A stretch of DNA of 64,000 bases from positions 62,001-126,000 of the forward strand of contig PNKZ01000002.1 of the NCBI GenBank assembly GCA_013822735.1. The letters run 5' to 3'. This document shows, one piece after another, positions 1 through 64,000 of the stretch. The notes under the pieces were generated by a model that was not told where the DNA came from, did no database searches, and saw only the letters and a list, made by a program, of their open reading frames with translations. Every line of letters begins with the position of its first letter. Position 1 is the first letter of the stretch. A program made the translations under genes and the position numbers. The stretch is from Pirellula sp. GTDB lineage: Bacteria > Planctomycetota > Planctomycetia > Pirellulales > PNKZ01.

Positions 1-1
1 G

Positions 2-307
2 GAGCATTTTCCGTCGCAAATGTCCGGAGGCGAGCAGCAGCGCGTTTCCATCGCGCGAGCGCTGGCAAAGAATCCTGAGTTGCTCCTCTGCGACGAGCCG
101 ACCGGCGCGCTCGACTACGACACCGGTAAACGGGTGCTGCGTTTGTTGGTCGACGCCTGCCGCAAGCTCGGGAAGACCGTGGTAATCATTACGCACAACG
201 CCGCCATCGCGCAGGTGGCCGACCATGTGATCCGCCTCCGCTCCGGCGAAATCGTCGAAGCACACGACAATCCGGATCCGGCGCCGCCCGAGGAGATCAC
301 CTGGTGA
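2..307 (+). CDS. ABC transporter ATP-binding protein, 3' part only
   Basis: The frame is open from the window edge, so only about the last 100 residues are present. They contain the ABC signature ([14 protein letters not shown]), the Walker B region ([12 protein letters not shown]) and the switch histidine (VVIITHN). The DEPTGALD wording and the next two genes (FtsX-type permease, HlyD adaptor) place it in the MacB/DevA/LolD class of ATPases, which drive export or lipid/lipoprotein extraction rather than import. The stop codon overlaps the GTG start of the permease by 4 bases, so the two are translationally coupled. The Walker A motif lies outside the window. The substrate cannot be deduced. 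Confidence 0.93.
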
Positions 308-2682
308 AGGTGCTCGACCGCAAGCTGCTGCGCGAGCTTCGTAGTACCGGCTTCTTGCTGCTGGCGGTCGGCAGCATCATGGCCATCGGCGTTTCGGCAT
401 ACAACGCGCTGGGTTCGGCCTACCGCAATCTGACCATCGCACAACGGCTTTACTACGCTGATTGCCGGATGGCCGATTTCTCGCTCGACTTGAAGAAGGC
501 GCCGCTGGCCGACGTGGCCGTCATTGCGCAATTGCCGGGCGTCGTCGAGATTCGCCCGCGGATTCAGTTCTTTGCCACGGTCGACCTGGAGAACGTCGTC
601 GAGCCGATCAACGGGATCGTGATCTCAATGCCCAACGAGCGCCGGCAGGTGATCGACGATATCGTTCTCCGCCAAGGCGGTTACTTCACCGATCGCCGCG
701 ACAACGAAGTGATTCTCAACGACGCCTTTGCCCGGGCCAACAAGATTTATCCCGGCATGTGGATCCATCTACTGCTAAACAACCGTCGGCAGGAGTTGTT
801 CGTCGTCGGCACGGCCATTTCGAGCGAGTTCACGTATCTCGTCGGCCCCGGTTCTTTCGTCCCCGATGCGAAGCGGCTGGGAGTGTTTTACGTCAAGCAA
901 ACGTTTGCAGAAGAAGTGTTCGACTTTCAAGGAGCGTGTAACCAAGTGCTCGGTCGCTTGGCGCCGTCGGTGCGCGATCGGCCGGAGGAAGTATTGCGCC
1001 GCGCGGAGATTCTGCTCGATTCCTACGGCGTGCTCGCCGCCGTGCCGCTACGAGATCAGCCGTCGAATCGTTTCTTGAGCAACGAGATCATGGGCCTCCG
1101 GGCCTTCGGCGTGATTAACCCGGCCATCTTTCTCGCCGTGGCGGCGCTCGTGCTCAACGTGCTCATGTCGCGTCTGGCGGAACAGCAGCGTGTCGTGGTC
1201 GGCACGCTGAAAGCTTTGGGCTATTCGCGTGGGGCCATCTTTTGGCACTTCCTGAAGTTCGGCTTGGCCGTGGGGGCATTTTCCGGATTAGCCGGCTGCG
1301 CTCTCGGCTACTGGCTCGCCGGCGGCATGACGGCGATGTACGACACATTTTTCGAGTTTCCCAATTTAGAGAATCGCTTCTATCCCGACCTGACGGTGAA
1401 AGGGCTCGCCATCGGCTTGGCGTGCGGCATGTTGGGCTCGTTTCACGGTGCTCGGCAAGTGCTGCAGCTGGAGCCTGCGGTGGCCATGCGTCCGAAGCCT
1501 CCGGCCGACGGCGGAGCGATTTTGCTCGAGCGCTGGCCTGCGCTGTGGCGACGGCTGTCGTTTCCCGCGCGGATGGCGTTACGCAACGTCTTTCGCAGCC
1601 GGCTGCGCACCGCGGCCGGCATCTTCGCGGCGGCCATGGGAGCCACGCTCTCGGTCGACGCACTCTTGCTCGCGTTCGAAACCAGCTACATGGTTGATTT
1701 TCAGTTCGAACTAATTCAGCGCAGCGACATCGACCTCACGTTCAAAGATGAGCAAAGCCGCGAAGCGTGGGACGAAGCCCGACGCTTGCCGGGCGTCGAT
1801 CATGCGGAACCGCTGTTCGACGTCAGTTGCACGTTTACGCACGGATCGCATTCGCGCAAGGGAGGCATCACCGGCATTTTGCCCGGCGCCACATTGATGA
1901 TCCCCCGCGACACGGAAGGGCGCCCGCTGCGCATTCCCGAATCGGGCTTGCTACTCACGAGGAAAATGGCGCAACTGCTGCACGTGAGGGTCGGCGACGA
2001 AATCGAACTCCGTCCGACGAAAGGGTTGCGTGAATCGCGACGTGTGCGCGTGGCCGAGATCGCCGACAGCTTTCTCGGCGTCGCCGTTTATGCCGATATC
2101 CATTTTCTCAGCACGCTCATGAATGAAGAGCTCGCGGTAACCGGCGTCCAGCTGAAGGTGCGGACCGACGGCAGTTATCGCAAAGATCTTTTTCGCGAAA
2201 TCAAGCAACTTCCCGCCGTGCAGGCCGTCTCGGTGCGCGCCGATATTATTCGTAGCGTCCGCGAGACTTTGGTGCAGAACCAGCATGTCTTCATCGGGCT
2301 TCTTGTGATGTTCGCCGGCGTGATCTTTTTCGGCAGCGTGCTCAACTCGTCGCTCGTCAGCTTGCAGGAGCGACAACGCGAGGTGGCGACGCTCCGCGTG
2401 CTCGGTTACGGGCCCTGGCAGGTCGGCTCGCTGTTTCTTCGCGAAAGCGTGCTCACCAACGGCATCGGAACTCTTGTCGGCTTGCCCTTAGGGTACTTGC
2501 TGAACTACGGCATCGTCGTCGCGTACGACACCGAAATGTTCCGCATTCCGCTGATCGACCCGACGCAGGTCTGGTTCATCGTTATCGGCCTGGGGGCGGC
2601 CTTCGGGCTCGCGGCACACTTGGTGGTGCAACGGAGCATCCATCGCATGGATTGGCTCGACGCCCTAAAAACGAGAGAATAG
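304..2682 (+). CDS. ABC transporter permease, FtsX/MacB-like (two FtsX domains)
   Basis: A 792-residue inner-membrane protein. It has an N-terminal membrane segment (about residues 14-35), a large extracytoplasmic region, a first FtsX-type helical block near 270-390, a second extracytoplasmic region, and a second FtsX block near 660-785. This duplicated layout is typical of permeases paired with MacB/LolD-type ATPases. The GTG start overlaps the stop of the ATPase by 4 bases. The HlyD adaptor follows after 41 bp. Together the three genes resemble DevBCA-type tripartite exporters; an outer-membrane channel is not encoded nearby. The substrate is unknown. Confidence 0.92.
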
Positions 2683-2723
2683 AAGCGCGGTAGTTTCATG
2701 TTTCCTAACTACGAGCCTCGGCT

Positions 2724-4073
2724 ATGAAGTGGACCATCATCACGATTGTCGCGGTGCTTCTCGTCACCGCCTTGGCGTATTCCGCCGCGTCGTCGGGCGT
2801 GGTTGTGCAAACGGCCGCCGTCCGGCGCGATTCGGTGCGCGAGTTCGTCGATGAGCAAGCGCAGACTCGACTGCCGTTGACGCACCTCGTCACCATGCCG
2901 TTCGACGCGCGGATTGAAGCGATCGCGCTCAGCGAAGGTGCGCCGGTGAAGAAAGGCCAACTCGTCGCGCAGGTCGTGCCCGTCGATCTGCAACTCAATA
3001 CGCAAGACGCGGAGGCCAACATCGCGCGGCTCAACGCATCGATCAAGGAAAGCGGCGACAAGACCGTTGAATCGACCGGGCTGAAACAATCGTTGGAATA
3101 CGTGGCCAGCATGCAGGCCACGGTGCAAGCCGCGGAGGCGCGCGTCGAAGCCGGGTTGGCCAAGCTCGACTACGCCAATAAGAATCTCCGACGCATCCGC
3201 GCGCTGCGGGAAACCAATAGCGCCAGCGAAGACCAACTGAACTCGGCAGAGGTGCAACAGGTGCAAGCCGACGTCGACTACCGGCAAGATCAGCTGGTGC
3301 TCAAGGCCTTGCAAAGCATGTTGGCGGCGACGGTGCTCGTGCCGACGGTCGTCGAGCAGTACATGGCCCGCAAGGATCTAAGCGTCGCCGTGTTGGAGAA
3401 CGAAAAAGTTCAGGCGGAGGTAAAGCTCAAACGAGACGAGCGCGACCGCACGCGCGGGCTGATGACGAGTCCCGTCGACGGCGTGGTGCTCGAGCGCGTT
3501 GAAACCAATGAACGAAGCGTTCCCGCCGGCACTGTTTTGTTAAAGATCGGCAACGTCGACGAATTGGAAGTCGAAGCCGACATCCTCAGCCAAGACGTCG
3601 TTCGCGTCCGCGAAGGTCAGGCGGTGGAAATCTACGGTCCGGCAGTCGGTGCGGCAGGCGCGCGCGGTACCGTGGCGCGCATTTATCCGGCGGGCTTTAC
3701 GAAGGTGAGTTCGCTCGGCGTCGAGCAGCAGCGCGTGAAAGTGGTCGTGGCGCTCGCGGCAGGAGAGCGCGAACGACTCCAAAAGACGCAGGATCTCGGC
3801 GTCGGCTATCGCGTGCGGGTTCGCATTTTCACGGCCGAGAAAGCCGACGCGCTCGTCGTTCCTCGCTCCGCAATTTTCCGCGGCCCCGACGGTCGCTGGC
3901 AAGTGTATGCCGAACGCGACGGCCGTGCCCGGCTGGTGAACATCGACGTCGGGCTCATGAACGACGAACGGGTCGAGGTCTCCGGCGGACTGGCCGACGG
4001 TGAACTGGTCGTCCTTGCTCCGGAGTCGACGCTCGTCGACGGCACGCGCGTAACTCCGGCGGCACAGAAATAA
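2724..4073 (+). CDS. HlyD-family efflux periplasmic adaptor
   Basis: A 449-residue membrane-fusion protein with an N-terminal membrane anchor (about residues 4-22). A biotinyl-lipoyl half-motif follows ([20 protein letters not shown]). Next come long alpha-helical coiled coil (about 90-245) and the second lipoyl half plus beta-barrel ([21 protein letters not shown] onward). In this family the protein bridges an inner-membrane ABC exporter to an outer-membrane channel. It lies in the same operon as the ATPase and permease upstream. The SDR gene starts only 17 bp downstream and may be co-transcribed. No substrate can be assigned. Confidence 0.92.
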
Positions 4074-4090
4074 TCTCGGCGAACCAACCC

Positions 4091-4855
4091 ATGCAATTCA
4101 CCAACCGTTCCTTCTTGGTTACCGGCGGCGGCTCCGGGCTCGGCGAGGCCTGCGTACGGATGCTCGTTGCGGCAGGTGCTCAGGTTGTCGTCGTCGATCT
4201 GAATCGCGCGGCGGGCGGCGCGCTGGTCGCCGAGTTGGGGGGAACCGCGGAGTTTGTCGAGGCCGACGTTACGGATGAAGCCGGTGTGCGCAAGGCGATC
4301 GCCGCAGCTCAGGCCCGAGCGCGGTTGGCCGGCGTCGTGTGCTGCGCGGGAATTGCGCCGGCGGCTCGCATCGCCGGTCGCGACGGCCCTCACGACTTGG
4401 CTCTCTTCGAGCGGGTGATTCGCGTCAATCTGCTCGGCACGTTTAACGTGCTGCGCCTCGCCGCCGATGCGATGACGCACAACGAGTCGGGCACCGACGG
4501 AGAGCGCGGCGTGATCATCTGCACTGCGTCCGTCGCCGCGTATGACGGTCAGATCGGTCAGGCCGCGTATGCCGCGTCGAAAGGAGGCGTCGTCTCGCTC
4601 ACGCTGCCTGCCGCGCGCGAACTCGCGAAGTTCGGCATCCGCGTTGTGACGATCGCCCCGGGAATCTTTGCCACGCCGCTCGTCACGGCCATGCCTGCGG
4701 AAGTGCAACAATCGTTGGCCGCACAGATTCCGTTTCCGGCGCGCCTTGGTCGCCCGGAAGAGTTCGCCGCTCTCGTGCGGCACATCGTGGAAAATACGAT
4801 GCTCAACGGCGAAGTGATCCGCCTCGACGGCGCCGTGCGAATGACCGCGAAATAG
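4091..4855 (+). CDS. SDR-family NAD(P)-dependent oxidoreductase, 3-hydroxyacyl-CoA dehydrogenase type 2-like
   Basis: A 254-residue classical short-chain dehydrogenase. It has the N-terminal cofactor motif TGGGSGLG, the acidic end of beta-2 ([10 protein letters not shown], suggesting NAD preference), the CCAGIAPA stretch in place of NNAG, catalytic Ser in [11 protein letters not shown] and the YAASK motif. The sequence pattern, including [12 protein letters not shown] near residue 190, resembles 17-beta-HSD type 10/3-hydroxy-2-methylbutyryl-CoA dehydrogenases of fatty-acid and isoleucine breakdown. The family is certain; the exact substrate is inferred. It sits 17 bp after the HlyD adaptor and before a ketosynthase-like gene, so a role in acyl metabolism fits. 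Confidence 0.88.
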
Positions 4856-4982
4856 CGTGATCTCCGGTTAGTCGCGACGCGCAGCGGAGCGCTCCCGATC
4901 ATCCAAGAAACAACGCGGTTTCTAGATTACAATGGACGTTTCGCCTCGCATCGTCCGTTTCGCCGCCTGAGGAATCTTCGTA

Positions 4983-6245
4983 GTGTCCACGCGTGAGGAA
5001 GTTGTCGTTACCGGACTGGGGGTCGTGAGCCCGATCGGTATCGGCGTCGATGCGTTCCAAGAATCGTTGCGAGCCGAGCGCAGCGGCGTTCGTCGGCTCA
5101 CGCAGCTTGATCCGTCGCTGCTGCCGGTTCAGTTCGGCGGCGAGGTGATCGACTTCGAGCCGAAGAAGTACGTGCGCCCGCGCAAGAGTCTGAAGGTGAT
5201 GTCGCGCGATATTCAAATCGCCTTCAGCGCCGCCGACCAAGCGTTGATTCAAGCCGGCGTTAGTGCGGGCACGATCGACGGCGAACGATTCGGCGTCATG
5301 TTCGGCAGCGATCTCATTCAGCCTGACCCTGAAGAGGTGTTTCTCGCCTATCGGGCTTGCCAGACCGAGGGCGGTTTCGATTTCGCCCGCTGGGGCGAAG
5401 CATCGCAGCGTGATATCTACCCGCTTTGGATGCTCAAGCACTTGCCGAACATGCCGGCGTGCCATATCGGCATTGCCTTCGACGCCCGCGGCCCGAACAA
5501 CACGGTGACGCTCGGTGAAGTCTCGAGCCACGCGGCGATGGCCGAAGGGGCCCGATTGATCGAGCGCGGTTGGGCCGACATCGTGCTGACGGGCGGCACC
5601 GGCACGCGCGTGCATCCGACCTGGATTGTGCGCAACAGCGTCGCCGAGTCGTCGCGGCGCAACGACGCCCCCGAGCGCGCGGCACGGCCGTTTGAAGCCG
5701 CGCGCGACGGCGAGGTGTTCGGCGAAGGAGCGGCGGCCGCCGTGCTCGAAGGACGCACCGCGGCGAAACGCCGGGGCGCGAAGATTTTGGCCCGAGCCGC
5801 AGGCTTCGGCAACGCGTTTGGTCGCGCGCCCGACGGCGGCGTCACGCAGACGGCGATCGAGCAATCGATCATCGGCGCCTTGCGCGACGCCGGACTGCGT
5901 GCGGAAGAGGTGGGTGTAGTCGCCGCATTCGGCCGCAGTACGCGCACGGCAGATGAGATCGAAGCCCGAGCGATTCACGCCGTGCTTGGAGATGTCCCCG
6001 TTACCGTTCCGAAGAGCTTTTACGGCAACCTCGGCTCCGGCGGAGGGGCGGTCGATCTCGTCGCCGCGGTTACAATGCTCCAAGCCCGGCAGATCGTACC
6101 GACGCTCAATCACGAAACGCCCGATCCGAAATGTCCGGTAAAAGTCGTTTCGCGAAGAACGCCGCTTTCGAAGCCGGTCGTGCTCATGCTCAGCCAAACG
6201 CCGATGGGTCAAGCCGCCGCGGTTTGTCTTGTCGGGGAAGGATAG
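4983..6245 (+). CDS. Beta-ketoacyl synthase-fold protein lacking the Cys-His-His triad
   Basis: A 420-residue protein starting at GTG. It has the full thiolase-fold layout of FabF/KAS-II, including VVVTGLGVVSPIG at the N-terminus, ARGPN near 168-172, GDGEVFGEGA-like glycine-rich turns and NHETPDP near 376. The catalytic residues are changed. The nucleophile position after GPN holds Glu179 (TLGEVSS instead of TAC). The HGTST motif reads FGRST (Phe316), and GHxxGAAG reads GNLGSGG (Asn349), although Lys344 is kept. The C-terminal SFGFGGTN loop is also missing. It cannot perform normal condensation. By analogy with chain-length factors it may be a structural partner, but no active ketosynthase or acyl carrier protein is encoded next to it. 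Confidence 0.85.
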   Translation: MSTREEVVVTGLGVVSPIGIGVDAFQESLRAERSGVRRLTQLDPSLLPVQFGGEVIDFEPKKYVRPRKSLKVMSRDIQIAFSAADQALIQAGVSAGTIDGERFGVMFGSDLIQPDPEEVFLAYRACQTEGGFDFARWGEASQRDIYPLWMLKHLPNMPACHIGIAFDARGPNNTVTLGEVSSHAAMAEGARLIERGWADIVLTGGTGTRVHPTWIVRNSVAESSRRNDAPERAARPFEAARDGEVFGEGAAAAVLEGRTAAKRRGAKILARAAGFGNAFGRAPDGGVTQTAIEQSIIGALRDAGLRAEEVGVVAAFGRSTRTADEIEARAIHAVLGDVPVTVPKSFYGNLGSGGGAVDLVAAVTMLQARQIVPTLNHETPDPKCPVKVVSRRTPLSKPVVLMLSQTPMGQAAAVCLVGEG

Positions 6246-6285
6246 TGTTCGCATCCCCAATTCAGTTTACAGGAGATATCGATCT

Positions 6286-6846
6286 ATGTTGCGTCGTCTT
6301 TTGTCGGTTGCCGTGGTCGCGCTGTGCGGCACGGTCGGTGTTTCGCAAGGAGCTGATAAAGTGCCCGCCGCTCTCGATTTCAAAATGCAGACGCTCACCG
6401 GTCAGCCGGTGGAGTTGTCGAAGTATCTGGGCAAGGTCGTGTTGATCGTCAACGTCGCCAGCGAGTGCGGACTGACGCCCCAATACGAACAACTGCAGGC
6501 CTTGCATAAGAAGTATGCCGATCAAGGGCTCGCCATCGTCGGCGTGCCGGCGAACGAATTCGGCGCCCAAGAGCCGGGCTCGAATGACGAGATCGCCACG
6601 TTCTGCAAATCGAACTACGGCGTGGAGTTCGACATGCTTTCGAAGGTCGTGGTCAAGGGGGACGACATCTGCCCGCTTTATGACTACCTGACCAACAAGT
6701 CGAAGTTTCCCGGCCCGATCGGCTGGAACTTCGAGAAGTTCTTGATCGGCCGCAACGGCGAAGTCGTCGCACGGTTCGCCCCGCGCGTAAAGCCGGACGC
6801 CCCGGAAGTGACGGCGGCGATCGAAGCGGAACTCACGAAGAAGTAG
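6286..6846 (+). CDS. Exported glutathione peroxidase-like protein (Cys type)
   Basis: The chosen ATG (186 residues) has a purine-rich ribosome site (aggaga) 9 bases upstream and is followed directly by a signal peptide (MLRRLLSVAVVALCGTVG). The mature part is a thioredoxin-fold peroxidase. It has NVASECGLTPQY with a peroxidatic Cys (encoded by a normal codon, not selenocysteine), the Gln-bearing PANEFGAQEP, the Trp-bearing WNFEKFLIGR and a second Cys in ATFCKSNYG. These form the usual Cys-Gln-Trp-Asn tetrad. It probably reduces hydroperoxides with thioredoxin in the cell envelope. An open frame reaches further upstream to 6229, but the downstream start fits signal peptide and ribosome site better. 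Confidence 0.92.
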   Translation: MLRRLLSVAVVALCGTVGVSQGADKVPAALDFKMQTLTGQPVELSKYLGKVVLIVNVASECGLTPQYEQLQALHKKYADQGLAIVGVPANEFGAQEPGSNDEIATFCKSNYGVEFDMLSKVVVKGDDICPLYDYLTNKSKFPGPIGWNFEKFLIGRNGEVVARFAPRVKPDAPEVTAAIEAELTKK

Positions 6847-6871
6847 TCGAACGCGATCGTTGAGTCTAAAG

Positions 6872-6910
6872 AAAAAGCCCAGGGACCGTTGTCCCTGGGC
6901 TTTACTTTTT
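6872..6910. terminator. Bidirectional intrinsic terminator
   Basis: A perfect 10-bp stem (GCCCAGGGAC, loop CGTT, GTCCCTGGGC at 6877-6900) has five As on one side and tttacttttt on the other. It can therefore terminate both the peroxidase transcript (plus) and the convergent oxidoreductase transcript (minus), which ends at 6934. Confidence 0.93.
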
Positions 6911-6933
6911 CATCTATCGCTTGAGTTGGGAAC

Positions 6934-8367
6934 TTACAGTTCCCAGCCCTTGCGGTATTCCTTGCGGATAAACTCCTCCGCTTCGGAGCAATTCGTTACG
7001 CGGCAGGCGGGTCCGTCCCATTCGAGCTTCTTGCCGGTGCGAATGGCGACGTTGCCCAACAGAATGAACTCCGTCAACATGCCCGCGACGTCGAAGTTCG
7101 AGTAAGGTGCCGGCCCGCCTTGGATGGCGGCAACCCATTCTTCCTTCATTCCTTTATCTCCCTTGCCGTTGCGCGGGATGGTCGGTTGCGGCGGCTTGTA
7201 GCCGACGAATTCCTTCTTCGGGAAGAGCACGTACGCCGCGCCGTAGTCGTTGGGCGAATAGAGCGTTCCCTTATCGCCGACCAAGAGCGAGCCGCTGCCC
7301 GGCGGTTCTTGTCCTTGCAGCAGTTCGGCCGACGGCAGGTTCTTCACCAGCTTGCCGTCTTTGCCCGGCACCTTGCCTTCGTACCACACCACTTTGCACG
7401 GCGGCAGATCGCCGCGGGCCGGGAACTGGAACGTGACCGTTGCGAAGCTCGGGCAGGTTTCTTTGTTTACGTCGCCTGCTTGCGCTTCGATCGAAGTCGG
7501 CGAGCCGAGCTTCAGTGCACGAAACGCCATGTTCGCCGTGTGGCAGCCCATGTCGCCGAGAGCGCCGGTGCCGAAGTCCCACCAGCCGCGCCAAGCGAAC
7601 GGATGGTAGACGTTCTTCTTCTTTCCCTTGGTGTCGGAGTCGCGATATTGCGAAACAAACGGCCGCATCGGGGCGGGGCCGAGAAACGCTTCCCAATTGA
7701 GCGTCTTCGGAATCTCGTCGGTGTAATCGGGGCGCGCCATGACGTCGGGAGCTTGCAGCCAAACCGGACGGTTCGTCCAGATATGGGCTTCGCGAATCGG
7801 GCCGATGACGCCGGATTGCAACACTTCCACCGCTTCGCGCAGACCGTTTTCGGCGGAACCTTGGTTCCCCATTTGCGTGGCGAGCTTCTTCTCGGCCGCC
7901 GTCTCGCGCATGATGCGGGCTTCGAACACCGTTTGCGAGAGAGGCTTCTGCACGTACGTGTGGATGCCCATTCGCAAGGCCCGCATTGCGGCAGGAGCGT
8001 GCGTGTGGTCGGGCGTGCTCACCGTAACGGCGTCGATCGATTTTCCCACTTCGTCAAACAGCTTGCGGAAATCGGTAAAGAGCTGCGGCTTTTGCGCTTC
8101 GAACTTCTTCGCTTTGCCGTTCAGCGTGTTTTCATCGCAGTCGCAGAGTGCGACGAGATCACACAACTCTGCGGCGTGATCGGTATCGCTTCCCCCTTTA
8201 CCGCCGACGCCGATGCATGCCAAGCGAACGCGTTCGTTGGGCGACTTGCTCGGTGCCGCCGAAAGACTATTGGCGATGAAGAACCCTGAGCCGATGACGG
8301 CCGAGGTTTGCAAAAATTCACGACGGGTGGCCGCTGCTTGCGGGCGGCCTTTACGAGGGCGTGCCAT
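6934..8367 (-). CDS. Gfo/Idh/MocA-family oxidoreductase, Tat-exported
   Basis: A 477-residue protein. A twin-arginine signal (TRREFLQTSAVIGSGFF, about residues 14-33) precedes a Rossmann domain (ACIGVGGKGGSD near 51) and the family motif around the substrate lysine (HTYVQKPLSQ, near 145). A large alpha/beta C-terminal domain follows. Exported Gfo/Idh/MocA proteins are expanded in planctomycetes and are thought to act on sugars or polyols in the periplasm with a co-exported tightly bound NAD(P). The exact substrate cannot be read from sequence. It is transcribed alone, with a terminator downstream and a 305-bp gap upstream. Confidence 0.93.
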   Translation of the reverse strand: MARPRKGRPQAAATRREFLQTSAVIGSGFFIANSLSAAPSKSPNERVRLACIGVGGKGGSDTDHAAELCDLVALCDCDENTLNGKAKKFEAQKPQLFTDFRKLFDEVGKSIDAVTVSTPDHTHAPAAMRALRMGIHTYVQKPLSQTVFEARIMRETAAEKKLATQMGNQGSAENGLREAVEVLQSGVIGPIREAHIWTNRPVWLQAPDVMARPDYTDEIPKTLNWEAFLGPAPMRPFVSQYRDSDTKGKKKNVYHPFAWRGWWDFGTGALGDMGCHTANMAFRALKLGSPTSIEAQAGDVNKETCPSFATVTFQFPARGDLPPCKVVWYEGKVPGKDGKLVKNLPSAELLQGQEPPGSGSLLVGDKGTLYSPNDYGAAYVLFPKKEFVGYKPPQPTIPRNGKGDKGMKEEWVAAIQGGPAPYSNFDVAGMLTEFILLGNVAIRTGKKLEWDGPACRVTNCSEAEEFIRKEYRKGWEL

Positions 8368-8672
8368 GCCGAAAAGCTCCTAAAAGTCGAGGCGGGATGT
8401 CTGAGGAATGCGCCCACAGCATGCCAAGCGGCGCGGGGTGCTGCAAGCAGTTAACCCGCGTAGGATACGCATCGGGCGGCCGAAAGTGCCGTCGGGCAAC
8501 GGGAATCGCCCGAGATGCGACGGTGTAGAGCGTTTCCGAGCCGTGAAATCGGGGGGCGTGCGGCGGACGGCGCGTCGGCGCGGAATCCCTCAGAGGGCGG
8601 AAACTTTTGCGATGAGCCGGGGTTAGATGAACTGCGGCGGGCGGTGGTTTGGCCGAAACGGAGAATGAGAGC
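8368..8672. other. Intergenic region between divergent genes
   Basis: This 305-bp stretch separates the oxidoreductase (minus) from the DUF1549 gene (plus). It must hold both promoters, but I see no convincing -35/-10 pair, no strong hairpin and no small gene in it. Confidence 0.5.
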
Positions 8673-10400
8673 ATGCCTACGGTTCTTACACGTTTTAAGT
8701 CGTTGCCGGTGCGACCATGGCTCAAGGCCGTATTGGCACTACTGCCGACGGCGTTCTTCGCCGGCGCGCTCGCTGCCGAAACGCTCAACACGGCGACGAG
8801 CACCACGGCTCCGAAAGTGGCCGCGGCCTCCACGTTTCAGGCCCGGCTCGACGAATCGCTCATTGCTGAGTCGCAAGGATCGGCGATCGCCGGTGCCGTC
8901 ACGACGGTTAAACGCGTCGACGACGAAGCCTTCGTCCGTCGCGTGTATCTCGACATCGTCGGGCAATGGCCGACCGCCGCGGAGTTGACCGCCTTCGTGC
9001 TCGACCCTTCGGCGAATAAGCGCTCGGAGTTGGTCTCGCGCTTGCTCGAAGACCGGCGCTACGGCGAAAACTGGGGCCGCTACTGGCGCGACGTCGTGCT
9101 CTATCGCCGCGCCGAGGATCGCGCGCTGCTCATGCAAGGCACGGCGGCGCAATACTTCAGCGAAGTGCTCAACGTCAATGCCACGTGGGATACCATCGCC
9201 GCCGAATTGATCACTGCCTCGGGCGACGTGAGCGAGCAAGGTTCGACGGTGCTCTTCATGGCGCAGATGGGCGATCCGAACGAAGTGGCGTCGGAGGTTT
9301 CTCGCATCTTCTGCGGCGTACAGATTTCGTGCGCACAGTGCCACGATCACCCGACCGACCGCTGGAAGCGCGAGCAGTTTCACCAGTTGGCGGCGTTTTT
9401 CCCGCGCACCTTTGTGCGGCCGGTCGTCGTCGACGGTCAGCAACGGAGCTACGCCGTCGATTCGCGCGACTTCGGACCGCGCTTCATGCCCGCCGGCGCC
9501 GACGCGAACAACCCTCGCTTCCGCCCGATCGAGCACTATATGCCCGATCTGAAAGACCCGGCCTCGCAAGGTACGCTGATGCAGCCGGTGTTCTTCGTGA
9601 CGGGACAGAAGCTGCCTGAAGAGCAAACCGACATGCAGCGTCGCGAGACGCTGGCGAAGTGGCTCGCATCGCCGGAGAACCCGTGGTTTGCCAAAGCGCT
9701 CGTCAATCGACTTTGGGCCGAACTCGTCGGCGAAGGCTTTTACGAACCGGTTGACGACATCGGGCCCGATCGCCGTTGCTCGGCTCCAAAAACTTTGGAA
9801 CTGTTGGCGACGGAGTTTACGAAGCAGGGCTACGATCTCAAGTGGCTCTATCGCACCATTCTCGCGACGGAAGCCTACCAGCGGGAAAGCCGGCCGCAGC
9901 GTAATCCGGAAGATCCGTCGTTTGCTGCCAACTGCGCACACCGTATTCGGGCCGATCAACTATACGACGCCTTGCTCAATGCCTTAGGGTTGCCGAGCGA
10001 CGACGCGGTTGCGACCGGCATGTATCAGCAGAATCCCCGTTTTGCGCTCGGCTCGCCGCGCGCACAGTTTAGCCGCGTGTTTGGCTACGACCCCAGCTCG
10101 AAGCGCGACGAAGTGACGGGCTCCATTCCGCAAGCCTTGCTCCTGATGAACGCCCCGAATCTGGCGGCAGGCATCAACGGTCGGAGCACGGCGACGACGC
10201 TCGGCAAACTCTTGGCGGAAGACCGCAAGGACGAGAGCGTCGTCGTGGAACTTTATCTGCGTTGCTTGGCCCGCGAGCCGAATGCCAAGGAGTTGGCCGT
10301 TTGCTTGGAGCATGTGAAGCAGACCGAAAACCGCGTCGAGGCGTTTGAAGATCTACTCTGGTCGATTGTGAACTCGACCGAGTTCTTGCATCGACAGTAG
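8673..10400 (+). CDS. DUF1549/DUF1553 (PSCyt2/PSD1) domain protein
   Basis: The ATG start (575 residues) follows a GGAG ribosome site at about 9 bases. A signal peptide or anchor follows (about residues 12-34, LKAVLALLPTAFFAGALAAE). The DUF1549 part contains RVYLDIVGQWPTAAEL and a haem-type CxxCH motif (ISCAQCHDHP). The DUF1553 part follows (NRLWAELVGEGFYEPVDD; YQRESRPQRNPEDP). These proteins are characteristic of planctomycetes and nearly always precede a DUF1501 gene, as here (52 bp downstream). Function is unknown; a role in surface polysaccharide processing has been suggested by context in other genomes. A TTG start at 8649 is possible but less likely. Confidence 0.92.
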   Translation: MPTVLTRFKSLPVRPWLKAVLALLPTAFFAGALAAETLNTATSTTAPKVAAASTFQARLDESLIAESQGSAIAGAVTTVKRVDDEAFVRRVYLDIVGQWPTAAELTAFVLDPSANKRSELVSRLLEDRRYGENWGRYWRDVVLYRRAEDRALLMQGTAAQYFSEVLNVNATWDTIAAELITASGDVSEQGSTVLFMAQMGDPNEVASEVSRIFCGVQISCAQCHDHPTDRWKREQFHQLAAFFPRTFVRPVVVDGQQRSYAVDSRDFGPRFMPAGADANNPRFRPIEHYMPDLKDPASQGTLMQPVFFVTGQKLPEEQTDMQRRETLAKWLASPENPWFAKALVNRLWAELVGEGFYEPVDDIGPDRRCSAPKTLELLATEFTKQGYDLKWLYRTILATEAYQRESRPQRNPEDPSFAANCAHRIRADQLYDALLNALGLPSDDAVATGMYQQNPRFALGSPRAQFSRVFGYDPSSKRDEVTGSIPQALLLMNAPNLAAGINGRSTATTLGKLLAEDRKDESVVVELYLRCLAREPNAKELAVCLEHVKQTENRVEAFEDLLWSIVNSTEFLHRQ

Positions 10401-10452
10401 TCGATCGCGCGCCCGTTTTTAATTTGTCGAATCCCGTACGGCGGAATCTTCC

Positions 10453-11787
10453 ATGTCGCAACATCTCTATCGTGAATCGCAAGTCCGCGTGCACGGCAAT
10501 CGCGTGATCGGGCGCCGTGAATTCTTCAAGCGCACGGCGCTGGCCGGAGCCGCCGCGGGAGCGCTCAGTTGGACCGATTGCATCTCGGCCCAAGCCGCCG
10601 ACCTGCGGAAGCGGGGCATGTCGTGCATTCTGCTCTGGATGCAGGGAGCGCCGAGCCAGTTTGAAACGTTCGATCCGAAGCCGGACCACGAAAACGGCGG
10701 CGAGACGAAGGCGATAGCTACGAACGTTTCCGGTATTCGCATTTCCGAAAACCTGCCGGAGATCGCGAAGCTCGCCGACAAGCTGGCGATTATCCGTTCG
10801 ATGTCGACAAAGGAAGGAAACCACCAGCGGGCCAGCTACATGCTGCACACGTCGTACGTGCCGACGGCCACGGTTCGGCATCCTTCGCTCGGTTCGGTCG
10901 CCGCGCACGAACTCGCGGACGCCGCTTGCGAGCTGCCGGCGTTTGTGCGCATCGGCCAAGTGCAAAACGGCGGCAACGGCGGCTACCTCGGCACCGCCTA
11001 CGATGCGTTCGACGTCGGCGGCGGGGGTGGGCGCTTCGCGGGCGCCATGGGGAGCGGCGGCGGAATGACGCCGAGCAATACCGCGATCACGACGAGCGCG
11101 GATCGCTATCGCCGCCGGTTGAACTTGCTCGATCGCTTGGAGGGGGCGGTGGAGAACCCCGCCATCGCGCAAGCCGCGGCCGATCACCGTAAGCTTTACG
11201 ACAAGGCGGCCCGGATGATCATGAGCGAGCAGATGAAGGCGTTTGAGTTGCGCGACGAGCCGCAAAGCGTGCTCGATGCTTACGGCTCCGGTGCGTTTGC
11301 TTCCGGCTGTTTGTTGGCGCGCCGGCTGATTGAAACCGGCGTGACGTTCGTCGAGGTCGGCCTCGGCACGTGGGATACGCACCAAGACAATTTCACGGCC
11401 TGCAAGGCGCTCTGCGGCCAACTCGATCGGCCCTACGCCGCGCTGTTGCGCGATCTCGAACAGCGCGGCATGCTCGACCGTACGCTCGTGGTGTGGATGG
11501 GTGAATTCGGGCGCACGCCGCGCGTCAACCCGCGCGGCGGCCGCGACCATTATCCGCGCGCTTTCAACGTCGTGCTGGCCGGCGGCGGCGTGAAAGGTGG
11601 GCAAGTCATCGGCGAAACCACGGCCGGAGGCGAAGACGTCGTCGATTCGCCGATCAGCGAGAAGGACCTGTTCCAGTCGATCTATCAGACGTTGAAGATC
11701 AACACGCACAAAGAATTCATGAGCCCGATCGGTCGCCCGATGAAGGTCGTCGAAGGGGGCGCGCCGATCCCCGGTTTGACGGTCTAG
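10453..11787 (+). CDS. DUF1501 domain protein, Tat-exported
   Basis: A 444-residue protein. It has a twin-arginine signal (GRREFFKRTALAGAAAGALS, about 19-38) and the DUF1501 core, which belongs to the alkaline-phosphatase/sulfatase-like superfamily: CILLWMQGAPSQFETFDPKP, GVTFVEVGLGTWDTHQDN, LVVWMGEFGRTPRVN and GGRDHYP. The conserved Asp/His residues in WDTHQDN and RDHYP resemble metal-binding sites of that superfamily, but no reaction has been established to my knowledge. It follows the DUF1549/DUF1553 gene, forming the standard planctomycete pair, which probably acts on the same envelope or extracellular substrate. Confidence 0.93.
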   Translation: MSQHLYRESQVRVHGNRVIGRREFFKRTALAGAAAGALSWTDCISAQAADLRKRGMSCILLWMQGAPSQFETFDPKPDHENGGETKAIATNVSGIRISENLPEIAKLADKLAIIRSMSTKEGNHQRASYMLHTSYVPTATVRHPSLGSVAAHELADAACELPAFVRIGQVQNGGNGGYLGTAYDAFDVGGGGGRFAGAMGSGGGMTPSNTAITTSADRYRRRLNLLDRLEGAVENPAIAQAAADHRKLYDKAARMIMSEQMKAFELRDEPQSVLDAYGSGAFASGCLLARRLIETGVTFVEVGLGTWDTHQDNFTACKALCGQLDRPYAALLRDLEQRGMLDRTLVVWMGEFGRTPRVNPRGGRDHYPRAFNVVLAGGGVKGGQVIGETTAGGEDVVDSPISEKDLFQSIYQTLKINTHKEFMSPIGRPMKVVEGGAPIPGLTV

Positions 11788-11820
11788 GACCCGATTGCTT
11801 CTGCGCGGAGGCGGCGCAAG

Positions 11821-13866
11821 CTATTTGCCGTCGCCGACGAGCGCTTCGTTCTTATAGATCGGCAAATGCCGGTAGTACACTTCGAGCGTGCACACGGCCA
11901 GCGATGTCATGTAGAGCCGGCCTCCCATGAGGTCGTGATTTCCTTCCGGCTTCCAACTGCCGAGCTGATGCCCTTCTTTGTCCTGCAGTTCGATCAACAG
12001 CGGCCGCATGCGCTCGTTCCACTTTTTCCAACGTTCGCCGCCGATATGGTGCATCGCCTGCGTGGCGTAATACCAGTAGTACATGTTCGAGTCGTTTGCT
12101 TCCGGCAGATGATTTTTGAGGAGCCAGTCGGCGCCATGTAGCAGCGGAGGGAAGTCGGAGCGCCAGCCGGAGTAGAGCCGACAGAGCAAGCCTTCGGCCG
12201 TCATGGTTTCCGTCGCGCGCGATTGCGGCATGTAGCTGAAGCGCCCTTGCGTATCGCTTTCTTGCACGCTTTTGAGAAACCCATTGCTCGAGCGGAAAGT
12301 CTTTTCCGGCACGGTCAATCCGCCCATCTTGGCGCTGCGCAGAGCCATGAGTTGCCAGCCTACGACGCTCGTATCGCCGGACTGACCCGGATAGTATCGC
12401 CAGCCCCCAGCCGAGTGCTGCGCCTCGACGATGAAGTCCACCGCCTTCTGAGCCGGGATCCGTAATTTCGAATCATGCGTGAGTGCGTAGGCTTCGCAGA
12501 GCGCCATGGTCGCCTGACCATGCGCATACATGCCCGTATTGCCGAAGACGCGATCTCCCATGAGGCTGCCGCTGTCGGCCTGATTGGCTACGAGCCAATC
12601 TAGTCCCCTTTGCACTTCCGTTTTGTATTCGCAATCGACGCGGTGCGTGTAGCCCGCACCGAGGAACGGCAAGAGCGCGAGGCCTGTTCCCGCGGTGTCG
12701 CTCGGCACGCCGATGTCGACGCATTGACCGCGGCATTCGGCGGCGCGGTGAAAGTTGTCGAGGCTCCACGAGCCGTCGCTGTTTTGATGCTTGGCGAGCC
12801 AACGAAGCCCCATGGCGACGGCGATTTCCGAACGATCGTTGCCACCTTCGATGTTGAGGAGTCGCGAGCGCACGCGCGGGTCGCGGCCGGCTAAGAGCGT
12901 GCCCGCCGTCGGGCTTCCGACTCCGGCGGCCGCGGAGATCGGCAAGTTCGCAAGCGCCGATTCTTCCACCTTCTTGCGCAAGTCGGCAAGATCGGCTTGC
13001 GGCAGCGCTCTCTCTTGCAGCTTCTTTCCGATGTCCGGCTTGGCGACAATCGGGGAAATCGGTTGTGGGCCGAGCGGGTCTTTCTTCAGCGTCTTCACGA
13101 CGACCGCGGCTCCCTTCGGCCCGCCGCCGTCGTCGGGCATTACCTGCGCTTCGATAATCATCACGCGCGGTCGCTCCGGCATGGGATAGAGCAGCAGGCC
13201 GAGGAAGATGATGATGAGCATGTTGACCAGCGCGCTGGCCAAACAGGCGATGACTAACTCCCAGGGGAAACGCCACGCGGCCTCCTGAGCAGCCGCGACC
13301 GTTTTCGAACGGCGCGGCAAGCGCGGGGGTTGCGGCAGCACGCTTGCTTGAAGCCGGGGGACCGGCACGCTCGGCGGCGGTTCCGTGCGTACGGGCTCCG
13401 CGCGCAGCGGCGCTTCACGAACGGGTTCCGCGACCAATACCTCGGCGATGAGCTTCGGCGCCGGAGCAGGCTTGACGCCCGGCGCGCCGAGTATCGGCAA
13501 CGGTTTCAAATCGGGACGTGGGAGCGGCGGCCGAACCGGCTGCGTCCAGGCGGTATTCGGAGCTTCGCGTCGCGCGGTCGGCGCGCCGACGCTTTCACGA
13601 TTCGCTAACAATTCCTGCGCCTGCCGTTCTTGCTCTTCCGTGAGTTCGACCTGAGCGCCGCACATGCGGCATTCGGCCAGCGCCAGCCAAAGGCGAATGC
13701 TCATCGGCGCGCCGCAATCCGGGCAGGCGCACGAGAGAACTTCCCCGTCGAGCCAAATTTGCGAGGCTGCCGCCGAATGGCGCGATGCCGGCTTCATCGA
13801 TTTTGCGAACGAGTCGCCGACGTCGAGACGATCGGCGGACGAATCGCGGCCGGCAACCGACGACAT
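11821..13866 (-). CDS. Membrane-anchored zinc-ribbon protein with terpene-cyclase-like (prenyltransferase/squalene oxidase repeat) domain
   Basis: Starting at ATG 13866 (681 residues), with AGGGGCGG upstream as ribosome site. The N-terminal cytoplasmic part has a zinc ribbon (C48-x2-C51 ... C66-x2-C69) and a proline-rich linker (about 100-185). A single membrane helix lies at about 203-227. The C-terminal half contains alpha-alpha toroid repeats such as GLRWLAKHQNSDGSWS, GLDWLVANQADSGS and FIVEAQHSAGGWRYY. These resemble the squalene-cyclase/prenyltransferase fold, but I do not see a DxDD motif, so cyclase activity is doubtful. It is divergent from the moxR operon and shares a promoter region with it. 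Confidence 0.85.
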   Translation of the reverse strand: MSSVAGRDSSADRLDVGDSFAKSMKPASRHSAAASQIWLDGEVLSCACPDCGAPMSIRLWLALAECRMCGAQVELTEEQERQAQELLANRESVGAPTARREAPNTAWTQPVRPPLPRPDLKPLPILGAPGVKPAPAPKLIAEVLVAEPVREAPLRAEPVRTEPPPSVPVPRLQASVLPQPPRLPRRSKTVAAAQEAAWRFPWELVIACLASALVNMLIIIFLGLLLYPMPERPRVMIIEAQVMPDDGGGPKGAAVVVKTLKKDPLGPQPISPIVAKPDIGKKLQERALPQADLADLRKKVEESALANLPISAAAGVGSPTAGTLLAGRDPRVRSRLLNIEGGNDRSEIAVAMGLRWLAKHQNSDGSWSLDNFHRAAECRGQCVDIGVPSDTAGTGLALLPFLGAGYTHRVDCEYKTEVQRGLDWLVANQADSGSLMGDRVFGNTGMYAHGQATMALCEAYALTHDSKLRIPAQKAVDFIVEAQHSAGGWRYYPGQSGDTSVVGWQLMALRSAKMGGLTVPEKTFRSSNGFLKSVQESDTQGRFSYMPQSRATETMTAEGLLCRLYSGWRSDFPPLLHGADWLLKNHLPEANDSNMYYWYYATQAMHHIGGERWKKWNERMRPLLIELQDKEGHQLGSWKPEGNHDLMGGRLYMTSLAVCTLEVYYRHLPIYKNEALVGDGK

Positions 13867-13913
13867 GGCTAGGCCGCCCCTGAACTGGTGCGAAGTAAGA
13901 AATGTATTGTCAG

Positions 13914-13941
13914 TGTATACCCGTCGACCGGCCGGCGGCAA
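13914..13941 (-). promoter_or_regulatory. Candidate sigma-70 promoter for the terpene-cyclase-like gene
   Basis: Read on the minus strand: TTGCCG, 16-base spacer, TATACA, about 48 bases before the ATG at 13866. The match is good but untested. Confidence 0.45.
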
Positions 13942-13964
13942 CATTTGGAAACCGCCCCGATCAA

Positions 13965-13992
13965 TTGTCGCCGTGAGACAATCGGGTACACT
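13965..13992 (+). promoter_or_regulatory. Candidate sigma-70 promoter for the moxR operon
   Basis: TTGTCG, 16-base spacer, TACACT. It overlaps an imperfect palindrome (CAATTGTCG / GAGACAATCG) that could be an operator. It lies about 190 bases before the moxR ATG, leaving a long untranslated leader with no obvious small gene. Confidence 0.42.
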
Positions 13993-14184
13993 GAATCCCC
14001 GGGGACCGCTGCGAGGTTCGTTGCCGCGCGTGGTGTCGCTATTCGGTTTGAAAAGCCCCCAGCTTTCCCTTTCGACGCCGAATTGCCGGTCTATTTTGCC
14101 GTCGCTCCGCCGCCTTCGTTCGGGGTTGCCTGCCGCCCTCGGACCGTCGCCTTGCGGTCGCCGCTTGCTACAAAAGGTTCAGGA

Positions 14185-15126
14185 ATGTCGCCGGAATTGC
14201 AAGAGATCGTCGCCGCGCTCGAAGAAAACATGGGGCGCGTGGTGCTGGGCAAACGGGACGTCGTCCGGCTCTGCATCGTCGCTTTGCTCGCCGGCGAACA
14301 TATCCTCTTGGAAGACGTGCCGGGGGTCGGGAAAACGCTCATCGGCAAGGCCTTGGCGAAGAGCGTCGACGCGCGCTTTGCCCGACTTCAATTTACGCCG
14401 GACCTGCTGCCGAGCGACATCATCGGCAGCAGCATCTTTAACGCGCAGTCCAACGAGTTTGTCTACAGCCAAGGTCCGATTTTCGCCAACGTGGTCTTGG
14501 CCGACGAAATCAATCGAACGACCCCTCGAACACAAAGCGCGCTGCTCGAGGCGATGAGCGACAATCAGGTCTCCGCCGACGGACACACCTACCCGCTGCC
14601 GAAGCCGTTTTTAGTAATCGCGACCCAGAACCCGTTTGAGTTTGAGGGAACGTACCCCCTGCCGGAAAGCCAACTCGATCGCTTTTTGCTCCGGACGAGC
14701 GTCGGCTATCCGGAACGGGAAGACGAACTCCGAGTGCTCACGAGCCATCGGCGCGGCGAACCGGTCGAGGAACTTCGTCCGGTGATTGATACGGCCCAAG
14801 TGAACAGGATGCAAGAAGCGGTGCGCGCTATTACCGTCGACGACTCGATCCACGAGTACTTGCTCGATCTTGTCGAGGCGACGCGCCGCTGCGATGAGCT
14901 GCAGGTGGGCGTCAGCACGCGCGGGGCGCTGGCGCTCTATCGCGCTGCGCAGAGCTTGGCTTTTATCGAAGGACGCGAGTTCGTCATTCCGGACGACGTC
15001 AAGCGCTTGGCCGTGCCGGTTTTGGCGCACCGCGTGATCGCGAAAGGTTTTCTACACGGCAACAGCCGCGACCATTTGGAAAACATCATTCAGCGTTTGT
15101 TGGGAGAAGTCGCCGTTCCGCAGTAG
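14185..15126 (+). CDS. MoxR-family AAA ATPase
   Basis: A 313-residue AAA+ ATPase. Walker A is at 46-51 (PGVGKT), Walker B is VVLADEINR, and sensor-type motifs follow (FLVIATQNPFEFEGTYPLPE; QLDRFLLR). The frame is open upstream to 13888, but the ATG at 14185 is preceded by AAAAGG/AGGA, and MoxR proteins start this way (MSPELQEIVAALEENMGRVVLGK is the usual beginning, here shown in part). MoxR ATPases act as chaperones for assembly of protein complexes, usually with a DUF58 protein, which is the next gene. Confidence 0.95.
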   Translation: MSPELQEIVAALEENMGRVVLGKRDVVRLCIVALLAGEHILLEDVPGVGKTLIGKALAKSVDARFARLQFTPDLLPSDIIGSSIFNAQSNEFVYSQGPIFANVVLADEINRTTPRTQSALLEAMSDNQVSADGHTYPLPKPFLVIATQNPFEFEGTYPLPESQLDRFLLRTSVGYPEREDELRVLTSHRRGEPVEELRPVIDTAQVNRMQEAVRAITVDDSIHEYLLDLVEATRRCDELQVGVSTRGALALYRAAQSLAFIEGREFVIPDDVKRLAVPVLAHRVIAKGFLHGNSRDHLENIIQRLLGEVAVPQ

Positions 15127-15155
15127 GTTTTCCACTTTTGTCACGGTTCGGCGTT

Positions 15156-16337
15156 ATGCGTCGCCTCCATCACATGTCGATTTCGCGGGAGGGGTTAATC
15201 TACCTCGCCGTGATGGGCGTCATTCTCACGGCGGCGATTATTCGGCAGATCAATCTCTTGATGCTGCTTTACGGCGTGTTGGCCGGACCGCTTTTGATCT
15301 CTTGGAGCTTGGTCCGACGGACGCTCAAAGGGCTCGACGTCGCCCGCAAGCTGCCGAAGACGGTCATGGCCGGAGAACGGTTTTGCGTCGAGCTGGTGGT
15401 GACGAACGCCAAGCGGCGCAGCAGTTTCGCGGTCACGGCACGCGACGAAATGCTACGTCGCGAATCGGGCGCCAAGCCGATCGGAACCGAGGTCTATTTT
15501 CCGTACGTGCCGCCGAAGGAGAGCCGAGCGGCGACCTATGTCGGCGTGCTCGAAGACCGCGGCGCCTACGACTTCCAACCGATCAAGATTTCCACGCGCT
15601 TTCCCCTCGGCTTGCTGCGCACGATGTTGCGGATCGAGAAGCCGCAGCGCTTGCTGGTGCTGCCGCGCGTCGGCAAGCTCGCGCCGCAATGGCAGCGGTT
15701 GTGGAAGGCGGATGAAGATGCCGTCGGCGGACCACGACGACGCGGCGGCTTGCAAGAAGGAGATTTCTACGGGCTGCGCGAATGGCGCTCCGGGGATGCC
15801 CGCAGCCGAATTCATTGGCGAACATCCGCCCGCCGACAGGCGCTGACCGTGCGGCAGTATGAGCGGAAGCGGCAATTGATCGTGACGCTCGTGATCGACC
15901 TGTGGCAACCGGAAAAGCCTTCCGCCGACGACCGTCGGCTGGTGGAAGAGGTGGTGAGCATGGCCGCCACGGTCGCCGCCGAAGTGTGCCGCGAGGGAGG
16001 GCGAATGTTCACCATGGAGATCGTCGGCAAGACGACGCGCAGCGTCCGCGCCGCATCGTCGCCGCAGGCCTTGGAGGAATCGCTCAAGAATTTGGCCCAG
16101 GCCGAGGCGACGTCCAACGATCGCCTCGGCGCGGCTTTGGAGACGACCTTTGCGCAGTTGCGCGCCGGGGCCAACGTGTTGATCGTGGGGACGAGAAAGC
16201 TGACGCTTGACGATGCCGCTCAGTTTCCGCAACTGGCCGCTCGGCCCGACATTCGCGCCTGGGTGGGGCGTGCGGCGACGTTGACGCCGAACGACCCGCT
16301 TTGGCGACAGCTCTATCGGCGGGGGGAATCGCCGTGA
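15156..16337 (+). CDS. DUF58 domain-containing protein
   Basis: About 393 residues from ATG 15156; a start at 15174 or a TTG at 15138 is also possible. Two adjacent hydrophobic segments lie near the N-terminus (LIYLAVMGVILTAAIIR; LLMLLYGVLAGPLLISW). The DUF58 signature is clear (GLREWRSGDARSRIHWR), followed by a von Willebrand-A-like region. Partner of MoxR and of the transglutaminase-like protein downstream, whose start codon overlaps this stop by 4 bases. Function unknown beyond the general MoxR-DUF58 association. Confidence 0.92.
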   Translation: MRRLHHMSISREGLIYLAVMGVILTAAIIRQINLLMLLYGVLAGPLLISWSLVRRTLKGLDVARKLPKTVMAGERFCVELVVTNAKRRSSFAVTARDEMLRRESGAKPIGTEVYFPYVPPKESRAATYVGVLEDRGAYDFQPIKISTRFPLGLLRTMLRIEKPQRLLVLPRVGKLAPQWQRLWKADEDAVGGPRRRGGLQEGDFYGLREWRSGDARSRIHWRTSARRQALTVRQYERKRQLIVTLVIDLWQPEKPSADDRRLVEEVVSMAATVAAEVCREGGRMFTMEIVGKTTRSVRAASSPQALEESLKNLAQAEATSNDRLGAALETTFAQLRAGANVLIVGTRKLTLDDAAQFPQLAARPDIRAWVGRAATLTPNDPLWRQLYRRGESP

Positions 16338-18664
16338 GAATCGAACGTTCCCTCCAGGTTTGTTCGGCGGCGCTGTCTTGTATCGGCACGGTGATGCTCG
16401 GCGTCGGCGAAGAGAACTACACGCTCGTCGTCGTCTCGATCATCGTCTCCGTGGCGTCGCTCGTGCTCTGCGATCGCTTACGTTGGATTCAAATTAATAA
16501 TCTTGTTTCGAACATCGCTTCGGTTGCCGTGTTGATCTTCGCCGTCGTGCTGGCCGGTTCGAAAGAGTCGGACCAGCGCGTATTGATCATGGCAGAGCTG
16601 ATGGCGCATTTGCAGTTTATCCTGCAATTCAAGGCGAAGACGGTACGAAACTATTGGCTGCTGGCGATGGTGAGTTTCCTGCAGACCTCGGTCGCCGCGG
16701 CTTTGCAAACGGGGCTCGCTTTCGCGGTGTTGCTCGTCGTTTACTTGTTTTGGGCGTTGTTCTTCCTCGGCATTTTCTACCTGTATCGCGAGCAGTTGCG
16801 TCACTCCGGCGACGCCGCCGCAAAACTGAAGCCTTCCCGGCGAAACGACTTCGTCTCCCGGCCGGCCTCGGAAGGAATGCTCGACGGCGCATCGCGCGAG
16901 TTTTCGCGCCGCATGATCGGTCTGGCGTTCGGCACGCTCGCGATGGCGACGCTGTTGTTCGTCGCCGTCCCGCGCATCGGCAAGACGGGCTGGGAGCCGG
17001 TCTCGATTGTGGAGACGCGTACCGTCGGGTTCTCCACGGAAATCAAACTGGGGTCCGGCGGACAAGTGATCGAAGATCCGGAAGTGGTCATGCAGGTGCG
17101 TTTCTTCGACTATCGCACCGACGCGCCGTTGCAGATTGACGGCGACGTCTACATGCGCGGCACCGCGGTGATGGAATATGCCGACGGGAATTGGAAACGA
17201 GGGAACTTGCGTCCCTTTTTCCGGAACGGACTCCCCCCGATTACCGAATTGGCATCCGATCAGGGGCTGATTCGCCAAAAAATCGCGATCGAACCGCTCT
17301 CGCGCAACGTGGTGTTTTCCTGCTACCCGGCGTTTACCGATCGGGTTGAGGAATCGAGGCAAATGTTCTTCCATCAGCCGCTGCTCGGCCAGATCACACG
17401 GGTCGAACCGCTGCGCACCAAGCGCTTCGAGTATGAGATCGTGACGCCCGCGTTTCAACGAATGCGGCAGGGAGCGATTGTGCCGTCGTTTCGCACGATT
17501 TACGACGAAGAGGAGTTTCTGGACATGCCGGCGGCGCGCGACGGTCGCGATCCGCTGGCGGGCCTTAAGCAAACGGCCTTGCAACTCGTCGCCGATATTC
17601 CTGCCGGCAACATTTTCCAACGCGCCAAGCGATTGGAAAGCTACTTTCGCGATTCCGGGCGATTTCAATATTCGCTCGATCCGCTGGAACGTCCGCAAGG
17701 TGTTGACCCGGTGGAGGACTTCGTCGTCGATCGTCCGCAGGGGCATTGCGAGTATTTCGCCGGCGGACTTGCGCTGATGTTGCGCGCCGTCGGGATTCCG
17801 TCGCGCGTCGTGCTCGGCTACCGCGGCGGGCAGTACAACGTCGTCGGCGGTTTTTACGAGTTTCAACAATTGCATGCCCATTCGTGGGTCGAGGCCTATT
17901 TGCCGCCGAGTGAAGTGCCGCTCGACCGGCTGATGGAAACGCCGGGGCTGATTCCGCCGGCGGAAAAATACGGCGCTTGGTTGCAACTCGACGGCACCGC
18001 GCCGACGTCGTTCAGTACGACCGCCGTGGCGAATACCACTTGGAGCCATATCCAGCAAGGACTCGACTACGTTCGCTTCCTCTGGGTGAACTACGTGATC
18101 GGCATGGATTCGGCCCGGCAATTCGAGTCGGTATACGGCCCGGTGACGGCGACGATGACTGAAGTGACGAAGCGGATCACGGATCGGTCATTCTGGAACG
18201 ATTGGCGCCGCCGCGCGGCGGGCGGGCTTCGAGCGCTCGCGACGCCGTGGGGAGCGCTTCTGCTGATGCTCGGCGCCGGTTTGACTTTCGCGCTGGTGCG
18301 GGTCATGACGAGGTTCCGACGTCGAAGTACCGATGTGCGCAAGGGCCCGACCAAGCGACCGCGGCGGATGGCGCCGCCGACGGAGGAGTTCTACCTGCGC
18401 TTGGAACGGCTGCTGACGCGGCATTCGATCGTCCGAACCGCCGATCAAACGCCGCGCGAGTGGGCATTGGCGGCCGGCGGCGAACTTTCGGAACTGGCTC
18501 ACACGCGCTCGGCGGCGCCGCTGCCGCGGCGGATCGTCGACTACTATTACCGCGTGCGGTTCGGGAATCGACCGCTCGATGCCGTGGAGCATTCCGAGGT
18601 CGAGCAAGCGCTGGTGACGCTCGAACAAGCGATGACGCCGCCCGACAAGCCGCAGCGACGCTAA
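16334..18664 (+). CDS. TgpA-like transmembrane transglutaminase (DUF3488 + transglutaminase core)
   Basis: Starts at GTG 16334, overlapping the DUF58 stop, with GGGGGGAAT as ribosome site (776 residues). The first about 200 residues contain several membrane helices (DUF3488). The extracytoplasmic core has the papain-like triad: C472 (GHCEYFAGG), H516 (HAHSWVEAY) and D553 (LQLDGTAP). A further membrane helix near 643-662 is followed by a cytoplasmic DUF4129-like tail. This three-gene order is the common MoxR-DUF58-TgpA operon; the Pseudomonas TgpA is essential and acts in the periplasm. It probably cross-links or cleaves an envelope substrate here; the target is unknown. Confidence 0.93.
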   Translation: MRIERSLQVCSAALSCIGTVMLGVGEENYTLVVVSIIVSVASLVLCDRLRWIQINNLVSNIASVAVLIFAVVLAGSKESDQRVLIMAELMAHLQFILQFKAKTVRNYWLLAMVSFLQTSVAAALQTGLAFAVLLVVYLFWALFFLGIFYLYREQLRHSGDAAAKLKPSRRNDFVSRPASEGMLDGASREFSRRMIGLAFGTLAMATLLFVAVPRIGKTGWEPVSIVETRTVGFSTEIKLGSGGQVIEDPEVVMQVRFFDYRTDAPLQIDGDVYMRGTAVMEYADGNWKRGNLRPFFRNGLPPITELASDQGLIRQKIAIEPLSRNVVFSCYPAFTDRVEESRQMFFHQPLLGQITRVEPLRTKRFEYEIVTPAFQRMRQGAIVPSFRTIYDEEEFLDMPAARDGRDPLAGLKQTALQLVADIPAGNIFQRAKRLESYFRDSGRFQYSLDPLERPQGVDPVEDFVVDRPQGHCEYFAGGLALMLRAVGIPSRVVLGYRGGQYNVVGGFYEFQQLHAHSWVEAYLPPSEVPLDRLMETPGLIPPAEKYGAWLQLDGTAPTSFSTTAVANTTWSHIQQGLDYVRFLWVNYVIGMDSARQFESVYGPVTATMTEVTKRITDRSFWNDWRRRAAGGLRALATPWGALLLMLGAGLTFALVRVMTRFRRRSTDVRKGPTKRPRRMAPPTEEFYLRLERLLTRHSIVRTADQTPREWALAAGGELSELAHTRSAAPLPRRIVDYYYRVRFGNRPLDAVEHSEVEQALVTLEQAMTPPDKPQRR

Positions 18665-18686
18665 GGGTTTGTCGAACCGGCAGGCG

Positions 18687-20771
18687 CTAGGCTCGCAATG
18701 TCGCGCCGTGGCTCTTGGCACACGCTTCGACGACGCGCGTGCGCAGATCGTCGGCTTCCACGTTCGTGAGCGTGCGTTGCGGCGAGCGGAGCTGCAACGT
18801 TACGAGCAGGCTCTTCTTGCCCGGGCCGAGCCGCTTTTCATCGCGATACGGCTCCCCCTTCATATCGAACGATTCGACCAGCCCGTCGCCGCAGGCTCGC
18901 ACCGTGGCGGCCAAGTCGTTCCAGCGCACCTGTTCGTCGACCACGAGATTGATATCGCGTTCCATCGCCGGATAGGCGGGGGTCGGCACGTATCGAGGCA
19001 CGAGCACCGCGGCCCTCGCGAGCGGCGCAAGCTTCAGTTCGGCGACGATCGTGGGCTCGCGCAGGTCGAGCTTCTTCAGGCCTGCGGGGCTCACTTCACC
19101 GAGCACGCCGACCATTTCTCCTGCGAGCAGCAACTCGCAAGCCCGGCCGGCCGTGAGAAGGTCGTGCTTCGCGTCGCGCACTTCGAAGCGAGCGTCGGGC
19201 TGGAGCGCCGCCAAGATACCTTCGAGCACGCCTTTCAGATAAAAGAACGAGCTTGGCCGCGAGCCGGAACTCGTGAGCGCGAGCATCAATTCTTCTTGCG
19301 GCAGTTGGCCGGCGCGCGGCAAGTAGACCTTGGCCGTTTCGAAGAGTTCGATCGTTCGGTTGCCGGCCGCTTCATTCTCGCGCCGGGCCTTGAGTAGGCT
19401 CGGCACCAAGCTGCGGCGGAGCTTATCCGCACGTTCCAAAATCGGCATCTGCAACGCCAGCGGCGCGGCATCGGTCCACGGGCTGAACGACTCGCTAAGC
19501 CCGTCGTCGACGACGCTGATCGTCAGCGCTTCGTCGAACCCGCACGCGGTGAGCACGTGCCGCACTTTGGCAAGTACGCGATCTTCGTCGGTCCGCGCGC
19601 TGCGGGCCATCGGCACGCCGACGTCTTCCGGAATTTTGTCGTATCCGTGAATCCGGGCCACTTCTTCGATGAGATCGATCTCACGCTCGAGATCGCGCCG
19701 CCAGGAAGGAGGTGTAACGGTTACCTGTTCAGGGTTCAGGGTTCCCGGTTCAGGGTTATCGGACTTGTTGCTCGTAACCCCGAACTCTGAACCCCGAACT
19801 TCTTCCAACCCGAGCGCAGCGAGTATTCGCCGTACTTCCGGCATCGGTACGTCGATCCCGACGATTCGCTTAATACTCTTGGCTCGCAGCGTGATCGGCT
19901 CGCGCGGCTTGCGCGGCGCCGCGACGTCGATCATGCCCTCGGCCATTTCCCCGCCGCAGGTTTCCAGAATCAACTCGCAGCAGCGGCGGCTGACCCAATC
20001 GGCGTTCTCAACGTCGACGCCCCGCTCGAAGCGGTACGACGAATCGCTCCGCAGTGCGAGCTTCCGCGCCGTGGTGCGAATCGAAAGCGGATCGAAGGCG
20101 GCGCTCTCGATCAGCACTTCGGTCGTGGCCGTCGATACTTCCGAATCGACGCCTCCCATCACGCCGCCGATGGCCACGGGGCGTTCGGCATCGGCGATCA
20201 CGCACATGCCCGGCTCGAGCGCGTAACTCTTATGATTGATCGCTTCAAACTTCTCGCCGCTGCGGGCCTCGCGCACGATGATCTTCCGCCCGCGAAGCTT
20301 CGCGAGGTCGAAAGCATGCAACGGCTGCCCGGTTTCCATCAGCACGTAGTTCGTAATGTCGACGACGTTGTTCACGCTCGGCTGACCGATGGTCGCCAAC
20401 CGCTTTTGCAACCACGCCGGGCTCGGGCCGACCTTCACGCCGCGAATCACGCGGGCAGTGTACCGCGGGCAAAGCTCCGGGCATTCGACGGCGACCTGCG
20501 TGAGCGTCTCAACCTTCGTCGCGCCGGCCTTCGGCGCGGCGGCGGGCAGCTTCAGCGGCGCACCGAACAATACCGCCGCTTCCCGTGCGAGCCCGATGTG
20601 CCCGAGGCAGTCGGGCCGATTGCTGGTGATTTCCAAGTCGACGCACCAATCGTCGCCGACGGCCGTGGTGCTTTCGTGATTGAAGCCGGCCATCATCATG
20701 CGCAGCGCAAACTCATCAACGCCGACGCTAAGCGGCACAAGCGAATTCAGCCACTGGTAGGAAATGAGCAT
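18687..20771 (-). CDS. pheT: Phenylalanine--tRNA ligase beta subunit, short form with in-frame repeat insertion
   Basis: 694 residues: B1 region at the N-terminus, B3/B4 core (ITSNRPDCLGHIGLARE; MGGVDSEVS; RKLALRSDSSYRFERG), B5, catalytic-like core (RIHGYDKIPEDVGVP) and C-terminal anticodon-binding (FDX-ACB) domain (PTPAYPAMERDINLVV). The tRNA-binding OB fold (B2, usually near residues 40-150 in long bacterial PheT) is absent. Residues about 325-349 are extra and are encoded by a 7-nt-period palindromic repeat in the B5 hairpin. Partner of PheS, whose stop lies 3 bp upstream. Makes Phe-tRNA in the cytoplasm as an alpha2beta2 enzyme. Confidence 0.96.
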   Translation of the reverse strand: MLISYQWLNSLVPLSVGVDEFALRMMMAGFNHESTTAVGDDWCVDLEITSNRPDCLGHIGLAREAAVLFGAPLKLPAAAPKAGATKVETLTQVAVECPELCPRYTARVIRGVKVGPSPAWLQKRLATIGQPSVNNVVDITNYVLMETGQPLHAFDLAKLRGRKIIVREARSGEKFEAINHKSYALEPGMCVIADAERPVAIGGVMGGVDSEVSTATTEVLIESAAFDPLSIRTTARKLALRSDSSYRFERGVDVENADWVSRRCCELILETCGGEMAEGMIDVAAPRKPREPITLRAKSIKRIVGIDVPMPEVRRILAALGLEEVRGSEFGVTSNKSDNPEPGTLNPEQVTVTPPSWRRDLEREIDLIEEVARIHGYDKIPEDVGVPMARSARTDEDRVLAKVRHVLTACGFDEALTISVVDDGLSESFSPWTDAAPLALQMPILERADKLRRSLVPSLLKARRENEAAGNRTIELFETAKVYLPRAGQLPQEELMLALTSSGSRPSSFFYLKGVLEGILAALQPDARFEVRDAKHDLLTAGRACELLLAGEMVGVLGEVSPAGLKKLDLREPTIVAELKLAPLARAAVLVPRYVPTPAYPAMERDINLVVDEQVRWNDLAATVRACGDGLVESFDMKGEPYRDEKRLGPGKKSLLVTLQLRSPQRTLTNVEADDLRTRVVEACAKSHGATLRA
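19727..19802. repeat. Heptad inverted repeat inside pheT
   Basis: Left arm 19727-19761: five heptads (gttcagg, gttcagg, gttcccg, gttcagg, gttatcg). Spacer 19762-19774. Right arm 19775-19802: taacccc, gaactct, gaacccc, gaacttc, which is the inverted complement. It encodes PheT residues about 325-349 without breaking the frame. Confidence 0.9.
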
Positions 20772-20774
20772 GGC

Positions 20775-21848
20775 TTAGAACTGTTCCAAAAATCGGACGT
20801 CGTTCCGATAAAACTCGCGAATATCCGTGACCTGATGGCGGCGAGCACAGACGCGCTCGACACCCAGCCCGAAAGCGAATCCGCTGACTTCTTCGGGATC
20901 GTAGCCGACGGCGCGCAAGACGTTCGGGTCGACCATGCCGGCTCCGCCCATTTCGATCCACCGGTCGTTCCACTGCATGTCGACTTCGACGCTCGGCTCC
21001 GTGAACGGGAAGAACGACGGGCGAAAGCGGATGTGCACTTCGCCGCCGAAGTAGCTGCCGGCGAACAGTCGCAGCGTGCTCTTCAGGTCGGCCATCGTCA
21101 CATGCTTGTCGATGAGCAAGCCTTCGATCTGATGAAACATCGGATAGTGCGTGGCATCGGCCGTGTCGGGCCGATAAACGCGGCCGAGCGAAATGATGCG
21201 CACCGGCGGCGGTTGGTTCTCCATCACGCGAATCTGCACCGTGCTCGTTTGGCTACGGAGGAGAAGTTCAGGGTTTTTCGGATCAGTGTTCGAGGTTGAA
21301 GAGGAACCCTGAACCCCGAACCCTGAACCCTGAACCTTGCCGGCGACGGCAAGGTAGAAATTCTCCAGCGGATCGCGGGCCGGGTGGGCCTTTGGAATAT
21401 TCAGCGCTTCGAAGTTGTGCCGCTCGTCCTCGATCTCGGGGCCGTGCGCGACGGTGAAGCCGAGCCGGCCCATGATGTCTTTGAGCTCTTCGATCGTCTG
21501 CGTCAGCGGATGTAGATGTCCGAGTCGCGGACGCAGGCCGGGCTGTGTCGGGTCGAACGGCGGACCGGCGGCGACCTTCGCTCCGCCCGCCCCGGCGCGC
21601 TCTTGCGCCTCGGCGAAAGCGGCTTCGATTGCCGCCTTCACGTCGTTGAACTTCTTGCCCGCGGCCGGCTTGTCGTCTTTGCCGACGGTGCCGAGCCCCT
21701 TCTGCGCGTCTTTCAAGCGGCCCGACTTCGCGCCGAGGAATTCGACGCGCGCGGCCTCGAGCGCCGCGGCATCAGCGGCGGCGGCAAACTTCGTAGCGGC
21801 CTCGGCCGCCAGTGCGTCGAGGTCGGAAATGAAAGCGGCGAGCGACAT
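20775..21848 (-). CDS. pheS: Phenylalanine--tRNA ligase alpha subunit with in-frame repeat insertion
   Basis: 357 residues. The N-terminal coiled coil (1-90) is followed by the class-II core: motif 2 region ([19 protein letters not shown]), [17 protein letters not shown] and motif 3 ([11 protein letters not shown]). Residues about 172-194, between FYLAVAGK and [11 protein letters not shown], are not part of the normal protein. They correspond to a heptad inverted repeat (21266-21338) in the loop just before the motif normally written LLRTHTSPVQ. Translation is coupled to pheT (3 bp gap). The region directly upstream of the ATG is another heptad repeat and has no clear Shine-Dalgarno site. Confidence 0.96.
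21266..21338. repeat. Heptad inverted repeat inside pheS
   Basis: Right arm 21304-21338 is five clean heptads (gaaccct, gaacccc, gaaccct, gaaccct, gaacctt). The left arm from 21266 is more degenerate (gttcagg, gtttttc, ggatcag, tgttcga, ggttgaa). Same word family and same reading frame as the pheT copy: both encode a GS-x-FGV and an NPE stretch. Confidence 0.88.
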
Positions 21849-21850
21849 GG

Positions 21851-21957
21851 CGGAGACCCGAGACAGGAGACTTCAGACCGGAGAAGTGGAAGTCCGGTCC
21901 ACGAAAGACCGGTAGCTTGGAAAGTCTCCGGTCTCTCGTCTCCAGTCTCCCGTCTTG
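21851..21957. repeat. Heptad inverted repeat filling the rplT-pheS gap
   Basis: Left arm 21851-21885: cggagac, ccgagac, aggagac, ttcagac, cggagaa. Right arm 21923-21957: agtctcc, ggtctct, cgtctcc, agtctcc, cgtcttg. The word (GGAGACN) differs from the copies inside pheS and pheT, but the layout is the same. It occupies nearly the whole 115-bp gap and ends 3 bases before the pheS ATG. Confidence 0.9.
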
Positions 21958-21963
21958 CTGCGC

Positions 21964-22326
21964 TTAGGCCTTGGCTTCGAGCGCGCCCTTCACCAGGGCA
22001 AACACTGCGTCAAACGCGGCCGGATCGCTGATCGCCATTTCCGAGAGGGTCTTGCGATCGAGTTCGATGTTCGCCTTCACCATGCCGGCGATGAACTGGC
22101 TGTAGCGCAAGCCCCGTTCGCGGCAGGCGGCGTTCAAACGCACGATCCACAGAGCGCGGATATTACGGCGCTTCGTCTTGCGATCGCGGAACGCATAGAC
22201 GCCGGCCTTGATGAGGGTTTCCTTGGCCGTGCGGAACATCTTGCGACGACCGCCGACGAAACCCTTGACCTTCTTACGGAGACGCTTCTTCGCTTGGGTG
22301 CGTGCCGCACCTTTCATAGAACGCAT
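21964..22326 (-). CDS. rplT: 50S ribosomal protein L20
   Basis: 120 residues with the L20 pattern: basic N-terminal helix (KGFVGGRRKMFRTAKE), YAFRDRKTKRRNIRALWI, RLNAACRERGLRYSQFI and the C-terminal MAISDPAAFDAV. L20 binds 23S rRNA early in assembly and in several bacteria represses its own operon. It follows rpmI (209-bp gap) and precedes pheS. An infC gene, often the first gene of this cluster, is not present upstream in the window. Confidence 0.97.
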   Translation of the reverse strand: MRSMKGAARTQAKKRLRKKVKGFVGGRRKMFRTAKETLIKAGVYAFRDRKTKRRNIRALWIVRLNAACRERGLRYSQFIAGMVKANIELDRKTLSEMAISDPAAFDAVFALVKGALEAKA

Positions 22327-22502
22327 GGAACCAACCTTACCCTTCTGATTAACAAGCCTAAGGCCCCGCCAATAAGTTCGGCGGCGTTTTTTCCAGCCCG
22401 ACCTGCAATGGTGCGGCGGCGTTGTACGTCAACGCTACGCCGCAAGTGCCGCAGGCTTTCACCCGCAGCGTATCGAGCGCTTCGCTCGATGTTCCTCTTC
22501 AC

Positions 22503-22549
22503 TAGTAACTAGCTACCAGCTACCAGCAACTTCATTTAGTAGCTGTTGC
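22503..22549. repeat. Heptad repeat at the rpmI stop codon
   Basis: Left arm 22503-22530: tagtaac, tagctac, cagctac, cagcaac. A shorter complementary right arm (agtagctgttgc, 22538-22549) overlaps the last codons of rpmI, so the terminal Asn-Ser-Tyr of L35 is encoded within it. Confidence 0.75.
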
Positions 22550-22739
22550 CGCACAACAAGCGTGCAACGCGCTTCGATTCGCTCTTTGTCGTGGCCGACG
22601 TGCCGCGGAGCTTACGCTTCCGCTTTTGCGACATCCGGCTCGCCAAGTGGCTCGTGCCGGCGCTGCGATGCATGGCAATGCCGGTCGCCGACAAGCGGAA
22701 CCGCTTCTTCGTACCCTTGTGAGTCTTCATCTTCGGCAT
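22536..22739 (-). CDS. rpmI: 50S ribosomal protein L35
   Basis: 67 residues starting MPKMKTHKGTKKRFRLSATG, with SHLASRMSQKRKRKLRG in the middle and KRVARLLCG near the end, as expected for L35. The last three residues (NSY) appear to come from a repeat that abuts the gene. First gene of the rpmI-rplT-pheS-pheT run on the minus strand. Confidence 0.96.
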   Translation of the reverse strand: MPKMKTHKGTKKRFRLSATGIAMHRSAGTSHLASRMSQKRKRKLRGTSATTKSESKRVARLLCGNSY

Positions 22740-22850
22740 AGGTCACCAATCTCGATCTCGAAAGAGTTTCCGGCGTTGCGTCTCGAACTTCCTTCGCAAA
22801 GGAGGCTCGGTGCGACTGCTCGACAACTTCCGTAAGTTGGAAAGCCCGTC

Positions 22851-22856
22851 ATTATA
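22851..22856 (-). promoter_or_regulatory. Candidate -10 element for rpmI operon
   Basis: A perfect TATAAT on the minus strand, about 110 bases before rpmI. No good -35 is seen. The leader contains a small hairpin (CAACTT-ACGG-AAGTTG, 22823-22838) that could take part in L20-type autoregulation; this is speculation. Confidence 0.35.
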
Positions 22857-23046
22857 AGTTGTTACGGCTCCGGTGGAAGTCCATTCGGCGGAATGATCCT
22901 CGGTTCTTGAGCAGGGGCAGATAAACCTCGACGGGGCGGCGAATATTTGCGTTGCCGTGGGCGTCAAAACCTTGGATATTCGCAGCTTACCGGCCGTTTT
23001 GCCCGCCGCCGCTTCGACCCCGCCGACACCCTCCCGGAACCCCCCA

Positions 23047-24303
23047 ATGCCCGCCGCCGCCTGGCTTTCGAGCCTCGTGCTGTCGTTTGCCGCCGTTCTG
23101 CCCGACGCGCCGTCGTTGCCGGCACATGCCTGGCCCCGCTGGCGCGGCCCTGCGGAAAACGGCCACACCACGGAAACCACGCTCCCGGTGAAATGGTCCG
23201 ACGCCGAGCTCGCGTGGAAAACGCCGCTCCCCGGCAACGGGCAATCGTCGCCGATTATTTGGGGCGATCGCATTTTCCTCACCACGGCCCTGGATAAGGG
23301 GCGCGAGCGGGTCGTGTTCTGCGTCGACCGCAAGAGCGGCAAGATTCTCTGGCAGCAAAGCGCCTGGAAGGGGGAACCGGAGAAGGTGCACATCATGAAC
23401 GGCTGGGCCTCGCCGAGCTGTGCGACCGACGGCCAAATCGTCGTCGCGTTTTTCGGCCTCGGCGGCATCCATGCCTACACGGTCGACGGCGCGCCGCTCT
23501 GGTCGCGCGATCTCGGCAAGTTTGAAAGCCCCTGGGGCGTCTCGGCCTGCCCGGTGATCGTCGACGACAAAGTCATTCAAAACTGCGACGCCGACGTCGG
23601 GGGCTATATCACGGCGCTCGACAAGCAGACGGGGAAAGACGTTTGGAAAACGGAGCGCACACTGAAGTCCGATCCGGAGCAATCGATGCGCGGCTGGAGT
23701 ACGCCGATCGTCGTCAACGCCGCAGGCCGCCGCGAAGTGGTGCTCAACGGGCACGACGGCGTTCGCGCTTATGATCCGGCGACCGGCAAAGAACTCTGGT
23801 ACTGCAAAGGCTTCAACGGCCGGGGCGAGCCGACCGTGACGCCGGCCGGCGATCTCCTCACCGTCGTCAACGGACTCTCGGGCGACTTCTACGCCGTGAA
23901 GCCCGGCGGCTCCGGCGACGTGACGGCGACGCACATGGCTTGGCACACGCCGCGCAAAGACGGCCGCGATTGCCCGTCGCCGATCGTCATCGGAAAATAT
24001 GCGCTCGTCGTCAGCATGTCGGGCATCACCACCTGTTACGACGCCGTCGACGGCCACATGTATTGGAAGGAACGGCTCACCGGCAAGTTCAGCGGGTCGC
24101 CGATCGCCGCCAACGGGCTGGCGTATCTCCTGAACGAAGACGGCGTCACGTACGTCGTTCGCCCCGGTGAAACGCTCGACATCGTTGCCGAGAACGCCCT
24201 TACGGCAAGCGACGAAGAAATCTTCCGCGCCTCGACGACTCCCTGCGACGGACAACTGTTCCTGCGTTCGACGACAACGCTGTATTGCGTGGGGAAGAAG
24301 TAG
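23047..24303 (+). CDS. Secreted PQQ-like beta-propeller protein
   Basis: From ATG 23047 (418 residues) there is a signal peptide (MPAAAWLSSLVLSFAAVL, cut near PAHA). Repeated beta-propeller blades follow, with the typical Trp-rich ends: WPRWRGP, GKILWQQSAWKG, GAPLWSRDLGK, GKDVWKTERTL, GKELWYCKGF and GHMYWKERLTGKFSGSP. Such proteins are common in planctomycetes; binding of PQQ is not assured, and most are probably structural or binding proteins in the envelope. A GTG at 22957 would extend the N-terminus by 30 residues but puts the signal peptide in an odd place. Confidence 0.88.
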   Translation: MPAAAWLSSLVLSFAAVLPDAPSLPAHAWPRWRGPAENGHTTETTLPVKWSDAELAWKTPLPGNGQSSPIIWGDRIFLTTALDKGRERVVFCVDRKSGKILWQQSAWKGEPEKVHIMNGWASPSCATDGQIVVAFFGLGGIHAYTVDGAPLWSRDLGKFESPWGVSACPVIVDDKVIQNCDADVGGYITALDKQTGKDVWKTERTLKSDPEQSMRGWSTPIVVNAAGRREVVLNGHDGVRAYDPATGKELWYCKGFNGRGEPTVTPAGDLLTVVNGLSGDFYAVKPGGSGDVTATHMAWHTPRKDGRDCPSPIVIGKYALVVSMSGITTCYDAVDGHMYWKERLTGKFSGSPIAANGLAYLLNEDGVTYVVRPGETLDIVAENALTASDEEIFRASTTPCDGQLFLRSTTTLYCVGKK

Positions 24304-24326
24304 CTGATCGCGCGACGTCGATAAAC

Positions 24327-24432
24327 ATTAGCCCCCGGCGAGCCGCCGGGGGCAGAGCGTGTCGCATCAAGACGGAGAACGCGTTACTTATCGGCAACGC
24401 ACATGGCCCCCGGCGGCTCGCCGGGGGCTAAC
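24327..24432. repeat. Paired GC-rich REP-like hairpins
   Basis: Two 23-base hairpins (24331-24353 and 24406-24428) with stems of GCCCCCGGCG type face each other in inverted orientation. They are bounded by ATTA and TAA, with a 52-base spacer. They sit between the convergent stops of the propeller gene and the secreted protein, where they could also act as terminators. The same design occurs at 25781-25887 and 55269-55326. Confidence 0.85.
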
Positions 24433-24434
24433 GA

Positions 24435-25829
24435 TCATTCGGTGCGTGTTCCCGTGATCGACTTCAAGCGAACGCCTTCGCCCGGCGCCGGGTCTTCCGT
24501 CGGATCGAGCCGCAGCGCGATGATCGCTCCTTGATAGTTCGCGTGTTGCGAGAGATCGATCTCGTACGTGCGCATTGTGCCGTCGGGCACGACGTCGAAG
24601 TTTACGGCGCTCGGTTCTGAGAAGCCCGCTTCGCCGAGCCGCTGCCAATAAAGGCGCGCGTGCTGTTGCTTTTGGCGAAAGGCGGCCGTGACGTAAAGCT
24701 TCGGCGCGTCCGCGGCGAGCCAGAAATCGCGGGCGCTCGTCAGGTGCGGATCACGGCCGTCGAACGTGACGTCGAGTTCGCCGCGAATCGGCCAGCCCGA
24801 GTCGTGAGCATGCGCATAGCGCCAATGTCGGCGATCGCGCTCAAAGCGGAAGTTTGGCCCGCGCGGAGTTTTGTCGGCATGCGTCGTGACGTAGTCGCGA
24901 ATCTCCGGGAGCGTCCCCAGGATCAGCACGTAGCGATAGTCGTAGTCGATGTTGTGGTCGATGATCTCGGTTTGCACCGGGGCGATGTAGCCGGTCGGCC
25001 CGTCTTTGGTGCCGCCGACGCCGGTCTTCCCCGCAAAGCCGCCGGAGAACTCGAAACAGCCGGGATGCCAAACGCCGAGTCCCCAATCTTGCTCGTTCAA
25101 GAGCGCGGCCCAGTTCTCCGTCATGGTCGTGTGCCGCCAGGGGAAACCCTTCCCGTTCGTCACGTCGAAGTGCGTGAGCGCGTCCCCCGTGTACGGCTTC
25201 GGGCCCTGGTAGCTCACATGCCGGTAGTACGGCCCGTTCACGTACACGGCCGGCAACTCCTGATGTCGGGCCGGGTACTGCGTTTTGTCGCTGCGACGGT
25301 TGACCATCCGACTGCGGACATGGGCCGTCGCTCCGTCGAGCCGAACCCAAGATTCGAACTCGCACTCGGCCGGCACGTCGTCGAGCGGCCATTGCATGGG
25401 AATGCAGCGCACGTACAACTCTTGCTTGGCTTCATCGAGGCGGAACTCGAGGATCTTTGAGCCGTGTTTGTAATCGTCGCCGGTTTGAATGGGGTTCCAG
25501 CCGATGTGCGCCCAATGCGGCTGCGGCTTCTTCTCGCCCACGGTGAACGGCACCGGGCCGGAGTAGAACGACATTTGAATCTGCCGTCCGAGATCGAAGT
25601 TGTTGACGACATTCTCGTCGCGGCCGCTCGGCGAGAAGTAGCTGATACAGCCGCCGCGCGAGAGATCAACGCCGAGTCGGACGGCGCCGTTGTCCAAAAA
25701 CTTTTCGCCGGGCGTTTCCGCGGAAAGCAGATTCGCTGAGCAGCTAAACATCGCGATGATCGCGGCAACGGTGCAAACTGCATGAGCCCCCGGCGAGTCG
25801 CCGCGGGCACACGACGTTGCTTGATTCAT
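24435..25829 (-). CDS. Secreted protein of unknown function
   Basis: A 464-residue protein, if it starts at ATG 25829. Its hydrophobic export signal (AVCTVAAIIAMFSCSANLLSA) is preceded by residues encoded inside a REP-like repeat, so the natural start may have been displaced. I do not recognise the family. The body has many aromatic residues and beta-rich stretches (NGAVRLGVDLSRGGCISYF; LEFRLDEAKQELYVRC; WGLGVWHPGCFEFSGGF; YIAPVQTEIIDHNIDYDY), consistent with a carbohydrate-binding or glycoside-hydrolase-like beta-sandwich, but no catalytic motif is evident. It probably works outside the cytoplasm. Confidence 0.75.
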   Translation of the reverse strand: MNQATSCARGDSPGAHAVCTVAAIIAMFSCSANLLSAETPGEKFLDNGAVRLGVDLSRGGCISYFSPSGRDENVVNNFDLGRQIQMSFYSGPVPFTVGEKKPQPHWAHIGWNPIQTGDDYKHGSKILEFRLDEAKQELYVRCIPMQWPLDDVPAECEFESWVRLDGATAHVRSRMVNRRSDKTQYPARHQELPAVYVNGPYYRHVSYQGPKPYTGDALTHFDVTNGKGFPWRHTTMTENWAALLNEQDWGLGVWHPGCFEFSGGFAGKTGVGGTKDGPTGYIAPVQTEIIDHNIDYDYRYVLILGTLPEIRDYVTTHADKTPRGPNFRFERDRRHWRYAHAHDSGWPIRGELDVTFDGRDPHLTSARDFWLAADAPKLYVTAAFRQKQQHARLYWQRLGEAGFSEPSAVNFDVVPDGTMRTYEIDLSQHANYQGAIIALRLDPTEDPAPGEGVRLKSITGTRTE

Positions 25830-25887
25830 ACAACATAATCTCATAGTGGATCGCCGATTGCCCCCGGCGACTCGCCGGGGGCTCATG
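25781..25887. repeat. Paired REP-like hairpins overlapping a gene start
   Basis: Left copy 25781-25808 and right copy 25860-25887 are near-identical inverted copies beginning catgagcccccggcgagtcg. The start codon (25829) and first codons of the secreted protein on the minus strand fall inside this element. Confidence 0.88.
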
Positions 25888-25900
25888 TTTTGTTGAGTGT

Positions 25901-25993
25901 CGTAGGGTGGGTCGAGCAACGCGAGGCCCACGCGGCGCATACCGAAATAACTCCAAGACCGCGTGGGCCTCACTTCGTTCGACCCACCCTACG
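25901..25993. repeat. Long imperfect inverted repeat (GTAGGGTGGGTC family)
   Basis: Left arm 25901-25936 starts cgtagggtgggtcgag; right arm 25957-25993 ends gacccaccctacg. Arms of about 36 bases pair with few mismatches. The right arm contains the TAG stop codon of the acyl-CoA ligase. A MITE-like or REP-like non-coding element. Confidence 0.88.
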
Positions 25994-27660
25994 CCGTCTT
26001 GTGTTCTTTCAATCCTAATTCCGCGATCATCTGTTCGCGGATCTTAAACTTTTGAATCTTGCCGGTCACCGTTTGCGGGAAGCTCTCCACGAAGCGGACG
26101 TAGCGCGGGACTTTGTAATGCGCCAGGCCGGCTTTCACGTACGCCTTCACCTCGTCTTCGGTGAGCGTTTGGCCGGCCTTGAGTTTGACCCAGGCGCAGA
26201 GTTCTTCCATGTACTTGGGGTCGGGCACGCCGACGACCGACGCTTGCTCGATCGCCGGATGACGGAAGAGATACTCTTCGACTTCGCGCGGATAGATATT
26301 CTCGCCGCCGCGGATCACCATGTCTTTGATCCGACCGGTGATGTGGTAATAGCCGTCGGGCCGGCGCACGGCGAGGTCGCCCGTATGGAGCCAGCCTTCG
26401 GGGTCGATCGCCGAGGCCGTCGCCGCCGGGTCGCCGTAGTAGCCGATCATCACACCGTGGCCCCGCGCGCACAGTTCTCCTTGTTCTTCGTCTCCAAGCG
26501 TGCGACCGTCGGCGGGGTCGACGATTTTCACTTCGAAGCCCGGCAGCGGTTGCCCGACCGTTTCGACGCGGAGTTCCAGCGGGTCGTCGTACCGCGTCTG
26601 CGTGATGACGGGCGACGCCTCGGTCTGGCCGTAGGCGATCGTCACTTCGCGGGCGCCGAGCACGTCGATCACTTGCTTCATCACTTCAATCGGGCAGGGG
26701 CTGCGCCATGATGCCGGTGCGGAGCGACGTGATCTTTCGTTCGGCGAGCGTCGGGTCTTGGAGCTGGGCGATGAACATCGTCGGCACGCCGTAGAGGGCC
26801 GTGGCTTGCTCGCGCTCGATCGCCGTGAGCGTGGCGCCCGGATGGAAAGAGTCGGCGGGAATGATCATCGCCGCGCCATAGACGGCCGAGCAGAGCGTGC
26901 CGAGGACGCAACCGAAGCAATGGTAAAACGGGACCGGGATGCAAATGCGATCGTCGGCGCTCATCCGCTGAGATGCGCCGATGTAAAACGCGTTCATCAG
27001 CAGATTTCGGTGACTCAGCGTGGCCGCCTTTGGGAAGCCGGTGGTGCCGCTGGTGTATTGAATGTTGATGGGCTGGTCGAAATGGAGCGACGCTTCGACC
27101 GAGGGCCAATCGACTACTTGCCCGCGACCGCGCTCGAGGAGATCGTCCCAAGAGATCGCGCCGGGCGGCGTTTCGCCGCGAAGCGAGATGACCCATTGCA
27201 GCTCGGGATACTCGGGCGATTGGAGTAGGCCTGGTTCCGATTCGACGAGTTCCGGGCAGGCTTGAGCCAGCATCGCAAAGTAGTCGGAGGTCTTAAACCG
27301 ATCGACGAGGCACAAGCCCCGGGCGTCGCTTTGACGGAGGACGTATTCGAGCTCAAATGCACGATACGCGGGATTGATGGTGACGAGGACGACGCCGATC
27401 CGGGCCGTGGCAAATTGCAGCACGACCCATTGCGGCACGTTCGTGGCCCATAGCGCGAGGTGGTCGCCGTGGCGGAACCCGAGCGACCAGAGGCCGCGCG
27501 CCGCGAGCTCGACCTCGTCGTAGAACTCGCGCCAGGTTCGGCGGTAGTCGAGCGAGGTGAACACGAGCGCATCGCGGTCGGCGTTGCGTTCGGCGGTTTG
27601 GCGCAGCACTTCGCCGATAAGTAAGCCGTCGACCCAAGGTTTTGCGCCCGCCTTGCTCAT
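25989..27660 (-). pseudogene. AMP-binding acyl-CoA ligase, split by a frameshift
   Basis: The gene begins at ATG 27660 (MSKAGAKPWVDG). It encodes an ANL-superfamily ligase with the AMP motif (IQYTSGTTGFPKAATLSH), then HCFGCVLGTL. The C-terminal part, with YGQTEASPV, GWLHTGDLAV, GRIKDMVIRGGENIYP and the catalytic Lys region (TVTGKIQKFKIRE), is in another frame. The frames join near 26690-26703, where the expected Gly codon of the MAG-x-PCP motif is missing; loss of two bases in a G run explains it. Either a recent pseudogene or a sequencing error. The family activates medium/long-chain fatty acids to CoA thioesters (ACSF2-like). Confidence 0.85.
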
Positions 27661-27713
27661 GCCGGTCCCGCCTAAAGGTTGCCGATGGAATTGCGTGGAC
27701 CTATCGGGAAACT

Positions 27714-27836
27714 CCAATGACCAAGCACCAAACTCCAAACAGATTCAAAACTCAAATGACCGAATGTGCGGTGCACGTTTGGTCATTGGTAATTGTTTCC
27801 TTGTTTGGAATTTGGTGTTTGGTTATTGGTCATTCC
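27714..27836. repeat. Heptad inverted repeat (CCAAACN word)
   Basis: Left arm from 27714: ccaatga, ccaagca, ccaaact, ccaaaca, gattcaa, aactcaa, atgaccg. Right arm 27778-27833 on the same strand: tttggtc, attggta, attgttt, ccttgtt, tggaatt, tggtgtt, tggttat, tggtcat. This is the AT-richest stretch of the area. It lies between the LptF/G-like gene and the acyl-CoA ligase, both on the minus strand. Confidence 0.9.
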
Positions 27837-27844
27837 GGTCACGG

Positions 27845-27875
27845 AGACACGTCGGCCTTACGGCTCGACGCTCGC
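27845..27875. repeat. Single copy of a 31-bp dispersed repeat
   Basis: Begins gacacgtcggccttacggct. The same 31-base sequence, with one mismatch or in inverse orientation, is found at 43936-43966 and 44089-44119. Confidence 0.85.
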
Positions 27876-27926
27876 CTGGCCCTACAGATCGTCGCGGTAT
27901 TCTATACACGCTCTCGGGCCGCGTCG

Positions 27927-29066
27927 CTATTTATCGATCCGGTCGTACATCGCCGTGGCGACCGGCACGAAGATCAACAGCGGCAGCCAGGCGGCTAGCG
28001 ACGGGCGGAAAACGACGATCGAGCCCAGGTATTGGCAGGCCATACCGACGAGCATGAAGACGACCGTCAGCCCCAGGCAGAGAAATACGGCCACGAAGAC
28101 GTTGCGAGTTTCGCGGCGCAGCACGAGCGGCAGCCCGAGAAACAGCAGCGTCACGTCGGCCAGCGGTTGCACGAGCCGGCCATGGATCATCACGCGGACG
28201 TCGGCCCCGAAGTCGAGGCTCGGGTTGGCGAGCCCTTCGACGAGCTCCGGCGTCGACATGAATTTTCGCCAGGTGCGTCCGGTGCTGAGCTGCGCGAAGC
28301 TCACGGCGCTGGCGACGAAGCACTCGTCGGGCTTGAGCCACGTGGGGTGGTCGACGGGCGTCATCACGACCGTCTTGTCTTTGAACGTGAGCGACGGCTG
28401 CTTCAGCAACTCCGGCGGCGAGGTCACCGGCCGAAAGAGATAGCCCGCCGGGTGGTCGTCGTTCGCCGGCTGGAAGTAAGCATCGACGCCCGAAAGATGC
28501 TTGCCGTAGGCGTCGAGCCCGGGCGGCATGACGAACGTGGGGCGATGGATCTTTTGCTCGTTGACGATGGTGAACTGGCCTTTGAGGATCAGGCCCGTTT
28601 CGTGATCGACCTGCGTGTGCATCTCCTGCGCGGTGTTGCCGATGAGGTCTTTCGGATCGCGCGTGAGGTGTTCGCGGAGCGCCGGTATGACGAACTCGCG
28701 ACTGCAGGCGGCGCCGACGGTAACGACGGCCGCGGCGATGAGAATGGGCCGGACGACGCGCATTCGCGAAATGCCCGCGGCCAGCAAAGCGGTGAGCTCG
28801 TTGTGGCGCGTAATGCCGGTGATCGTGAACATCGCCGCAATCATCGCGAGGATGGCGCTGCAGCGATCGAAAAAGTAGATCGAGCGGAAAGTGTAAAACT
28901 CTCCCATGATTCGCACGAGCGACTTGCCGCTATGTTCGGCATAGCGCATGAACTCATCGAGGTTGCTGAACGCATCGACCACGACGTACAGGCCCGTCAA
29001 GCTGATCCAGCAGATCAGAAAGGTTTTGACGTACTGGGCCAGCAGGTAGCGGTCGATGATGCGCAT
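27927..29066 (-). CDS. LptF/LptG-family permease
   Basis: A 379-residue membrane protein with the YjgP/YjgQ layout: helix 1 (YVKTFLICWISLTGLYVVVDAF begins it), helices 2-3 near 68-120 (FDRCSAILAMIAAMFTITG; ELTALLAAGISRMRVVRPIL), a long extracytoplasmic beta-jellyroll region (about 125-275), and three helices at the C-terminus (VTLLFLGLPLVL; FLCLGLTVVFMLVG; AAWLPLLIFVPVATAMY). LptF and LptG extract lipopolysaccharide from the inner membrane with LptB. Only one such gene is present here and no lptB/lptC, so whether it is F or G cannot be said. It is 9 bp downstream of the aminotransferase. Confidence 0.9.
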   Translation of the reverse strand: MRIIDRYLLAQYVKTFLICWISLTGLYVVVDAFSNLDEFMRYAEHSGKSLVRIMGEFYTFRSIYFFDRCSAILAMIAAMFTITGITRHNELTALLAAGISRMRVVRPILIAAAVVTVGAACSREFVIPALREHLTRDPKDLIGNTAQEMHTQVDHETGLILKGQFTIVNEQKIHRPTFVMPPGLDAYGKHLSGVDAYFQPANDDHPAGYLFRPVTSPPELLKQPSLTFKDKTVVMTPVDHPTWLKPDECFVASAVSFAQLSTGRTWRKFMSTPELVEGLANPSLDFGADVRVMIHGRLVQPLADVTLLFLGLPLVLRRETRNVFVAVFLCLGLTVVFMLVGMACQYLGSIVVFRPSLAAWLPLLIFVPVATAMYDRIDK

Positions 29067-29075
29067 GGGGCGGCG

Positions 29076-30365
29076 TTACCTCGCCACCTCGGCGACGGCG
29101 GTCGCCAGCAAACGGATGCCTTCTTCGATGCGCGCCGGCGACTGCACGCCGAAGCTGAGCCGGATCGTATTGTCGGCGATCGGCATTCCTTCGGCGGCGT
29201 AGGAAAACCCGCCGGGTACGTAGAGCACGCCGGCCTTTAGGGCCGCGGCGAAGAGCGGGCTCTCGGTTCCGGCATCCACCCCCTTGGGCAAGGTGAGCCA
29301 CACGTAGAGGCCGCCGGTCGGATGGAGCCAGCGCACGCCGGCAAGGCCCGACATGTGATGCTCGCACGCCGACACCATGGCGTCGCGTTTCGTGCGGTAG
29401 ACGTCGCAGAGCTTGGCCGTTTGTTTGGCCCCCGCGCCGCTGCGCATCGCTTCGTAGACGATATGCTGCGCGAAGTTCGGCGCTCCGAAATCGATGTTCG
29501 ACTTCTGATCGCAAAACGGCTGCACGAGTTCCGCGGGCAAGATGCCCCAGCCGACGCGAATGCCGGGCGAGAACGACTTGGAGAACGTGTGCGTGGTGAT
29601 CACCGTGCCGTCGTCGTCAAACGCGGCAAAGCCCGGCACGTCGTCGCCGGAGTAGCGCAGTTTGCGGTATGCGGCATCGTCCAACACGTAAATCTTCTGC
29701 TCGATCGAATACCGCTGGGCCAGTTCGACGATCGCGGCCCGTCGCTCGGCCGGCAGCGTCACACCTTGCGGGTTGTCGAAGTAGCTGACGACGTAAATCG
29801 CCTTCACCCGCCCGAGCTCGCCGGCCTTGGCGAGTTGTTCGAGCTTCTCGGCGAGCGCTTCCGGCACGAGGCCTTGCTCGTCGGTCGCCACGCTCACGGC
29901 GCGAATGCCGAGATTCTTCAAGACGCCGAGATACACATAATAAGTCGGCGCGGCACAGAGGACGATGTCGCCCGGGTCGCAAAGCGTGTCGGCCAAGAGA
30001 TAGAGAAGCTGGTTGCTGCCGGCGGTGACGACGACTTGCTCCGGCCGGAGTTCGCGCATGCACTCCGGGTTGCCGTCGGCCGCGCGTAGTTCGTCGAGCA
30101 AGAGTTCGCGGAGCGGGCGATAGCCGTGCGTGGTGCCGTATTGCAAGGCGGCGTGGGCCAGGCTGCTGTCGGCCGCGAGCGTGCGCCAGGCTTCGTCGAC
30201 CGCCTCGGTCGGCAACGATCCCTGATCGACGAACCCGGCGGCCAGCGAGATCAGCTCCGGCTGAGCCAGGGCCGTTTGCATCAGGTAGTTGATCGGCTGC
30301 CCGCCCGAAGCGCGCGCGCGGCGGCTGAGCGATGGGGCGACGGCAGTGGAAGCGGGCGTTTTCAC
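29076..30365 (-). CDS. PLP-dependent aminotransferase (2-aminoadipate/aromatic type, class I)
   Basis: 429 residues from GTG 30365; upstream codons remain open but have no family similarity. Fold type I enzyme: QYGTTHGYRPLRELLLDEL, VVTAGSNQLLYLLADTL, YVVSYFDNPQGVTLP, cofactor lysine K263 in THTFSKSFSPGIRVGW, and RLSFGVQSP near the end with the carboxylate-binding Arg. It resembles MocR-related/LysN-like 2-aminoadipate aminotransferases and multi-substrate aminotransferases. The physiological substrate is not evident from the neighbours (LptF/G permease, RND pump). Confidence 0.9.
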   Translation of the reverse strand: MKTPASTAVAPSLSRRARASGGQPINYLMQTALAQPELISLAAGFVDQGSLPTEAVDEAWRTLAADSSLAHAALQYGTTHGYRPLRELLLDELRAADGNPECMRELRPEQVVVTAGSNQLLYLLADTLCDPGDIVLCAAPTYYVYLGVLKNLGIRAVSVATDEQGLVPEALAEKLEQLAKAGELGRVKAIYVVSYFDNPQGVTLPAERRAAIVELAQRYSIEQKIYVLDDAAYRKLRYSGDDVPGFAAFDDDGTVITTHTFSKSFSPGIRVGWGILPAELVQPFCDQKSNIDFGAPNFAQHIVYEAMRSGAGAKQTAKLCDVYRTKRDAMVSACEHHMSGLAGVRWLHPTGGLYVWLTLPKGVDAGTESPLFAAALKAGVLYVPGGFSYAAEGMPIADNTIRLSFGVQSPARIEEGIRLLATAVAEVAR

Positions 30366-30537
30366 GTGAGTGTCTGGCCTTGCCTGAGCAGGCCCTCCGA
30401 GGGGCGGGAAGAATACGGGAATTCGGCGGCCGGGGTCAATGCCGGCAGAAAGGAGAGGGGCGATGCCTGCTGGCGGTTCGCCCATTCTACAGGCCCGGCG
30501 CGCGAGAATGCCGGCAGGGCCTGCAACCCACGATTCG

Positions 30538-33500
30538 CTAAGCCACGTCGGCTTCGGGCAATTTCTGCAGTTCCCGCGGCTCAAACCAGCGGTAGATCGC
30601 CGGCACGACGAACAGCGTCAGCAGCGTCGAGGTGACCAATCCGCCGATCACCACCGTCGCCAGCGGCCGTTGCACTTCCGAGCCGCTGCCGGAGGCGAAC
30701 GCCATCGGCACGAAGCCGAGCATGGCGACCAAGGCGGTCATGAGCACCGGCCGCACGCGCGACATCGAGGCCTCGACGATCGCCTCGTCCATCGGTTGGC
30801 CGCCGCGCCGATGTTCGAGAATCGACGTGACGAGCACCACGCCGTTGAGCACCGCCACGCCGAAGAGCGCAATGAACCCGACGCCCGCGGAAATCGAAAA
30901 CGGCAAATCGCGCAGCCAGAGCGCAAACACGCCGCCGGTCACGGCCATCGGTACGTTCAAGAAAATGAGCGACGCCGCCTTGAGCGAATCGAACGTCAGG
31001 TGCAGCAGCGCGAAGATCATCAACAGCGAGAGCGGCACCGCGATCGCCAGCCGGCCGCTCGCTTCTTGCAGGTTCTTAAACTGCCCGCCCCACGCCAAGG
31101 TGTAGCCCGCCGGAAGTTTCACGTCGCGCTCGACCGCGGCCTGCGCATCGTGCACGAAGCCGGCAAGGTCGCGCCCGCGCACGTTCGCCTGCACGAGGAT
31201 ACGCCGCCTGAGCGCATCCCGGCTGATCTGCGCAGGGCCGTCTTCCACAATCAGGTCGGCCAATTGCTCCAGCGGAATCTGCCGACCTTGCGGATCGGCG
31301 ATCTTGATCGCACGGAGGGTCTCGACATCGTGTCGCCAGGTGGGTCCGAGCCGCACTTGCAGCGGAAAGCGGCGTTGCCCTTCGAACACTTGGTCGATCG
31401 TGCTGCCGCCGATCACGGCGACCGCGTCCAGCACATCGCGGGCATTGATGCCGTAGCGGGCGATATCGTTGCGCCGCACGCGCACGCGCAAGGTCGGCAG
31501 GCCCGCGGTTTGCTCGGCAGCCACATCCGCGGCGCCGGGCACCTTCGCGACGACGGCGGCAATTTCATCCGCCTTAGCCTTCAGCGCCTCGAGATCGTCG
31601 CCGTAGAGGCTAATGCCCACATCGCTCCGCACGCCGGCGATGAGCTCTTGTACGCGCAGTTCGATCGGTTGCGTAAAGCCGAACGAGTTGCTCGGCACCG
31701 CTTCGTCGAGCGCCTTTTCCATCCGCCGCACCAGTTCTTCTTTGGTGATCTTCTCCGGCCACTCCGCTTCCGGCTTCAGCGAGATAAACAAATCGGTCAG
31801 GTTCACCGTCATCGGGTCGTTGGCAATTTCCGGTCGTCCGGTCTTCGACACCACGCTCTCGACTTCCGGAAACTTCTTCAACGTTTGCTCGGCCTTGGTC
31901 ATCATTTCGATCGACGCCTCGAGCGACACGCTCGGCAACCGCACGGCTTGAATCGCGAGCGCCCCTTCGTCGAGCCGGGGCACAAACACGGCGCCCAAGC
32001 TGAGTGCCACGACGACGCTTAACGCAAAGATGCCTCCCGCCGCAAGCAGCACGCCGCGCGGATGCGCCATCACGCGCGCCAAGAGCGGCGCATAAACCCG
32101 CTTCGCCCAGCGAATGAGAAACGTTTCCTTCTCCGTGATGTTCTTCCGGAGAAACATCGAGCCGAGCACCGGCATCAGCGTGAGCGCCAGGATCAGCGAC
32201 GTGAGCAGCGCGAAGATGACGGTAAACGCCATCGGGCGGAACATTTTCCCTTCCAGCCCGCGGAGCGAAAGAATCGGCAAGTAGACGATCATGATGATGC
32301 CGACGCCGAACACCACGGGCCGCGCCACCTCGTGGCACGCTTTGCGAATGACGCTTTGCGGCACCTTCTGGCCCGGATGATGGTGCGCGTATTCGCCGGA
32401 GCGGCGCACGATGTTCTCAATCAGCACGACCGAGCCGTCGACGATGAGGCCGAAGTCGATCGCGCCGAGACTCATCAGGTTGCCGGAAAGTCCGGTGAGC
32501 ACCATGCCGATGAACGCCCCGAGCATCGATAGCGGCACCGCCAGCGCCACGATCAGCCCCGCGCGCAGACTCCCCAGCAGCAACAGCAGCACGATGATGA
32601 CGAGCAAACCCCCTTCGGCAAGGCTCTTCTCGACGGTCGCAATCGTCTTACGCACCAAGTCGGTGCGATCGTAAAACGTATCGATCATCACCCCTTCGGG
32701 CAGCGTCTTTTCAATCTCGGCGACCTTCTGCTTCACGCGATCGACGACGACCCGCGCATTCTCCCCCATGAGCAACATGACGATGCCGACGACTCCTTCG
32801 CCGCGCCCGTCGCGCGTCACGGCCCCTTGTCGCAAGAGCGGGGCTAAGCGCACATCGCCGACGTCGCGCACGTAGATCGGCGTGCCGTCGGCCCGATCGT
32901 CGAGCACGATGTTCGCAACGTCGTCGATCGACGTAATCAGCCCTTCGCCGCGGATCACGCGCTGTTCTTGCTGATGAACGAGGTAGCCGCCTCCTTCGTT
33001 GGCGTTGTTCTGTCGCAGCGCCTCGAACACCTTGTTGATTGAAATACCGTAGTTCAGCAGCCGATTCGGATCGATCTGCACTTCATACGTCTTCAGCTCG
33101 CCGCCGAACGTGTTGACTTCAATCACCCCCGGCACGCTACGCAACTGGTAGGCGATGTTCCAATCGAGCACTTCGCGCAGCTGCATCAGCGAATGATGGG
33201 TGCCCGGCTTCGAGCGCACTTCAAATTGGTAGATCTCGCCGAGCCCCGTCGAAATCGGGCCCATTTCCGGGTCCCCCATGCCGGGCGGAATATTCTGCCG
33301 GGCAATCTGCAAACGCTCGCCGACCATCTGTCGGGCCCAATAGATATCGGTCCCTTCGTGGAACACGACGGTGACCGCCGAGAGCCCGAACTGACTCACC
33401 GAGCGCACCTCTTCGACACGCGGCACGCCGCTCAGGGCCGTTTCCACCGGGAACGTGATGAACTGTTCCACTTCGAGCGGACCCAAGGCCGGCGCCGTCG

Positions 33501-33651
33501 TGAGAATCTGCACCTGCACGTTCGTGACGTCGGGCACGGCGTCGATCGGCAAATTGATCGTCGCCCAGAGGCCGATGACGATGAGCAGCAATGTGTTGAG
33601 CCCGACCACGAAGCGGTTGTCGAGAGCCCAGTCGATAAACTTAGTAATCAT
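30538..33651 (-). CDS. czcA: Heavy-metal efflux RND transporter, CzcA/CusA family
   Basis: A 1037-residue RND pump with 12 predicted membrane helices and two large periplasmic loops. The helix-4 proton-relay motif of heavy-metal RNDs is intact: D399, D405 and E412 in AIDFGLIVDGSVVLIEN have the same spacing as in CzcA. Other family stretches are VPDVTNVQVQILTTAPALGP and GIGVNALNGV-like FGVAVLNGVVLVTS near the end. It expels divalent cations (Co, Zn, Cd, Ni) or monovalent ones (Cu, Ag), using proton import. The adaptor gene lies 53 bp upstream on the same strand. The exact metal cannot be assigned. Confidence 0.95.
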   Translation of the reverse strand: MITKFIDWALDNRFVVGLNTLLLIVIGLWATINLPIDAVPDVTNVQVQILTTAPALGPLEVEQFITFPVETALSGVPRVEEVRSVSQFGLSAVTVVFHEGTDIYWARQMVGERLQIARQNIPPGMGDPEMGPISTGLGEIYQFEVRSKPGTHHSLMQLREVLDWNIAYQLRSVPGVIEVNTFGGELKTYEVQIDPNRLLNYGISINKVFEALRQNNANEGGGYLVHQQEQRVIRGEGLITSIDDVANIVLDDRADGTPIYVRDVGDVRLAPLLRQGAVTRDGRGEGVVGIVMLLMGENARVVVDRVKQKVAEIEKTLPEGVMIDTFYDRTDLVRKTIATVEKSLAEGGLLVIIVLLLLLGSLRAGLIVALAVPLSMLGAFIGMVLTGLSGNLMSLGAIDFGLIVDGSVVLIENIVRRSGEYAHHHPGQKVPQSVIRKACHEVARPVVFGVGIIMIVYLPILSLRGLEGKMFRPMAFTVIFALLTSLILALTLMPVLGSMFLRKNITEKETFLIRWAKRVYAPLLARVMAHPRGVLLAAGGIFALSVVVALSLGAVFVPRLDEGALAIQAVRLPSVSLEASIEMMTKAEQTLKKFPEVESVVSKTGRPEIANDPMTVNLTDLFISLKPEAEWPEKITKEELVRRMEKALDEAVPSNSFGFTQPIELRVQELIAGVRSDVGISLYGDDLEALKAKADEIAAVVAKVPGAADVAAEQTAGLPTLRVRVRRNDIARYGINARDVLDAVAVIGGSTIDQVFEGQRRFPLQVRLGPTWRHDVETLRAIKIADPQGRQIPLEQLADLIVEDGPAQISRDALRRRILVQANVRGRDLAGFVHDAQAAVERDVKLPAGYTLAWGGQFKNLQEASGRLAIAVPLSLLMIFALLHLTFDSLKAASLIFLNVPMAVTGGVFALWLRDLPFSISAGVGFIALFGVAVLNGVVLVTSILEHRRGGQPMDEAIVEASMSRVRPVLMTALVAMLGFVPMAFASGSGSEVQRPLATVVIGGLVTSTLLTLFVVPAIYRWFEPRELQKLPEADVA

Positions 33652-33704
33652 GGCGGCGCGTCAAAGGTGCGGAGCGAAGAGGGGAACGGAGCGAGCAGCG
33701 GCAA

Positions 33705-35222
33705 TTATTCGGCGAGCAGATCCTTCATCATTTCGCTTTTCAGCGCGAAGCCCCCTTCGACGACGATCTTCTCCCCCGGCTGTAACCCTTCGCGTACCTC
33801 GACACGTTCGCCGACGGTGCGGCCGACCCGAATCGTCCGCTTCTGAAACTCGTCGGGTCCCGCGGCGACGAACACGTACGACTCCGTCCCTTGCGATTGC
33901 ACGGCCGAGCTCGGAACTTGCACCGAAGTTCCTTTCGAGCCGATCGGCAACGACACGGCGACGAACATCCCCGGCTTGAGCAAACGCTCGGGGTTGTCGG
34001 CAATGGCGATCAGCCGCACGGCGCGCGTTTTTTCGTCGACGGAGTCGCCCGTGTATGCGACTTCGGCCGTGAAGCGACGGTCCTGGTAGCCGGCGGCCGT
34101 GAACTCCAGTCGCTTGCCGGTGACTCGTTCGAGCGCGGGCAAGTCTTTTTCAAAAACGTCGGCGTGCAGCCAGACCTTCGAGAGATCGGTGATTTCGTAC
34201 AGTTGATGCGTCGGCCCCACTTGTTCGGAAAGCACCGCGTGTTTGCCGATCACCGTGCCGTCGAACGGCGCGCGGATTGGATAGTGGGCGACGTTCTCCC
34301 CTTCGGCCAACGGGTCCATCGCGTCGATCTCGGGGTCTTTGTAGCCGAGGATCAAGAGCGAGGCGCGGCTCATCCGTTCGGCCGTGAGCATTTCTTGCAA
34401 CTTCTGATCCGCTTCGCGTAAACGTTGCTGCGTCGTGAACTTGAGTTGTTCGAGCACCGCTTGATACGTAGCGCTCGCGGATTCGAATTCGGCCTTCGCG
34501 CGGATGTAATCCTTTTCGACGCCGACCTGCTGCTCGCGCAGCGTATGCAGCCGTTCGTAGTCGGCCTTGGTTTGTTCGTACTTCGCGTAACCGGCAACAA
34601 GCAGCTGGCGGTTGTCTCCCATCGGTTGATCTTGGAATTGCTTTTCCAATTGCGACACCGGCGGCGTGCTCGCCAGCGCCTTGATCAAAGCTTGCGTATT
34701 GTTGTGGATCGTCGTGGCCCACTGCTGATTGGTGCGGGCAAAGCCGAGGTTCATCCGATTACGCGCCAAGTCGAGCTTCGCTTGGCCGACTTCCTTGCTG
34801 TCGACCATCGCCAAGAGTTGTCCGGCCTTTACGTCTTGGCCGAGCTTGACCGGCGCTTCGCGCAACACGCCGTCGACCATCGAGTAGACATGCGCCAGCC
34901 GATCTTCATCGACGGCAAGCTTGCCGGTGACCGTGATGGTCTCTTGCGATTCGACCGCTTCGACCGGCGCGGTTTTAATGTTCGCGGCCGCTTGACGCGA
35001 GGCGTCGAAGTGCACGGTCGCGGCACCCTTCGCATTCTCCGCGGCGGAGGCCGGCGCTTCGGACGCAGCTTCCGCAACGGCGAGTTTCTCGACGCGCCGC
35101 GCTTCCCACGCCCGCCCGGCCCAAGCGCCGCCGGCGAGTATGGCGATCGCCGCGACGATCTGTACGGCGCGCGACGAAGTGAAAGACGTAGCAGGCGAAG
35201 AACCGGCGGCGGGAGCATTCAT
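33705..35222 (-). CDS. RND efflux periplasmic adaptor, CzcB-like
   Basis: 505 residues from ATG 35222 (TTG 35237 is an alternative). A membrane anchor (about 16-36) is followed by lipoyl halves (DGVLREAPVKLGQDVKAGQL; YPIRAPFDGTVIGKHAVLSEQ), a long helical hairpin (about 145-290), beta-barrel and membrane-proximal domain (RVGRTVGERVEVREGLQPGE). It connects the CzcA-type pump to an outer-membrane factor. The only candidate outer-membrane gene nearby is the upstream beta-barrel protein, which is not a TolC homologue. Confidence 0.93.
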   Translation of the reverse strand: MNAPAAGSSPATSFTSSRAVQIVAAIAILAGGAWAGRAWEARRVEKLAVAEAASEAPASAAENAKGAATVHFDASRQAAANIKTAPVEAVESQETITVTGKLAVDEDRLAHVYSMVDGVLREAPVKLGQDVKAGQLLAMVDSKEVGQAKLDLARNRMNLGFARTNQQWATTIHNNTQALIKALASTPPVSQLEKQFQDQPMGDNRQLLVAGYAKYEQTKADYERLHTLREQQVGVEKDYIRAKAEFESASATYQAVLEQLKFTTQQRLREADQKLQEMLTAERMSRASLLILGYKDPEIDAMDPLAEGENVAHYPIRAPFDGTVIGKHAVLSEQVGPTHQLYEITDLSKVWLHADVFEKDLPALERVTGKRLEFTAAGYQDRRFTAEVAYTGDSVDEKTRAVRLIAIADNPERLLKPGMFVAVSLPIGSKGTSVQVPSSAVQSQGTESYVFVAAGPDEFQKRTIRVGRTVGERVEVREGLQPGEKIVVEGGFALKSEMMKDLLAE

Positions 35223-35390
35223 GGCAGGACTCGGCAACGAGCTGGGAGAGGCGGGATACTCTCAGGCTACGTGCCGCTACCGACTTCGGGAAGATGCTAA
35301 AACCGTGGTAATCCGCTGCTGAGACGCGGTCGCAACGCGCGACGGCGCGAAGCGATTTTTTCGACCGCGCGAAACTACGAATTGCGCGAT

Positions 35391-35459
35391 GTGTGCCACT
35401 GCCGGCTTGCCCGGCAGTGTCTAAAACGCGCACTTCCGGGCAAGCCGGCAGTGTCACAC
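35391..35459. repeat. Inverted repeat, CACTGCCGG family
   Basis: Left arm 35391-35420 (gtgtgccactgccggcttgc and onward) and right arm 35431-35459 form two nested hairpins with CTGCCGGCTTGCCCGG cores. Short non-coding element between the CzcB-like gene and the outer-membrane protein gene; its right arm ends 3 bases before the latter's stop codon. Confidence 0.87.
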
Positions 35460-35461
35460 AA

Positions 35462-36391
35462 TCAATACCGGATCGACCAGCCGGCGCCGGTGAACGCCAG
35501 GTCGTCGGAGGCTTCGCTCAGGCCGACGGCGCTATGGATGTCGAGTTGCATGTTGTCGGTGACGAGATAGACGAAGCCCGTGTGAAAGTAATACTGCGTT
35601 TGAGCGGTGAGCGCGCCGGTCGGCGTAAAGAGGATGAACTCGTAGAACGAGCCGAATTTATCGGTGATCGTCACTTCGAAGTTCGCGGTCTGAATCAGTT
35701 CGACGTAGGTGTGCAGGGTGTCGTCGATCCGCCGGTTCGCTTGATTGTTGCATTCCAGTTCGAGCCAATCGTTGATGGTCCAACTGTAGGCGAATAAGTA
35801 GCCCGGCAGCACTTCGTCGGCCGAGAAACCGTCGCGTCCGACGGGAACGCGCATTTGGGGAAAAATCGCCGTCTCCGGGAGAATGCCGTCTTGGCGCGTC
35901 AGCGCGAGTTTGGCGCCGACGTAGAGATCGTCGAAGCCGCGGAGTCGCGTGCTGCCCGTCATCGGATCGCGCTGTTGCTCCAGGAGATAGGTCGTCGCCA
36001 AGCGGAACTCGAACCATTCCGCGAAGACGCCGAGTCGCAACAAGGGCTCGCCGAACGACTGCCCCTGCGTGACGACGCCCGAGTTGCTGTCGCGAGAATA
36101 GCTGTAACCGGTTTCGAGCTGTGCGGTGCCGAGGCCGACCAAGTTGCTCGCTTCGCTGATGTGGGGACGATCGGTGATGATCGTTTCGCTGCGCCCCGGC
36201 TCACCCGGACCTTGCCCCGCCCACCGCAAGAGCGACTTCTCATAACGAAACGAAGTCCGCGCCACCGGGCGGAGCCAATCGCCGTCGAGTGCGACGGTCG
36301 GCTCTTCACAGCGCGCGGTAGCTGCGCACGCCAGCACGGCGAGCGTAACGGCTCTCAAGAGTGCGGTTTGGATGCAATAAAAGTGAGGCAT
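35462..36391 (-). CDS. Outer-membrane beta-barrel protein, phenol-degradation MetA-pathway (transporter) family
   Basis: 309 residues with a signal peptide (LLRAVTLAVLACAATARC). The family's opening motif follows (IITDRPHISEASNLVGLGTAQLETGYSY), here in part, then alternating amphipathic strands (GVFAEWFEFRLATTYLLEQ; FAYSWTINDWLELECNNQ; QTQYYFHTGFVYLVTDNMQL) and a C-terminal aromatic (WSIRY), as in outer-membrane barrels. Family members are annotated as transporters; function is poorly known. It is divergent from the metal importer genes and precedes the metal efflux genes, so a role in metal passage is possible. Confidence 0.8.
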   Translation of the reverse strand: MPHFYCIQTALLRAVTLAVLACAATARCEEPTVALDGDWLRPVARTSFRYEKSLLRWAGQGPGEPGRSETIITDRPHISEASNLVGLGTAQLETGYSYSRDSNSGVVTQGQSFGEPLLRLGVFAEWFEFRLATTYLLEQQRDPMTGSTRLRGFDDLYVGAKLALTRQDGILPETAIFPQMRVPVGRDGFSADEVLPGYLFAYSWTINDWLELECNNQANRRIDDTLHTYVELIQTANFEVTITDKFGSFYEFILFTPTGALTAQTQYYFHTGFVYLVTDNMQLDIHSAVGLSEASDDLAFTGAGWSIRY

Positions 36392-36430
36392 GCTTAACGA
36401 ATCGTCACTCAGTAGGGTTTTTGATGACTC

Positions 36431-36444
36431 AAAATTAGTATTTT
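36431..36444. promoter_or_regulatory. Possible operator palindrome between divergent metal genes
   Basis: AAAAT-tagt-ATTTT in the AT-rich 162-bp gap between the outer-membrane protein gene and the metal-binding lipoprotein gene. Placement suits a metal-responsive repressor, but the sequence does not match a known Zur, MntR or Fur box closely. Confidence 0.25.
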
Positions 36445-36553
36445 CAATCGCAGTAAACGTGCGATGATAGGAGGTACTTCTCCGGCAAAACCCCTGTCGC
36501 CCTTTGACAGTCCGCCGCTTCAGGACCTAATCTGACTCTTTCGACCATCCAAA

Positions 36554-37633
36554 ATGAACAATTCTGTGCTCAAAAACACGCCCTGCGGTAATGTTCGAAG
36601 TCGGTTGCTTGGGGCAGCACGACGTAATGCCCCGGCGGCCCGGGGCCTCGGCTTCAGCTCCAGCCCCGGCCGGCCTCGGCACTTTATTCATTGCCTCGCG
36701 ACGGCCGTCGTACTGACGCTCGTATGCGTCGGTTGCGGCCCTTCTGCCTCCGACGCTCTCCAGCCAGGCGAGTCGCGCACTTGGCCTCCGTTTGCCGGCA
36801 AGCGGCCGATGAAGGCGGTCTGCACGACCGGCATGGTCGCCGACATAGTGCGGCATGTCGCCGGCCCGCACGCCGAGGTCGAACAGATCATGGGGGAAGG
36901 GATCGACCCGCACCTCTTCAAGGCGACCCCCGACATTATCTCCCGGCTCGCGCAGTCGGACGTAATCTTCTACTCCGGCCTGCATCTGGAAGGGCGCATG
37001 GCCGACGTCTTCGAGCGGCTCGCCGAGCGCAAGCCGACCATTGCGATCACCTCGAGCATTCCGGTCGATAAGCTGCAGAACATCGGGCACGACGAACACG
37101 ATCCGCACGTTTGGTTCGATGTGGGCCTCTGGAGCCTGACGATCGACTCCGTCGAAAAGTTTCTCACGACCTTCGATCCCGCGCATGCCGCCGATTACAA
37201 AACCAACGCGACCGCCTATCGGGCCGAACTCAAGCAACTCGACCAAGAGTGCCGCGAAAAGCTCGCCGTGATTCCGACCGACGGCAGGGTGCTCGTCACC
37301 GCTCATGACGCCTTTCACTACTTCGGCCGGGCCTACAACGTGGAAGTGCGGGCCGTGCAAGGGGTGAGCACGGAGACGGAAGCCGGCGTGAAAGAAATCA
37401 ACGGGCTGGTCGATTTCATCGTGGCCCGCAAGATCAAGGCGGTGTTCATCGAGACGAGCGTGAGCGATCGGAACGTGCAGGCGCTGTTGGAAGGTTGTAA
37501 GCACGAAGGGCACAACGTCGGCATCGGCGGCGAACTCTTCAGCGACTCGATGGGGAAGGCCGGCACGCCGGAAGGAACGTACGTCGGCATGGTCCGGCAC
37601 AATGTGGATGTGATCGCCAAGGCGCTTCGTTAG
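36554..37633 (+). CDS. Metal ABC transporter substrate-binding lipoprotein (ZnuA/MntC/TroA type)
   Basis: A 359-residue cluster A-I binding protein. Its N-terminus is unusually long, with the export signal only at about 44-60 ([18 protein letters not shown]) and probable lipidation at C61. A GC hairpin (36629-36646) lies in the DNA encoding the extra part. Metal ligands of the family are recognisable: [22 protein letters not shown] and an acidic group in the C-terminal lobe ([10 protein letters not shown]). [11 protein letters not shown] is also typical. Together with the ATPase and two permeases downstream, it imports Mn2+ or Zn2+ (Fe2+ is possible). There is no His-rich loop, which slightly favours Mn. 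Confidence 0.93.
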
Positions 37634-37641
37634 AGGTTTGC

Positions 37642-38472
37642 ATGATTCAGGTGCCGCAAGCTGCAAGTTCTACGACCGGTGTGAAGACGAGCGATTCGAA
37701 ATCGAACACTGCGCGGATTCTCGACGTGCACGACATGACCGTGGCCTACCACCAACGGCCGGTGCTCTGGGACGTCGACTTCACGCTCGACGAACCGCGG
37801 TTGGTCGGCATCATCGGACCGAACGGCGCGGGAAAAAGCACGTTTATTAAGGCGATTCTCGGCCTCGTGCCGCTGGCGGGCGGGAGCGTGAAGCTCTTCG
37901 GCACGGCGCCCGAAGCGCAACGTAAGCGCATCGGCTACGTGCCGCAGCGCGAGAGCGTTGATTGGGATTTTCCCGTGAGCGTGCTCGACGTGGTGCTGAT
38001 GGGAACCTACGGCCGGCTCGGCTGGTTTCGCAGGCCGCGGGCCGCGGACATTGCCTGGGCGCGCGAATGCCTGGCGCAAGTGGGGCTGGCCGATTTCGCG
38101 TATCGGCAGATCGGCCAACTTTCCGGCGGGCAGCAACAGCGCACGTTTCTGGCTCGCGCGCTGGCGCAGAAGGCCGACATCTACTTCATGGACGAGCCGA
38201 TGGCCGGCGTGGATGCGGCGACCGAGCGCGTGGTGTTCGCGCTATTGAAACAATTGCGCGCGGAAGGGAAGACGCTGCTGGTGGTGCACCATGACTTGCG
38301 CACCGTTGCGGAATATTTCGAAATGGTGGCGATGCTCAACATGCGCCTGACGGCGGCGGGCCCGACGGCGGAAGTGTTTACGCCGGACAACCTGCGCAAG
38401 ACCTACGGCGGCCGCTTGGAAGTGCTCGACGCGGCGGCCGAAGCGCTGCGCAAGAAACAACGAAGCGACTGA
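37642..38472 (+). CDS. Metal ABC transporter ATP-binding protein
   Basis: 276 residues, starting 8 bp after the binding-protein gene. Walker A is GPNGAGKST, the Q-loop is [13 protein letters not shown] (the VDWDFP wording is typical of Mn/Zn-type systems such as MntB/TroB), the signature is LSGGQQQR, Walker B is [12 protein letters not shown] and the switch is VVHHD. The first about 25 residues are poorly conserved. It energises the two permeases that follow. Confidence 0.95.
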
Positions 38473-38478
38473 GAAAGG

Positions 38479-38561
38479 AGTTATGAATTGGGAGTTATGA
38501 GTTATGAACAAACTCATCGAGCGTTTGCCCTTTCATAACTCATAATTCAAAACTCATAACT
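38479..38561. repeat. Heptad inverted repeat (AGTTATG word)
   Basis: Left arm from 38479: agttatg, aattggg, agttatg, agttatg. Right arm 38534-38561: cataact, cataatt, caaaact, cataact. It fills the 97-bp gap between ATPase and permease and ends 8 bases before the GTG start of the permease. No Shine-Dalgarno site is visible there. Confidence 0.92.
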
Positions 38562-38569
38562 ATTCCCCC

Positions 38570-39889
38570 GTGCTTGACCTCTCCTACAACACGATCGTCG
38601 TCTTGCTCGGCACTTCGTTGCTTGGGGCGGGGGCGGGGCTCGTCGGGAGCTTTACCGTCTTGCGCGGACGGGCGCTCATCGGTGACGTCTTGGCGCATGC
38701 CGCGCTGCCGGGTTTGTGTCTCGCGTTCTTGATTCTTGGGCGACGCAATCTGACGTCGATGCTCGCCGGGGCCCTGGTTTCAGGCCTGATCGCCGTGTTG
38801 CTGCTGACGCTCTTGCGTAGCGCGACGCGCGTGAAAGACGACGCCGTGATGGGAACGATTCGGAGCGTCTTCTTCGGCGGCGGCGTCGTGCTCATCAGCT
38901 ATATCCAGAACCGCTCGGTCGAAGGAAGCAAGGCAGGGCTCGATTCGTATATCCTCGGCAAGACGGCGGGGATGATCGCGGCCGACGTGCAACTGATCGG
39001 CGGCGTGGCCTTGGCGGCGCTGGTGTGCATCGTGTTGCTTTACAAAGAGATGCAACTGGCGTCGTTCGATCCCGGCTTTGCCCGCGTGCAAGGTTGGCCG
39101 GCGTTGGCGCTCGACAACTTGCAGATGGCTCTGGCGGCGCTGGTGACCGTGGTGGGGTTGCCGGCCGTCGGCGCGGTGCTGGTGGCGGCGATGCTCATTC
39201 TGCCGGGCGTGACCATGCGCTTCTGGACCGATCGCTTAGGTAAGTTGCTGTTGGGAGCCGCGCTGATCGGCGCGACGATCGGCGGCGCGGGGACGCTGGC
39301 CAGCGCGAAGTTCAGCCTGTTGCCGGCCGGCCCGGTGATCATTCTCGTGGGGACGTTCATCTTCGTGCTCTCGATGCTCTTCGCCCCGCGGCGCGGCGTG
39401 CTCGCCCGAGCCGCGGCGCTGCGCGACTTTCGCCGCATGCTAGCGCGGCAGAAGCTGCTGGCCGCGCTCTATACATTCTGCGAAGGGCCCGAGGGGGACG
39501 ATGCTTGGCTGACCGATGAGGAGATCGCCGCGACTTTGGAGATGTCGCCCCGTGCGGCGCGGCGCGTCGTCTACGATGCGCTGCTGAGCGGCGCCCTGCA
39601 GCCGCGCGAATCGGCGAAGGGAACGGAATACGGCCTCACGGAGTTTGGCTGGGAGCACGCGATCCTGATCGTGCGCGGCGAACGGCTGTGGCGGCTCTAC
39701 TTGCTCGAACACCCTGATTTAGCCGGACAATTGGTCGATTTGGACCTGACGAAGGTCGACGAGCATTTGCCGGCTGACGTAGTGCAGGATCTCGAAGCGA
39801 AGCTCCGTGCGGAGAACCGCTTGCCGGAAACGGACGCCTCGGCCGATGCTTACGCCGCGGCGCACCGTGCCGCAGGAGGGGGGCCATGA
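38570..39889 (+). CDS. Metal ABC transporter permease with degenerate DtxR-like C-terminal domain
   Basis: 439 residues. Residues 1-275 form the ABC-3 family permease (GSFTVLRGRALIGDVLAHAA; LPAVGAVLVAAMLILPG). The remaining 160 residues are an extra cytoplasmic part. It has a winged helix-turn-helix (LTDEEIAATLEMSPRAARRV, about 315-334; YGLTEFGWEHA, 354-364) and a helix matching the DtxR dimerisation region. The DtxR ligand motif HRLxE is replaced by ERLWR (374-378), so metal ligands are lost. The gene starts at GTG and its stop overlaps the next permease's ATG by 4 bases. Probably pairs with that permease as a heterodimer. Confidence 0.9.
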   Translation: MLDLSYNTIVVLLGTSLLGAGAGLVGSFTVLRGRALIGDVLAHAALPGLCLAFLILGRRNLTSMLAGALVSGLIAVLLLTLLRSATRVKDDAVMGTIRSVFFGGGVVLISYIQNRSVEGSKAGLDSYILGKTAGMIAADVQLIGGVALAALVCIVLLYKEMQLASFDPGFARVQGWPALALDNLQMALAALVTVVGLPAVGAVLVAAMLILPGVTMRFWTDRLGKLLLGAALIGATIGGAGTLASAKFSLLPAGPVIILVGTFIFVLSMLFAPRRGVLARAAALRDFRRMLARQKLLAALYTFCEGPEGDDAWLTDEEIAATLEMSPRAARRVVYDALLSGALQPRESAKGTEYGLTEFGWEHAILIVRGERLWRLYLLEHPDLAGQLVDLDLTKVDEHLPADVVQDLEAKLRAENRLPETDASADAYAAAHRAAGGGP

Positions 39890-41202
39890 GCGACTTCGTC
39901 TTATGGGGACCCGGCGCCGAATATACGTGGTGGAATATCGCCGTCGGGGCGATCGTGAACTCGGCCTGTGCGATCTTGGGATGCTTCTTGGTACTCCGGC
40001 GGATGAGCATGCTCGGCGATGCGATCAGCCACGCCGTGCTGCCGGGGATCGTCTTGGCGTATCTCTTCGCCGGACGGGATGCCGTGTTCATGCTCTTCCT
40101 CGGCGCGATGCTCGTCGGCGTGTTGACGGCGCTGCTCGTGCAAACGCTCCACCGTTTCGGCGGCGTGGCGGAAGACGCCGGACTCGGGATCGTGTTTACG
40201 TCGCTCTTTAGCATCGGCGTGGTGCTGGTAAGCAATTACGCATCGCGGGCGCATATCGACGTGAACTGCGTGCTGTTCGGCGACATGGATTTCGTCTCGC
40301 TCGACCGTTTCTATTGGGGTCCGTTTGACGTACCGCGATCGCTGCCGAAGATGCTCTTGGCGCTAGGGGCCGTGATCGTGTTCGTGACCGTGTTTTGGAA
40401 GGAACTGAAGATCGCGTCGTTCGACCCGGCACTGGCGACGGCCATGGGCATTAGCGCGGTGGCGGTGCATTACCTATTGATGGGGATGACGGCCGTCGTG
40501 ACCGTCGCGGCGTTTGAAGCCGTCGGGGCGGTGATTTGCGTGGCGATGCTCATCGTGCCCGCCGCGACGGCCTACTTACTTACCGATCGTTTGAGCACGA
40601 TGACGCTGTTGGCCGTGGGCGTGGCCGTATTGTCGTCGTTCGCCGGCTGCATCATCGCCCCGATTACCGGCACCAATATCGCCGGCATGATGGCGGTTGC
40701 GGCGGGGGGCCAATTCGCTTTGGCCGTGGCGTTCGCTCCGCGGTATGGTCTCCTCAGCAAGGCTTGGCAAGCTTGGCGGCTTTCGGCCCGCATCGCCGCC
40801 GAAGATCTCACGGCCCTGCTTTACCGAGCCGACGAAACGACCAAGCCGGACGTGCCGCGCGGGCTGCGTATCGTCGACCTGCTGGCCGCCGTGGGGCGCG
40901 GGCTGACCGGACGATTGGCGCTCCGCAAGTTGATCCATTCGGGCACCGTCGAGCCCAGCGGCGCGGGGCGACTCGTGCTCAGCGTTGCGGGACGTCGCGA
41001 CGCGGAATCGCTCATTCGGTCGCACCGTTTGTGGGAGGCCTACCTCGTCGAGCACTTTCAATTGCCGCTCGACCACCTGCACGAACCCGCTGAGCATCTG
41101 GAGCACTTTATCGGGCCGGAGTTACAGCAGCAGTTGGCGGCGAGCCTGCCGAAAGCCGACACCGATCCGCACGGCCGCGAGATTCCGCCTAAGCAGAATT
41201 AG
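39886..41202 (+). CDS. Metal ABC transporter permease with DtxR/MntR-like metal-binding C-terminal domain
   Basis: 438 residues: ABC-3 permease in 1-290 (LRRMSMLGDAISHAVLPG; EAVGAVICVAMLIVPAAT), then a DtxR-type extension. Helix-turn-helix-like sequence lies at about 327-353. The metal-binding/dimerisation domain follows, with RSHRLWEAYLVEHF and HLHEPAEHLEHFIG. H380, E384, H399, E403, E406 and H407 align with the ligands of DtxR/MntR (E403 in place of the DtxR Cys102, as in MntR). The tail PHGREIP matches the DtxR PFGNPIP end of that domain. This looks like an attached cytoplasmic metal sensor. Start overlaps the previous stop. Confidence 0.92.
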   Translation: MSDFVLWGPGAEYTWWNIAVGAIVNSACAILGCFLVLRRMSMLGDAISHAVLPGIVLAYLFAGRDAVFMLFLGAMLVGVLTALLVQTLHRFGGVAEDAGLGIVFTSLFSIGVVLVSNYASRAHIDVNCVLFGDMDFVSLDRFYWGPFDVPRSLPKMLLALGAVIVFVTVFWKELKIASFDPALATAMGISAVAVHYLLMGMTAVVTVAAFEAVGAVICVAMLIVPAATAYLLTDRLSTMTLLAVGVAVLSSFAGCIIAPITGTNIAGMMAVAAGGQFALAVAFAPRYGLLSKAWQAWRLSARIAAEDLTALLYRADETTKPDVPRGLRIVDLLAAVGRGLTGRLALRKLIHSGTVEPSGAGRLVLSVAGRRDAESLIRSHRLWEAYLVEHFQLPLDHLHEPAEHLEHFIGPELQQQLAASLPKADTDPHGREIPPKQN

Positions 41203-41341
41203 TGCCGACGCAGCCGTTTGACGTGGCGCCATAACCCGCCGCTCGGAAACTTCGCGGCAAATCGCCGCGGTGGATTTCTCGCATCGCCGTCGCCGGGGTA
41301 CTATAGTGCAGACGGATTCCTCAACGCTTGCGGGGTGTGAC

Positions 41342-42277
41342 GTGAGTTGGATGCAGGTCGGCTGCCCGCGCTGTCCGGCGTTGGTCAACGTGCCGGTGAC
41401 GATGGCGGGGCAAATGGTCGTTTGCCCGACGTGCGGGCTTTCCTATCAGGTGCCCGGCTATGCGGCGCCTGCCGCGCCGATGCCCCCGCCGCCGCAATAC
41501 GGTGCTTTGCAATATCCCGCACCGCAATATCCCGCGCCTCCGTACATGGCTCCGCCGTATGTTGCGCCCCCGTACGGTGCCGTCCCGCAACCGCCGGTGG
41601 AATATCCGCCGCTCTTCGCCGCACCGACGGCGATGCCGCAGGGAGCTCCAGCGGCGCCTCAGCAAATGCCCCCTTCGCAACCGTTGCTTCCTCCCGCGCC
41701 CGCCGCCGCGCAGCCCGCCGCGCCGCCGACAGGTCTGAAACCCGTGGCCGTTCTGGCTCCTCCGCCGATTCCCGGCTCGGCGAAGCCGGATTCGGGACGT
41801 CCGCGATGGCAGCATGAGAAGCGTTCGCAATCGGAGTCGGCGCGCCCGACCAAAGCCGAGGATTCGCCGACGTCGATGCTTCCTCCGTCGGCCACGAAGG
41901 AATTTCGCGCAGCGGCGTCCGACATGCCTGCAGGCATTGATGATGCGAAGAAGCCGCTCGCGTCTCCCGCGCCGAATACCGCAAGTTCGACGACATCCTC
42001 TTCGAAGCCGCCGTCGAAAACGTCGTCACCCTCAGCGGCAAACCCCGCGTCGAACATTCCCGATTCCGCGTTTCCTCGGCTTCCCGGCGCGGGCGAAGCC
42101 GCTTCGCCGCCGGAGCCGCATGTGGCGGGGCCCGCGCGCATGGACTTGTCGGCCGTCGAAGAGCGCCTCGCGCTGGCCCGGCGTAAGACGCAGACGACGA
42201 TCGCCGTTGCGTTGTTCGGGCTCGTGGCGATGACGCTCTTCGCGTGGTTCGTCGTGAATCTCTCGCGGCCGCACTAG
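41342..42277 (+). CDS. Zinc-ribbon, proline-rich, tail-anchored protein
   Basis: About 311 residues from GTG 41342; ATG 41351 is equally possible, while an upstream GTG at 41270 lies before an apparent -10-like sequence (TACTATAGT). N-terminal zinc ribbon C8-x2-C11 ... C28-x2-C31. A long proline/alanine/tyrosine-rich linker follows (about 38-250, with repeated APQYPAP and PPYVAPP units), then a charged helix (LSAVEERLALARRKTQ) and one membrane helix at the very C-terminus (IAVALFGLVAMTLFAWFVV). No enzymatic motif. The same plan is seen in the convergent neighbour. Function unknown. Confidence 0.72.
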   Translation: MSWMQVGCPRCPALVNVPVTMAGQMVVCPTCGLSYQVPGYAAPAAPMPPPPQYGALQYPAPQYPAPPYMAPPYVAPPYGAVPQPPVEYPPLFAAPTAMPQGAPAAPQQMPPSQPLLPPAPAAAQPAAPPTGLKPVAVLAPPPIPGSAKPDSGRPRWQHEKRSQSESARPTKAEDSPTSMLPPSATKEFRAAASDMPAGIDDAKKPLASPAPNTASSTTSSSKPPSKTSSPSAANPASNIPDSAFPRLPGAGEAASPPEPHVAGPARMDLSAVEERLALARRKTQTTIAVALFGLVAMTLFAWFVVNLSRPH

Positions 42278-42304
42278 GCATGCGCCCGCACCGCAAAGAT
42301 CGCG

Positions 42305-43294
42305 TTATTTCAGACCGGAAAGCGATCCGGCGATCGACGTGAACCAAGCCGCGCCGCCCACATAGACGCTGAAGACCACGATCGCCAGCATGCCGAAGCA
42401 AAGATATCGTTCCGCGCCGACGCCGCCGATGGCCACGGACAGTAGCCCAAGCGAGAAGAGAATCGTGCCGGCGACGAATAGCATCTCACGCCAAAAGCCC
42501 CACACAATATTCGAGGCCGCCGCTTCGGTGGCGGCGTTGCGCATGGCTCCCCACTCCACTTCGTTGAGGCGGCGGTCCGTTTCGTGTTGCTTGCGGCGAT
42601 CGTCGAGCCGCTTTTGCAAATCGGTGCGCGTTTTCTCGGCGAGCTTCTCGGCGCCGAGTTCCGCTTGAAGCTGCGCCACGTCTTGTGAGTAGGCGTTCTC
42701 GAAGATCAGCGTCTCTTGGTCGACCTTGGCTTTAAGCCGACTGACGTTGCGTGCGCCGAGGCCGTCGCAGCCGCGCGCCGTGAGCACGAGCGTGAGGCCG
42801 ATCATCAATACGCCTTGCGCCAGGGCAAGCCAAGCGCCGGGCGACGCTAATGCGCCGCGAGGGGCATACGACTGCGGCCCGCGCGGCACAGGTCCGGGCG
42901 CGGGTAGCGGCGCTTGCTGTGGGGCTTGTTGCGGCGCCGCGGCTTGAGGCTGCGGCTGGGTTTGAGGTTGATCGGTACCGGTCCAGCGCGAGCCGCCGGC
43001 GTCGCTCAAAGGTTGCGCCGGCGACGAACCGGTGTTCGGCACATAGGGAGCCGGCGCAGGTTGTTGTGCGGCATAGCCGGGTGCGGGTGGTGCGCCGGCG
43101 GCCGGTTGCGGCGCGGCCCCCGTTGCCGGCGGAGGAGCGGCGCCTGCGCCCACGGGCATCGTCGCGCCGGTCGGGCTCGTCGCCGAGAGTTGGAAGATCA
43201 CGCCGCAGCCGGGTGCCGGGCAACGCAACTTCATGCCTGCGTGTTCCAACGGCACCTGCAAATGATGACCGTTCGGGCAGACGGCTTCCAACAT
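42305..43294 (-). CDS. Zinc-ribbon, proline-rich membrane protein with coiled coil
   Basis: 329 residues from ATG 43294 (AAGGA ribosome site). It has a Cys/His ribbon (C6, H10, C25, C30: CPNGHH and CPAPGCG) and a Pro/Ala/Gln-rich linker (about 45-150). A membrane helix (WLALAQGVLMIGLTLVLT), a coiled coil (about 185-250, AELGAEKLAEKTRTDLQKRL) and two or three more membrane helices follow (MLFVAGTILFSLGLLSVAI; CFGMLAIVVFSVYVGGAAW). Not assigned to a known family. Convergent with the similar gene upstream; the two stops are 27 bp apart. Confidence 0.75.
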   Translation of the reverse strand: MLEAVCPNGHHLQVPLEHAGMKLRCPAPGCGVIFQLSATSPTGATMPVGAGAAPPPATGAAPQPAAGAPPAPGYAAQQPAPAPYVPNTGSSPAQPLSDAGGSRWTGTDQPQTQPQPQAAAPQQAPQQAPLPAPGPVPRGPQSYAPRGALASPGAWLALAQGVLMIGLTLVLTARGCDGLGARNVSRLKAKVDQETLIFENAYSQDVAQLQAELGAEKLAEKTRTDLQKRLDDRRKQHETDRRLNEVEWGAMRNAATEAAASNIVWGFWREMLFVAGTILFSLGLLSVAIGGVGAERYLCFGMLAIVVFSVYVGGAAWFTSIAGSLSGLK

Positions 43295-43360
43295 GGAGCG
43301 AATCCTTGAGTGCGCGAGAGCCGCGATTTGTCGGGCGTGCGATACGGCGTCGAGAACCAC

Positions 43361-43389
43361 AATATAAGGGCGCTCCGTCAACGATGCAA
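43361..43389 (-). promoter_or_regulatory. Candidate sigma-70 promoter
   Basis: Minus strand: TTGCAT, 17-base spacer, TATATT, ending about 67 bases before the ATG at 43294. Confidence 0.5.
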
Positions 43390-43514
43390 AACAACTGCAG
43401 GCGAATCGGTCGTCCCTTTAGCCGCATCTTTCACCCTGCTTGCCCGACCCTTACAATCGCCCCTGGAACGAGCGCGCGGCATCGCACTCGCCTTCGACCT
43501 GACGCAGAACAAAA

Positions 43515-43922
43515 ATGACCGCCGAACCGACCGATCGCGAACTCGAAGCCTTTCTCGACGAAACGCTCCCGGCCGAAGACTCGGCGCGGCTTGAACGCCT
43601 GCTGCGCGACGATCCGGCATTGCGAGCCCGCTTGACGGCGGTGCTGGAACGTCGCGATCTGGGGGGCCATTCGCTGGGGGCGGTCTGGCAACAGCATCGG
43701 GTTTCCTGCGCCGATCGGGCTACGCTCGGCGCGTACGTGCTCGGCGTACTCGACGACGACGCCCGTCGCGGCTTGGAGCTTCACCTACAAGTCGTCGGCT
43801 GCCGCTATTGCCAAGCCAATCTCGACGACATGCGGCTCCGTCGCCAAGAACCGGCAGCCGCGGCCGATGGTCGTCGTCGCAAATTCTTCGAATCGAGCGT
43901 CGGGCGATTGCGGAAAGACTGA
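43515..43922 (+). CDS. Small conserved protein, possible anti-sigma-type zinc-finger protein
   Basis: 135 residues, no signal peptide and no membrane segment. The first half is acidic and helical (DRELEAFLDETLPAEDSARL), as in the N-terminus of many anti-sigma factors. The second half has H90-x5-C96-x2-C99, close to but not the same as the H-x3-C-x2-C ZAS motif. The pattern VLGVLDDDARRGLELHL resembles putative zinc-finger regulators. No sigma factor gene is adjacent, so the role stays open. Confidence 0.65.
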   Translation: MTAEPTDRELEAFLDETLPAEDSARLERLLRDDPALRARLTAVLERRDLGGHSLGAVWQQHRVSCADRATLGAYVLGVLDDDARRGLELHLQVVGCRYCQANLDDMRLRRQEPAAAADGRRRKFFESSVGRLRKD

Positions 43923-43935
43923 CGAGGGATGCGAT

Positions 43936-44119
43936 GGCGAGCGTCGAGCCGTAAGGCCGACGTGTCTGCAGGCAGGCGCTATGCTCGAAGTTACTCGAGC
44001 AGCGCAAGCATTCTCCCCTCGCCCCTTGCGTGAGAGGGGCCGGGGGTGAGGGGGAACCGCACGTTGGCGCCTCGCCATGAGTATTACGGACACGTCGGTC
44101 TTACGGCTCGACGCTCGCC
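43936..44119. repeat. Composite repeat: inverted 31-bp copies around a CCCTCACCCC element
   Basis: A 31-base unit (43936-43966, ending gccgacgtgtc) is repeated in inverse orientation at 44089-44119. Between them lie a small hairpin (TGCTCGA/TCGAGCA, 43982-44001) and a GC-rich palindromic unit at 44013-44054 (ctcccctcgccccttgcg and onward). The same unit is at 56291-56365. No gene in this stretch. Confidence 0.82.
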
Positions 44120-44140
44120 AATACGCCGTTCCGAGTCGCC

Positions 44141-44167
44141 GGAACGCCACGGAGGGCGTTCCCTACA
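44141..44167. repeat. GGAACGCC...GGCGTTCC repeat at the ecfT stop
   Basis: Hairpin ggaacgccacggagggcgttcc plus ctaca, given here split at 20 bases: ggaacgccacggagggcgtt + ccctaca. The stop codon of the EcfT gene (minus strand) is the TAG in this unit. Two further copies, inverted to each other, are at 49429-49501. Confidence 0.82.
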
Positions 44168-44990
44168 AAGAGTTTTGCCAATGCAAGTACGCTTCCCAAG
44201 TGCGCCACGCGATCAATACGAAGCACAGCGTTCCAATCGCCGCCATTGCCGCTCGTTCCCATCTGCGCATGGTCTGCGGCGGATACTGGGTGCGCGGTCG
44301 GCGCGGGTCGAAGCCGCGGGCGGTGACGCTTTCCGCCAAGGTTTCCGCCTTGCGTAACGCCCCGGCAATCACGGGCAGAAGAAAGCCGATCTCTTGCGGC
44401 AGTTTGTACCAGCGGAACTTGTAGCCCCGGTAACGGCGCGCTTGCCGTACGAGCGCCACTTCCTCGACGAGCAGCGGGAGGAATCGCAGCGCCGTAGCCG
44501 TCATAAACGCGAGCGCCGTCGGCACGCGAAACCAGGCCAGCGCCGCCAGCATCCGCTCGGGGCCGGTCGACAAACTGGCGGTGAGCCCGGCCAGCGCCGT
44601 GGCGACGAAGCGTAGCGATTGCACGGCGCCGTAAACCAGTCCCTCCTGCGTGAGAACGACCCCTGCAAAATAGTCTTCCCCTGCGCCGCGTGGCGAAATG
44701 ATCGTCAAGAGCACCGTGCGGGGCGTCCCAACATAGAAGAAGCCTTGCGAAAGCATCGTGCTCCAAACGATGACCGCCAATACGCCGACAATGGAGAGCC
44801 AGCCGCGCGAGCGCAGCCGTAGGCCGGTGCTCCACAGCACGGCGACGGCGCAACAAGCCGCGAGCGCGCGCATATCGTCGACGCAAACGACGACGACCGA
44901 CATGCCGAACACGGCGGCTAACTTCAAACGTGGATCGAGCCGCGCGAGCCAAGGGCGCGCAACGTCGGGCCCGAACGTGAGACCGTTCAT
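44163..44990 (-). CDS. ecfT: ECF transporter T component
   Basis: 275 residues from ATG 44990, overlapping the ATPase stop by 4 bases. About five membrane helices in the CbiQ/EcfT plan (LKLAAVFGMSVVVVCVDDM; WLSIVGVLAVIVWSTML), and the two coupling-helix Ala-Arg-x motifs ARRYRGYK and AESVTARGFD that bind the ATPases. It links the ATPase pair to the substrate-binding S component in import of a vitamin or metal. The reading frame ends in a dispersed repeat, which provides the stop codon. Confidence 0.92.
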   Translation of the reverse strand: MNGLTFGPDVARPWLARLDPRLKLAAVFGMSVVVVCVDDMRALAACCAVAVLWSTGLRLRSRGWLSIVGVLAVIVWSTMLSQGFFYVGTPRTVLLTIISPRGAGEDYFAGVVLTQEGLVYGAVQSLRFVATALAGLTASLSTGPERMLAALAWFRVPTALAFMTATALRFLPLLVEEVALVRQARRYRGYKFRWYKLPQEIGFLLPVIAGALRKAETLAESVTARGFDPRRPRTQYPPQTMRRWERAAMAAIGTLCFVLIAWRTWEAYLHWQNSL

Positions 44991-46483
44991 CGCGGCACCT
45001 CGCGGCGCTCGAGCGCGGCCCGATCGGCATCGATGACCCAGCCGTCGCGGCCGGCAATCCAGATACGATCGGCGTAGTGCAAGGCGGTACGCAGGTGATG
45101 CGTTGAAAACAGCACGGCTGCGGGGCCGTGCGCGGTGCCTACCGTGCGGCGGAGCGCGGCCATCACCAGATCGACCGTCGGTCCGTCCTGCCCGGTCGTC
45201 GGTTCGTCGAGCAGGAGCAAACTCGGCGACGTCGCGAAGGCCGCCGCCAGCGCCGTCCGCACGCGTTGCCCCCGGCTGAGGGCTTGCGGAGGTTCGTCGA
45301 GCAATGCCTCCAGTTGAAACGTCGCGGCGGCAAGTTGCACGCGCTCGGCGACCGTCGCGGCGTGGCAGTCCGTTTGTCGGGGACCAAACGCCAGTTCGTC
45401 GCGCACCGTGCGAGAAAAGAGGGTCAGGTCGACCTGCTGCGGCACCAAGGTTCCGGCGACGCGATGTTCGGTCGCGTGCCAAGTGATCTTGCCGGCGGTA
45501 GGTCTTAACGCTCCTCCTAGGAGGGCGAGCAGCGTACTTTTCCCGACACCGTTGGGTCCGACCAGCGCGATGCACTCGCCGTCGTGAATCGTGGCGGTGA
45601 GGTTGGTCCACACGTCGCACGGGGCCGTCGGATAGCGAAAGCCCACGTCGGCGAGCGTCACGATCGATGCGGCATTTTTCGATGCGCGAACGTGCGGCAC
45701 GGGCTCGACCGACAAGACTTCGAGGCGCGCTGCTTTGAGTGCTGCGGAGACTTGGACTGCGTCGCGCGCGACGACATCCGCCACGAGCCGGCCGGCATCG
45801 AGCACCAGCAACCGATCGGCGTGCGGCAGAACGTCTTCCAATCGGTGTTCGGCCATAACGATCGCGACTCCGTCGTCGCGCAGTCGGCAAAGTTCCGCGA
45901 GCAGCGAGCGCGCCGCATTAGCATCGAGTTGGCTAAGGGGCTCGTCGCACACGAGTACCAGCGGGCGCATCGCCGCCACGGCCGCTAAGACCAATCGTTG
46001 CCGCAAACCTCCGGAAAGCGTTTGTGGCGACGCATAGCGGAAGCCGTGCAAGCCGAAGCGTTGTAAGGTTCCGTCGATGCGGCGCCCGATCTCCTCCGAC
46101 GGCAGCGCGAGATTTTCCAACCCGAACGCAATCTCCGCGTCCACGCTGCTCGTGCAAATCTGATCGTCGGGCGACTGCACGATGAGCCCGACGGTGGGGG
46201 CAAGATCGGCCGGCGCGGTGGTCCTAGTGTTGCGTCCGCAGATCTGCACGAGGCCCGCCATCGTGCCGGACGCTTGGTGCGGGATGAGCCCGGCCAGCGC
46301 GCGGAGCAACGTACTTTTGCCCGAGCCGGTCGGGCCGGCGACGACCGTGAACGACCCGCGCGGCAAAGTGAACGTGACGTCATGAAGCGTCGGCACGGCG
46401 CGCTCGGCGAACGTGTAGCCGAGTCCCGCCGCTTCGACGGCCGGACCTTCCACAGCGGCTGTAGTCGGCAAAGCATCGCTCAC
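44987..46483 (-). CDS. ECF transporter ATPase, fused A-A' protein
   Basis: Two ABC ATPase domains in one chain (498 residues from GTG 46483, which overlaps the S-component stop by 4 bases; a start at 46513 is possible). Domain 1: [40 protein letters not shown]. Domain 2: [44 protein letters not shown]. The second signature has Arg instead of the second Gly. The fusion corresponds to EcfA1-EcfA2 of other ECF importers. It energises transport together with the T and S proteins. Confidence 0.92.
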
Positions 46484-47102
46484 GGCGCGGTCCGGCGCAG
46501 CCTGCGCCCCCATGCCGCCCCGACGGCCGCGCCGATTACGCCGTAGCCGAAGCCGGTGATGAGCGACACTTGATGCACGAATGACATTGGAAACTGCAGG
46601 TCGTACAACTGGATCGCAATGAAGAACTGCGCGTAAAGCACGGCGGCGTTAGCCACGCCGACGGCCAGTGCGATGCATAGCTTTCCGTCGCCCGCCGTCG
46701 TCGGCCCAGCGTGACGCCCGACAGCGCCAGAATCGACTCGTGCATCACGACGCTGACCGACACTTGCACGATCGAAGTCACGCTGAATGTGCCGGAGACG
46801 ATTGCATTCAAGAGCCACACGGTGAGAATCGCGTAGGTCGCCGTGCCGACGCGCGGCACCAGCGCGACGGTCACCGCTAGCAGCAAACACGGAATCCCTT
46901 CGCCGCCGATACCGTCGACGAACGTCGACCAAGGGCCGAGGAACACATAGAGCACGCCGCCGACCATGCGCGACGCGAACGACACGGCGAAGTGCAAGGC
47001 CGCGAGGACCGCGATCGTGGTCAGTTCCCGATTGGTAAAGTGCCCCGTCCGATCGTGCCGCGGGAGGCAGGAGTCGTTGAGAAAGGCGTTAGCTTGCGGC
47101 AT
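46480..47102 (-). pseudogene. ECF transporter S component, split by a one-base frameshift
   Basis: From ATG 47102 a hydrophobic protein typical of substrate-binding S components: FTNRELTTIAVLAALHFAV, GPWSTFVDGIGGEG, YAILTVWLLNAIVSGTF, VVMHESILALSGVTLG. The remaining part (KLCIALAVGVANAAVLYAQ; VHQVSLITGFGYGVIGAA) is in the next frame and ends at 46480, overlapping the ATPase start. The shift lies in a GC-run at about 46685-46709; one missing base explains it. Coupling to the ATPase suggests the gene was intact recently, or that this is an assembly error. No riboswitch or neighbour reveals the substrate. Confidence 0.82.
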
Positions 47103-47240
47103 GCGTTCCCGCGCGAACGATTCGCGTGCGACGGTGGATTGAAATCGCCGGGCCGATACAATTACCTGAGCCCGACCGAGAGTGAGTAGGATACTCCCCC
47201 CGGTTTCCCATCGCCGGCCCCAAACGTTGCGGAGCATCGT

Positions 47241-49418
47241 ATGTCTTCGGTTGTCACGCTGTCGTTTCCCGAGCCCGACGTCGCCCTGCTCACGCTCGAC
47301 GATCCCACGAAGGGGGCGAACATCCTCGCCCGACCGGTGCTGGAGGAGATCGCGGCGCATCTCACCGCGTTGGAAAAGCGTACCGACTTGGCCGGCTTGA
47401 TCGTCCGTTCGCTGAAGCCCGGCATCTTCATCGCAGGCGCCGACATCCGCGAATTTGCCGCCGCGAAAGATATCACGCGCGAGCAGACGATCGCGATCGC
47501 CACGGAAGGTCGCACGCTCTTCGAGCGACTCGCGCGAACGCCGTTTCCCACCGTGGCGGCCATCGACGGCATCTGTGTCGGCGGCGGCGCGGAGCTCGCC
47601 GTGTGGTGCGATCGGCGGATCATGACCGATAGCCCGAAGACGCAGATCGGTTTTCCGGAAGTGAAGCTCGGGATGTTTCCCGGTTGGGGAGGAACGGTGC
47701 GCACGCCGCGCATCGTGGGCCTTTCGAACGCCGCGGAACTGATCACGGGCGGCGAATCGATCGACGGCCGCGCGGCCGCGCTGATGGGCTTGGCCACCGA
47801 TGTCGTACGGACGAGCAGCGCCCCAAGCCCGGCCGCCGCAGCCGACCTGCTGCTACAAGCCGCCATCGCGCTCGTGCGTGCGGAGAAGCAATCGGGCGAC
47901 TACTTACGCACGCGCGATGAGTGGTCGAAGCCGATCGTAATGAGCGAGACCGAACTCGCCTTCCTCGGCGCCACGGCGACCGCCTACATCACGCAACAAA
48001 CGAAGGGGCAGTATCCGGCACCGATTGCGGCGCTGAATCTGTTGCTCGAAGCCTCTCAAAGCGATGCGACTGCGGCAGGGGTGCAGGAAGCGGAAGGGTT
48101 CGCCGAGCTCTTCGGCACGCCGGTGAACCGAGCGCTCATCAACGTGTTTCTACTCACCGATCGCAACAAGAAAGATACCGGCGTCGCTGATCGCAGCTTG
48201 AAGCCGAAGTCGATTGCGAGCGTCGGCGTGATCGGCGCCGGCATCATGGGCTCGGGCATCGCGGGAGCGTGCGTGAAGCGCGAGCTCCCGGTGACGCTTA
48301 CCGACGCCCGGCCCGAATCGCTCGCCGGCGGCATGCGCAAGGCGGTCGAAGAGGCCTCGTACGATCGCGTCGCCAAAGGTCCGACGACCGAGCGGCTCTT
48401 GAAGTTTGCCCCGCTCGTGCGCGCCGTGGTCGCCGAGAGCGAGTTTGCCCGTTGCGATCTGGTGATTGAAGCAGTCGTCGAAAACGAACGGGCCAAGCGC
48501 GAGCTTTATGCAAATCTCGAAACGCACTTGCGCGACGATGCGATTCTCGCCTCGAATACTTCGGCCATCAGCATCGGCCGGCTGGCCTCCGGCCTGAAGC
48601 ACCCGGAACGATTCTGCGGCATCCACTTTTTCAACCCCGTGCGAAAGATGCCGCTGGTAGAAGTGATTCGCGGGCCGCAAACGAGCGACGCTACGATCGC
48701 CACGGCCGTCGGCTTTGCGAAGGGTTTGGGCAAGAGCCCGATCGTCGTGGAAGACGGCCCCGGCTTCTTGGTCAACCGGCTCCTGTTCCCGTACATGAAC
48801 GAAGCGCTGGAGTTACTCACGTCCGGCGTGTCGATCAGGCACATCGACGGCGCGGCGAAGGCTTTCGGCATGCCGATGGGCCCCATCACGCTGTACGACG
48901 TCGTCGGCCTCGACACCGCGCTCTTCGCAGGCTCCGTGATGCACGACGCGTTTCCGGATCGCGTCCTCGCGTCGCCTCTCTTGGAAGCGATGGTGAAAGC
49001 CGGCCGCTTGGGGCAGAAATCCAAAGTCGGATTCTTTACGTATAAAGAGAAGAGCGACAAGGGGGAGCCGGACCCGACGTTCGACGCTTTCCTGCAACCC
49101 TATCTGAAGCCGAGCCCGCCGAAGCTCGATCCGCAAACCATCACGAACCGCCTCTTCCTGCCGATGCTGCTGGAAGCGACGCGCGTGCTCGCCGAGAAGA
49201 AGGTTCGCGATCCGCGCGACGTCGACCTCGGGCTGATTTTCGGCATCGGCTTTCCGCCGTTTAAAGGAGGCTTGCTCTTCTGGGCCGACACCCTCGGCGC
49301 GGCGAAGATCGTGGAAATGCTCAAGCCGCTCGAAGGCCTCGGAGCACGCTTCCAGCCGACGCCGCTGTTGCTCGACCTCGCGAAGAGCGGGAAGAAGTTT
49401 TACGAACTCAACGCATAA
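47241..49418 (+). CDS. Fatty-acid oxidation complex alpha-type protein (enoyl-CoA hydratase/3-hydroxyacyl-CoA dehydrogenase)
   Basis: 725 residues. Crotonase domain (1-190): oxyanion-hole segments IFIAGADIREF and CVGGGAELAVW, with Glu in FPEVKLGMFPGWGG. NAD-binding 3-hydroxyacyl-CoA dehydrogenase domain from about 330: VIGAGIMGSGIAG, catalytic His/Glu in FCGIHFFNPVRKMPLVEVI. C-terminal 3HCDH domains follow (GPGFLVNRLLFPYMNEALEL). It performs hydration and oxidation in beta-oxidation, with the thiolase encoded 106 bp downstream as beta partner. FadJ/FadB-like; the strand-opposite neighbour is the ECF S gene. Confidence 0.95.
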   Translation: MSSVVTLSFPEPDVALLTLDDPTKGANILARPVLEEIAAHLTALEKRTDLAGLIVRSLKPGIFIAGADIREFAAAKDITREQTIAIATEGRTLFERLARTPFPTVAAIDGICVGGGAELAVWCDRRIMTDSPKTQIGFPEVKLGMFPGWGGTVRTPRIVGLSNAAELITGGESIDGRAAALMGLATDVVRTSSAPSPAAAADLLLQAAIALVRAEKQSGDYLRTRDEWSKPIVMSETELAFLGATATAYITQQTKGQYPAPIAALNLLLEASQSDATAAGVQEAEGFAELFGTPVNRALINVFLLTDRNKKDTGVADRSLKPKSIASVGVIGAGIMGSGIAGACVKRELPVTLTDARPESLAGGMRKAVEEASYDRVAKGPTTERLLKFAPLVRAVVAESEFARCDLVIEAVVENERAKRELYANLETHLRDDAILASNTSAISIGRLASGLKHPERFCGIHFFNPVRKMPLVEVIRGPQTSDATIATAVGFAKGLGKSPIVVEDGPGFLVNRLLFPYMNEALELLTSGVSIRHIDGAAKAFGMPMGPITLYDVVGLDTALFAGSVMHDAFPDRVLASPLLEAMVKAGRLGQKSKVGFFTYKEKSDKGEPDPTFDAFLQPYLKPSPPKLDPQTITNRLFLPMLLEATRVLAEKKVRDPRDVDLGLIFGIGFPPFKGGLLFWADTLGAAKIVEMLKPLEGLGARFQPTPLLLDLAKSGKKFYELNA

Positions 49419-49428
49419 CCGCCCGACC

Positions 49429-49501
49429 TGTAGGGAACGCCCTCCGTGGCTTTCCGTGCATCGTCCTACCGAACGGAACGCCACAGAGGGCGTGCCCTAC
49501 A
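49429..49501. repeat. Inverted pair of TGTAGGGAACGCC repeats
   Basis: Left copy 49429-49457 starts tgtagggaacgccctccgtg; right copy 49474-49501 is its inverted complement. It fills most of the gap between the hydratase/dehydrogenase and the thiolase. A related copy is at 44141-44167. Confidence 0.87.
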
Positions 49502-49523
49502 GAAAGAAATCGAGGAGCCCAAC

Positions 49524-50684
49524 ATGACCGAAGCCGTCATCGTCGACGCCGTTCGCACGCCGATCGGTCGTTCTCATAAAGATAAAGGGGTCTATCGCGA
49601 CGTCCGCAGCGACGATCTCGCGGCGATCGTCGTGAAGGCGCTGGTCGAGCGCACCGGCGTCGATCCGGAGCGGATCGAAGACGTCGTGCTCGGCAACACG
49701 CAGCAGCAAGGGGAGCAAGGGTTCAACGTCGCGCGCAATGTCGCGCTGTTGGCAGGTCTGCCTGCGACGGCGGCCGGCGCCACCGTGAATCGCCTCTGCG
49801 GTTCGAGCTTGCAGGCCGTCGCGCAGGCCGCGCATTCGGTGATGGCCGGCGGCGAAGACGTGCAGATCGTCGGCGGCTTGGAGCACATGCTCCACATTCC
49901 GATGGACCAAGACCTCGACATCAACCCCAAGCTCTTCCAGCAGACAAGCAAAGCGGCCCTACACATGGGCTACACCGCCGAATTCCTCGCCCAGACGCAA
50001 GGCATCTCGCGCGAAGACCAAGACCTATTCGCGCTGCACAGTCATCAGAAGGCGACGGCCGCGTTCGCCGCCGGCGAGTTCCGCGGCGAGATCATTCCGG
50101 TGTGGGGACGCGATGAAACCGGGCGGCGGGTGCTCGTCGAGGTCGACCAATGCGTCCGGCCCGATTGCAGCTTGGAAGGTCTTGCCGCATTGAAGCCGGC
50201 GTTCATGCCGCCGGGCCTCGGCACGGTGACGGCCGGCAACAGCTCGCCGCTCAACGACGGCGCCGCGGCGCTCTTGATGATGGGGCGCGCCACTGCCGAC
50301 GAACTCGGTCTCAAGCCGATCGCCAAAATCCGCTCGACGGCGGTCTGCGGCGTCGATCCGGCCGTCATGGGCACCGGGCCGGTTCCGGCGACCAAGAAGG
50401 CGTTGAAACGCGCCGGCCTGACGCTCGCCGATATCGGGCTCATTGAACTGAACGAAGCGTTCGCGGCGCAGGCCTTGGCGTGCATCCGCATGCTTAAGCT
50501 CGACGAAAGCAAAGTGAACGTCCGCGGCGGGGCGATCGCCATCGGCCATCCGCTCGGCGCAAGCGGCGCCCGCATTTCCTGCACACTGTTGCACGCCATG
50601 CAAGATCGCGACGTGCAGTTCGGCCTCGCGACCATGTGCATCGGCATCGGCCAAGGCATCGCCGTGGTCTTCGAAAGAATCTGA
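49524..50684 (+). CDS. Thiolase (acetyl-CoA C-acyltransferase)
   Basis: 386 residues from ATG 49524, with GAGGAG 7 bases upstream. It has the nucleophile C92 (NRLCGSSLQAVAQ), LNEAFAAQALACIR, catalytic His in AIAIGHPLGASGARI and the second Cys in GLATMCIGIGQG. Degradative (FadA-like) 3-ketoacyl-CoA thiolase by its position after the hydratase/dehydrogenase. It releases acetyl-CoA in the last step of beta-oxidation. Confidence 0.95.
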   Translation: MTEAVIVDAVRTPIGRSHKDKGVYRDVRSDDLAAIVVKALVERTGVDPERIEDVVLGNTQQQGEQGFNVARNVALLAGLPATAAGATVNRLCGSSLQAVAQAAHSVMAGGEDVQIVGGLEHMLHIPMDQDLDINPKLFQQTSKAALHMGYTAEFLAQTQGISREDQDLFALHSHQKATAAFAAGEFRGEIIPVWGRDETGRRVLVEVDQCVRPDCSLEGLAALKPAFMPPGLGTVTAGNSSPLNDGAAALLMMGRATADELGLKPIAKIRSTAVCGVDPAVMGTGPVPATKKALKRAGLTLADIGLIELNEAFAAQALACIRMLKLDESKVNVRGGAIAIGHPLGASGARISCTLLHAMQDRDVQFGLATMCIGIGQGIAVVFERI

Positions 50685-50691
50685 GTTTCCA

Positions 50692-50719
50692 CTAGCGCCT
50701 AACGCCCAACGCCTACAAT
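50692..50719. repeat. Single-arm heptad repeat before the acyl-CoA ligase
   Basis: Four heptads: ctagcgc, ctaacgc, ccaacgc, ctacaat. The ATG of the ligase follows after one base, and no Shine-Dalgarno sequence is visible. No inverted partner arm is found nearby. Confidence 0.7.
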
Positions 50720-50720
50720 C

Positions 50721-52448
50721 ATGTCCACGGTCGTCGCACTCCCGTCGATGGTTCACCACTTCGTGCGGCACGTGCGCGCGCGGCCGGAGCGGCAGTGCCT
50801 CTGGTTCCACGCGCCGGGCCAGCCGGCCGATCTCATCGAAAAGGAAGTGACCGTTCGCACCTGGCGCGAAGTCGCTCGCGACGCCGCCCACGCCGCCGCG
50901 GCGTTGCAGAAGCTCGGCGTGCGCAAGGGTGACCGCGTGGCGCTCCTTTCGCCGAATCGCTATGAGTGGATTGCCGTCGATCTGGCGATCATGAGCCTCG
51001 GCGCGGTGCACGTGCCCGTGCACAATTCGCTCTCCGGACCGCAAATGCGGTTTCAAATCGCCGATTGCGGGGCCGTGTGCGTGCTTGTCGCCGGTGAGGA
51101 ACAGGCCGCGAAGCTCGCCACTGCCCCATTCACCACGGAGCAGCCCCTATCTAGCAGCATTCGCTACGCGTCGTTCGACCCGACCACGACGCCGCTCGGC
51201 GCTGCGCCGGTCCCGCTGTTCTTCCACCTCGGTGCGCCGCCGAACGACGCCGAGTTCGACGCTTGGCTCGATTCCGCAGGCGACGCAATCGCGCCCGACG
51301 ACGTCGTCACAATCCTTTACACCTCGGGCACCACGGGCGAGCCGAAGGGAGTGATGCTCTCGCATCGCAACATCACGAGCAACGCCGAAGGGATCGTCAT
51401 CGGCTTCGGCGGCGCGCAAGAAGAGCGTCGACTGAATCTCCTGCCGCTTAGCCACATCTTTGCCCGTACGTGCGATCTGTATTGTTGGCTGATCGGCGGC
51501 TCCGAAATGGCGATGGCCGATTCGCCGCAGACCGCCGTCGAAAATTGCGCCGAGTTCCAGCCGCGCATCGTCAACGCCGTGCCGTATTTCTACGAGCGCG
51601 TGATGCGCAAGGTCGTCGAGGTCGGCATGGCCGACGTGCCCGACATCCTCCCGCAAGTGATGGGGGGCAACATCCACTACTGCTGCTCCGGCGGCGCCGC
51701 CCTGCCCGACCATATCGCCAGGTTCTTCTGCGATCGGGGCGTGCTGCTCGTGCAAGGGTACGGGCTCACGGAAACTTCCCCCGTGATGACGATGAACACG
51801 CCGGCCGTGCACAAGTTCGGCACCGTCGGTCGGCCGATCGACGGCGTGGAATTGCGGATCGCCGACGACGGCGAGGTGCTTACTCGCGGGCCGCAAGTGA
51901 TGCTCGGCTATTGGCAGCGTCCGGCCGATACGGCGGCCGCGATCGTCGACGGCTGGTTCCACACCGGCGATCTCGGCGCGATCGACGACGACGGCTATCT
52001 CCGGATCACCGGCCGCAAGAAGGAAATCATCGTGACGACCGGCGGCAAGAAAATCGCCCCGGCCTTGCTCGAAGCCAAACTCACGGCCGATCCGCTGCTG
52101 CGGCAGGCCTGCATCGTCGGCGACGGGCATCATTTCCTCGGGGCGCTGCTCGTGCCGAACGTCGACGCGCTCGCGGAAGCGGTGCGCGCCGGCGGCGACG
52201 ACGTTCCGGCCGACGCGCTGCTTGCGCATCCCGCCGCGCAGCGCGTGGTCGCCGAATGCGTGAAGGCCCGGCTCGCCGATCTTTCGCATTACGAGCAGGT
52301 CTGCCGCTTCGTGTTGCTGCCGCGCGAGTTCGACGTACCGCACGGCGAGATGACGCTCACGATGAAACTCCGTCGAACCCAAGTGGCGCAAAACTTTGCC
52401 GCCGAGATCGCCCAACTTTTCACGACTTCCGAACGAGCCGCACCATGA
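50721..52448 (+). CDS. Long-chain acyl-CoA synthetase (AMP-forming)
   Basis: 575 residues, ANL superfamily: ILYTSGTTGEPKGVMLSHRN (P-loop-like AMP motif), QGYGLTETSPV, DGWFHTGDLGAIDDDGYLRI, GRKKEIIVTTGGKKIAPA. The last motif is that of the FAA1/FadD15-like long-chain synthetases. It activates fatty acids for the beta-oxidation enzymes encoded on either side. Its stop overlaps the start of the acyl-CoA dehydrogenase by 4 bases (ATGA), so the two are translationally coupled. Confidence 0.95.
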   Translation: MSTVVALPSMVHHFVRHVRARPERQCLWFHAPGQPADLIEKEVTVRTWREVARDAAHAAAALQKLGVRKGDRVALLSPNRYEWIAVDLAIMSLGAVHVPVHNSLSGPQMRFQIADCGAVCVLVAGEEQAAKLATAPFTTEQPLSSSIRYASFDPTTTPLGAAPVPLFFHLGAPPNDAEFDAWLDSAGDAIAPDDVVTILYTSGTTGEPKGVMLSHRNITSNAEGIVIGFGGAQEERRLNLLPLSHIFARTCDLYCWLIGGSEMAMADSPQTAVENCAEFQPRIVNAVPYFYERVMRKVVEVGMADVPDILPQVMGGNIHYCCSGGAALPDHIARFFCDRGVLLVQGYGLTETSPVMTMNTPAVHKFGTVGRPIDGVELRIADDGEVLTRGPQVMLGYWQRPADTAAAIVDGWFHTGDLGAIDDDGYLRITGRKKEIIVTTGGKKIAPALLEAKLTADPLLRQACIVGDGHHFLGALLVPNVDALAEAVRAGGDDVPADALLAHPAAQRVVAECVKARLADLSHYEQVCRFVLLPREFDVPHGEMTLTMKLRRTQVAQNFAAEIAQLFTTSERAAP

Positions 52449-54367
52449 CGACCGCATCGAATCCCCCACCTTCCACCAATGAATCGAAATCGTTTGCGGA
52501 AACGGCGCTGACGCTCGGCGGCAAGAGCGCCGACGAAGCCCGGCGGATGGGCGCCGTCGACAAGGCCGACGACCAAGTCGAAGCCCTCTTCGCGCCGCAG
52601 TATCAAACCACGGCGAGCCCCGCACATCGGGCCGTGTGGGACGATTCCGGCGTGCCGGTCGAACTGTTCGCCTTCGAGACGGTTCCGGTCCCGCCGGCGG
52701 TTTCGAAGGTGATGAACAACTCGCTCGACGTGGTCCGCCGCGCCCGCGAGCGGAAGGCGCTGCACAATGCCGAAGGCAAAGTGACGAACGAACTGCTGCA
52801 AGAGCTGGCCGGCGTCGGCTATTGGGGCTTGCTCGTCGACAAGGAGTACGGCGGCTCCGGTGCGCCGTTCGCCGCGTTCGCGCCGTTTCTCACGCAAATG
52901 GCGACGCTCGACCCGACGATCGCAGGCATGGCGAGCGTACACGGCTGCATCGGTGCGGTTGATCCGGTGCGGACGTTCGGCAATGCCGAACAGAAGCAGC
53001 GGTATTTGCCGGCACTGGCGAACGGCACAAAACTTTCCGGATTCGCACTCACGGAGCCCGGTGCGGGCAGCGATCTCACCGCCTTGCGCACGCGGGCCGA
53101 ACGCCGGGGCGACGACTTCATCGTCAACGGCGAAAAGCTGTTTATCACGAACGTCGTGCCGGGACGCACGCTCGGGCTGGTTTGCCTCATCGAAGGAAAG
53201 CCGGCCGTGCTCGTGGTCGATCTCCCGGCCGAGGAGAACGAGAACTTCCAACTCGTGAAGTACGGGCTCTACGCGCTGAAGCACACCTACAACCGGGGCA
53301 TCATTTTCAAAGATTTCCGCGTGCCCGCGGCGAACCTGCTCACTCCCGCCCGCGGCGACGGACTGACGATCGCCTACCACGGCTTGAACCTGGGGCGCGT
53401 CGCCCTCTGTGCGACGGCCGCCGGAAGCATGCGGATCATGCTCGCGGAAATGCTCCCCTGGGCGAAGTTCCGTAAAACGTACGGGGCGGCGATCGCAACG
53501 CGTGAACTTGTGCGACGCCGCATCGGTCGCCTCGCCGGGCTCATCACCGCGGCCGACGCGCTGACGTCGTGGTGTTCCTCGCTGATCGACCACGGTTATC
53601 GGGGCGAGATGGAGTGCATCATCGCGAAGATCTTCGGCAGCGAAGCGCAGAAGGAAGCGGCCATCGAACTGCTGATGAAGACGCACGGCGGCCGGTCGTT
53701 CTTGCAAGGGCACATGTTCGGCGACAACGTCCACGAGTTTCTCGCCCCGTGCATCTACGAGGGCGAAGGGGAAATGCTCGGCATGGCATTCTTCAAATCG
53801 CTTGTGAAGCAGCACGGCACCGAATTCTTCGAACCGATCGGCAAGGCGCTGGTCGCGGCGGGGATCAAGAAGCCGAACCTCTCGAGCCCTGCGCACCTTT
53901 GGGCCTTGCGCGGCCCGATGACGCACTACGGCAAATGGATGCTGGCCCACAAGTTCGGCGGCCGCAAACAACCGACGCTGCCGCCGATGCCCGAGTCGTT
54001 GCGGAAGCACGCGGAGTTCGCAGTGTCGTTCCTGAACGGTTCGGCGCTGGAGATCAGCGGCACGATGCGGAAGCATCAACTGGCGCTGGCCGACCGACAA
54101 TGCCGGATGTCGGAACTTTCGTCGCGCGTGCAAACGGCGATCATCATGCTGGCGACGAGCCTGTACGCGTCGCGGCAACACGATGAACTCGTGCGCACTG
54201 CGGCCGACTGCATCTGTCAGGATTTTACCAGACAGCTGACGGGACGCCGGCCGGACGATAAGTACCTTCGGACCGTTACGAAACTCGGCGAACAAATCGC
54301 CGACGGCGGCTTCTCGCCGATCGCCGGCGTACCGCAAGGTGAGATTCTGATGCGGTATGAGAGTTAG
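52445..54367 (+). CDS. Acyl-CoA dehydrogenase, large form
   Basis: 640 residues from ATG 52445. It has an N-terminal extension of about 110 residues, then the acyl-CoA dehydrogenase core: GYWGLLVDKEYGGSG, FALTEPGAGSDLTALRT (flavin/substrate loop), a middle beta domain (KLFITNVVPGRTLG), LGRVALCATAAGSMR, and MKTHGGRSFLQGHMFGDNV followed by IYEGEGEMLGM in the C-terminal helical domain. A further about 170 residues follow. It makes the trans-2-enoyl-CoA using FAD. Completes a four-gene beta-oxidation set. Chain-length preference unknown; the size resembles very-long-chain types. Confidence 0.93.
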   Translation: MTTASNPPPSTNESKSFAETALTLGGKSADEARRMGAVDKADDQVEALFAPQYQTTASPAHRAVWDDSGVPVELFAFETVPVPPAVSKVMNNSLDVVRRARERKALHNAEGKVTNELLQELAGVGYWGLLVDKEYGGSGAPFAAFAPFLTQMATLDPTIAGMASVHGCIGAVDPVRTFGNAEQKQRYLPALANGTKLSGFALTEPGAGSDLTALRTRAERRGDDFIVNGEKLFITNVVPGRTLGLVCLIEGKPAVLVVDLPAEENENFQLVKYGLYALKHTYNRGIIFKDFRVPAANLLTPARGDGLTIAYHGLNLGRVALCATAAGSMRIMLAEMLPWAKFRKTYGAAIATRELVRRRIGRLAGLITAADALTSWCSSLIDHGYRGEMECIIAKIFGSEAQKEAAIELLMKTHGGRSFLQGHMFGDNVHEFLAPCIYEGEGEMLGMAFFKSLVKQHGTEFFEPIGKALVAAGIKKPNLSSPAHLWALRGPMTHYGKWMLAHKFGGRKQPTLPPMPESLRKHAEFAVSFLNGSALEISGTMRKHQLALADRQCRMSELSSRVQTAIIMLATSLYASRQHDELVRTAADCICQDFTRQLTGRRPDDKYLRTVTKLGEQIADGGFSPIAGVPQGEILMRYES

Positions 54368-54394
54368 AGGGAGAACGGAGCGCGATCGGTTGGC

Positions 54395-54465
54395 GGGGGC
54401 AGAGCTTAGCGATGCCCCAGATGATTCCATGTAAGTTCACTGGGGCATCACTTCGTTCTGCCCCA
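54395..54465. repeat. Imperfect inverted repeat (TGGGGCA family)
   Basis: Left arm 54395-54420 (gggggcagagcttagcgatg and onward) and right arm 54440-54465 (ending cttcgttctgcccca) pair with few mismatches. Its inner asymmetry (GAGC-nnn-GCGA against GAACGAAGTGA) is the same as in the element at 25901-25993, although the outer words differ. Confidence 0.85.
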
Positions 54466-54509
54466 GCCACTCTGGCATCGATTCGCGACGCACAATTTGT
54501 GGAGCCAAA

Positions 54510-54863
54510 GTGCAGATGACGGAAATTCGCCGGATCGGGGCCGGGGCGCGGTGGTCGGACGTCGTCGTGCACGCCGGCGTGGCGCGTTGGGTGGAAGTGG
54601 CCGAAGACGGCAAGGCCGATACGGTGGAGCAAGTGCGACAGGTGCTCGCCCAGATCGACGCGACGCTCGCGGAACTCGGCGCGTCGCGCGAGCGCGTGCT
54701 GCAAGTGATGATCTATCTCGCCGACTTGGCGGACGCCCCGACGCTGAACCGACTGTGGGACGCCTGGGTCGTCCCCGGCCAAGCCCCATCGCGAGCCTGC
54801 GTGCAAGCGGGCCTCTCCGGCACGTTGCGCGTGGAGATGCTCATCATGGCCGCCGTCGACTAA
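54510..54863 (+). CDS. RidA-family protein
   Basis: 117 residues if it begins at GTG 54510 (GGAG 5 bases upstream); ATG 54516 would shorten it by two. The chorismate-mutase-like fold is recognisable from DVVVHAGVARWVEV, TVEQVRQVLAQIDATLAELG, VLQVMIYLADLAD and the motif APSRACVQAGLSG, whose Arg normally binds the carboxylate of the imine substrate. RidA proteins hydrolyse reactive enamines/imines from PLP enzymes; subgroup activity varies. Not clearly linked to the neighbouring genes. Confidence 0.9.
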   Translation: MQMTEIRRIGAGARWSDVVVHAGVARWVEVAEDGKADTVEQVRQVLAQIDATLAELGASRERVLQVMIYLADLADAPTLNRLWDAWVVPGQAPSRACVQAGLSGTLRVEMLIMAAVD

Positions 54864-54967
54864 GGCTTCGATGCATTGTGCAAGCCACGATTTGGCCGGC
54901 CAAAAATCGCCTGGAGATTGCCCGACGGTTTCGGTACCGTGCAGGGTGATCTTTGGCAATTCATCGT

Positions 54968-55070
54968 AGTCCGCCGCTCCGCGGCGGAATTGGATGTTGT
55001 GCCGTCGTGCGCGCCGGCTATCGGCAGGCGTTCGGAGCACGCTTTTCCGCCGCCGGAGCGGCGGGCGACT
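54968..55070. repeat. Inverted repeat, CCGCCGCTCCG family
   Basis: Left arm 54968-54989 (agtccgccgctccgcggcgg + aa) and right arm 55045-55070 (its inverted complement with a small indel) enclose a 55-base spacer. Confidence 0.82.
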
Positions 55071-55099
55071 TTAACTTAAGTCACGGCTCGTGTTCTCTT

Positions 55100-55229
55100 A
55101 CTTACGTCGACGCTTAAAAGCGGCGTGCGCAGATAACTTCGGCTATCTGCGCACAACCCAAAAACCCACAAGGGGTGCGCAGATAACTCGAGTTATCTGC
55201 GCAGTACGAAACAGAGAATCGACGTAAGT
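55100..55229. repeat. MITE-like element with two perfect internal palindromes
   Basis: Terminal inverted repeats acttacgtcga (55100-55110) and tcgacgtaagt (55219-55229). Inside are a hairpin with an 11-bp stem (gtgcgcagata / tatctgcgcac, 55125-55154) and a perfect 28-base palindrome centred on CTCGAG (55176-55203; half-site tgcgcagataactc). The two share the word tgcgcagataac. No coding capacity. Confidence 0.85.
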
Positions 55230-55268
55230 CGCGCAGCTGAATGCGGACTTACGTCGATCGTAACTCGT

Positions 55269-55326
55269 CATTTAGCCCGCCGTCGGCGACGGCGGGCGCC
55301 CCCGGTCGCCGACCGGGGGCTAAATG
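55269..55326. repeat. Double REP-like hairpin
   Basis: Two adjacent hairpins, 55275-55297 (stem GCCCGCCGTC, loop ggc) and 55298-55320 (stem GCCCCCGGTC, loop gcc), are bracketed by catttag and ctaaatg. They lie just downstream of the ThuA gene stop and might terminate its transcript. Confidence 0.87.
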
Positions 55327-55348
55327 GCAACGAGCCGGCGAATACTCG

Positions 55349-56233
55349 CTACTTCCCCGGCGCCTTGGTGGGCTTCGGCCCCTTGGCTTGCGGCGGTTGG
55401 AGCTTGTCTTGCCATTCGAACTTGTGCTTCTCTGCGTCGAATGGTTTGAAATAGCTCTCGTCGCCGAGTTTGTCGCACGACCAGAGGAGCCCGCGGGTGA
55501 CCATGTCGAGATAGCGCGGGTCGGCGCAGGTGTAGCTGTTGTGGCCGAGCGTGGTGGCGAAGACGCGGGTCTTATCGTTGTAGGTGTTCGTCCAGGTGAC
55601 GACGTATTCGACGTCGGATTCCGTGCCGTCTTTCGCCTTCACGTGTTGCTTGCCCCGTTGCAGCGGATGGGCCGTGTCGAAGACCTTGAGGTTGTTGTAG
55701 AGCTCTTCTTGGATCGTGGTCCAATTGGCGGCGCCGTTGGTGATCGGGTGTTGGTCGTCGAGGTTCGTCAGCGCGATCGGCACTTGCGGGCCGTGGCCGG
55801 AAGATTGGATGCCGCAGAACTTGAACCATTCGTCGGTGCCGCTGCGGTAGCAGTGCATTGCGCAGTGCAGGAGGACGGCGGGCTTGCCGGCCTTGTGCGG
55901 CGCGAGGATGCGATCCATCCAGGCTTGTTCCTTCACGGCGGCGAAGCATTCGTCGTGCAGAATCACATCGAATGCGTCGGCCCAATTCGGGTCTTCGTAG
56001 AGCTTGATCTTGGAATCGGTGGCCGTGCCGCCGTCGTGGACGACGGTGAACTCGACGTGAGCCCGAGCCGAGATGCCGTCGGCGATGATTCGCTTTTGGA
56101 AGTCGTAGTCGTGGCAGCAACCACCGACGATGAGCAGGGCCTTGAGCGGCTTGGGGGCGGGTTCGGCGGCTTGCACGTTGCCGACGAGAGCGACGGCGAG
56201 CACGAAGAGTGAAGTGAGGGAGCGGCGCGTCAT
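55349..56233 (-). CDS. ThuA domain-containing secreted protein
   Basis: 294 residues from ATG 56233 (AAAGGA upstream), with a signal peptide (LTSLFVLAVALVGNVQAAE). It has a ThuA-like glutamine-amidotransferase fold: ALLIVGGCCHDYDFQKR, FDVILHDECFAAVKEQAW, PAVLLHCAMHCYRS, HPITNG, VVTWTNTYNDKTRVFATTLGHN and RGLLWSCDKL. ThuA proteins are linked to trehalose/carbohydrate use and are numerous as exported proteins in planctomycetes. The substrate here is not known. The frame continues upstream into a repeat, which is not a plausible coding region. Confidence 0.92.
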   Translation of the reverse strand: MTRRSLTSLFVLAVALVGNVQAAEPAPKPLKALLIVGGCCHDYDFQKRIIADGISARAHVEFTVVHDGGTATDSKIKLYEDPNWADAFDVILHDECFAAVKEQAWMDRILAPHKAGKPAVLLHCAMHCYRSGTDEWFKFCGIQSSGHGPQVPIALTNLDDQHPITNGAANWTTIQEELYNNLKVFDTAHPLQRGKQHVKAKDGTESDVEYVVTWTNTYNDKTRVFATTLGHNSYTCADPRYLDMVTRGLLWSCDKLGDESYFKPFDAEKHKFEWQDKLQPPQAKGPKPTKAPGK

Positions 56234-56290
56234 GGCGGGAGGTCCTTTTAGCTTGCGAGCGAGGGCGATGGTTGCAGTATGGGTTGGGTT

Positions 56291-56365
56291 ACCCCTCACC
56301 CCGGCCCTCTCCCGCAAGGGGCGAGGGAGAAAAAACAAAGCCTCTCCCGCAATGGGCGAGGGGAG
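56291..56365. repeat. CCCTCACCCC palindromic repeat
   Basis: acccctcaccccggccctct (56291-56310) is followed by a stem of type CCCGCAAGGGGCGAGGG, and a second shorter half-copy (56341-56365). Related to the unit at 44013-44054. It lies upstream of the ThuA gene. Confidence 0.82.
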
Positions 56366-56420
56366 TATGAATAGCGTGGGGTCTACGATAGTCGGGCGTG
56401 AGGCGTGGTTCAACGGGCGG

Positions 56421-57419
56421 TTAGGCTTCGGGGCGAATAATCACGCGGCCGGTGACGCCGCCCTGGAGGATGCGGTCGACCTGTGCGGGCACGTCGCGGA
56501 GCGTAATTTCCTGGGCGAGGTCGGCGAGCAGCGGGAGGCGCCAGGCGTCGGCCAAGTTGTTCCAAATCCGCACGCGTTGTTCCATCGGGCACTCGACGGA
56601 ATCGATGCCGGCAAGATCGATGCCGCGGAGGATGAACGGCATGACGGTGATCGGAATCTCGACGCCGCCGACAAGTCCGCACGCCGCACAGACGCCCGCT
56701 CGCTTGAGACTGCGGAGCACGGTACCGAGCGTTCTGCCGCCGACCGTGTCGACGGCTCCGGCGAACCGCGCCGCCAAGAGCGGCTTCGGGCTTTCGTCGA
56801 CGACGTCGGCGCGCGTGAGAATGGTTGTAGCGCCGAGACGCTTCAAGAGCTCCGAAGCGTCCGGCTTGCCCGACACCGCGGCCACGGTGTAACCGAGCTT
56901 CGCCAAGATGCCGACCGCGATGGAGCCGACGCCGCCCGAGGCGCCGGTCACGACGACTTCGCCGCTTGCAGGCGTGACGCCGCGGGCGACGAGCGCTTCG
57001 ACGCACTGCGCCGCCGTGAGGCCGGCCGTGCCGTAGATCATGGCGTCGCGCGGAGTGAGATTGCTGGGAAGCTTCACGGCCCAAGCCGCGGGGACACGCA
57101 CGTAGCCGGCCATGCCGCCCCAGGTGTTTTGTCCTTGGTCGAAACCGGTGACGACGACGGCGTCGCCCGCTTGAAAGAGCGGCGAGTCGCTCCGCTCGAC
57201 GATGCCGGCGGCGTCGATGCCCGGCACGTGCGGGAATTTGCGGGTGACGGCAGGGTTGCCGGTCGCGGAAAGTGCGTCTTTGAAGTTGAGCGAAGAGTAG
57301 GCGACGCGGATGAGCAGTTCGCCGGCAGGAAGGTCGGATTCCGAGCAGGTTGCAACGGCGCCACGGATGCCGGCGGCGTCTTTGGTCACCAAATAGCAAG
57401 GAAACGAGACGTTAGTCAT
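56421..57419 (-). CDS. acuI: Acrylyl-CoA reductase-type MDR oxidoreductase (YhdH/AcuI family)
   Basis: 332 residues from ATG 57419. Medium-chain reductase without zinc ligands. [16 protein letters not shown] and [10 protein letters not shown] at the N-terminus, [31 protein letters not shown], the NADPH site [17 protein letters not shown] and [18 protein letters not shown]. These are the hallmark blocks of YhdH/AcuI, which reduces acryloyl-CoA to propionyl-CoA with NADPH. It may detoxify acrylyl-CoA formed in DMSP or 3-hydroxypropionate metabolism; no such genes are adjacent. Confidence 0.92.
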
Positions 57420-57557
57420 GGCGCGTAACTCCGAGAACGGGGCGGCATCCAAGAGGGTGCAAGCGGGGCATTCACGTTGTACCGGGCAGGAAACTTGGCT
57501 GCTACGGGCTCGCGAGTGCCGATACCAAATGCCTGGTTCGGCCGGTCGGTCGATGGT

Positions 57558-57585
57558 TTGACGCTGGGAGCGGCAAGCCTATAAT
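57558..57585 (+). promoter_or_regulatory. Sigma-70 promoter of trxA
   Basis: TTGACG at 57558-57563, 16-base spacer, consensus TATAAT at 57580-57585. Transcription would begin near 57592, about 55 bases before the trxA ATG. The best promoter match in the window. Confidence 0.75.
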
Positions 57586-57646
57586 TCCAGAGCTTTTAAA
57601 GAGCTATCTCCAAGCCATAGAACAGTTTTCGTTGAGGAGTTTTGTC

Positions 57647-57973
<327 letters not shown>

Positions 57974-58014
57974 CGACTGATCGTCGATTGCAAATAATTT
58001 CAGAGCATTGCACT

Positions 58015-58043
58015 GAGCCTCGGACCTGCAAAGTCCGGGGCTC
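58015..58043 (+). terminator. Hairpin downstream of trxA
   Basis: An 11-bp stem, GAGCC-t-CGGAC / GTCCG-g-GGCTC with loop ctgcaaa. The following bases (ggttcgttg) are only weakly T-rich, so termination may be partial. Confidence 0.5.
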
Positions 58044-58109
58044 GGTTCGTTGATGAGGCGAGCGATTCTGCTGTGAATCGAGTTTTGACGAGCAGGCAGC
58101 GCCGGCGGC

Positions 58110-58210
58110 GTTAAAGTTTCGGCAAATTGTGCAAACCGCCGTAAACTTCGCCGCGAGTTGTGCCGATCAAAGCACCGTTAAACTTTGCCGGTTTTGCCGA
58201 TTGTGCGACG
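58110..58210. repeat. Three imperfect direct repeats upstream of the coiled-coil gene
   Basis: Units at 58110-58140 (gttaaagtttcggc ... ttgtgc), 58141-58176 (gtaaacttcgccgc ... ttgtgc) and 58177-58210 (gttaaactttgccgg ... ttgtgc). Each pairs a GTTAAACTTTGCCG-like block with a downstream TTGTGC. They lie 60-160 bases before the start codon, a position suitable for operator or activator sites. Confidence 0.6.
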
Positions 58211-58270
58211 CGATAGCAGCGATGCGCAGCTCGGACGGTGCCGGCATCTCGGACTTGCGCGAGGTGCACG

Positions 58271-59833
58271 ATGGCGGCCAGACGAATTCGAAGCGGAACG
58301 ACGCCGGCTGCGGCAGACGCTGCGGAGTTGCAAGACGTGCGGTTGCTTTCCACCGATACGCGGCTCGACCCGGCGCAACGCGTGCCGGCTCCGCATCAGG
58401 AGCGGAACGAGTTCGAATACGAGGGGCCGCGCGCAGACGACCAGGGCCGTTCGCAACCGAGCGGCTCCGGCACGACCGTGGAAGTGGATCTCGAAGCGGT
58501 CGAGCAATTGCGCAATCAGGCGCGGCAGCTGGCCGTACATCTTCGCATCAAACAAGACGAGCTTGATCGGCGCGATGCCGAGTGGCAAGCGCAGATTGCC
58601 GCACACGACAACGAGCGCCGGGCCGCGCAGATCTGGTACCAGCAGCGATGCTCGGAACTCGAAGAGCGCGAAGCCGTGTTTCCGGCGCGGGAGCGCGAGT
58701 GGGCCAATCGACGCGAACAAATGATTGCGGCAGAAGCGGCCGCGGTGCAACTTCGCCAGAACGAAGAAGCGGTGCTGGCGCGACATGCCGCAGCGCTGGC
58801 AGGCCAATCGCTTGAGATCGCGCGCCGCGAAGAGGAGCTCCAGCAGACTGCGATTCGCATCGCCGTGGAAACCGCGGCGCAGCGGCATGCCGCGGCCGAG
58901 GTCGAGGCTCGACGCGCGGAACTGCAGAGCGAAATGCAAAGGCTGCGGCACGAGAACGAAGCACTGCAGCGGCACCGTGATCAGGTCAATGAGGAACTAC
59001 GAAAACGCCGCGAAGAATGGGAACAGAAGGCCGCGGAGCCGAGCGAGTTTCAAGTCCGCCACCAGCGCGAATTGAATGCTCGCGGCGAGGCGCTCGATGC
59101 GCGTGAGGCGGCCGTGGTCGAACAGGAAGGTTATTTAAGACAAGCGATGCTCGAGTGGGAACGTTGGCGCGCGGAGTTAGAAGAAGAGCGGGAGCGATTG
59201 GCCGCGCAGCAACGACACGACCGACTTGAGCTGGCCGAATTGCGACGCCGTGCGGAAACGGACGTTTCCGAGCGCCGCGAGGCGATGGAACGTCAGAGCG
59301 AACAGCTCGATTTCCGCCGCGCCGCAATTCGCCGCGAACAAGAGGAACTGGCCGCCGCCCAACGCGAGACGCTAGAAATGCGGTTGGCCGCCGAGGAACT
59401 GTGGACCCGGCTTTCGGGCTCGTTGCCGCCTGCGGCGCTCACCGAGCAAATGGCGCGGATTCGTTCGCGACTCGGCGAGCAGTATCGCATCGTGCAGACC
59501 GACCTCGCTGCGCAGAAGATCGAACTCGACGCCTTGCGAGCCGATCTGGCCGCCGAAGGGGAACGCCTCCGGTTTCAGACTCAAGAGCTTCATCGCTGGG
59601 CCGAGGCGCGGCACGAAGAGATCGAACGGCAAGCCGCCTTTCTGACCGGCCGCGAAGCGGAACTTGAACGTCAAGACGGTTCGCTTTATCAACGAGCGAA
59701 CGCTTGGCGACAGGAACGGTTTCAGCTGGAGCAAGAAATCCGGCGGATGCAGACCGAGCTACGCCGTGCGGGGATCGAATTGCCGCCCCAACCGCAAATG
59801 ACCGAACGACGACGGAAGGCAGCCGTCGCGTAA
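58271..59833 (+). CDS. Large coiled-coil protein of unknown function
   Basis: 520 residues from ATG 58271. After a disordered start (about 1-60) almost the whole chain is predicted coiled coil, rich in Glu, Arg, Gln and Ala (EREAVFPAREREWANRREQ; EEERERLAAQQRHDRLELA; ERQSEQLDFRRAAIRREQEE). No membrane segment or signal peptide and no enzymatic motif. Similar long coiled-coil proteins occur in planctomycetes and might be structural. The stop is 7 bp from the stop of the convergent epmA. Confidence 0.85.
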   Translation: MAARRIRSGTTPAAADAAELQDVRLLSTDTRLDPAQRVPAPHQERNEFEYEGPRADDQGRSQPSGSGTTVEVDLEAVEQLRNQARQLAVHLRIKQDELDRRDAEWQAQIAAHDNERRAAQIWYQQRCSELEEREAVFPAREREWANRREQMIAAEAAAVQLRQNEEAVLARHAAALAGQSLEIARREEELQQTAIRIAVETAAQRHAAAEVEARRAELQSEMQRLRHENEALQRHRDQVNEELRKRREEWEQKAAEPSEFQVRHQRELNARGEALDAREAAVVEQEGYLRQAMLEWERWRAELEEERERLAAQQRHDRLELAELRRRAETDVSERREAMERQSEQLDFRRAAIRREQEELAAAQRETLEMRLAAEELWTRLSGSLPPAALTEQMARIRSRLGEQYRIVQTDLAAQKIELDALRADLAAEGERLRFQTQELHRWAEARHEEIERQAAFLTGREAELERQDGSLYQRANAWRQERFQLEQEIRRMQTELRRAGIELPPQPQMTERRRKAAVA

Positions 59834-59840
59834 TCGGCCG

Positions 59841-60815
59841 TTAAGCTCGTTCGATCGGGAACGGCAAGACCTCGGCGATGTCGCTTTTGCCCGCCGCGAG
59901 CATGACGACGCGATCGAAGCCGAGTGCGCAGCCGGTGCAGGGCGGCAGCCCGTGGCGCATGGCGGCCAGTAATCGGCTCTCTGCGGGAAGCGTCGGTTTA
60001 CCGTCGGCTGCTCGAAGTTGATTACTTTCTTCATTGCGACGCAGCAGCGTTTGCGCGTCGAGCAACTCGTGATAGCCGTTGGCCAGCTCGAAACCGTCGA
60101 CGTAGAGTTCAAATCGTTCAGCGACCGGCGGATCGTTATTACGCACCCTGGCGAGCGCGGCTTGCGATGGCGGGTAGTCGCAGAGAATCGTCGGTTGCCC
60201 GATCCCAAGATGCGGCTCGACGAGGCCGGTGAGCAGCAGATCGAGCCAAGCATCACGATCGGCCGGATGTGCGGAGGAATCGAACGCCGCGGCAGCCTCC
60301 GGTGCGCGACTACGAGCAACGTTCGCAATGTCGGCCGTCGTAGCAGTGAGCGGATCAACGCCGATGTGCTCTAAGAACGCTTGACGATAAGTGACGCACG
60401 CGGCCGGTCCGCGCCCCAGCAATGCTTCGCAAAAGTCGCTTAAGAGCCGCATGCCGGCCGCGTAATCGTCCCCTTTGCGATACCACTCGACGAGCGTGAA
60501 CTCGGGGTTGTGCCGCGCGCCCCGTTCACCTTGACGGAAGGCGTGGGCGATTTGGAAGATCGCTTCACCGCCGGCCGCCATGAGCCGCTTCATTGCAAAC
60601 TCGGGCGACGTCTGCAGGTAGAGCGTGCGCGGCGGGCCGATGCCTTCGAGGGTCGTCGTCAGCGGATCGAGGTGGCGATCGACGACGGTATCGGCCGAAA
60701 GGATCGGCGTTTCGACTTCGAGAAACCCACGTTCGTGGAAGAACGCGCGCGTCTTGCGAAGGAGTTCGGCCCGAAGCCGCAAGGTCGGCCAGTCGGCGGT
60801 GGGAAGAAAACTCAT
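59841..60815 (-). CDS. epmA: Elongation factor P beta-lysine ligase-type protein (EpmA/GenX)
   Basis: 324 residues resembling the catalytic core of class-II lysyl-tRNA synthetase without the anticodon-binding domain: FFHERGFLEVETPILS (motif 1), LQTSPEFAMKRLMAAGGEAI, FRQGERGARHNPEFTLVEWY (motif 2), ELANGYHELLDAQ, and CTGCALGFDRVVMLAAG (motif 3). EpmA attaches (R)-beta-lysine to a lysine of EF-P. Its helpers EpmB (lysine 2,3-aminomutase) and EF-P itself are not in the window. Confidence 0.94.
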   Translation of the reverse strand: MSFLPTADWPTLRLRAELLRKTRAFFHERGFLEVETPILSADTVVDRHLDPLTTTLEGIGPPRTLYLQTSPEFAMKRLMAAGGEAIFQIAHAFRQGERGARHNPEFTLVEWYRKGDDYAAGMRLLSDFCEALLGRGPAACVTYRQAFLEHIGVDPLTATTADIANVARSRAPEAAAAFDSSAHPADRDAWLDLLLTGLVEPHLGIGQPTILCDYPPSQAALARVRNNDPPVAERFELYVDGFELANGYHELLDAQTLLRRNEESNQLRAADGKPTLPAESRLLAAMRHGLPPCTGCALGFDRVVMLAAGKSDIAEVLPFPIERA

Positions 60816-60848
60816 AAGCTCCGCCGCAATTCTCCGGCGGCCACGACG

Positions 60849-61331
60849 TCACTTCGCGGAGGCGTACTTTTCCGCGTACTCGAGGACCCAAAGGTCGACG
60901 GCATCGCGCAGAGAATGGACGTCGGACTCCGTCAGTTTTTGAAACTGCGATCGGGCGAAGACTTCCTTATTTCGGATGGTGCCCTTGGCGGCAATTTCGA
61001 CGACGTGCGCCGAGGAATAAGGACGCACCGTCACTTCGAGGCGGCTGTACCAGTTGCGGCGTCCGCCGTCGCCGAGCGCGACGTCGTCGCGCGAGCAGGC
61101 CGCGCCCCAACCGCGATCGCCGACGATCGATTCCCAGCGGAAGCCGGGAAAGTGGTCGGGAAGCTTTTGCAGGCACTTTTCGATGTGGTCGGCCAAGTCG
61201 AGCCGGAGCGCCGAGTGCAGCCGCTTAAACTCTTCTTCGGTGAGCGCTCGGCCTGCCGCTTCGCGCTCCTGAGCCTCGCGCACCTTTTCGCCGCGGGCAA
61301 TCGCCTTCTGCAGCCGTTCGTCGAAATCCAT
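60849..61331 (-). CDS. Small conserved protein of unknown function
   Basis: 160 residues, cytoplasmic by composition. The N-terminal half is helical (ERLQKAIARGEKVREAQERE; EEEFKRLHSALRLDLADHIE). The second half is mixed beta (GFRWESIVGDRGWGAACSRDD; YSRLEVTVRPYSSAHVVEIAAKG). I do not recognise a named family. It lies 33 bp upstream of epmA and 57 bp downstream of the Tex-like gene, so the three may be one minus-strand operon. Confidence 0.75.
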   Translation of the reverse strand: MDFDERLQKAIARGEKVREAQEREAAGRALTEEEFKRLHSALRLDLADHIEKCLQKLPDHFPGFRWESIVGDRGWGAACSRDDVALGDGGRRNWYSRLEVTVRPYSSAHVVEIAAKGTIRNKEVFARSQFQKLTESDVHSLRDAVDLWVLEYAEKYASAK

Positions 61332-61388
61332 CGTACGAAAATGCCTTCTCGGAATACTCGAATGGTGGCGAGCGTGCGCCGGGTGCTC

Positions 61389-64000
61389 TTAGGCCGAAGG
61401 TGTATCGCCGGTAGGTTCCGTAGCTTGCGGCTTTTCCGTTGCAGCCGGTTTCGTCTCGGCGGGACTCGTTGCGGCGGGATTCGCGGGAGCCGGATCTTCC
61501 GTTTTCACGGTGATGAACTGCTTCAACTCCCCGAACGATTGCAGATAGGCCCGACCTTGAATCTTGGCCTTGGTGAGCTTCGGCGGCGGAGGAGGAGGCG
61601 CCTTTTTCTTGGCGGCTTCCAGCGCGGCTTCGGCGGCTGCGAGATCGGCCGATTCTTCGTCGGAGCGTCGCGGGCGACGATCCGGCTTGCGTCCGCCGCC
61701 GCCGGGTCGACCTCCGCCGTCTTGAGGACGGCCGCCGAATCGACGACCCCCGTCGCCGCCGCGACCTTGGCTTTGTTGGCCCGGGCCACCTTGGCCTTGC
61801 CCGCCTTGTGCCGATCCGCCTTGAGAAGCACCGCCGCGGCCTTGTCCGCCGCGCGGGCGATCGCCGCCGCCACGTCGTGGTCCGCCGCCGGCTTCATCGC
61901 CGGTGCGAGCCTCGCGACGTTCTTCCGTGCGCTTGGCGCCCGGCGGAATCATCGTGAGCGACACGCGACGGCGTTGCTTGTCGACCTGCATGACCCACAC
62001 TTTGACGATGTCGCCGACCGAGACGACTTCGTGCGGGTCCTTTACGTACTTGTCGGCCAAGTGGCTGATATGCACGAGACCGGAGTCTTTGAGGCCGATA
62101 TCGACGAACGCGCCGAAGTCGACGACGTTGAGCACTGTGCCGCGAAGCTCCATGCCGGGCTGCAAATCGTCGAGCTTAAGGATACCTTGCTTGAAGATCG
62201 GCGGCGGCAGACCTTCGCGCGGGTCGCGGCCCGGTCGCGTGAGTTGCGTAATGATGTCGTGCAACGAGAGCGTGCCGACACGTAGCTGCAACGCCATGCG
62301 TTGCAGATCGATGCCGCGAGATTTTTCGGCAATCTTGGCGACTTTTTCCTTGTCGGCCAAATCTTCCGGCTTCGCGCCGAGCTGCTCAAGAACGCGTTCG
62401 GCGGTCTCGTAGCTCTCGGGATGAATCCAGGTGCCGTCGAGCGGGTTTTCGCCGCCGGTGAGCTTGAGGAAGCCCGCCGCTTGTACGAAGGCCGCTTCGC
62501 CGACGCCGCTGACGGCCTTCAGCTGTTCGCGGCTTGCGAACGGTCCGTTGGCTTGGCGATGGTCGAAGATGCGCTGGGCCGTGAGTTGATTCAGGCCGGA
62601 GACGTAACGCAGCAGCGAAGGGCTGGCCGTGTTCAAATCGACGCCGACATAATTCACACACGATTCGACGACGCCGTCGAGCGAGTCGCGTAAGTGTTTG
62701 GCTTTGACGTCGTGTTGATAAAGGCCGACGCCCAAACTATTGGGCTCGATCTTCACGAGCTCGCTGAGCGGGTCCTGCAGCCTGCGACCGATGGAAACCG
62801 CGCCGCGGACCGTGGCGTCGCGATCGGGGAATTCCTCGCGACCGAGCGGGCTGGCCGAGTAGACGCTCGCACCGGCCTCGCTCACGATCACGTAGGAAAC
62901 GCCCGTGCCCGCCAAATCGGTCGAGATCAGGTCGGCGACGAAGGTTTCGGTTTCGCGACAGGCAGTGCCGTTGCCGATGACGACGACGGAGAGTTGCCGT
63001 TCTTTCGCGACTTCGACAAGCTTCGCCTTCGATTGGGCGCGGCGTTCGGCGTTGCCCACAATAAAGACGACGCCGTGTTCGAGCAAGTTGCCGAACTCGT
63101 CGAGGGCGACCCACTTACAGCCGCTCTTGAAGCCGGGGTCGAGAGCGAGCAGGCGACGCTCGCGGACCGGCGGCTGCAGCAGCAAGTTGCGCAGATTCTT
63201 GGCGAAGACCTCGACGGCGTGCGTCTCGGCGTCGTCGGTCAGTTCGCGGCGCATTTCCCGTTCGAGGCTTGGCAACACCAAACGCTGGAGTGCGTCGCGG
63301 CCGCAACCGCGGAGGAACTCGGCGTGCGGATGGCCGGCCGGCACGAGCAATTCGTCGACCACGCGCTCCATAGCGGCGATGTCGGAATCGATTCGTACGC
63401 GGAGGACCTTCGCCTTTTCGCCGCGATTGATCGCCAGCACGCGGTGCGGCGGCAGCTTCGAGACCGATTCGGAGAATTGGAAGTAGTCGCGGAAAGCCCG
63501 CTGCATTTCCGCAGCGCGGCGTTCGGCCTTCGTCAGAATCTTCTTCGGCTTCTTTTCTTTCTTGCGCGGCTGCCTTTGTGCCACGGCTGCCCCCGGCAAC
63601 GGGGCCGATTCGTCCGTCGACGGCAACGGGGAATCGACGACGCGGGCCGTCGACTCGGTGTCTTCGACGCCTTCGGGTGTCGCGGCGGCGTCCGCTTCCG
63701 GTACGGCCGTATCGACCGGCGGTTCGGCGGGATCGACCGGAGCCCCTTCTTCTTCCATGTCCGAAGCTTGCAACTCTTCCGGCGTTTCGACGGCGTCGAA
63801 GTGCGGCGTCTCGACGTCGGCGACCGCATCGGCTACGAACGTCGCGCTTTGCGCCTCATCGCTTTCGTCTGAGAGGCCGGCGAAGAGCGGCTGCGATGCC
63901 TCGTCGGCCTTGGCGCTCTTTTCGGCGGCATTCTTTTCCGCTTTGTCGGCGGCGGCACGTTCCGCTTGCTTCTCGGTCCCCGGCTTTACTTCCGGTTCGA
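61389..64000 (-). CDS. tex: Tex-like S1 RNA-binding protein, 5' end outside the window
   Basis: The frame is open to the window end, so the N-terminus is missing (about 870 codons seen). Order from the N-terminal side: an acidic, Ala/Glu-rich low-complexity stretch (63500-64000), Tex core (KLPPHRVLAINRGEKAKVLR), YqgF/RNaseH-like domain (LALDPGFKSGCKWVALDEFG), helix-hairpin-helix region (SGLNQLTAQRIFDHRQANGP; AVSGVGEAAFVQAAGFL), S1 domain (GTVLNVVDFGAFVDIGLKD), and a Gly/Arg/Gln-rich tail followed by a Lys/Pro segment. Tex proteins are transcription accessory, nucleic-acid-binding factors. The acidic insert and the glycine-rich tail are additions to the usual Tex plan. Confidence 0.92.
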   Translation of the reverse strand, partial: EPEVKPGTEKQAERAAADKAEKNAAEKSAKADEASQPLFAGLSDESDEAQSATFVADAVADVETPHFDAVETPEELQASDMEEEGAPVDPAEPPVDTAVPEADAAATPEGVEDTESTARVVDSPLPSTDESAPLPGAAVAQRQPRKKEKKPKKILTKAERRAAEMQRAFRDYFQFSESVSKLPPHRVLAINRGEKAKVLRVRIDSDIAAMERVVDELLVPAGHPHAEFLRGCGRDALQRLVLPSLEREMRRELTDDAETHAVEVFAKNLRNLLLQPPVRERRLLALDPGFKSGCKWVALDEFGNLLEHGVVFIVGNAERRAQSKAKLVEVAKERQLSVVVIGNGTACRETETFVADLISTDLAGTGVSYVIVSEAGASVYSASPLGREEFPDRDATVRGAVSIGRRLQDPLSELVKIEPNSLGVGLYQHDVKAKHLRDSLDGVVESCVNYVGVDLNTASPSLLRYVSGLNQLTAQRIFDHRQANGPFASREQLKAVSGVGEAAFVQAAGFLKLTGGENPLDGTWIHPESYETAERVLEQLGAKPEDLADKEKVAKIAEKSRGIDLQRMALQLRVGTLSLHDIITQLTRPGRDPREGLPPPIFKQGILKLDDLQPGMELRGTVLNVVDFGAFVDIGLKDSGLVHISHLADKYVKDPHEVVSVGDIVKVWVMQVDKQRRRVSLTMIPPGAKRTEERREARTGDEAGGGPRRGGGDRPRGGQGRGGASQGGSAQGGQGQGGPGQQSQGRGGDGGRRFGGRPQDGGGRPGGGGRKPDRRPRRSDEESADLAAAEAALEAAKKKAPPPPPPKLTKAKIQGRAYLQSFGELKQFITVKTEDPAPANPAATSPAETKPAATEKPQATEPTGDTPSA

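Follow-up and report, generated by a model that had tools for sequence, protein, structure and literature searches.

The window (the whole 64,000-nucleotide stretch of Pirellula sp. DNA that was analysed) carries a four-gene operon at 36554-41202, which encodes a binding protein (SBP), an ATPase, permease 1 and permease 2 (Table 1). Judged by sequence and modelled fold it encodes a TroABCD/PsaBCA-type Mn(II)/Fe(II) ABC importer, since the SBP is nearest to TroA, the ATPase is Mn/Fe-like and permease 2 is nearest in fold to PsaC. A cluster-9 SBP, an ABC ATPase and ABC-3 permeases lie together in one operon, the combination that defines these importers. The closest PDB match of the SBP is TroA (1toa, 1.1e-77), and the matches to PsaA and MntC are strong too. 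The ATPase is 276 aa long without an extra domain. Its top NCBIfam names are Mn/Fe ABC ATPases, with scores under those families' cut-offs. Pneumococcal PsaC (7kyp) is the nearest fold to the modelled membrane domain of permease 2 (Z 33.3, rmsd 2.4). The ORF of permease 1 (38570-39889, 439 aa) has a GTG start, and that of permease 2 (39886-41202, 438 aa) overlaps it by 4 bp. The gap that separates the ATPase gene from permease 1 holds an AT-rich 30-nt imperfect inverted repeat at 38479-38561 (units AGTTATGA/TCATAACT, 87% complementary, 23-nt loop), the sole such cluster in the window. Going by their translations, genes near the importer on the minus strand (44101-45890) resemble an energy-coupling-factor type transporter, with an ATPase and a T component.

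Table 1. Features of the importer operon and its upstream spacer (window coordinates).
Feature	Position	Strand	Basis
Palindromic operator TTTTGATGACTCAAAA, probable free-MntR site, in the divergent spacer ahead of the SBP gene	36419..36434	.	motif conservation
Periplasmic metal-binding protein, TroA/PsaA type (SBP)	36554..37633	+	PF01297 E 4e-76
ABC ATPase of Mn/Fe importer	37642..38472	+	PF00005 E 8e-28
Permease 1 membrane domain (residues 1-276)	38570..39397	+	ABC-3 PF00950 E 8.8e-55
Permease 1 DtxR-fold tail (residues 277-439), metal site lost	39398..39886	+	model, family profile, ligand table
Permease 2 membrane domain (residues 1-288)	39886..40749	+	PF00950 E 3.4e-49; model vs PsaC 7kyp
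Permease 2 continuous helix 289-318 (connector and DtxR helix 1, with D307)	40750..40839	+	model
Permease 2 eroded winged HTH (residues 319-365)	40840..40980	+	fold predicted; HTH profile score ~0
Permease 2 metal-binding/dimerisation domain (residues 366-438)	40981..41199	+	PF02742; Z 16-18 to DtxR/MntR structures

In TroABCD with TroR of Treponema and in PsaBCA the permeases have no DtxR tail and the repressor is a separate protein. Here both permeases end in about 150-163 additional residues with the DtxR/MntR fold. The tail of permease 2 (residues 289-438) matches PF02742 with an E of 1.3e-19, and its matches among PDB sequences are to the DtxR family (best E 2.5e-13). The permeases were modelled as single chains. 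The full-length model of permease 2 has a pLDDT of 93 and a pTM of 0.87, and residues 299-438 align with DtxR, IdeR and DR2539 at Z 16-18 and rmsd 2.2-2.6. The last membrane helix runs through a short turn into a single predicted helix (pLDDT ~96-97) without a flexible linker, and model confidence is high throughout.

Permease 2 has both the dimerisation domain and the site 1 and site 2 ligands of the DtxR/MntR family. The original prediction named H380, E384, H399, E403, E406 and H407 as its metal ligands, and all six are present. D307, at the position of DtxR M10 and MntR D8, is a seventh candidate and is found in at least 90% of homologues. The fold and the ligand set are those of the Mn-type DtxR family (MntR DR2539, SloR and ScaR). 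H380, R381, L382, E384, H399, E406 and H407 are invariant in 68 homologues from several phyla. E403 is more variable, being E in about 59% and otherwise mostly H, D or M. The five core ligands are conserved and the DtxR fold is predicted, so neither of the refuting conditions named in the original prediction came true. In five loci (L035, L036, L038, L039 and L098) permease 2 extends about 90 residues beyond the DtxR core, and this extra stretch may be what is left of the SH3-like third domain that full-length DtxR has.

The homology of the permease 1 tail to DtxR is visible only through its family profile and its predicted fold. By itself this tail is sub-threshold for PF02742 (E 0.04-0.3). 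A profile of permease 1 orthologues matches SloR at 1.9e-17 across the entire winged helix-turn-helix (HTH) and dimerisation region. The model has a pLDDT of 90.8, and its best whole-length fold match is DtxR (Z ~11, rmsd 3.9, ~130 residues). The metal site is lost here, since the seven ligand positions read K295, E371, R375, D390, T394, D397 and E398. This loss had been noted in the original prediction, and it turns out to be special to the clade of the window. Permease 1 of the window belongs to a subgroup that lost its ligands, and most relatives keep the site intact. Permease 1 tails have their own ligand set, slightly different from that of permease 2. In DtxR numbering it is usually H/N10, then H79, E83, D98, D102, E105 and H106, and it is complete in 61 of 80 tails.

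The ligand-free tail is still under purifying selection (dN/dS ~0.13 for the closest pair). One can imagine from this that the tails serve only the assembly or stability of the transporter and that any metal site is structural. We think this quite unlikely, because the seven-residue ligand set of permease 2, near-invariant apart from E403, matches a regulatory site. A tryptophan at DtxR position 36, in the eroded HTH, occurs in 75% of permease 1 tails and is specific to tails. Another at position 82 (HRLWE) is found in 98% of both tails and is not the consensus among free regulators. These tryptophans suggest, from the alignment, that the tails have made new contacts.

It is worth considering which part of the DtxR module has been kept. 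In an alignment with free regulators the tails no longer show the recognition-helix consensus at positions 37-48 or the residues of the wing at 56-61, and positions 77-106 are still conserved. Scored with a free-DtxR HTH profile, free regulators reach a median of 82.7 bits, and the median of either tail group is 0.0. The dimerisation/metal profile gives 93 bits on free regulators and 34 and 32 on the two tail groups. The controls for the HTH profile were free regulators, including the MntR of B. subtilis. That protein scores 33 bits for dimerisation, so it is as distant as the tails, yet it scores 52.8 bits for the HTH. General divergence therefore does not account for the loss. The Pfam HTH model PF01325 agrees. 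It finds free regulators in 8 of 8 dual-tail or related genomes, and no fused tail is among the matches listed for them. It does not detect the tails of the window genome's permeases either. Among the PF01325 matches listed for the planctomycete sample, nearly every one falls in a short ORF, and the few long frames are of undecided nature. The fused ORFs that PF02742 finds in the phylum survey are absent among the PF01325 matches listed, bar a few ambiguous long frames. In Spirochaetota only one ORF of more than 400 aa is among the matches listed.

The same loss is seen inside a genus. Compared with its counterpart in the nearest relative, the HTH of the fused permease 2 in the window genome is 48% identical (dN 0.54). 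The dS of 1.07 approaches saturation, which makes rate ratios only approximate. The membrane and metal domains of the same protein are 85% identical, and the metal domain has a dN of 0.11. The HTH of the free MntR in these two genomes is 98% identical (dN 0.02). The HTH is also shortened in several orthologues of the tails. The original prediction placed a C-terminal winged HTH and the DtxR dimerisation fold on both permeases. The single-chain models and the profiles bear out the fold for both extensions, but judged from models and alignments the winged HTH survives as a fold only and its DNA-contact sequence is gone. Neither tail has the conserved DNA-reading HTH that marks a DtxR/MntR transcriptional repressor.

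This bears directly on the suggestion that the intact permease binds DNA at the membrane through its tails. The winged HTH fold is kept and has a weakly positive charge, which speaks for such a tethered regulator. However, its recognition helix is unconserved even inside a genus and its HTH is shortened in several orthologues, so we regard this scenario as extremely improbable. With the recognition helix eroded and the metal site conserved, the evidence points more to a transporter that inhibits itself than to one that binds DNA at the membrane. DNA binding by the tails, whether tethered or released, is disfavoured on the sequence evidence.

The original prediction asked whether a free MntR/DtxR is missing from these genomes, and it is not. 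The window genome has a canonical free MntR with an intact HTH (contig C27, 17175-17876), and at E below 1e-30 a free MntR is also present in 34 of 40 relatives. The palindrome that precedes the SBP gene follows the motif TTTTGA-N4-TCAAAA. Of 79 upstream regions, 20 contain this motif exactly (0 in shuffles) and 29 contain it within 1 mismatch (0.1 in shuffles). Only two exact copies exist in the 6.88-Mb genome. The second one (C7:256778) is near kdsB and a pilin-like gene, and no metal gene was seen in its surroundings. With up to 2 mismatches the motif occurs in 22 of 22 relatives that have a free MntR and evaluable upstream DNA. It was not found in G015 and G038, which are complete genomes with tailed permeases and without a free MntR. 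G035, an incomplete genome in which free MntR was not detected, carries it. It is well supported by this pattern that free MntR controls transcription of the operon at the predicted operator, to which we infer that it binds. Another palindrome, GTGAGGCATGCTTAAC at 36383-36398, was set aside in favour of the conserved motif. An FNR box was ruled out because the spacing is 4, and the FNR consensus has a spacing of 6.

In 12 loci (L051, L056, L058, L059, L064, L068, L076, L083, L095, L112, L115 and L119) the dual-tail operon has a free DtxR/MntR gene in its neighbourhood, so up to three DtxR-type domains are encoded there. Tails and free MntR have the dimerisation core in common and co-occur in most genomes. 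One could therefore propose that the tails pair with free MntR through this domain and report the state of the transporter to it. The dozen or so loci with a neighbouring free DtxR would fit such a trigger. However, the tails remain in G015 and G038, where free MntR was not detected, and we give this idea a low chance.

The fusion architecture by itself is not new, because YtgCR is known, a precedent that the original prediction overlooked. Chlamydia YtgCR (CT069) is a permease-DtxR fusion from which YtgR is cleaved, and this part then acts with Fe(II) as a repressor of its own operon (PMC5599777, PMC6504234). Permease-DtxR fusions have been reported in 11 phyla (PMC5599777). YtgCR and the window have the same SBP-ATPase-permease-permease operon, with a DtxR-type domain at the C-terminus of a permease in the same ORF and conserved metal ligands. 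They differ in what the domain can do. YtgR is a DNA-binding protein set free by cleavage, no other iron regulator is known in its genome, and one permease is described as fused. The intactness of its HTH is taken here from published DNA binding and not from sequence comparison. The permeases of the window are both fused, their HTH has eroded and the genome also encodes a free MntR, so the fused domain does not look like the genome's own repressor. MntR DR2539, SloR and ScaR are likewise free DNA-binding regulators with an intact recognition helix, unlike the tails. What is new by sequence relative to the known fusion is that both permeases are usually fused, that DNA reading is lost and that a free MntR exists alongside.

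The Chlamydia precedent, in which cleavage and Fe-dependent repression were shown (PMC5599777, PMC6504234), is a reason to suppose that proteolysis releases the tail here too, and that the soluble product represses the operon in response to metal, given that architecture and operon type are equal. We argue that this is very unlikely. The HTH sequence is lost and weakly constrained between close species, a free MntR with an intact HTH exists, and the operator tracks that MntR and not the tails. The model has no flexible linker either, although a rigid junction is still compatible with cleavage.

The tails are widespread. A match to permease 2 is found in 35 of 40 relatives, mostly two per genome. 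A scan of GTDB genomes gave more loci in Planctomycetota, Verrucomicrobiota, Kiritimatiellae, Latescibacterota, Omnitrophota, Spirochaetes and others. Among the 99 loci with both permeases, 81 have tails on both, 15 on permease 2 only, 1 on permease 1 only and 2 on neither. In the tree of tails, which fixes neither the root nor the number of fusion events, free regulators split from tails with a support of 100/99 and almost all permease 2 tails fall in one group (98/94).

We argue that the tails probably throttle the importer rather than switch genes, since the metal site is kept and the DNA-reading part is lost. A sensor that is rigidly attached to the permeases, predicted to be metal-competent and unable to read DNA would couple cytosolic metal to transport. 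In the scenario we propose, the tails of permease 1 and permease 2 would pair beneath the transporter as a DtxR-like heterodimer. Cytosolic metal would fill the site of permease 2, and permease 1 would be the metal-free partner in the clade of the window. The metal-loaded pair would then lock the assembly of permeases and ATPase, and uptake would stop by trans-inhibition. Such a brake would act as a fast feedback on top of the slower repression by MntR. That inhibition is the direction of the effect is inferred by analogy with MetNI and ModBC and from how metal homeostasis would be expected to work.

Several findings support the brake. The core ligands are invariant, the DNA-contact sequence of the HTH is lost, and transcription is covered by a separate free MntR and its probable operator. 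The tails are kept in G015 and G038 despite the lack of both free MntR and operator. A rigid helix joins the tail to the last membrane helix, both permeases are fused in most loci, and the permease 1 tail is under purifying selection. It must be noted that the known trans-inhibition domains of ABC importers count against it. Those of MetN and ModC sit on the ATPase, not on a permease, and their fold is unrelated to DtxR. The window has its domains on the permeases. Its conserved metal site may bind the transported metal, as the regulatory domain of a trans-inhibited importer binds its substrate. The proposed logic is the same, that a cytosolic substrate-binding domain shuts the importer. If our argument holds, the importer works like a trans-inhibited one but outside the MetN/ModC type.

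A metal site together with lost DNA binding would also fit a metal acceptor, activation or signalling to MntR. Since the tails are cytosolic and lie where the metal exits, the same conserved site could serve to accept or buffer imported metal, or to activate transport once loaded instead of inhibiting it. We consider this unlikely. The whole DtxR regulatory core, fold and helix 1 included, is conserved beyond what a simple acceptor needs, and certain loci have no tails at all. On sequence and models, then, the reading that we prefer is that the DtxR module now serves the importer as an inhibitory sensor of cytosolic metal, alongside slower repression by MntR, and we give this a probability of roughly 0.55. 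For the broader proposal, that DNA-blind DtxR/MntR heterodimers on Mn/Fe importer permeases of Planctomycetota and several other phyla sense cytosolic metal and trans-inhibit in parallel to free MntR, we would offer even odds.

Import of Mn and Fe in bacteria has been described as controlled mainly at the level of transcription. Neither DtxR-type domains nor such a brake on ABC metal importers appear in a 2023 review of transporter switching (PMC10710835). The findings also caution against annotating every permease-DtxR fusion as a YtgR-like repressor. A strongly conserved metal site is widespread on this importer and the DNA-reading sequence has been lost. If the brake is true, it would be a fast control of metal uptake, and one that is directly testable.
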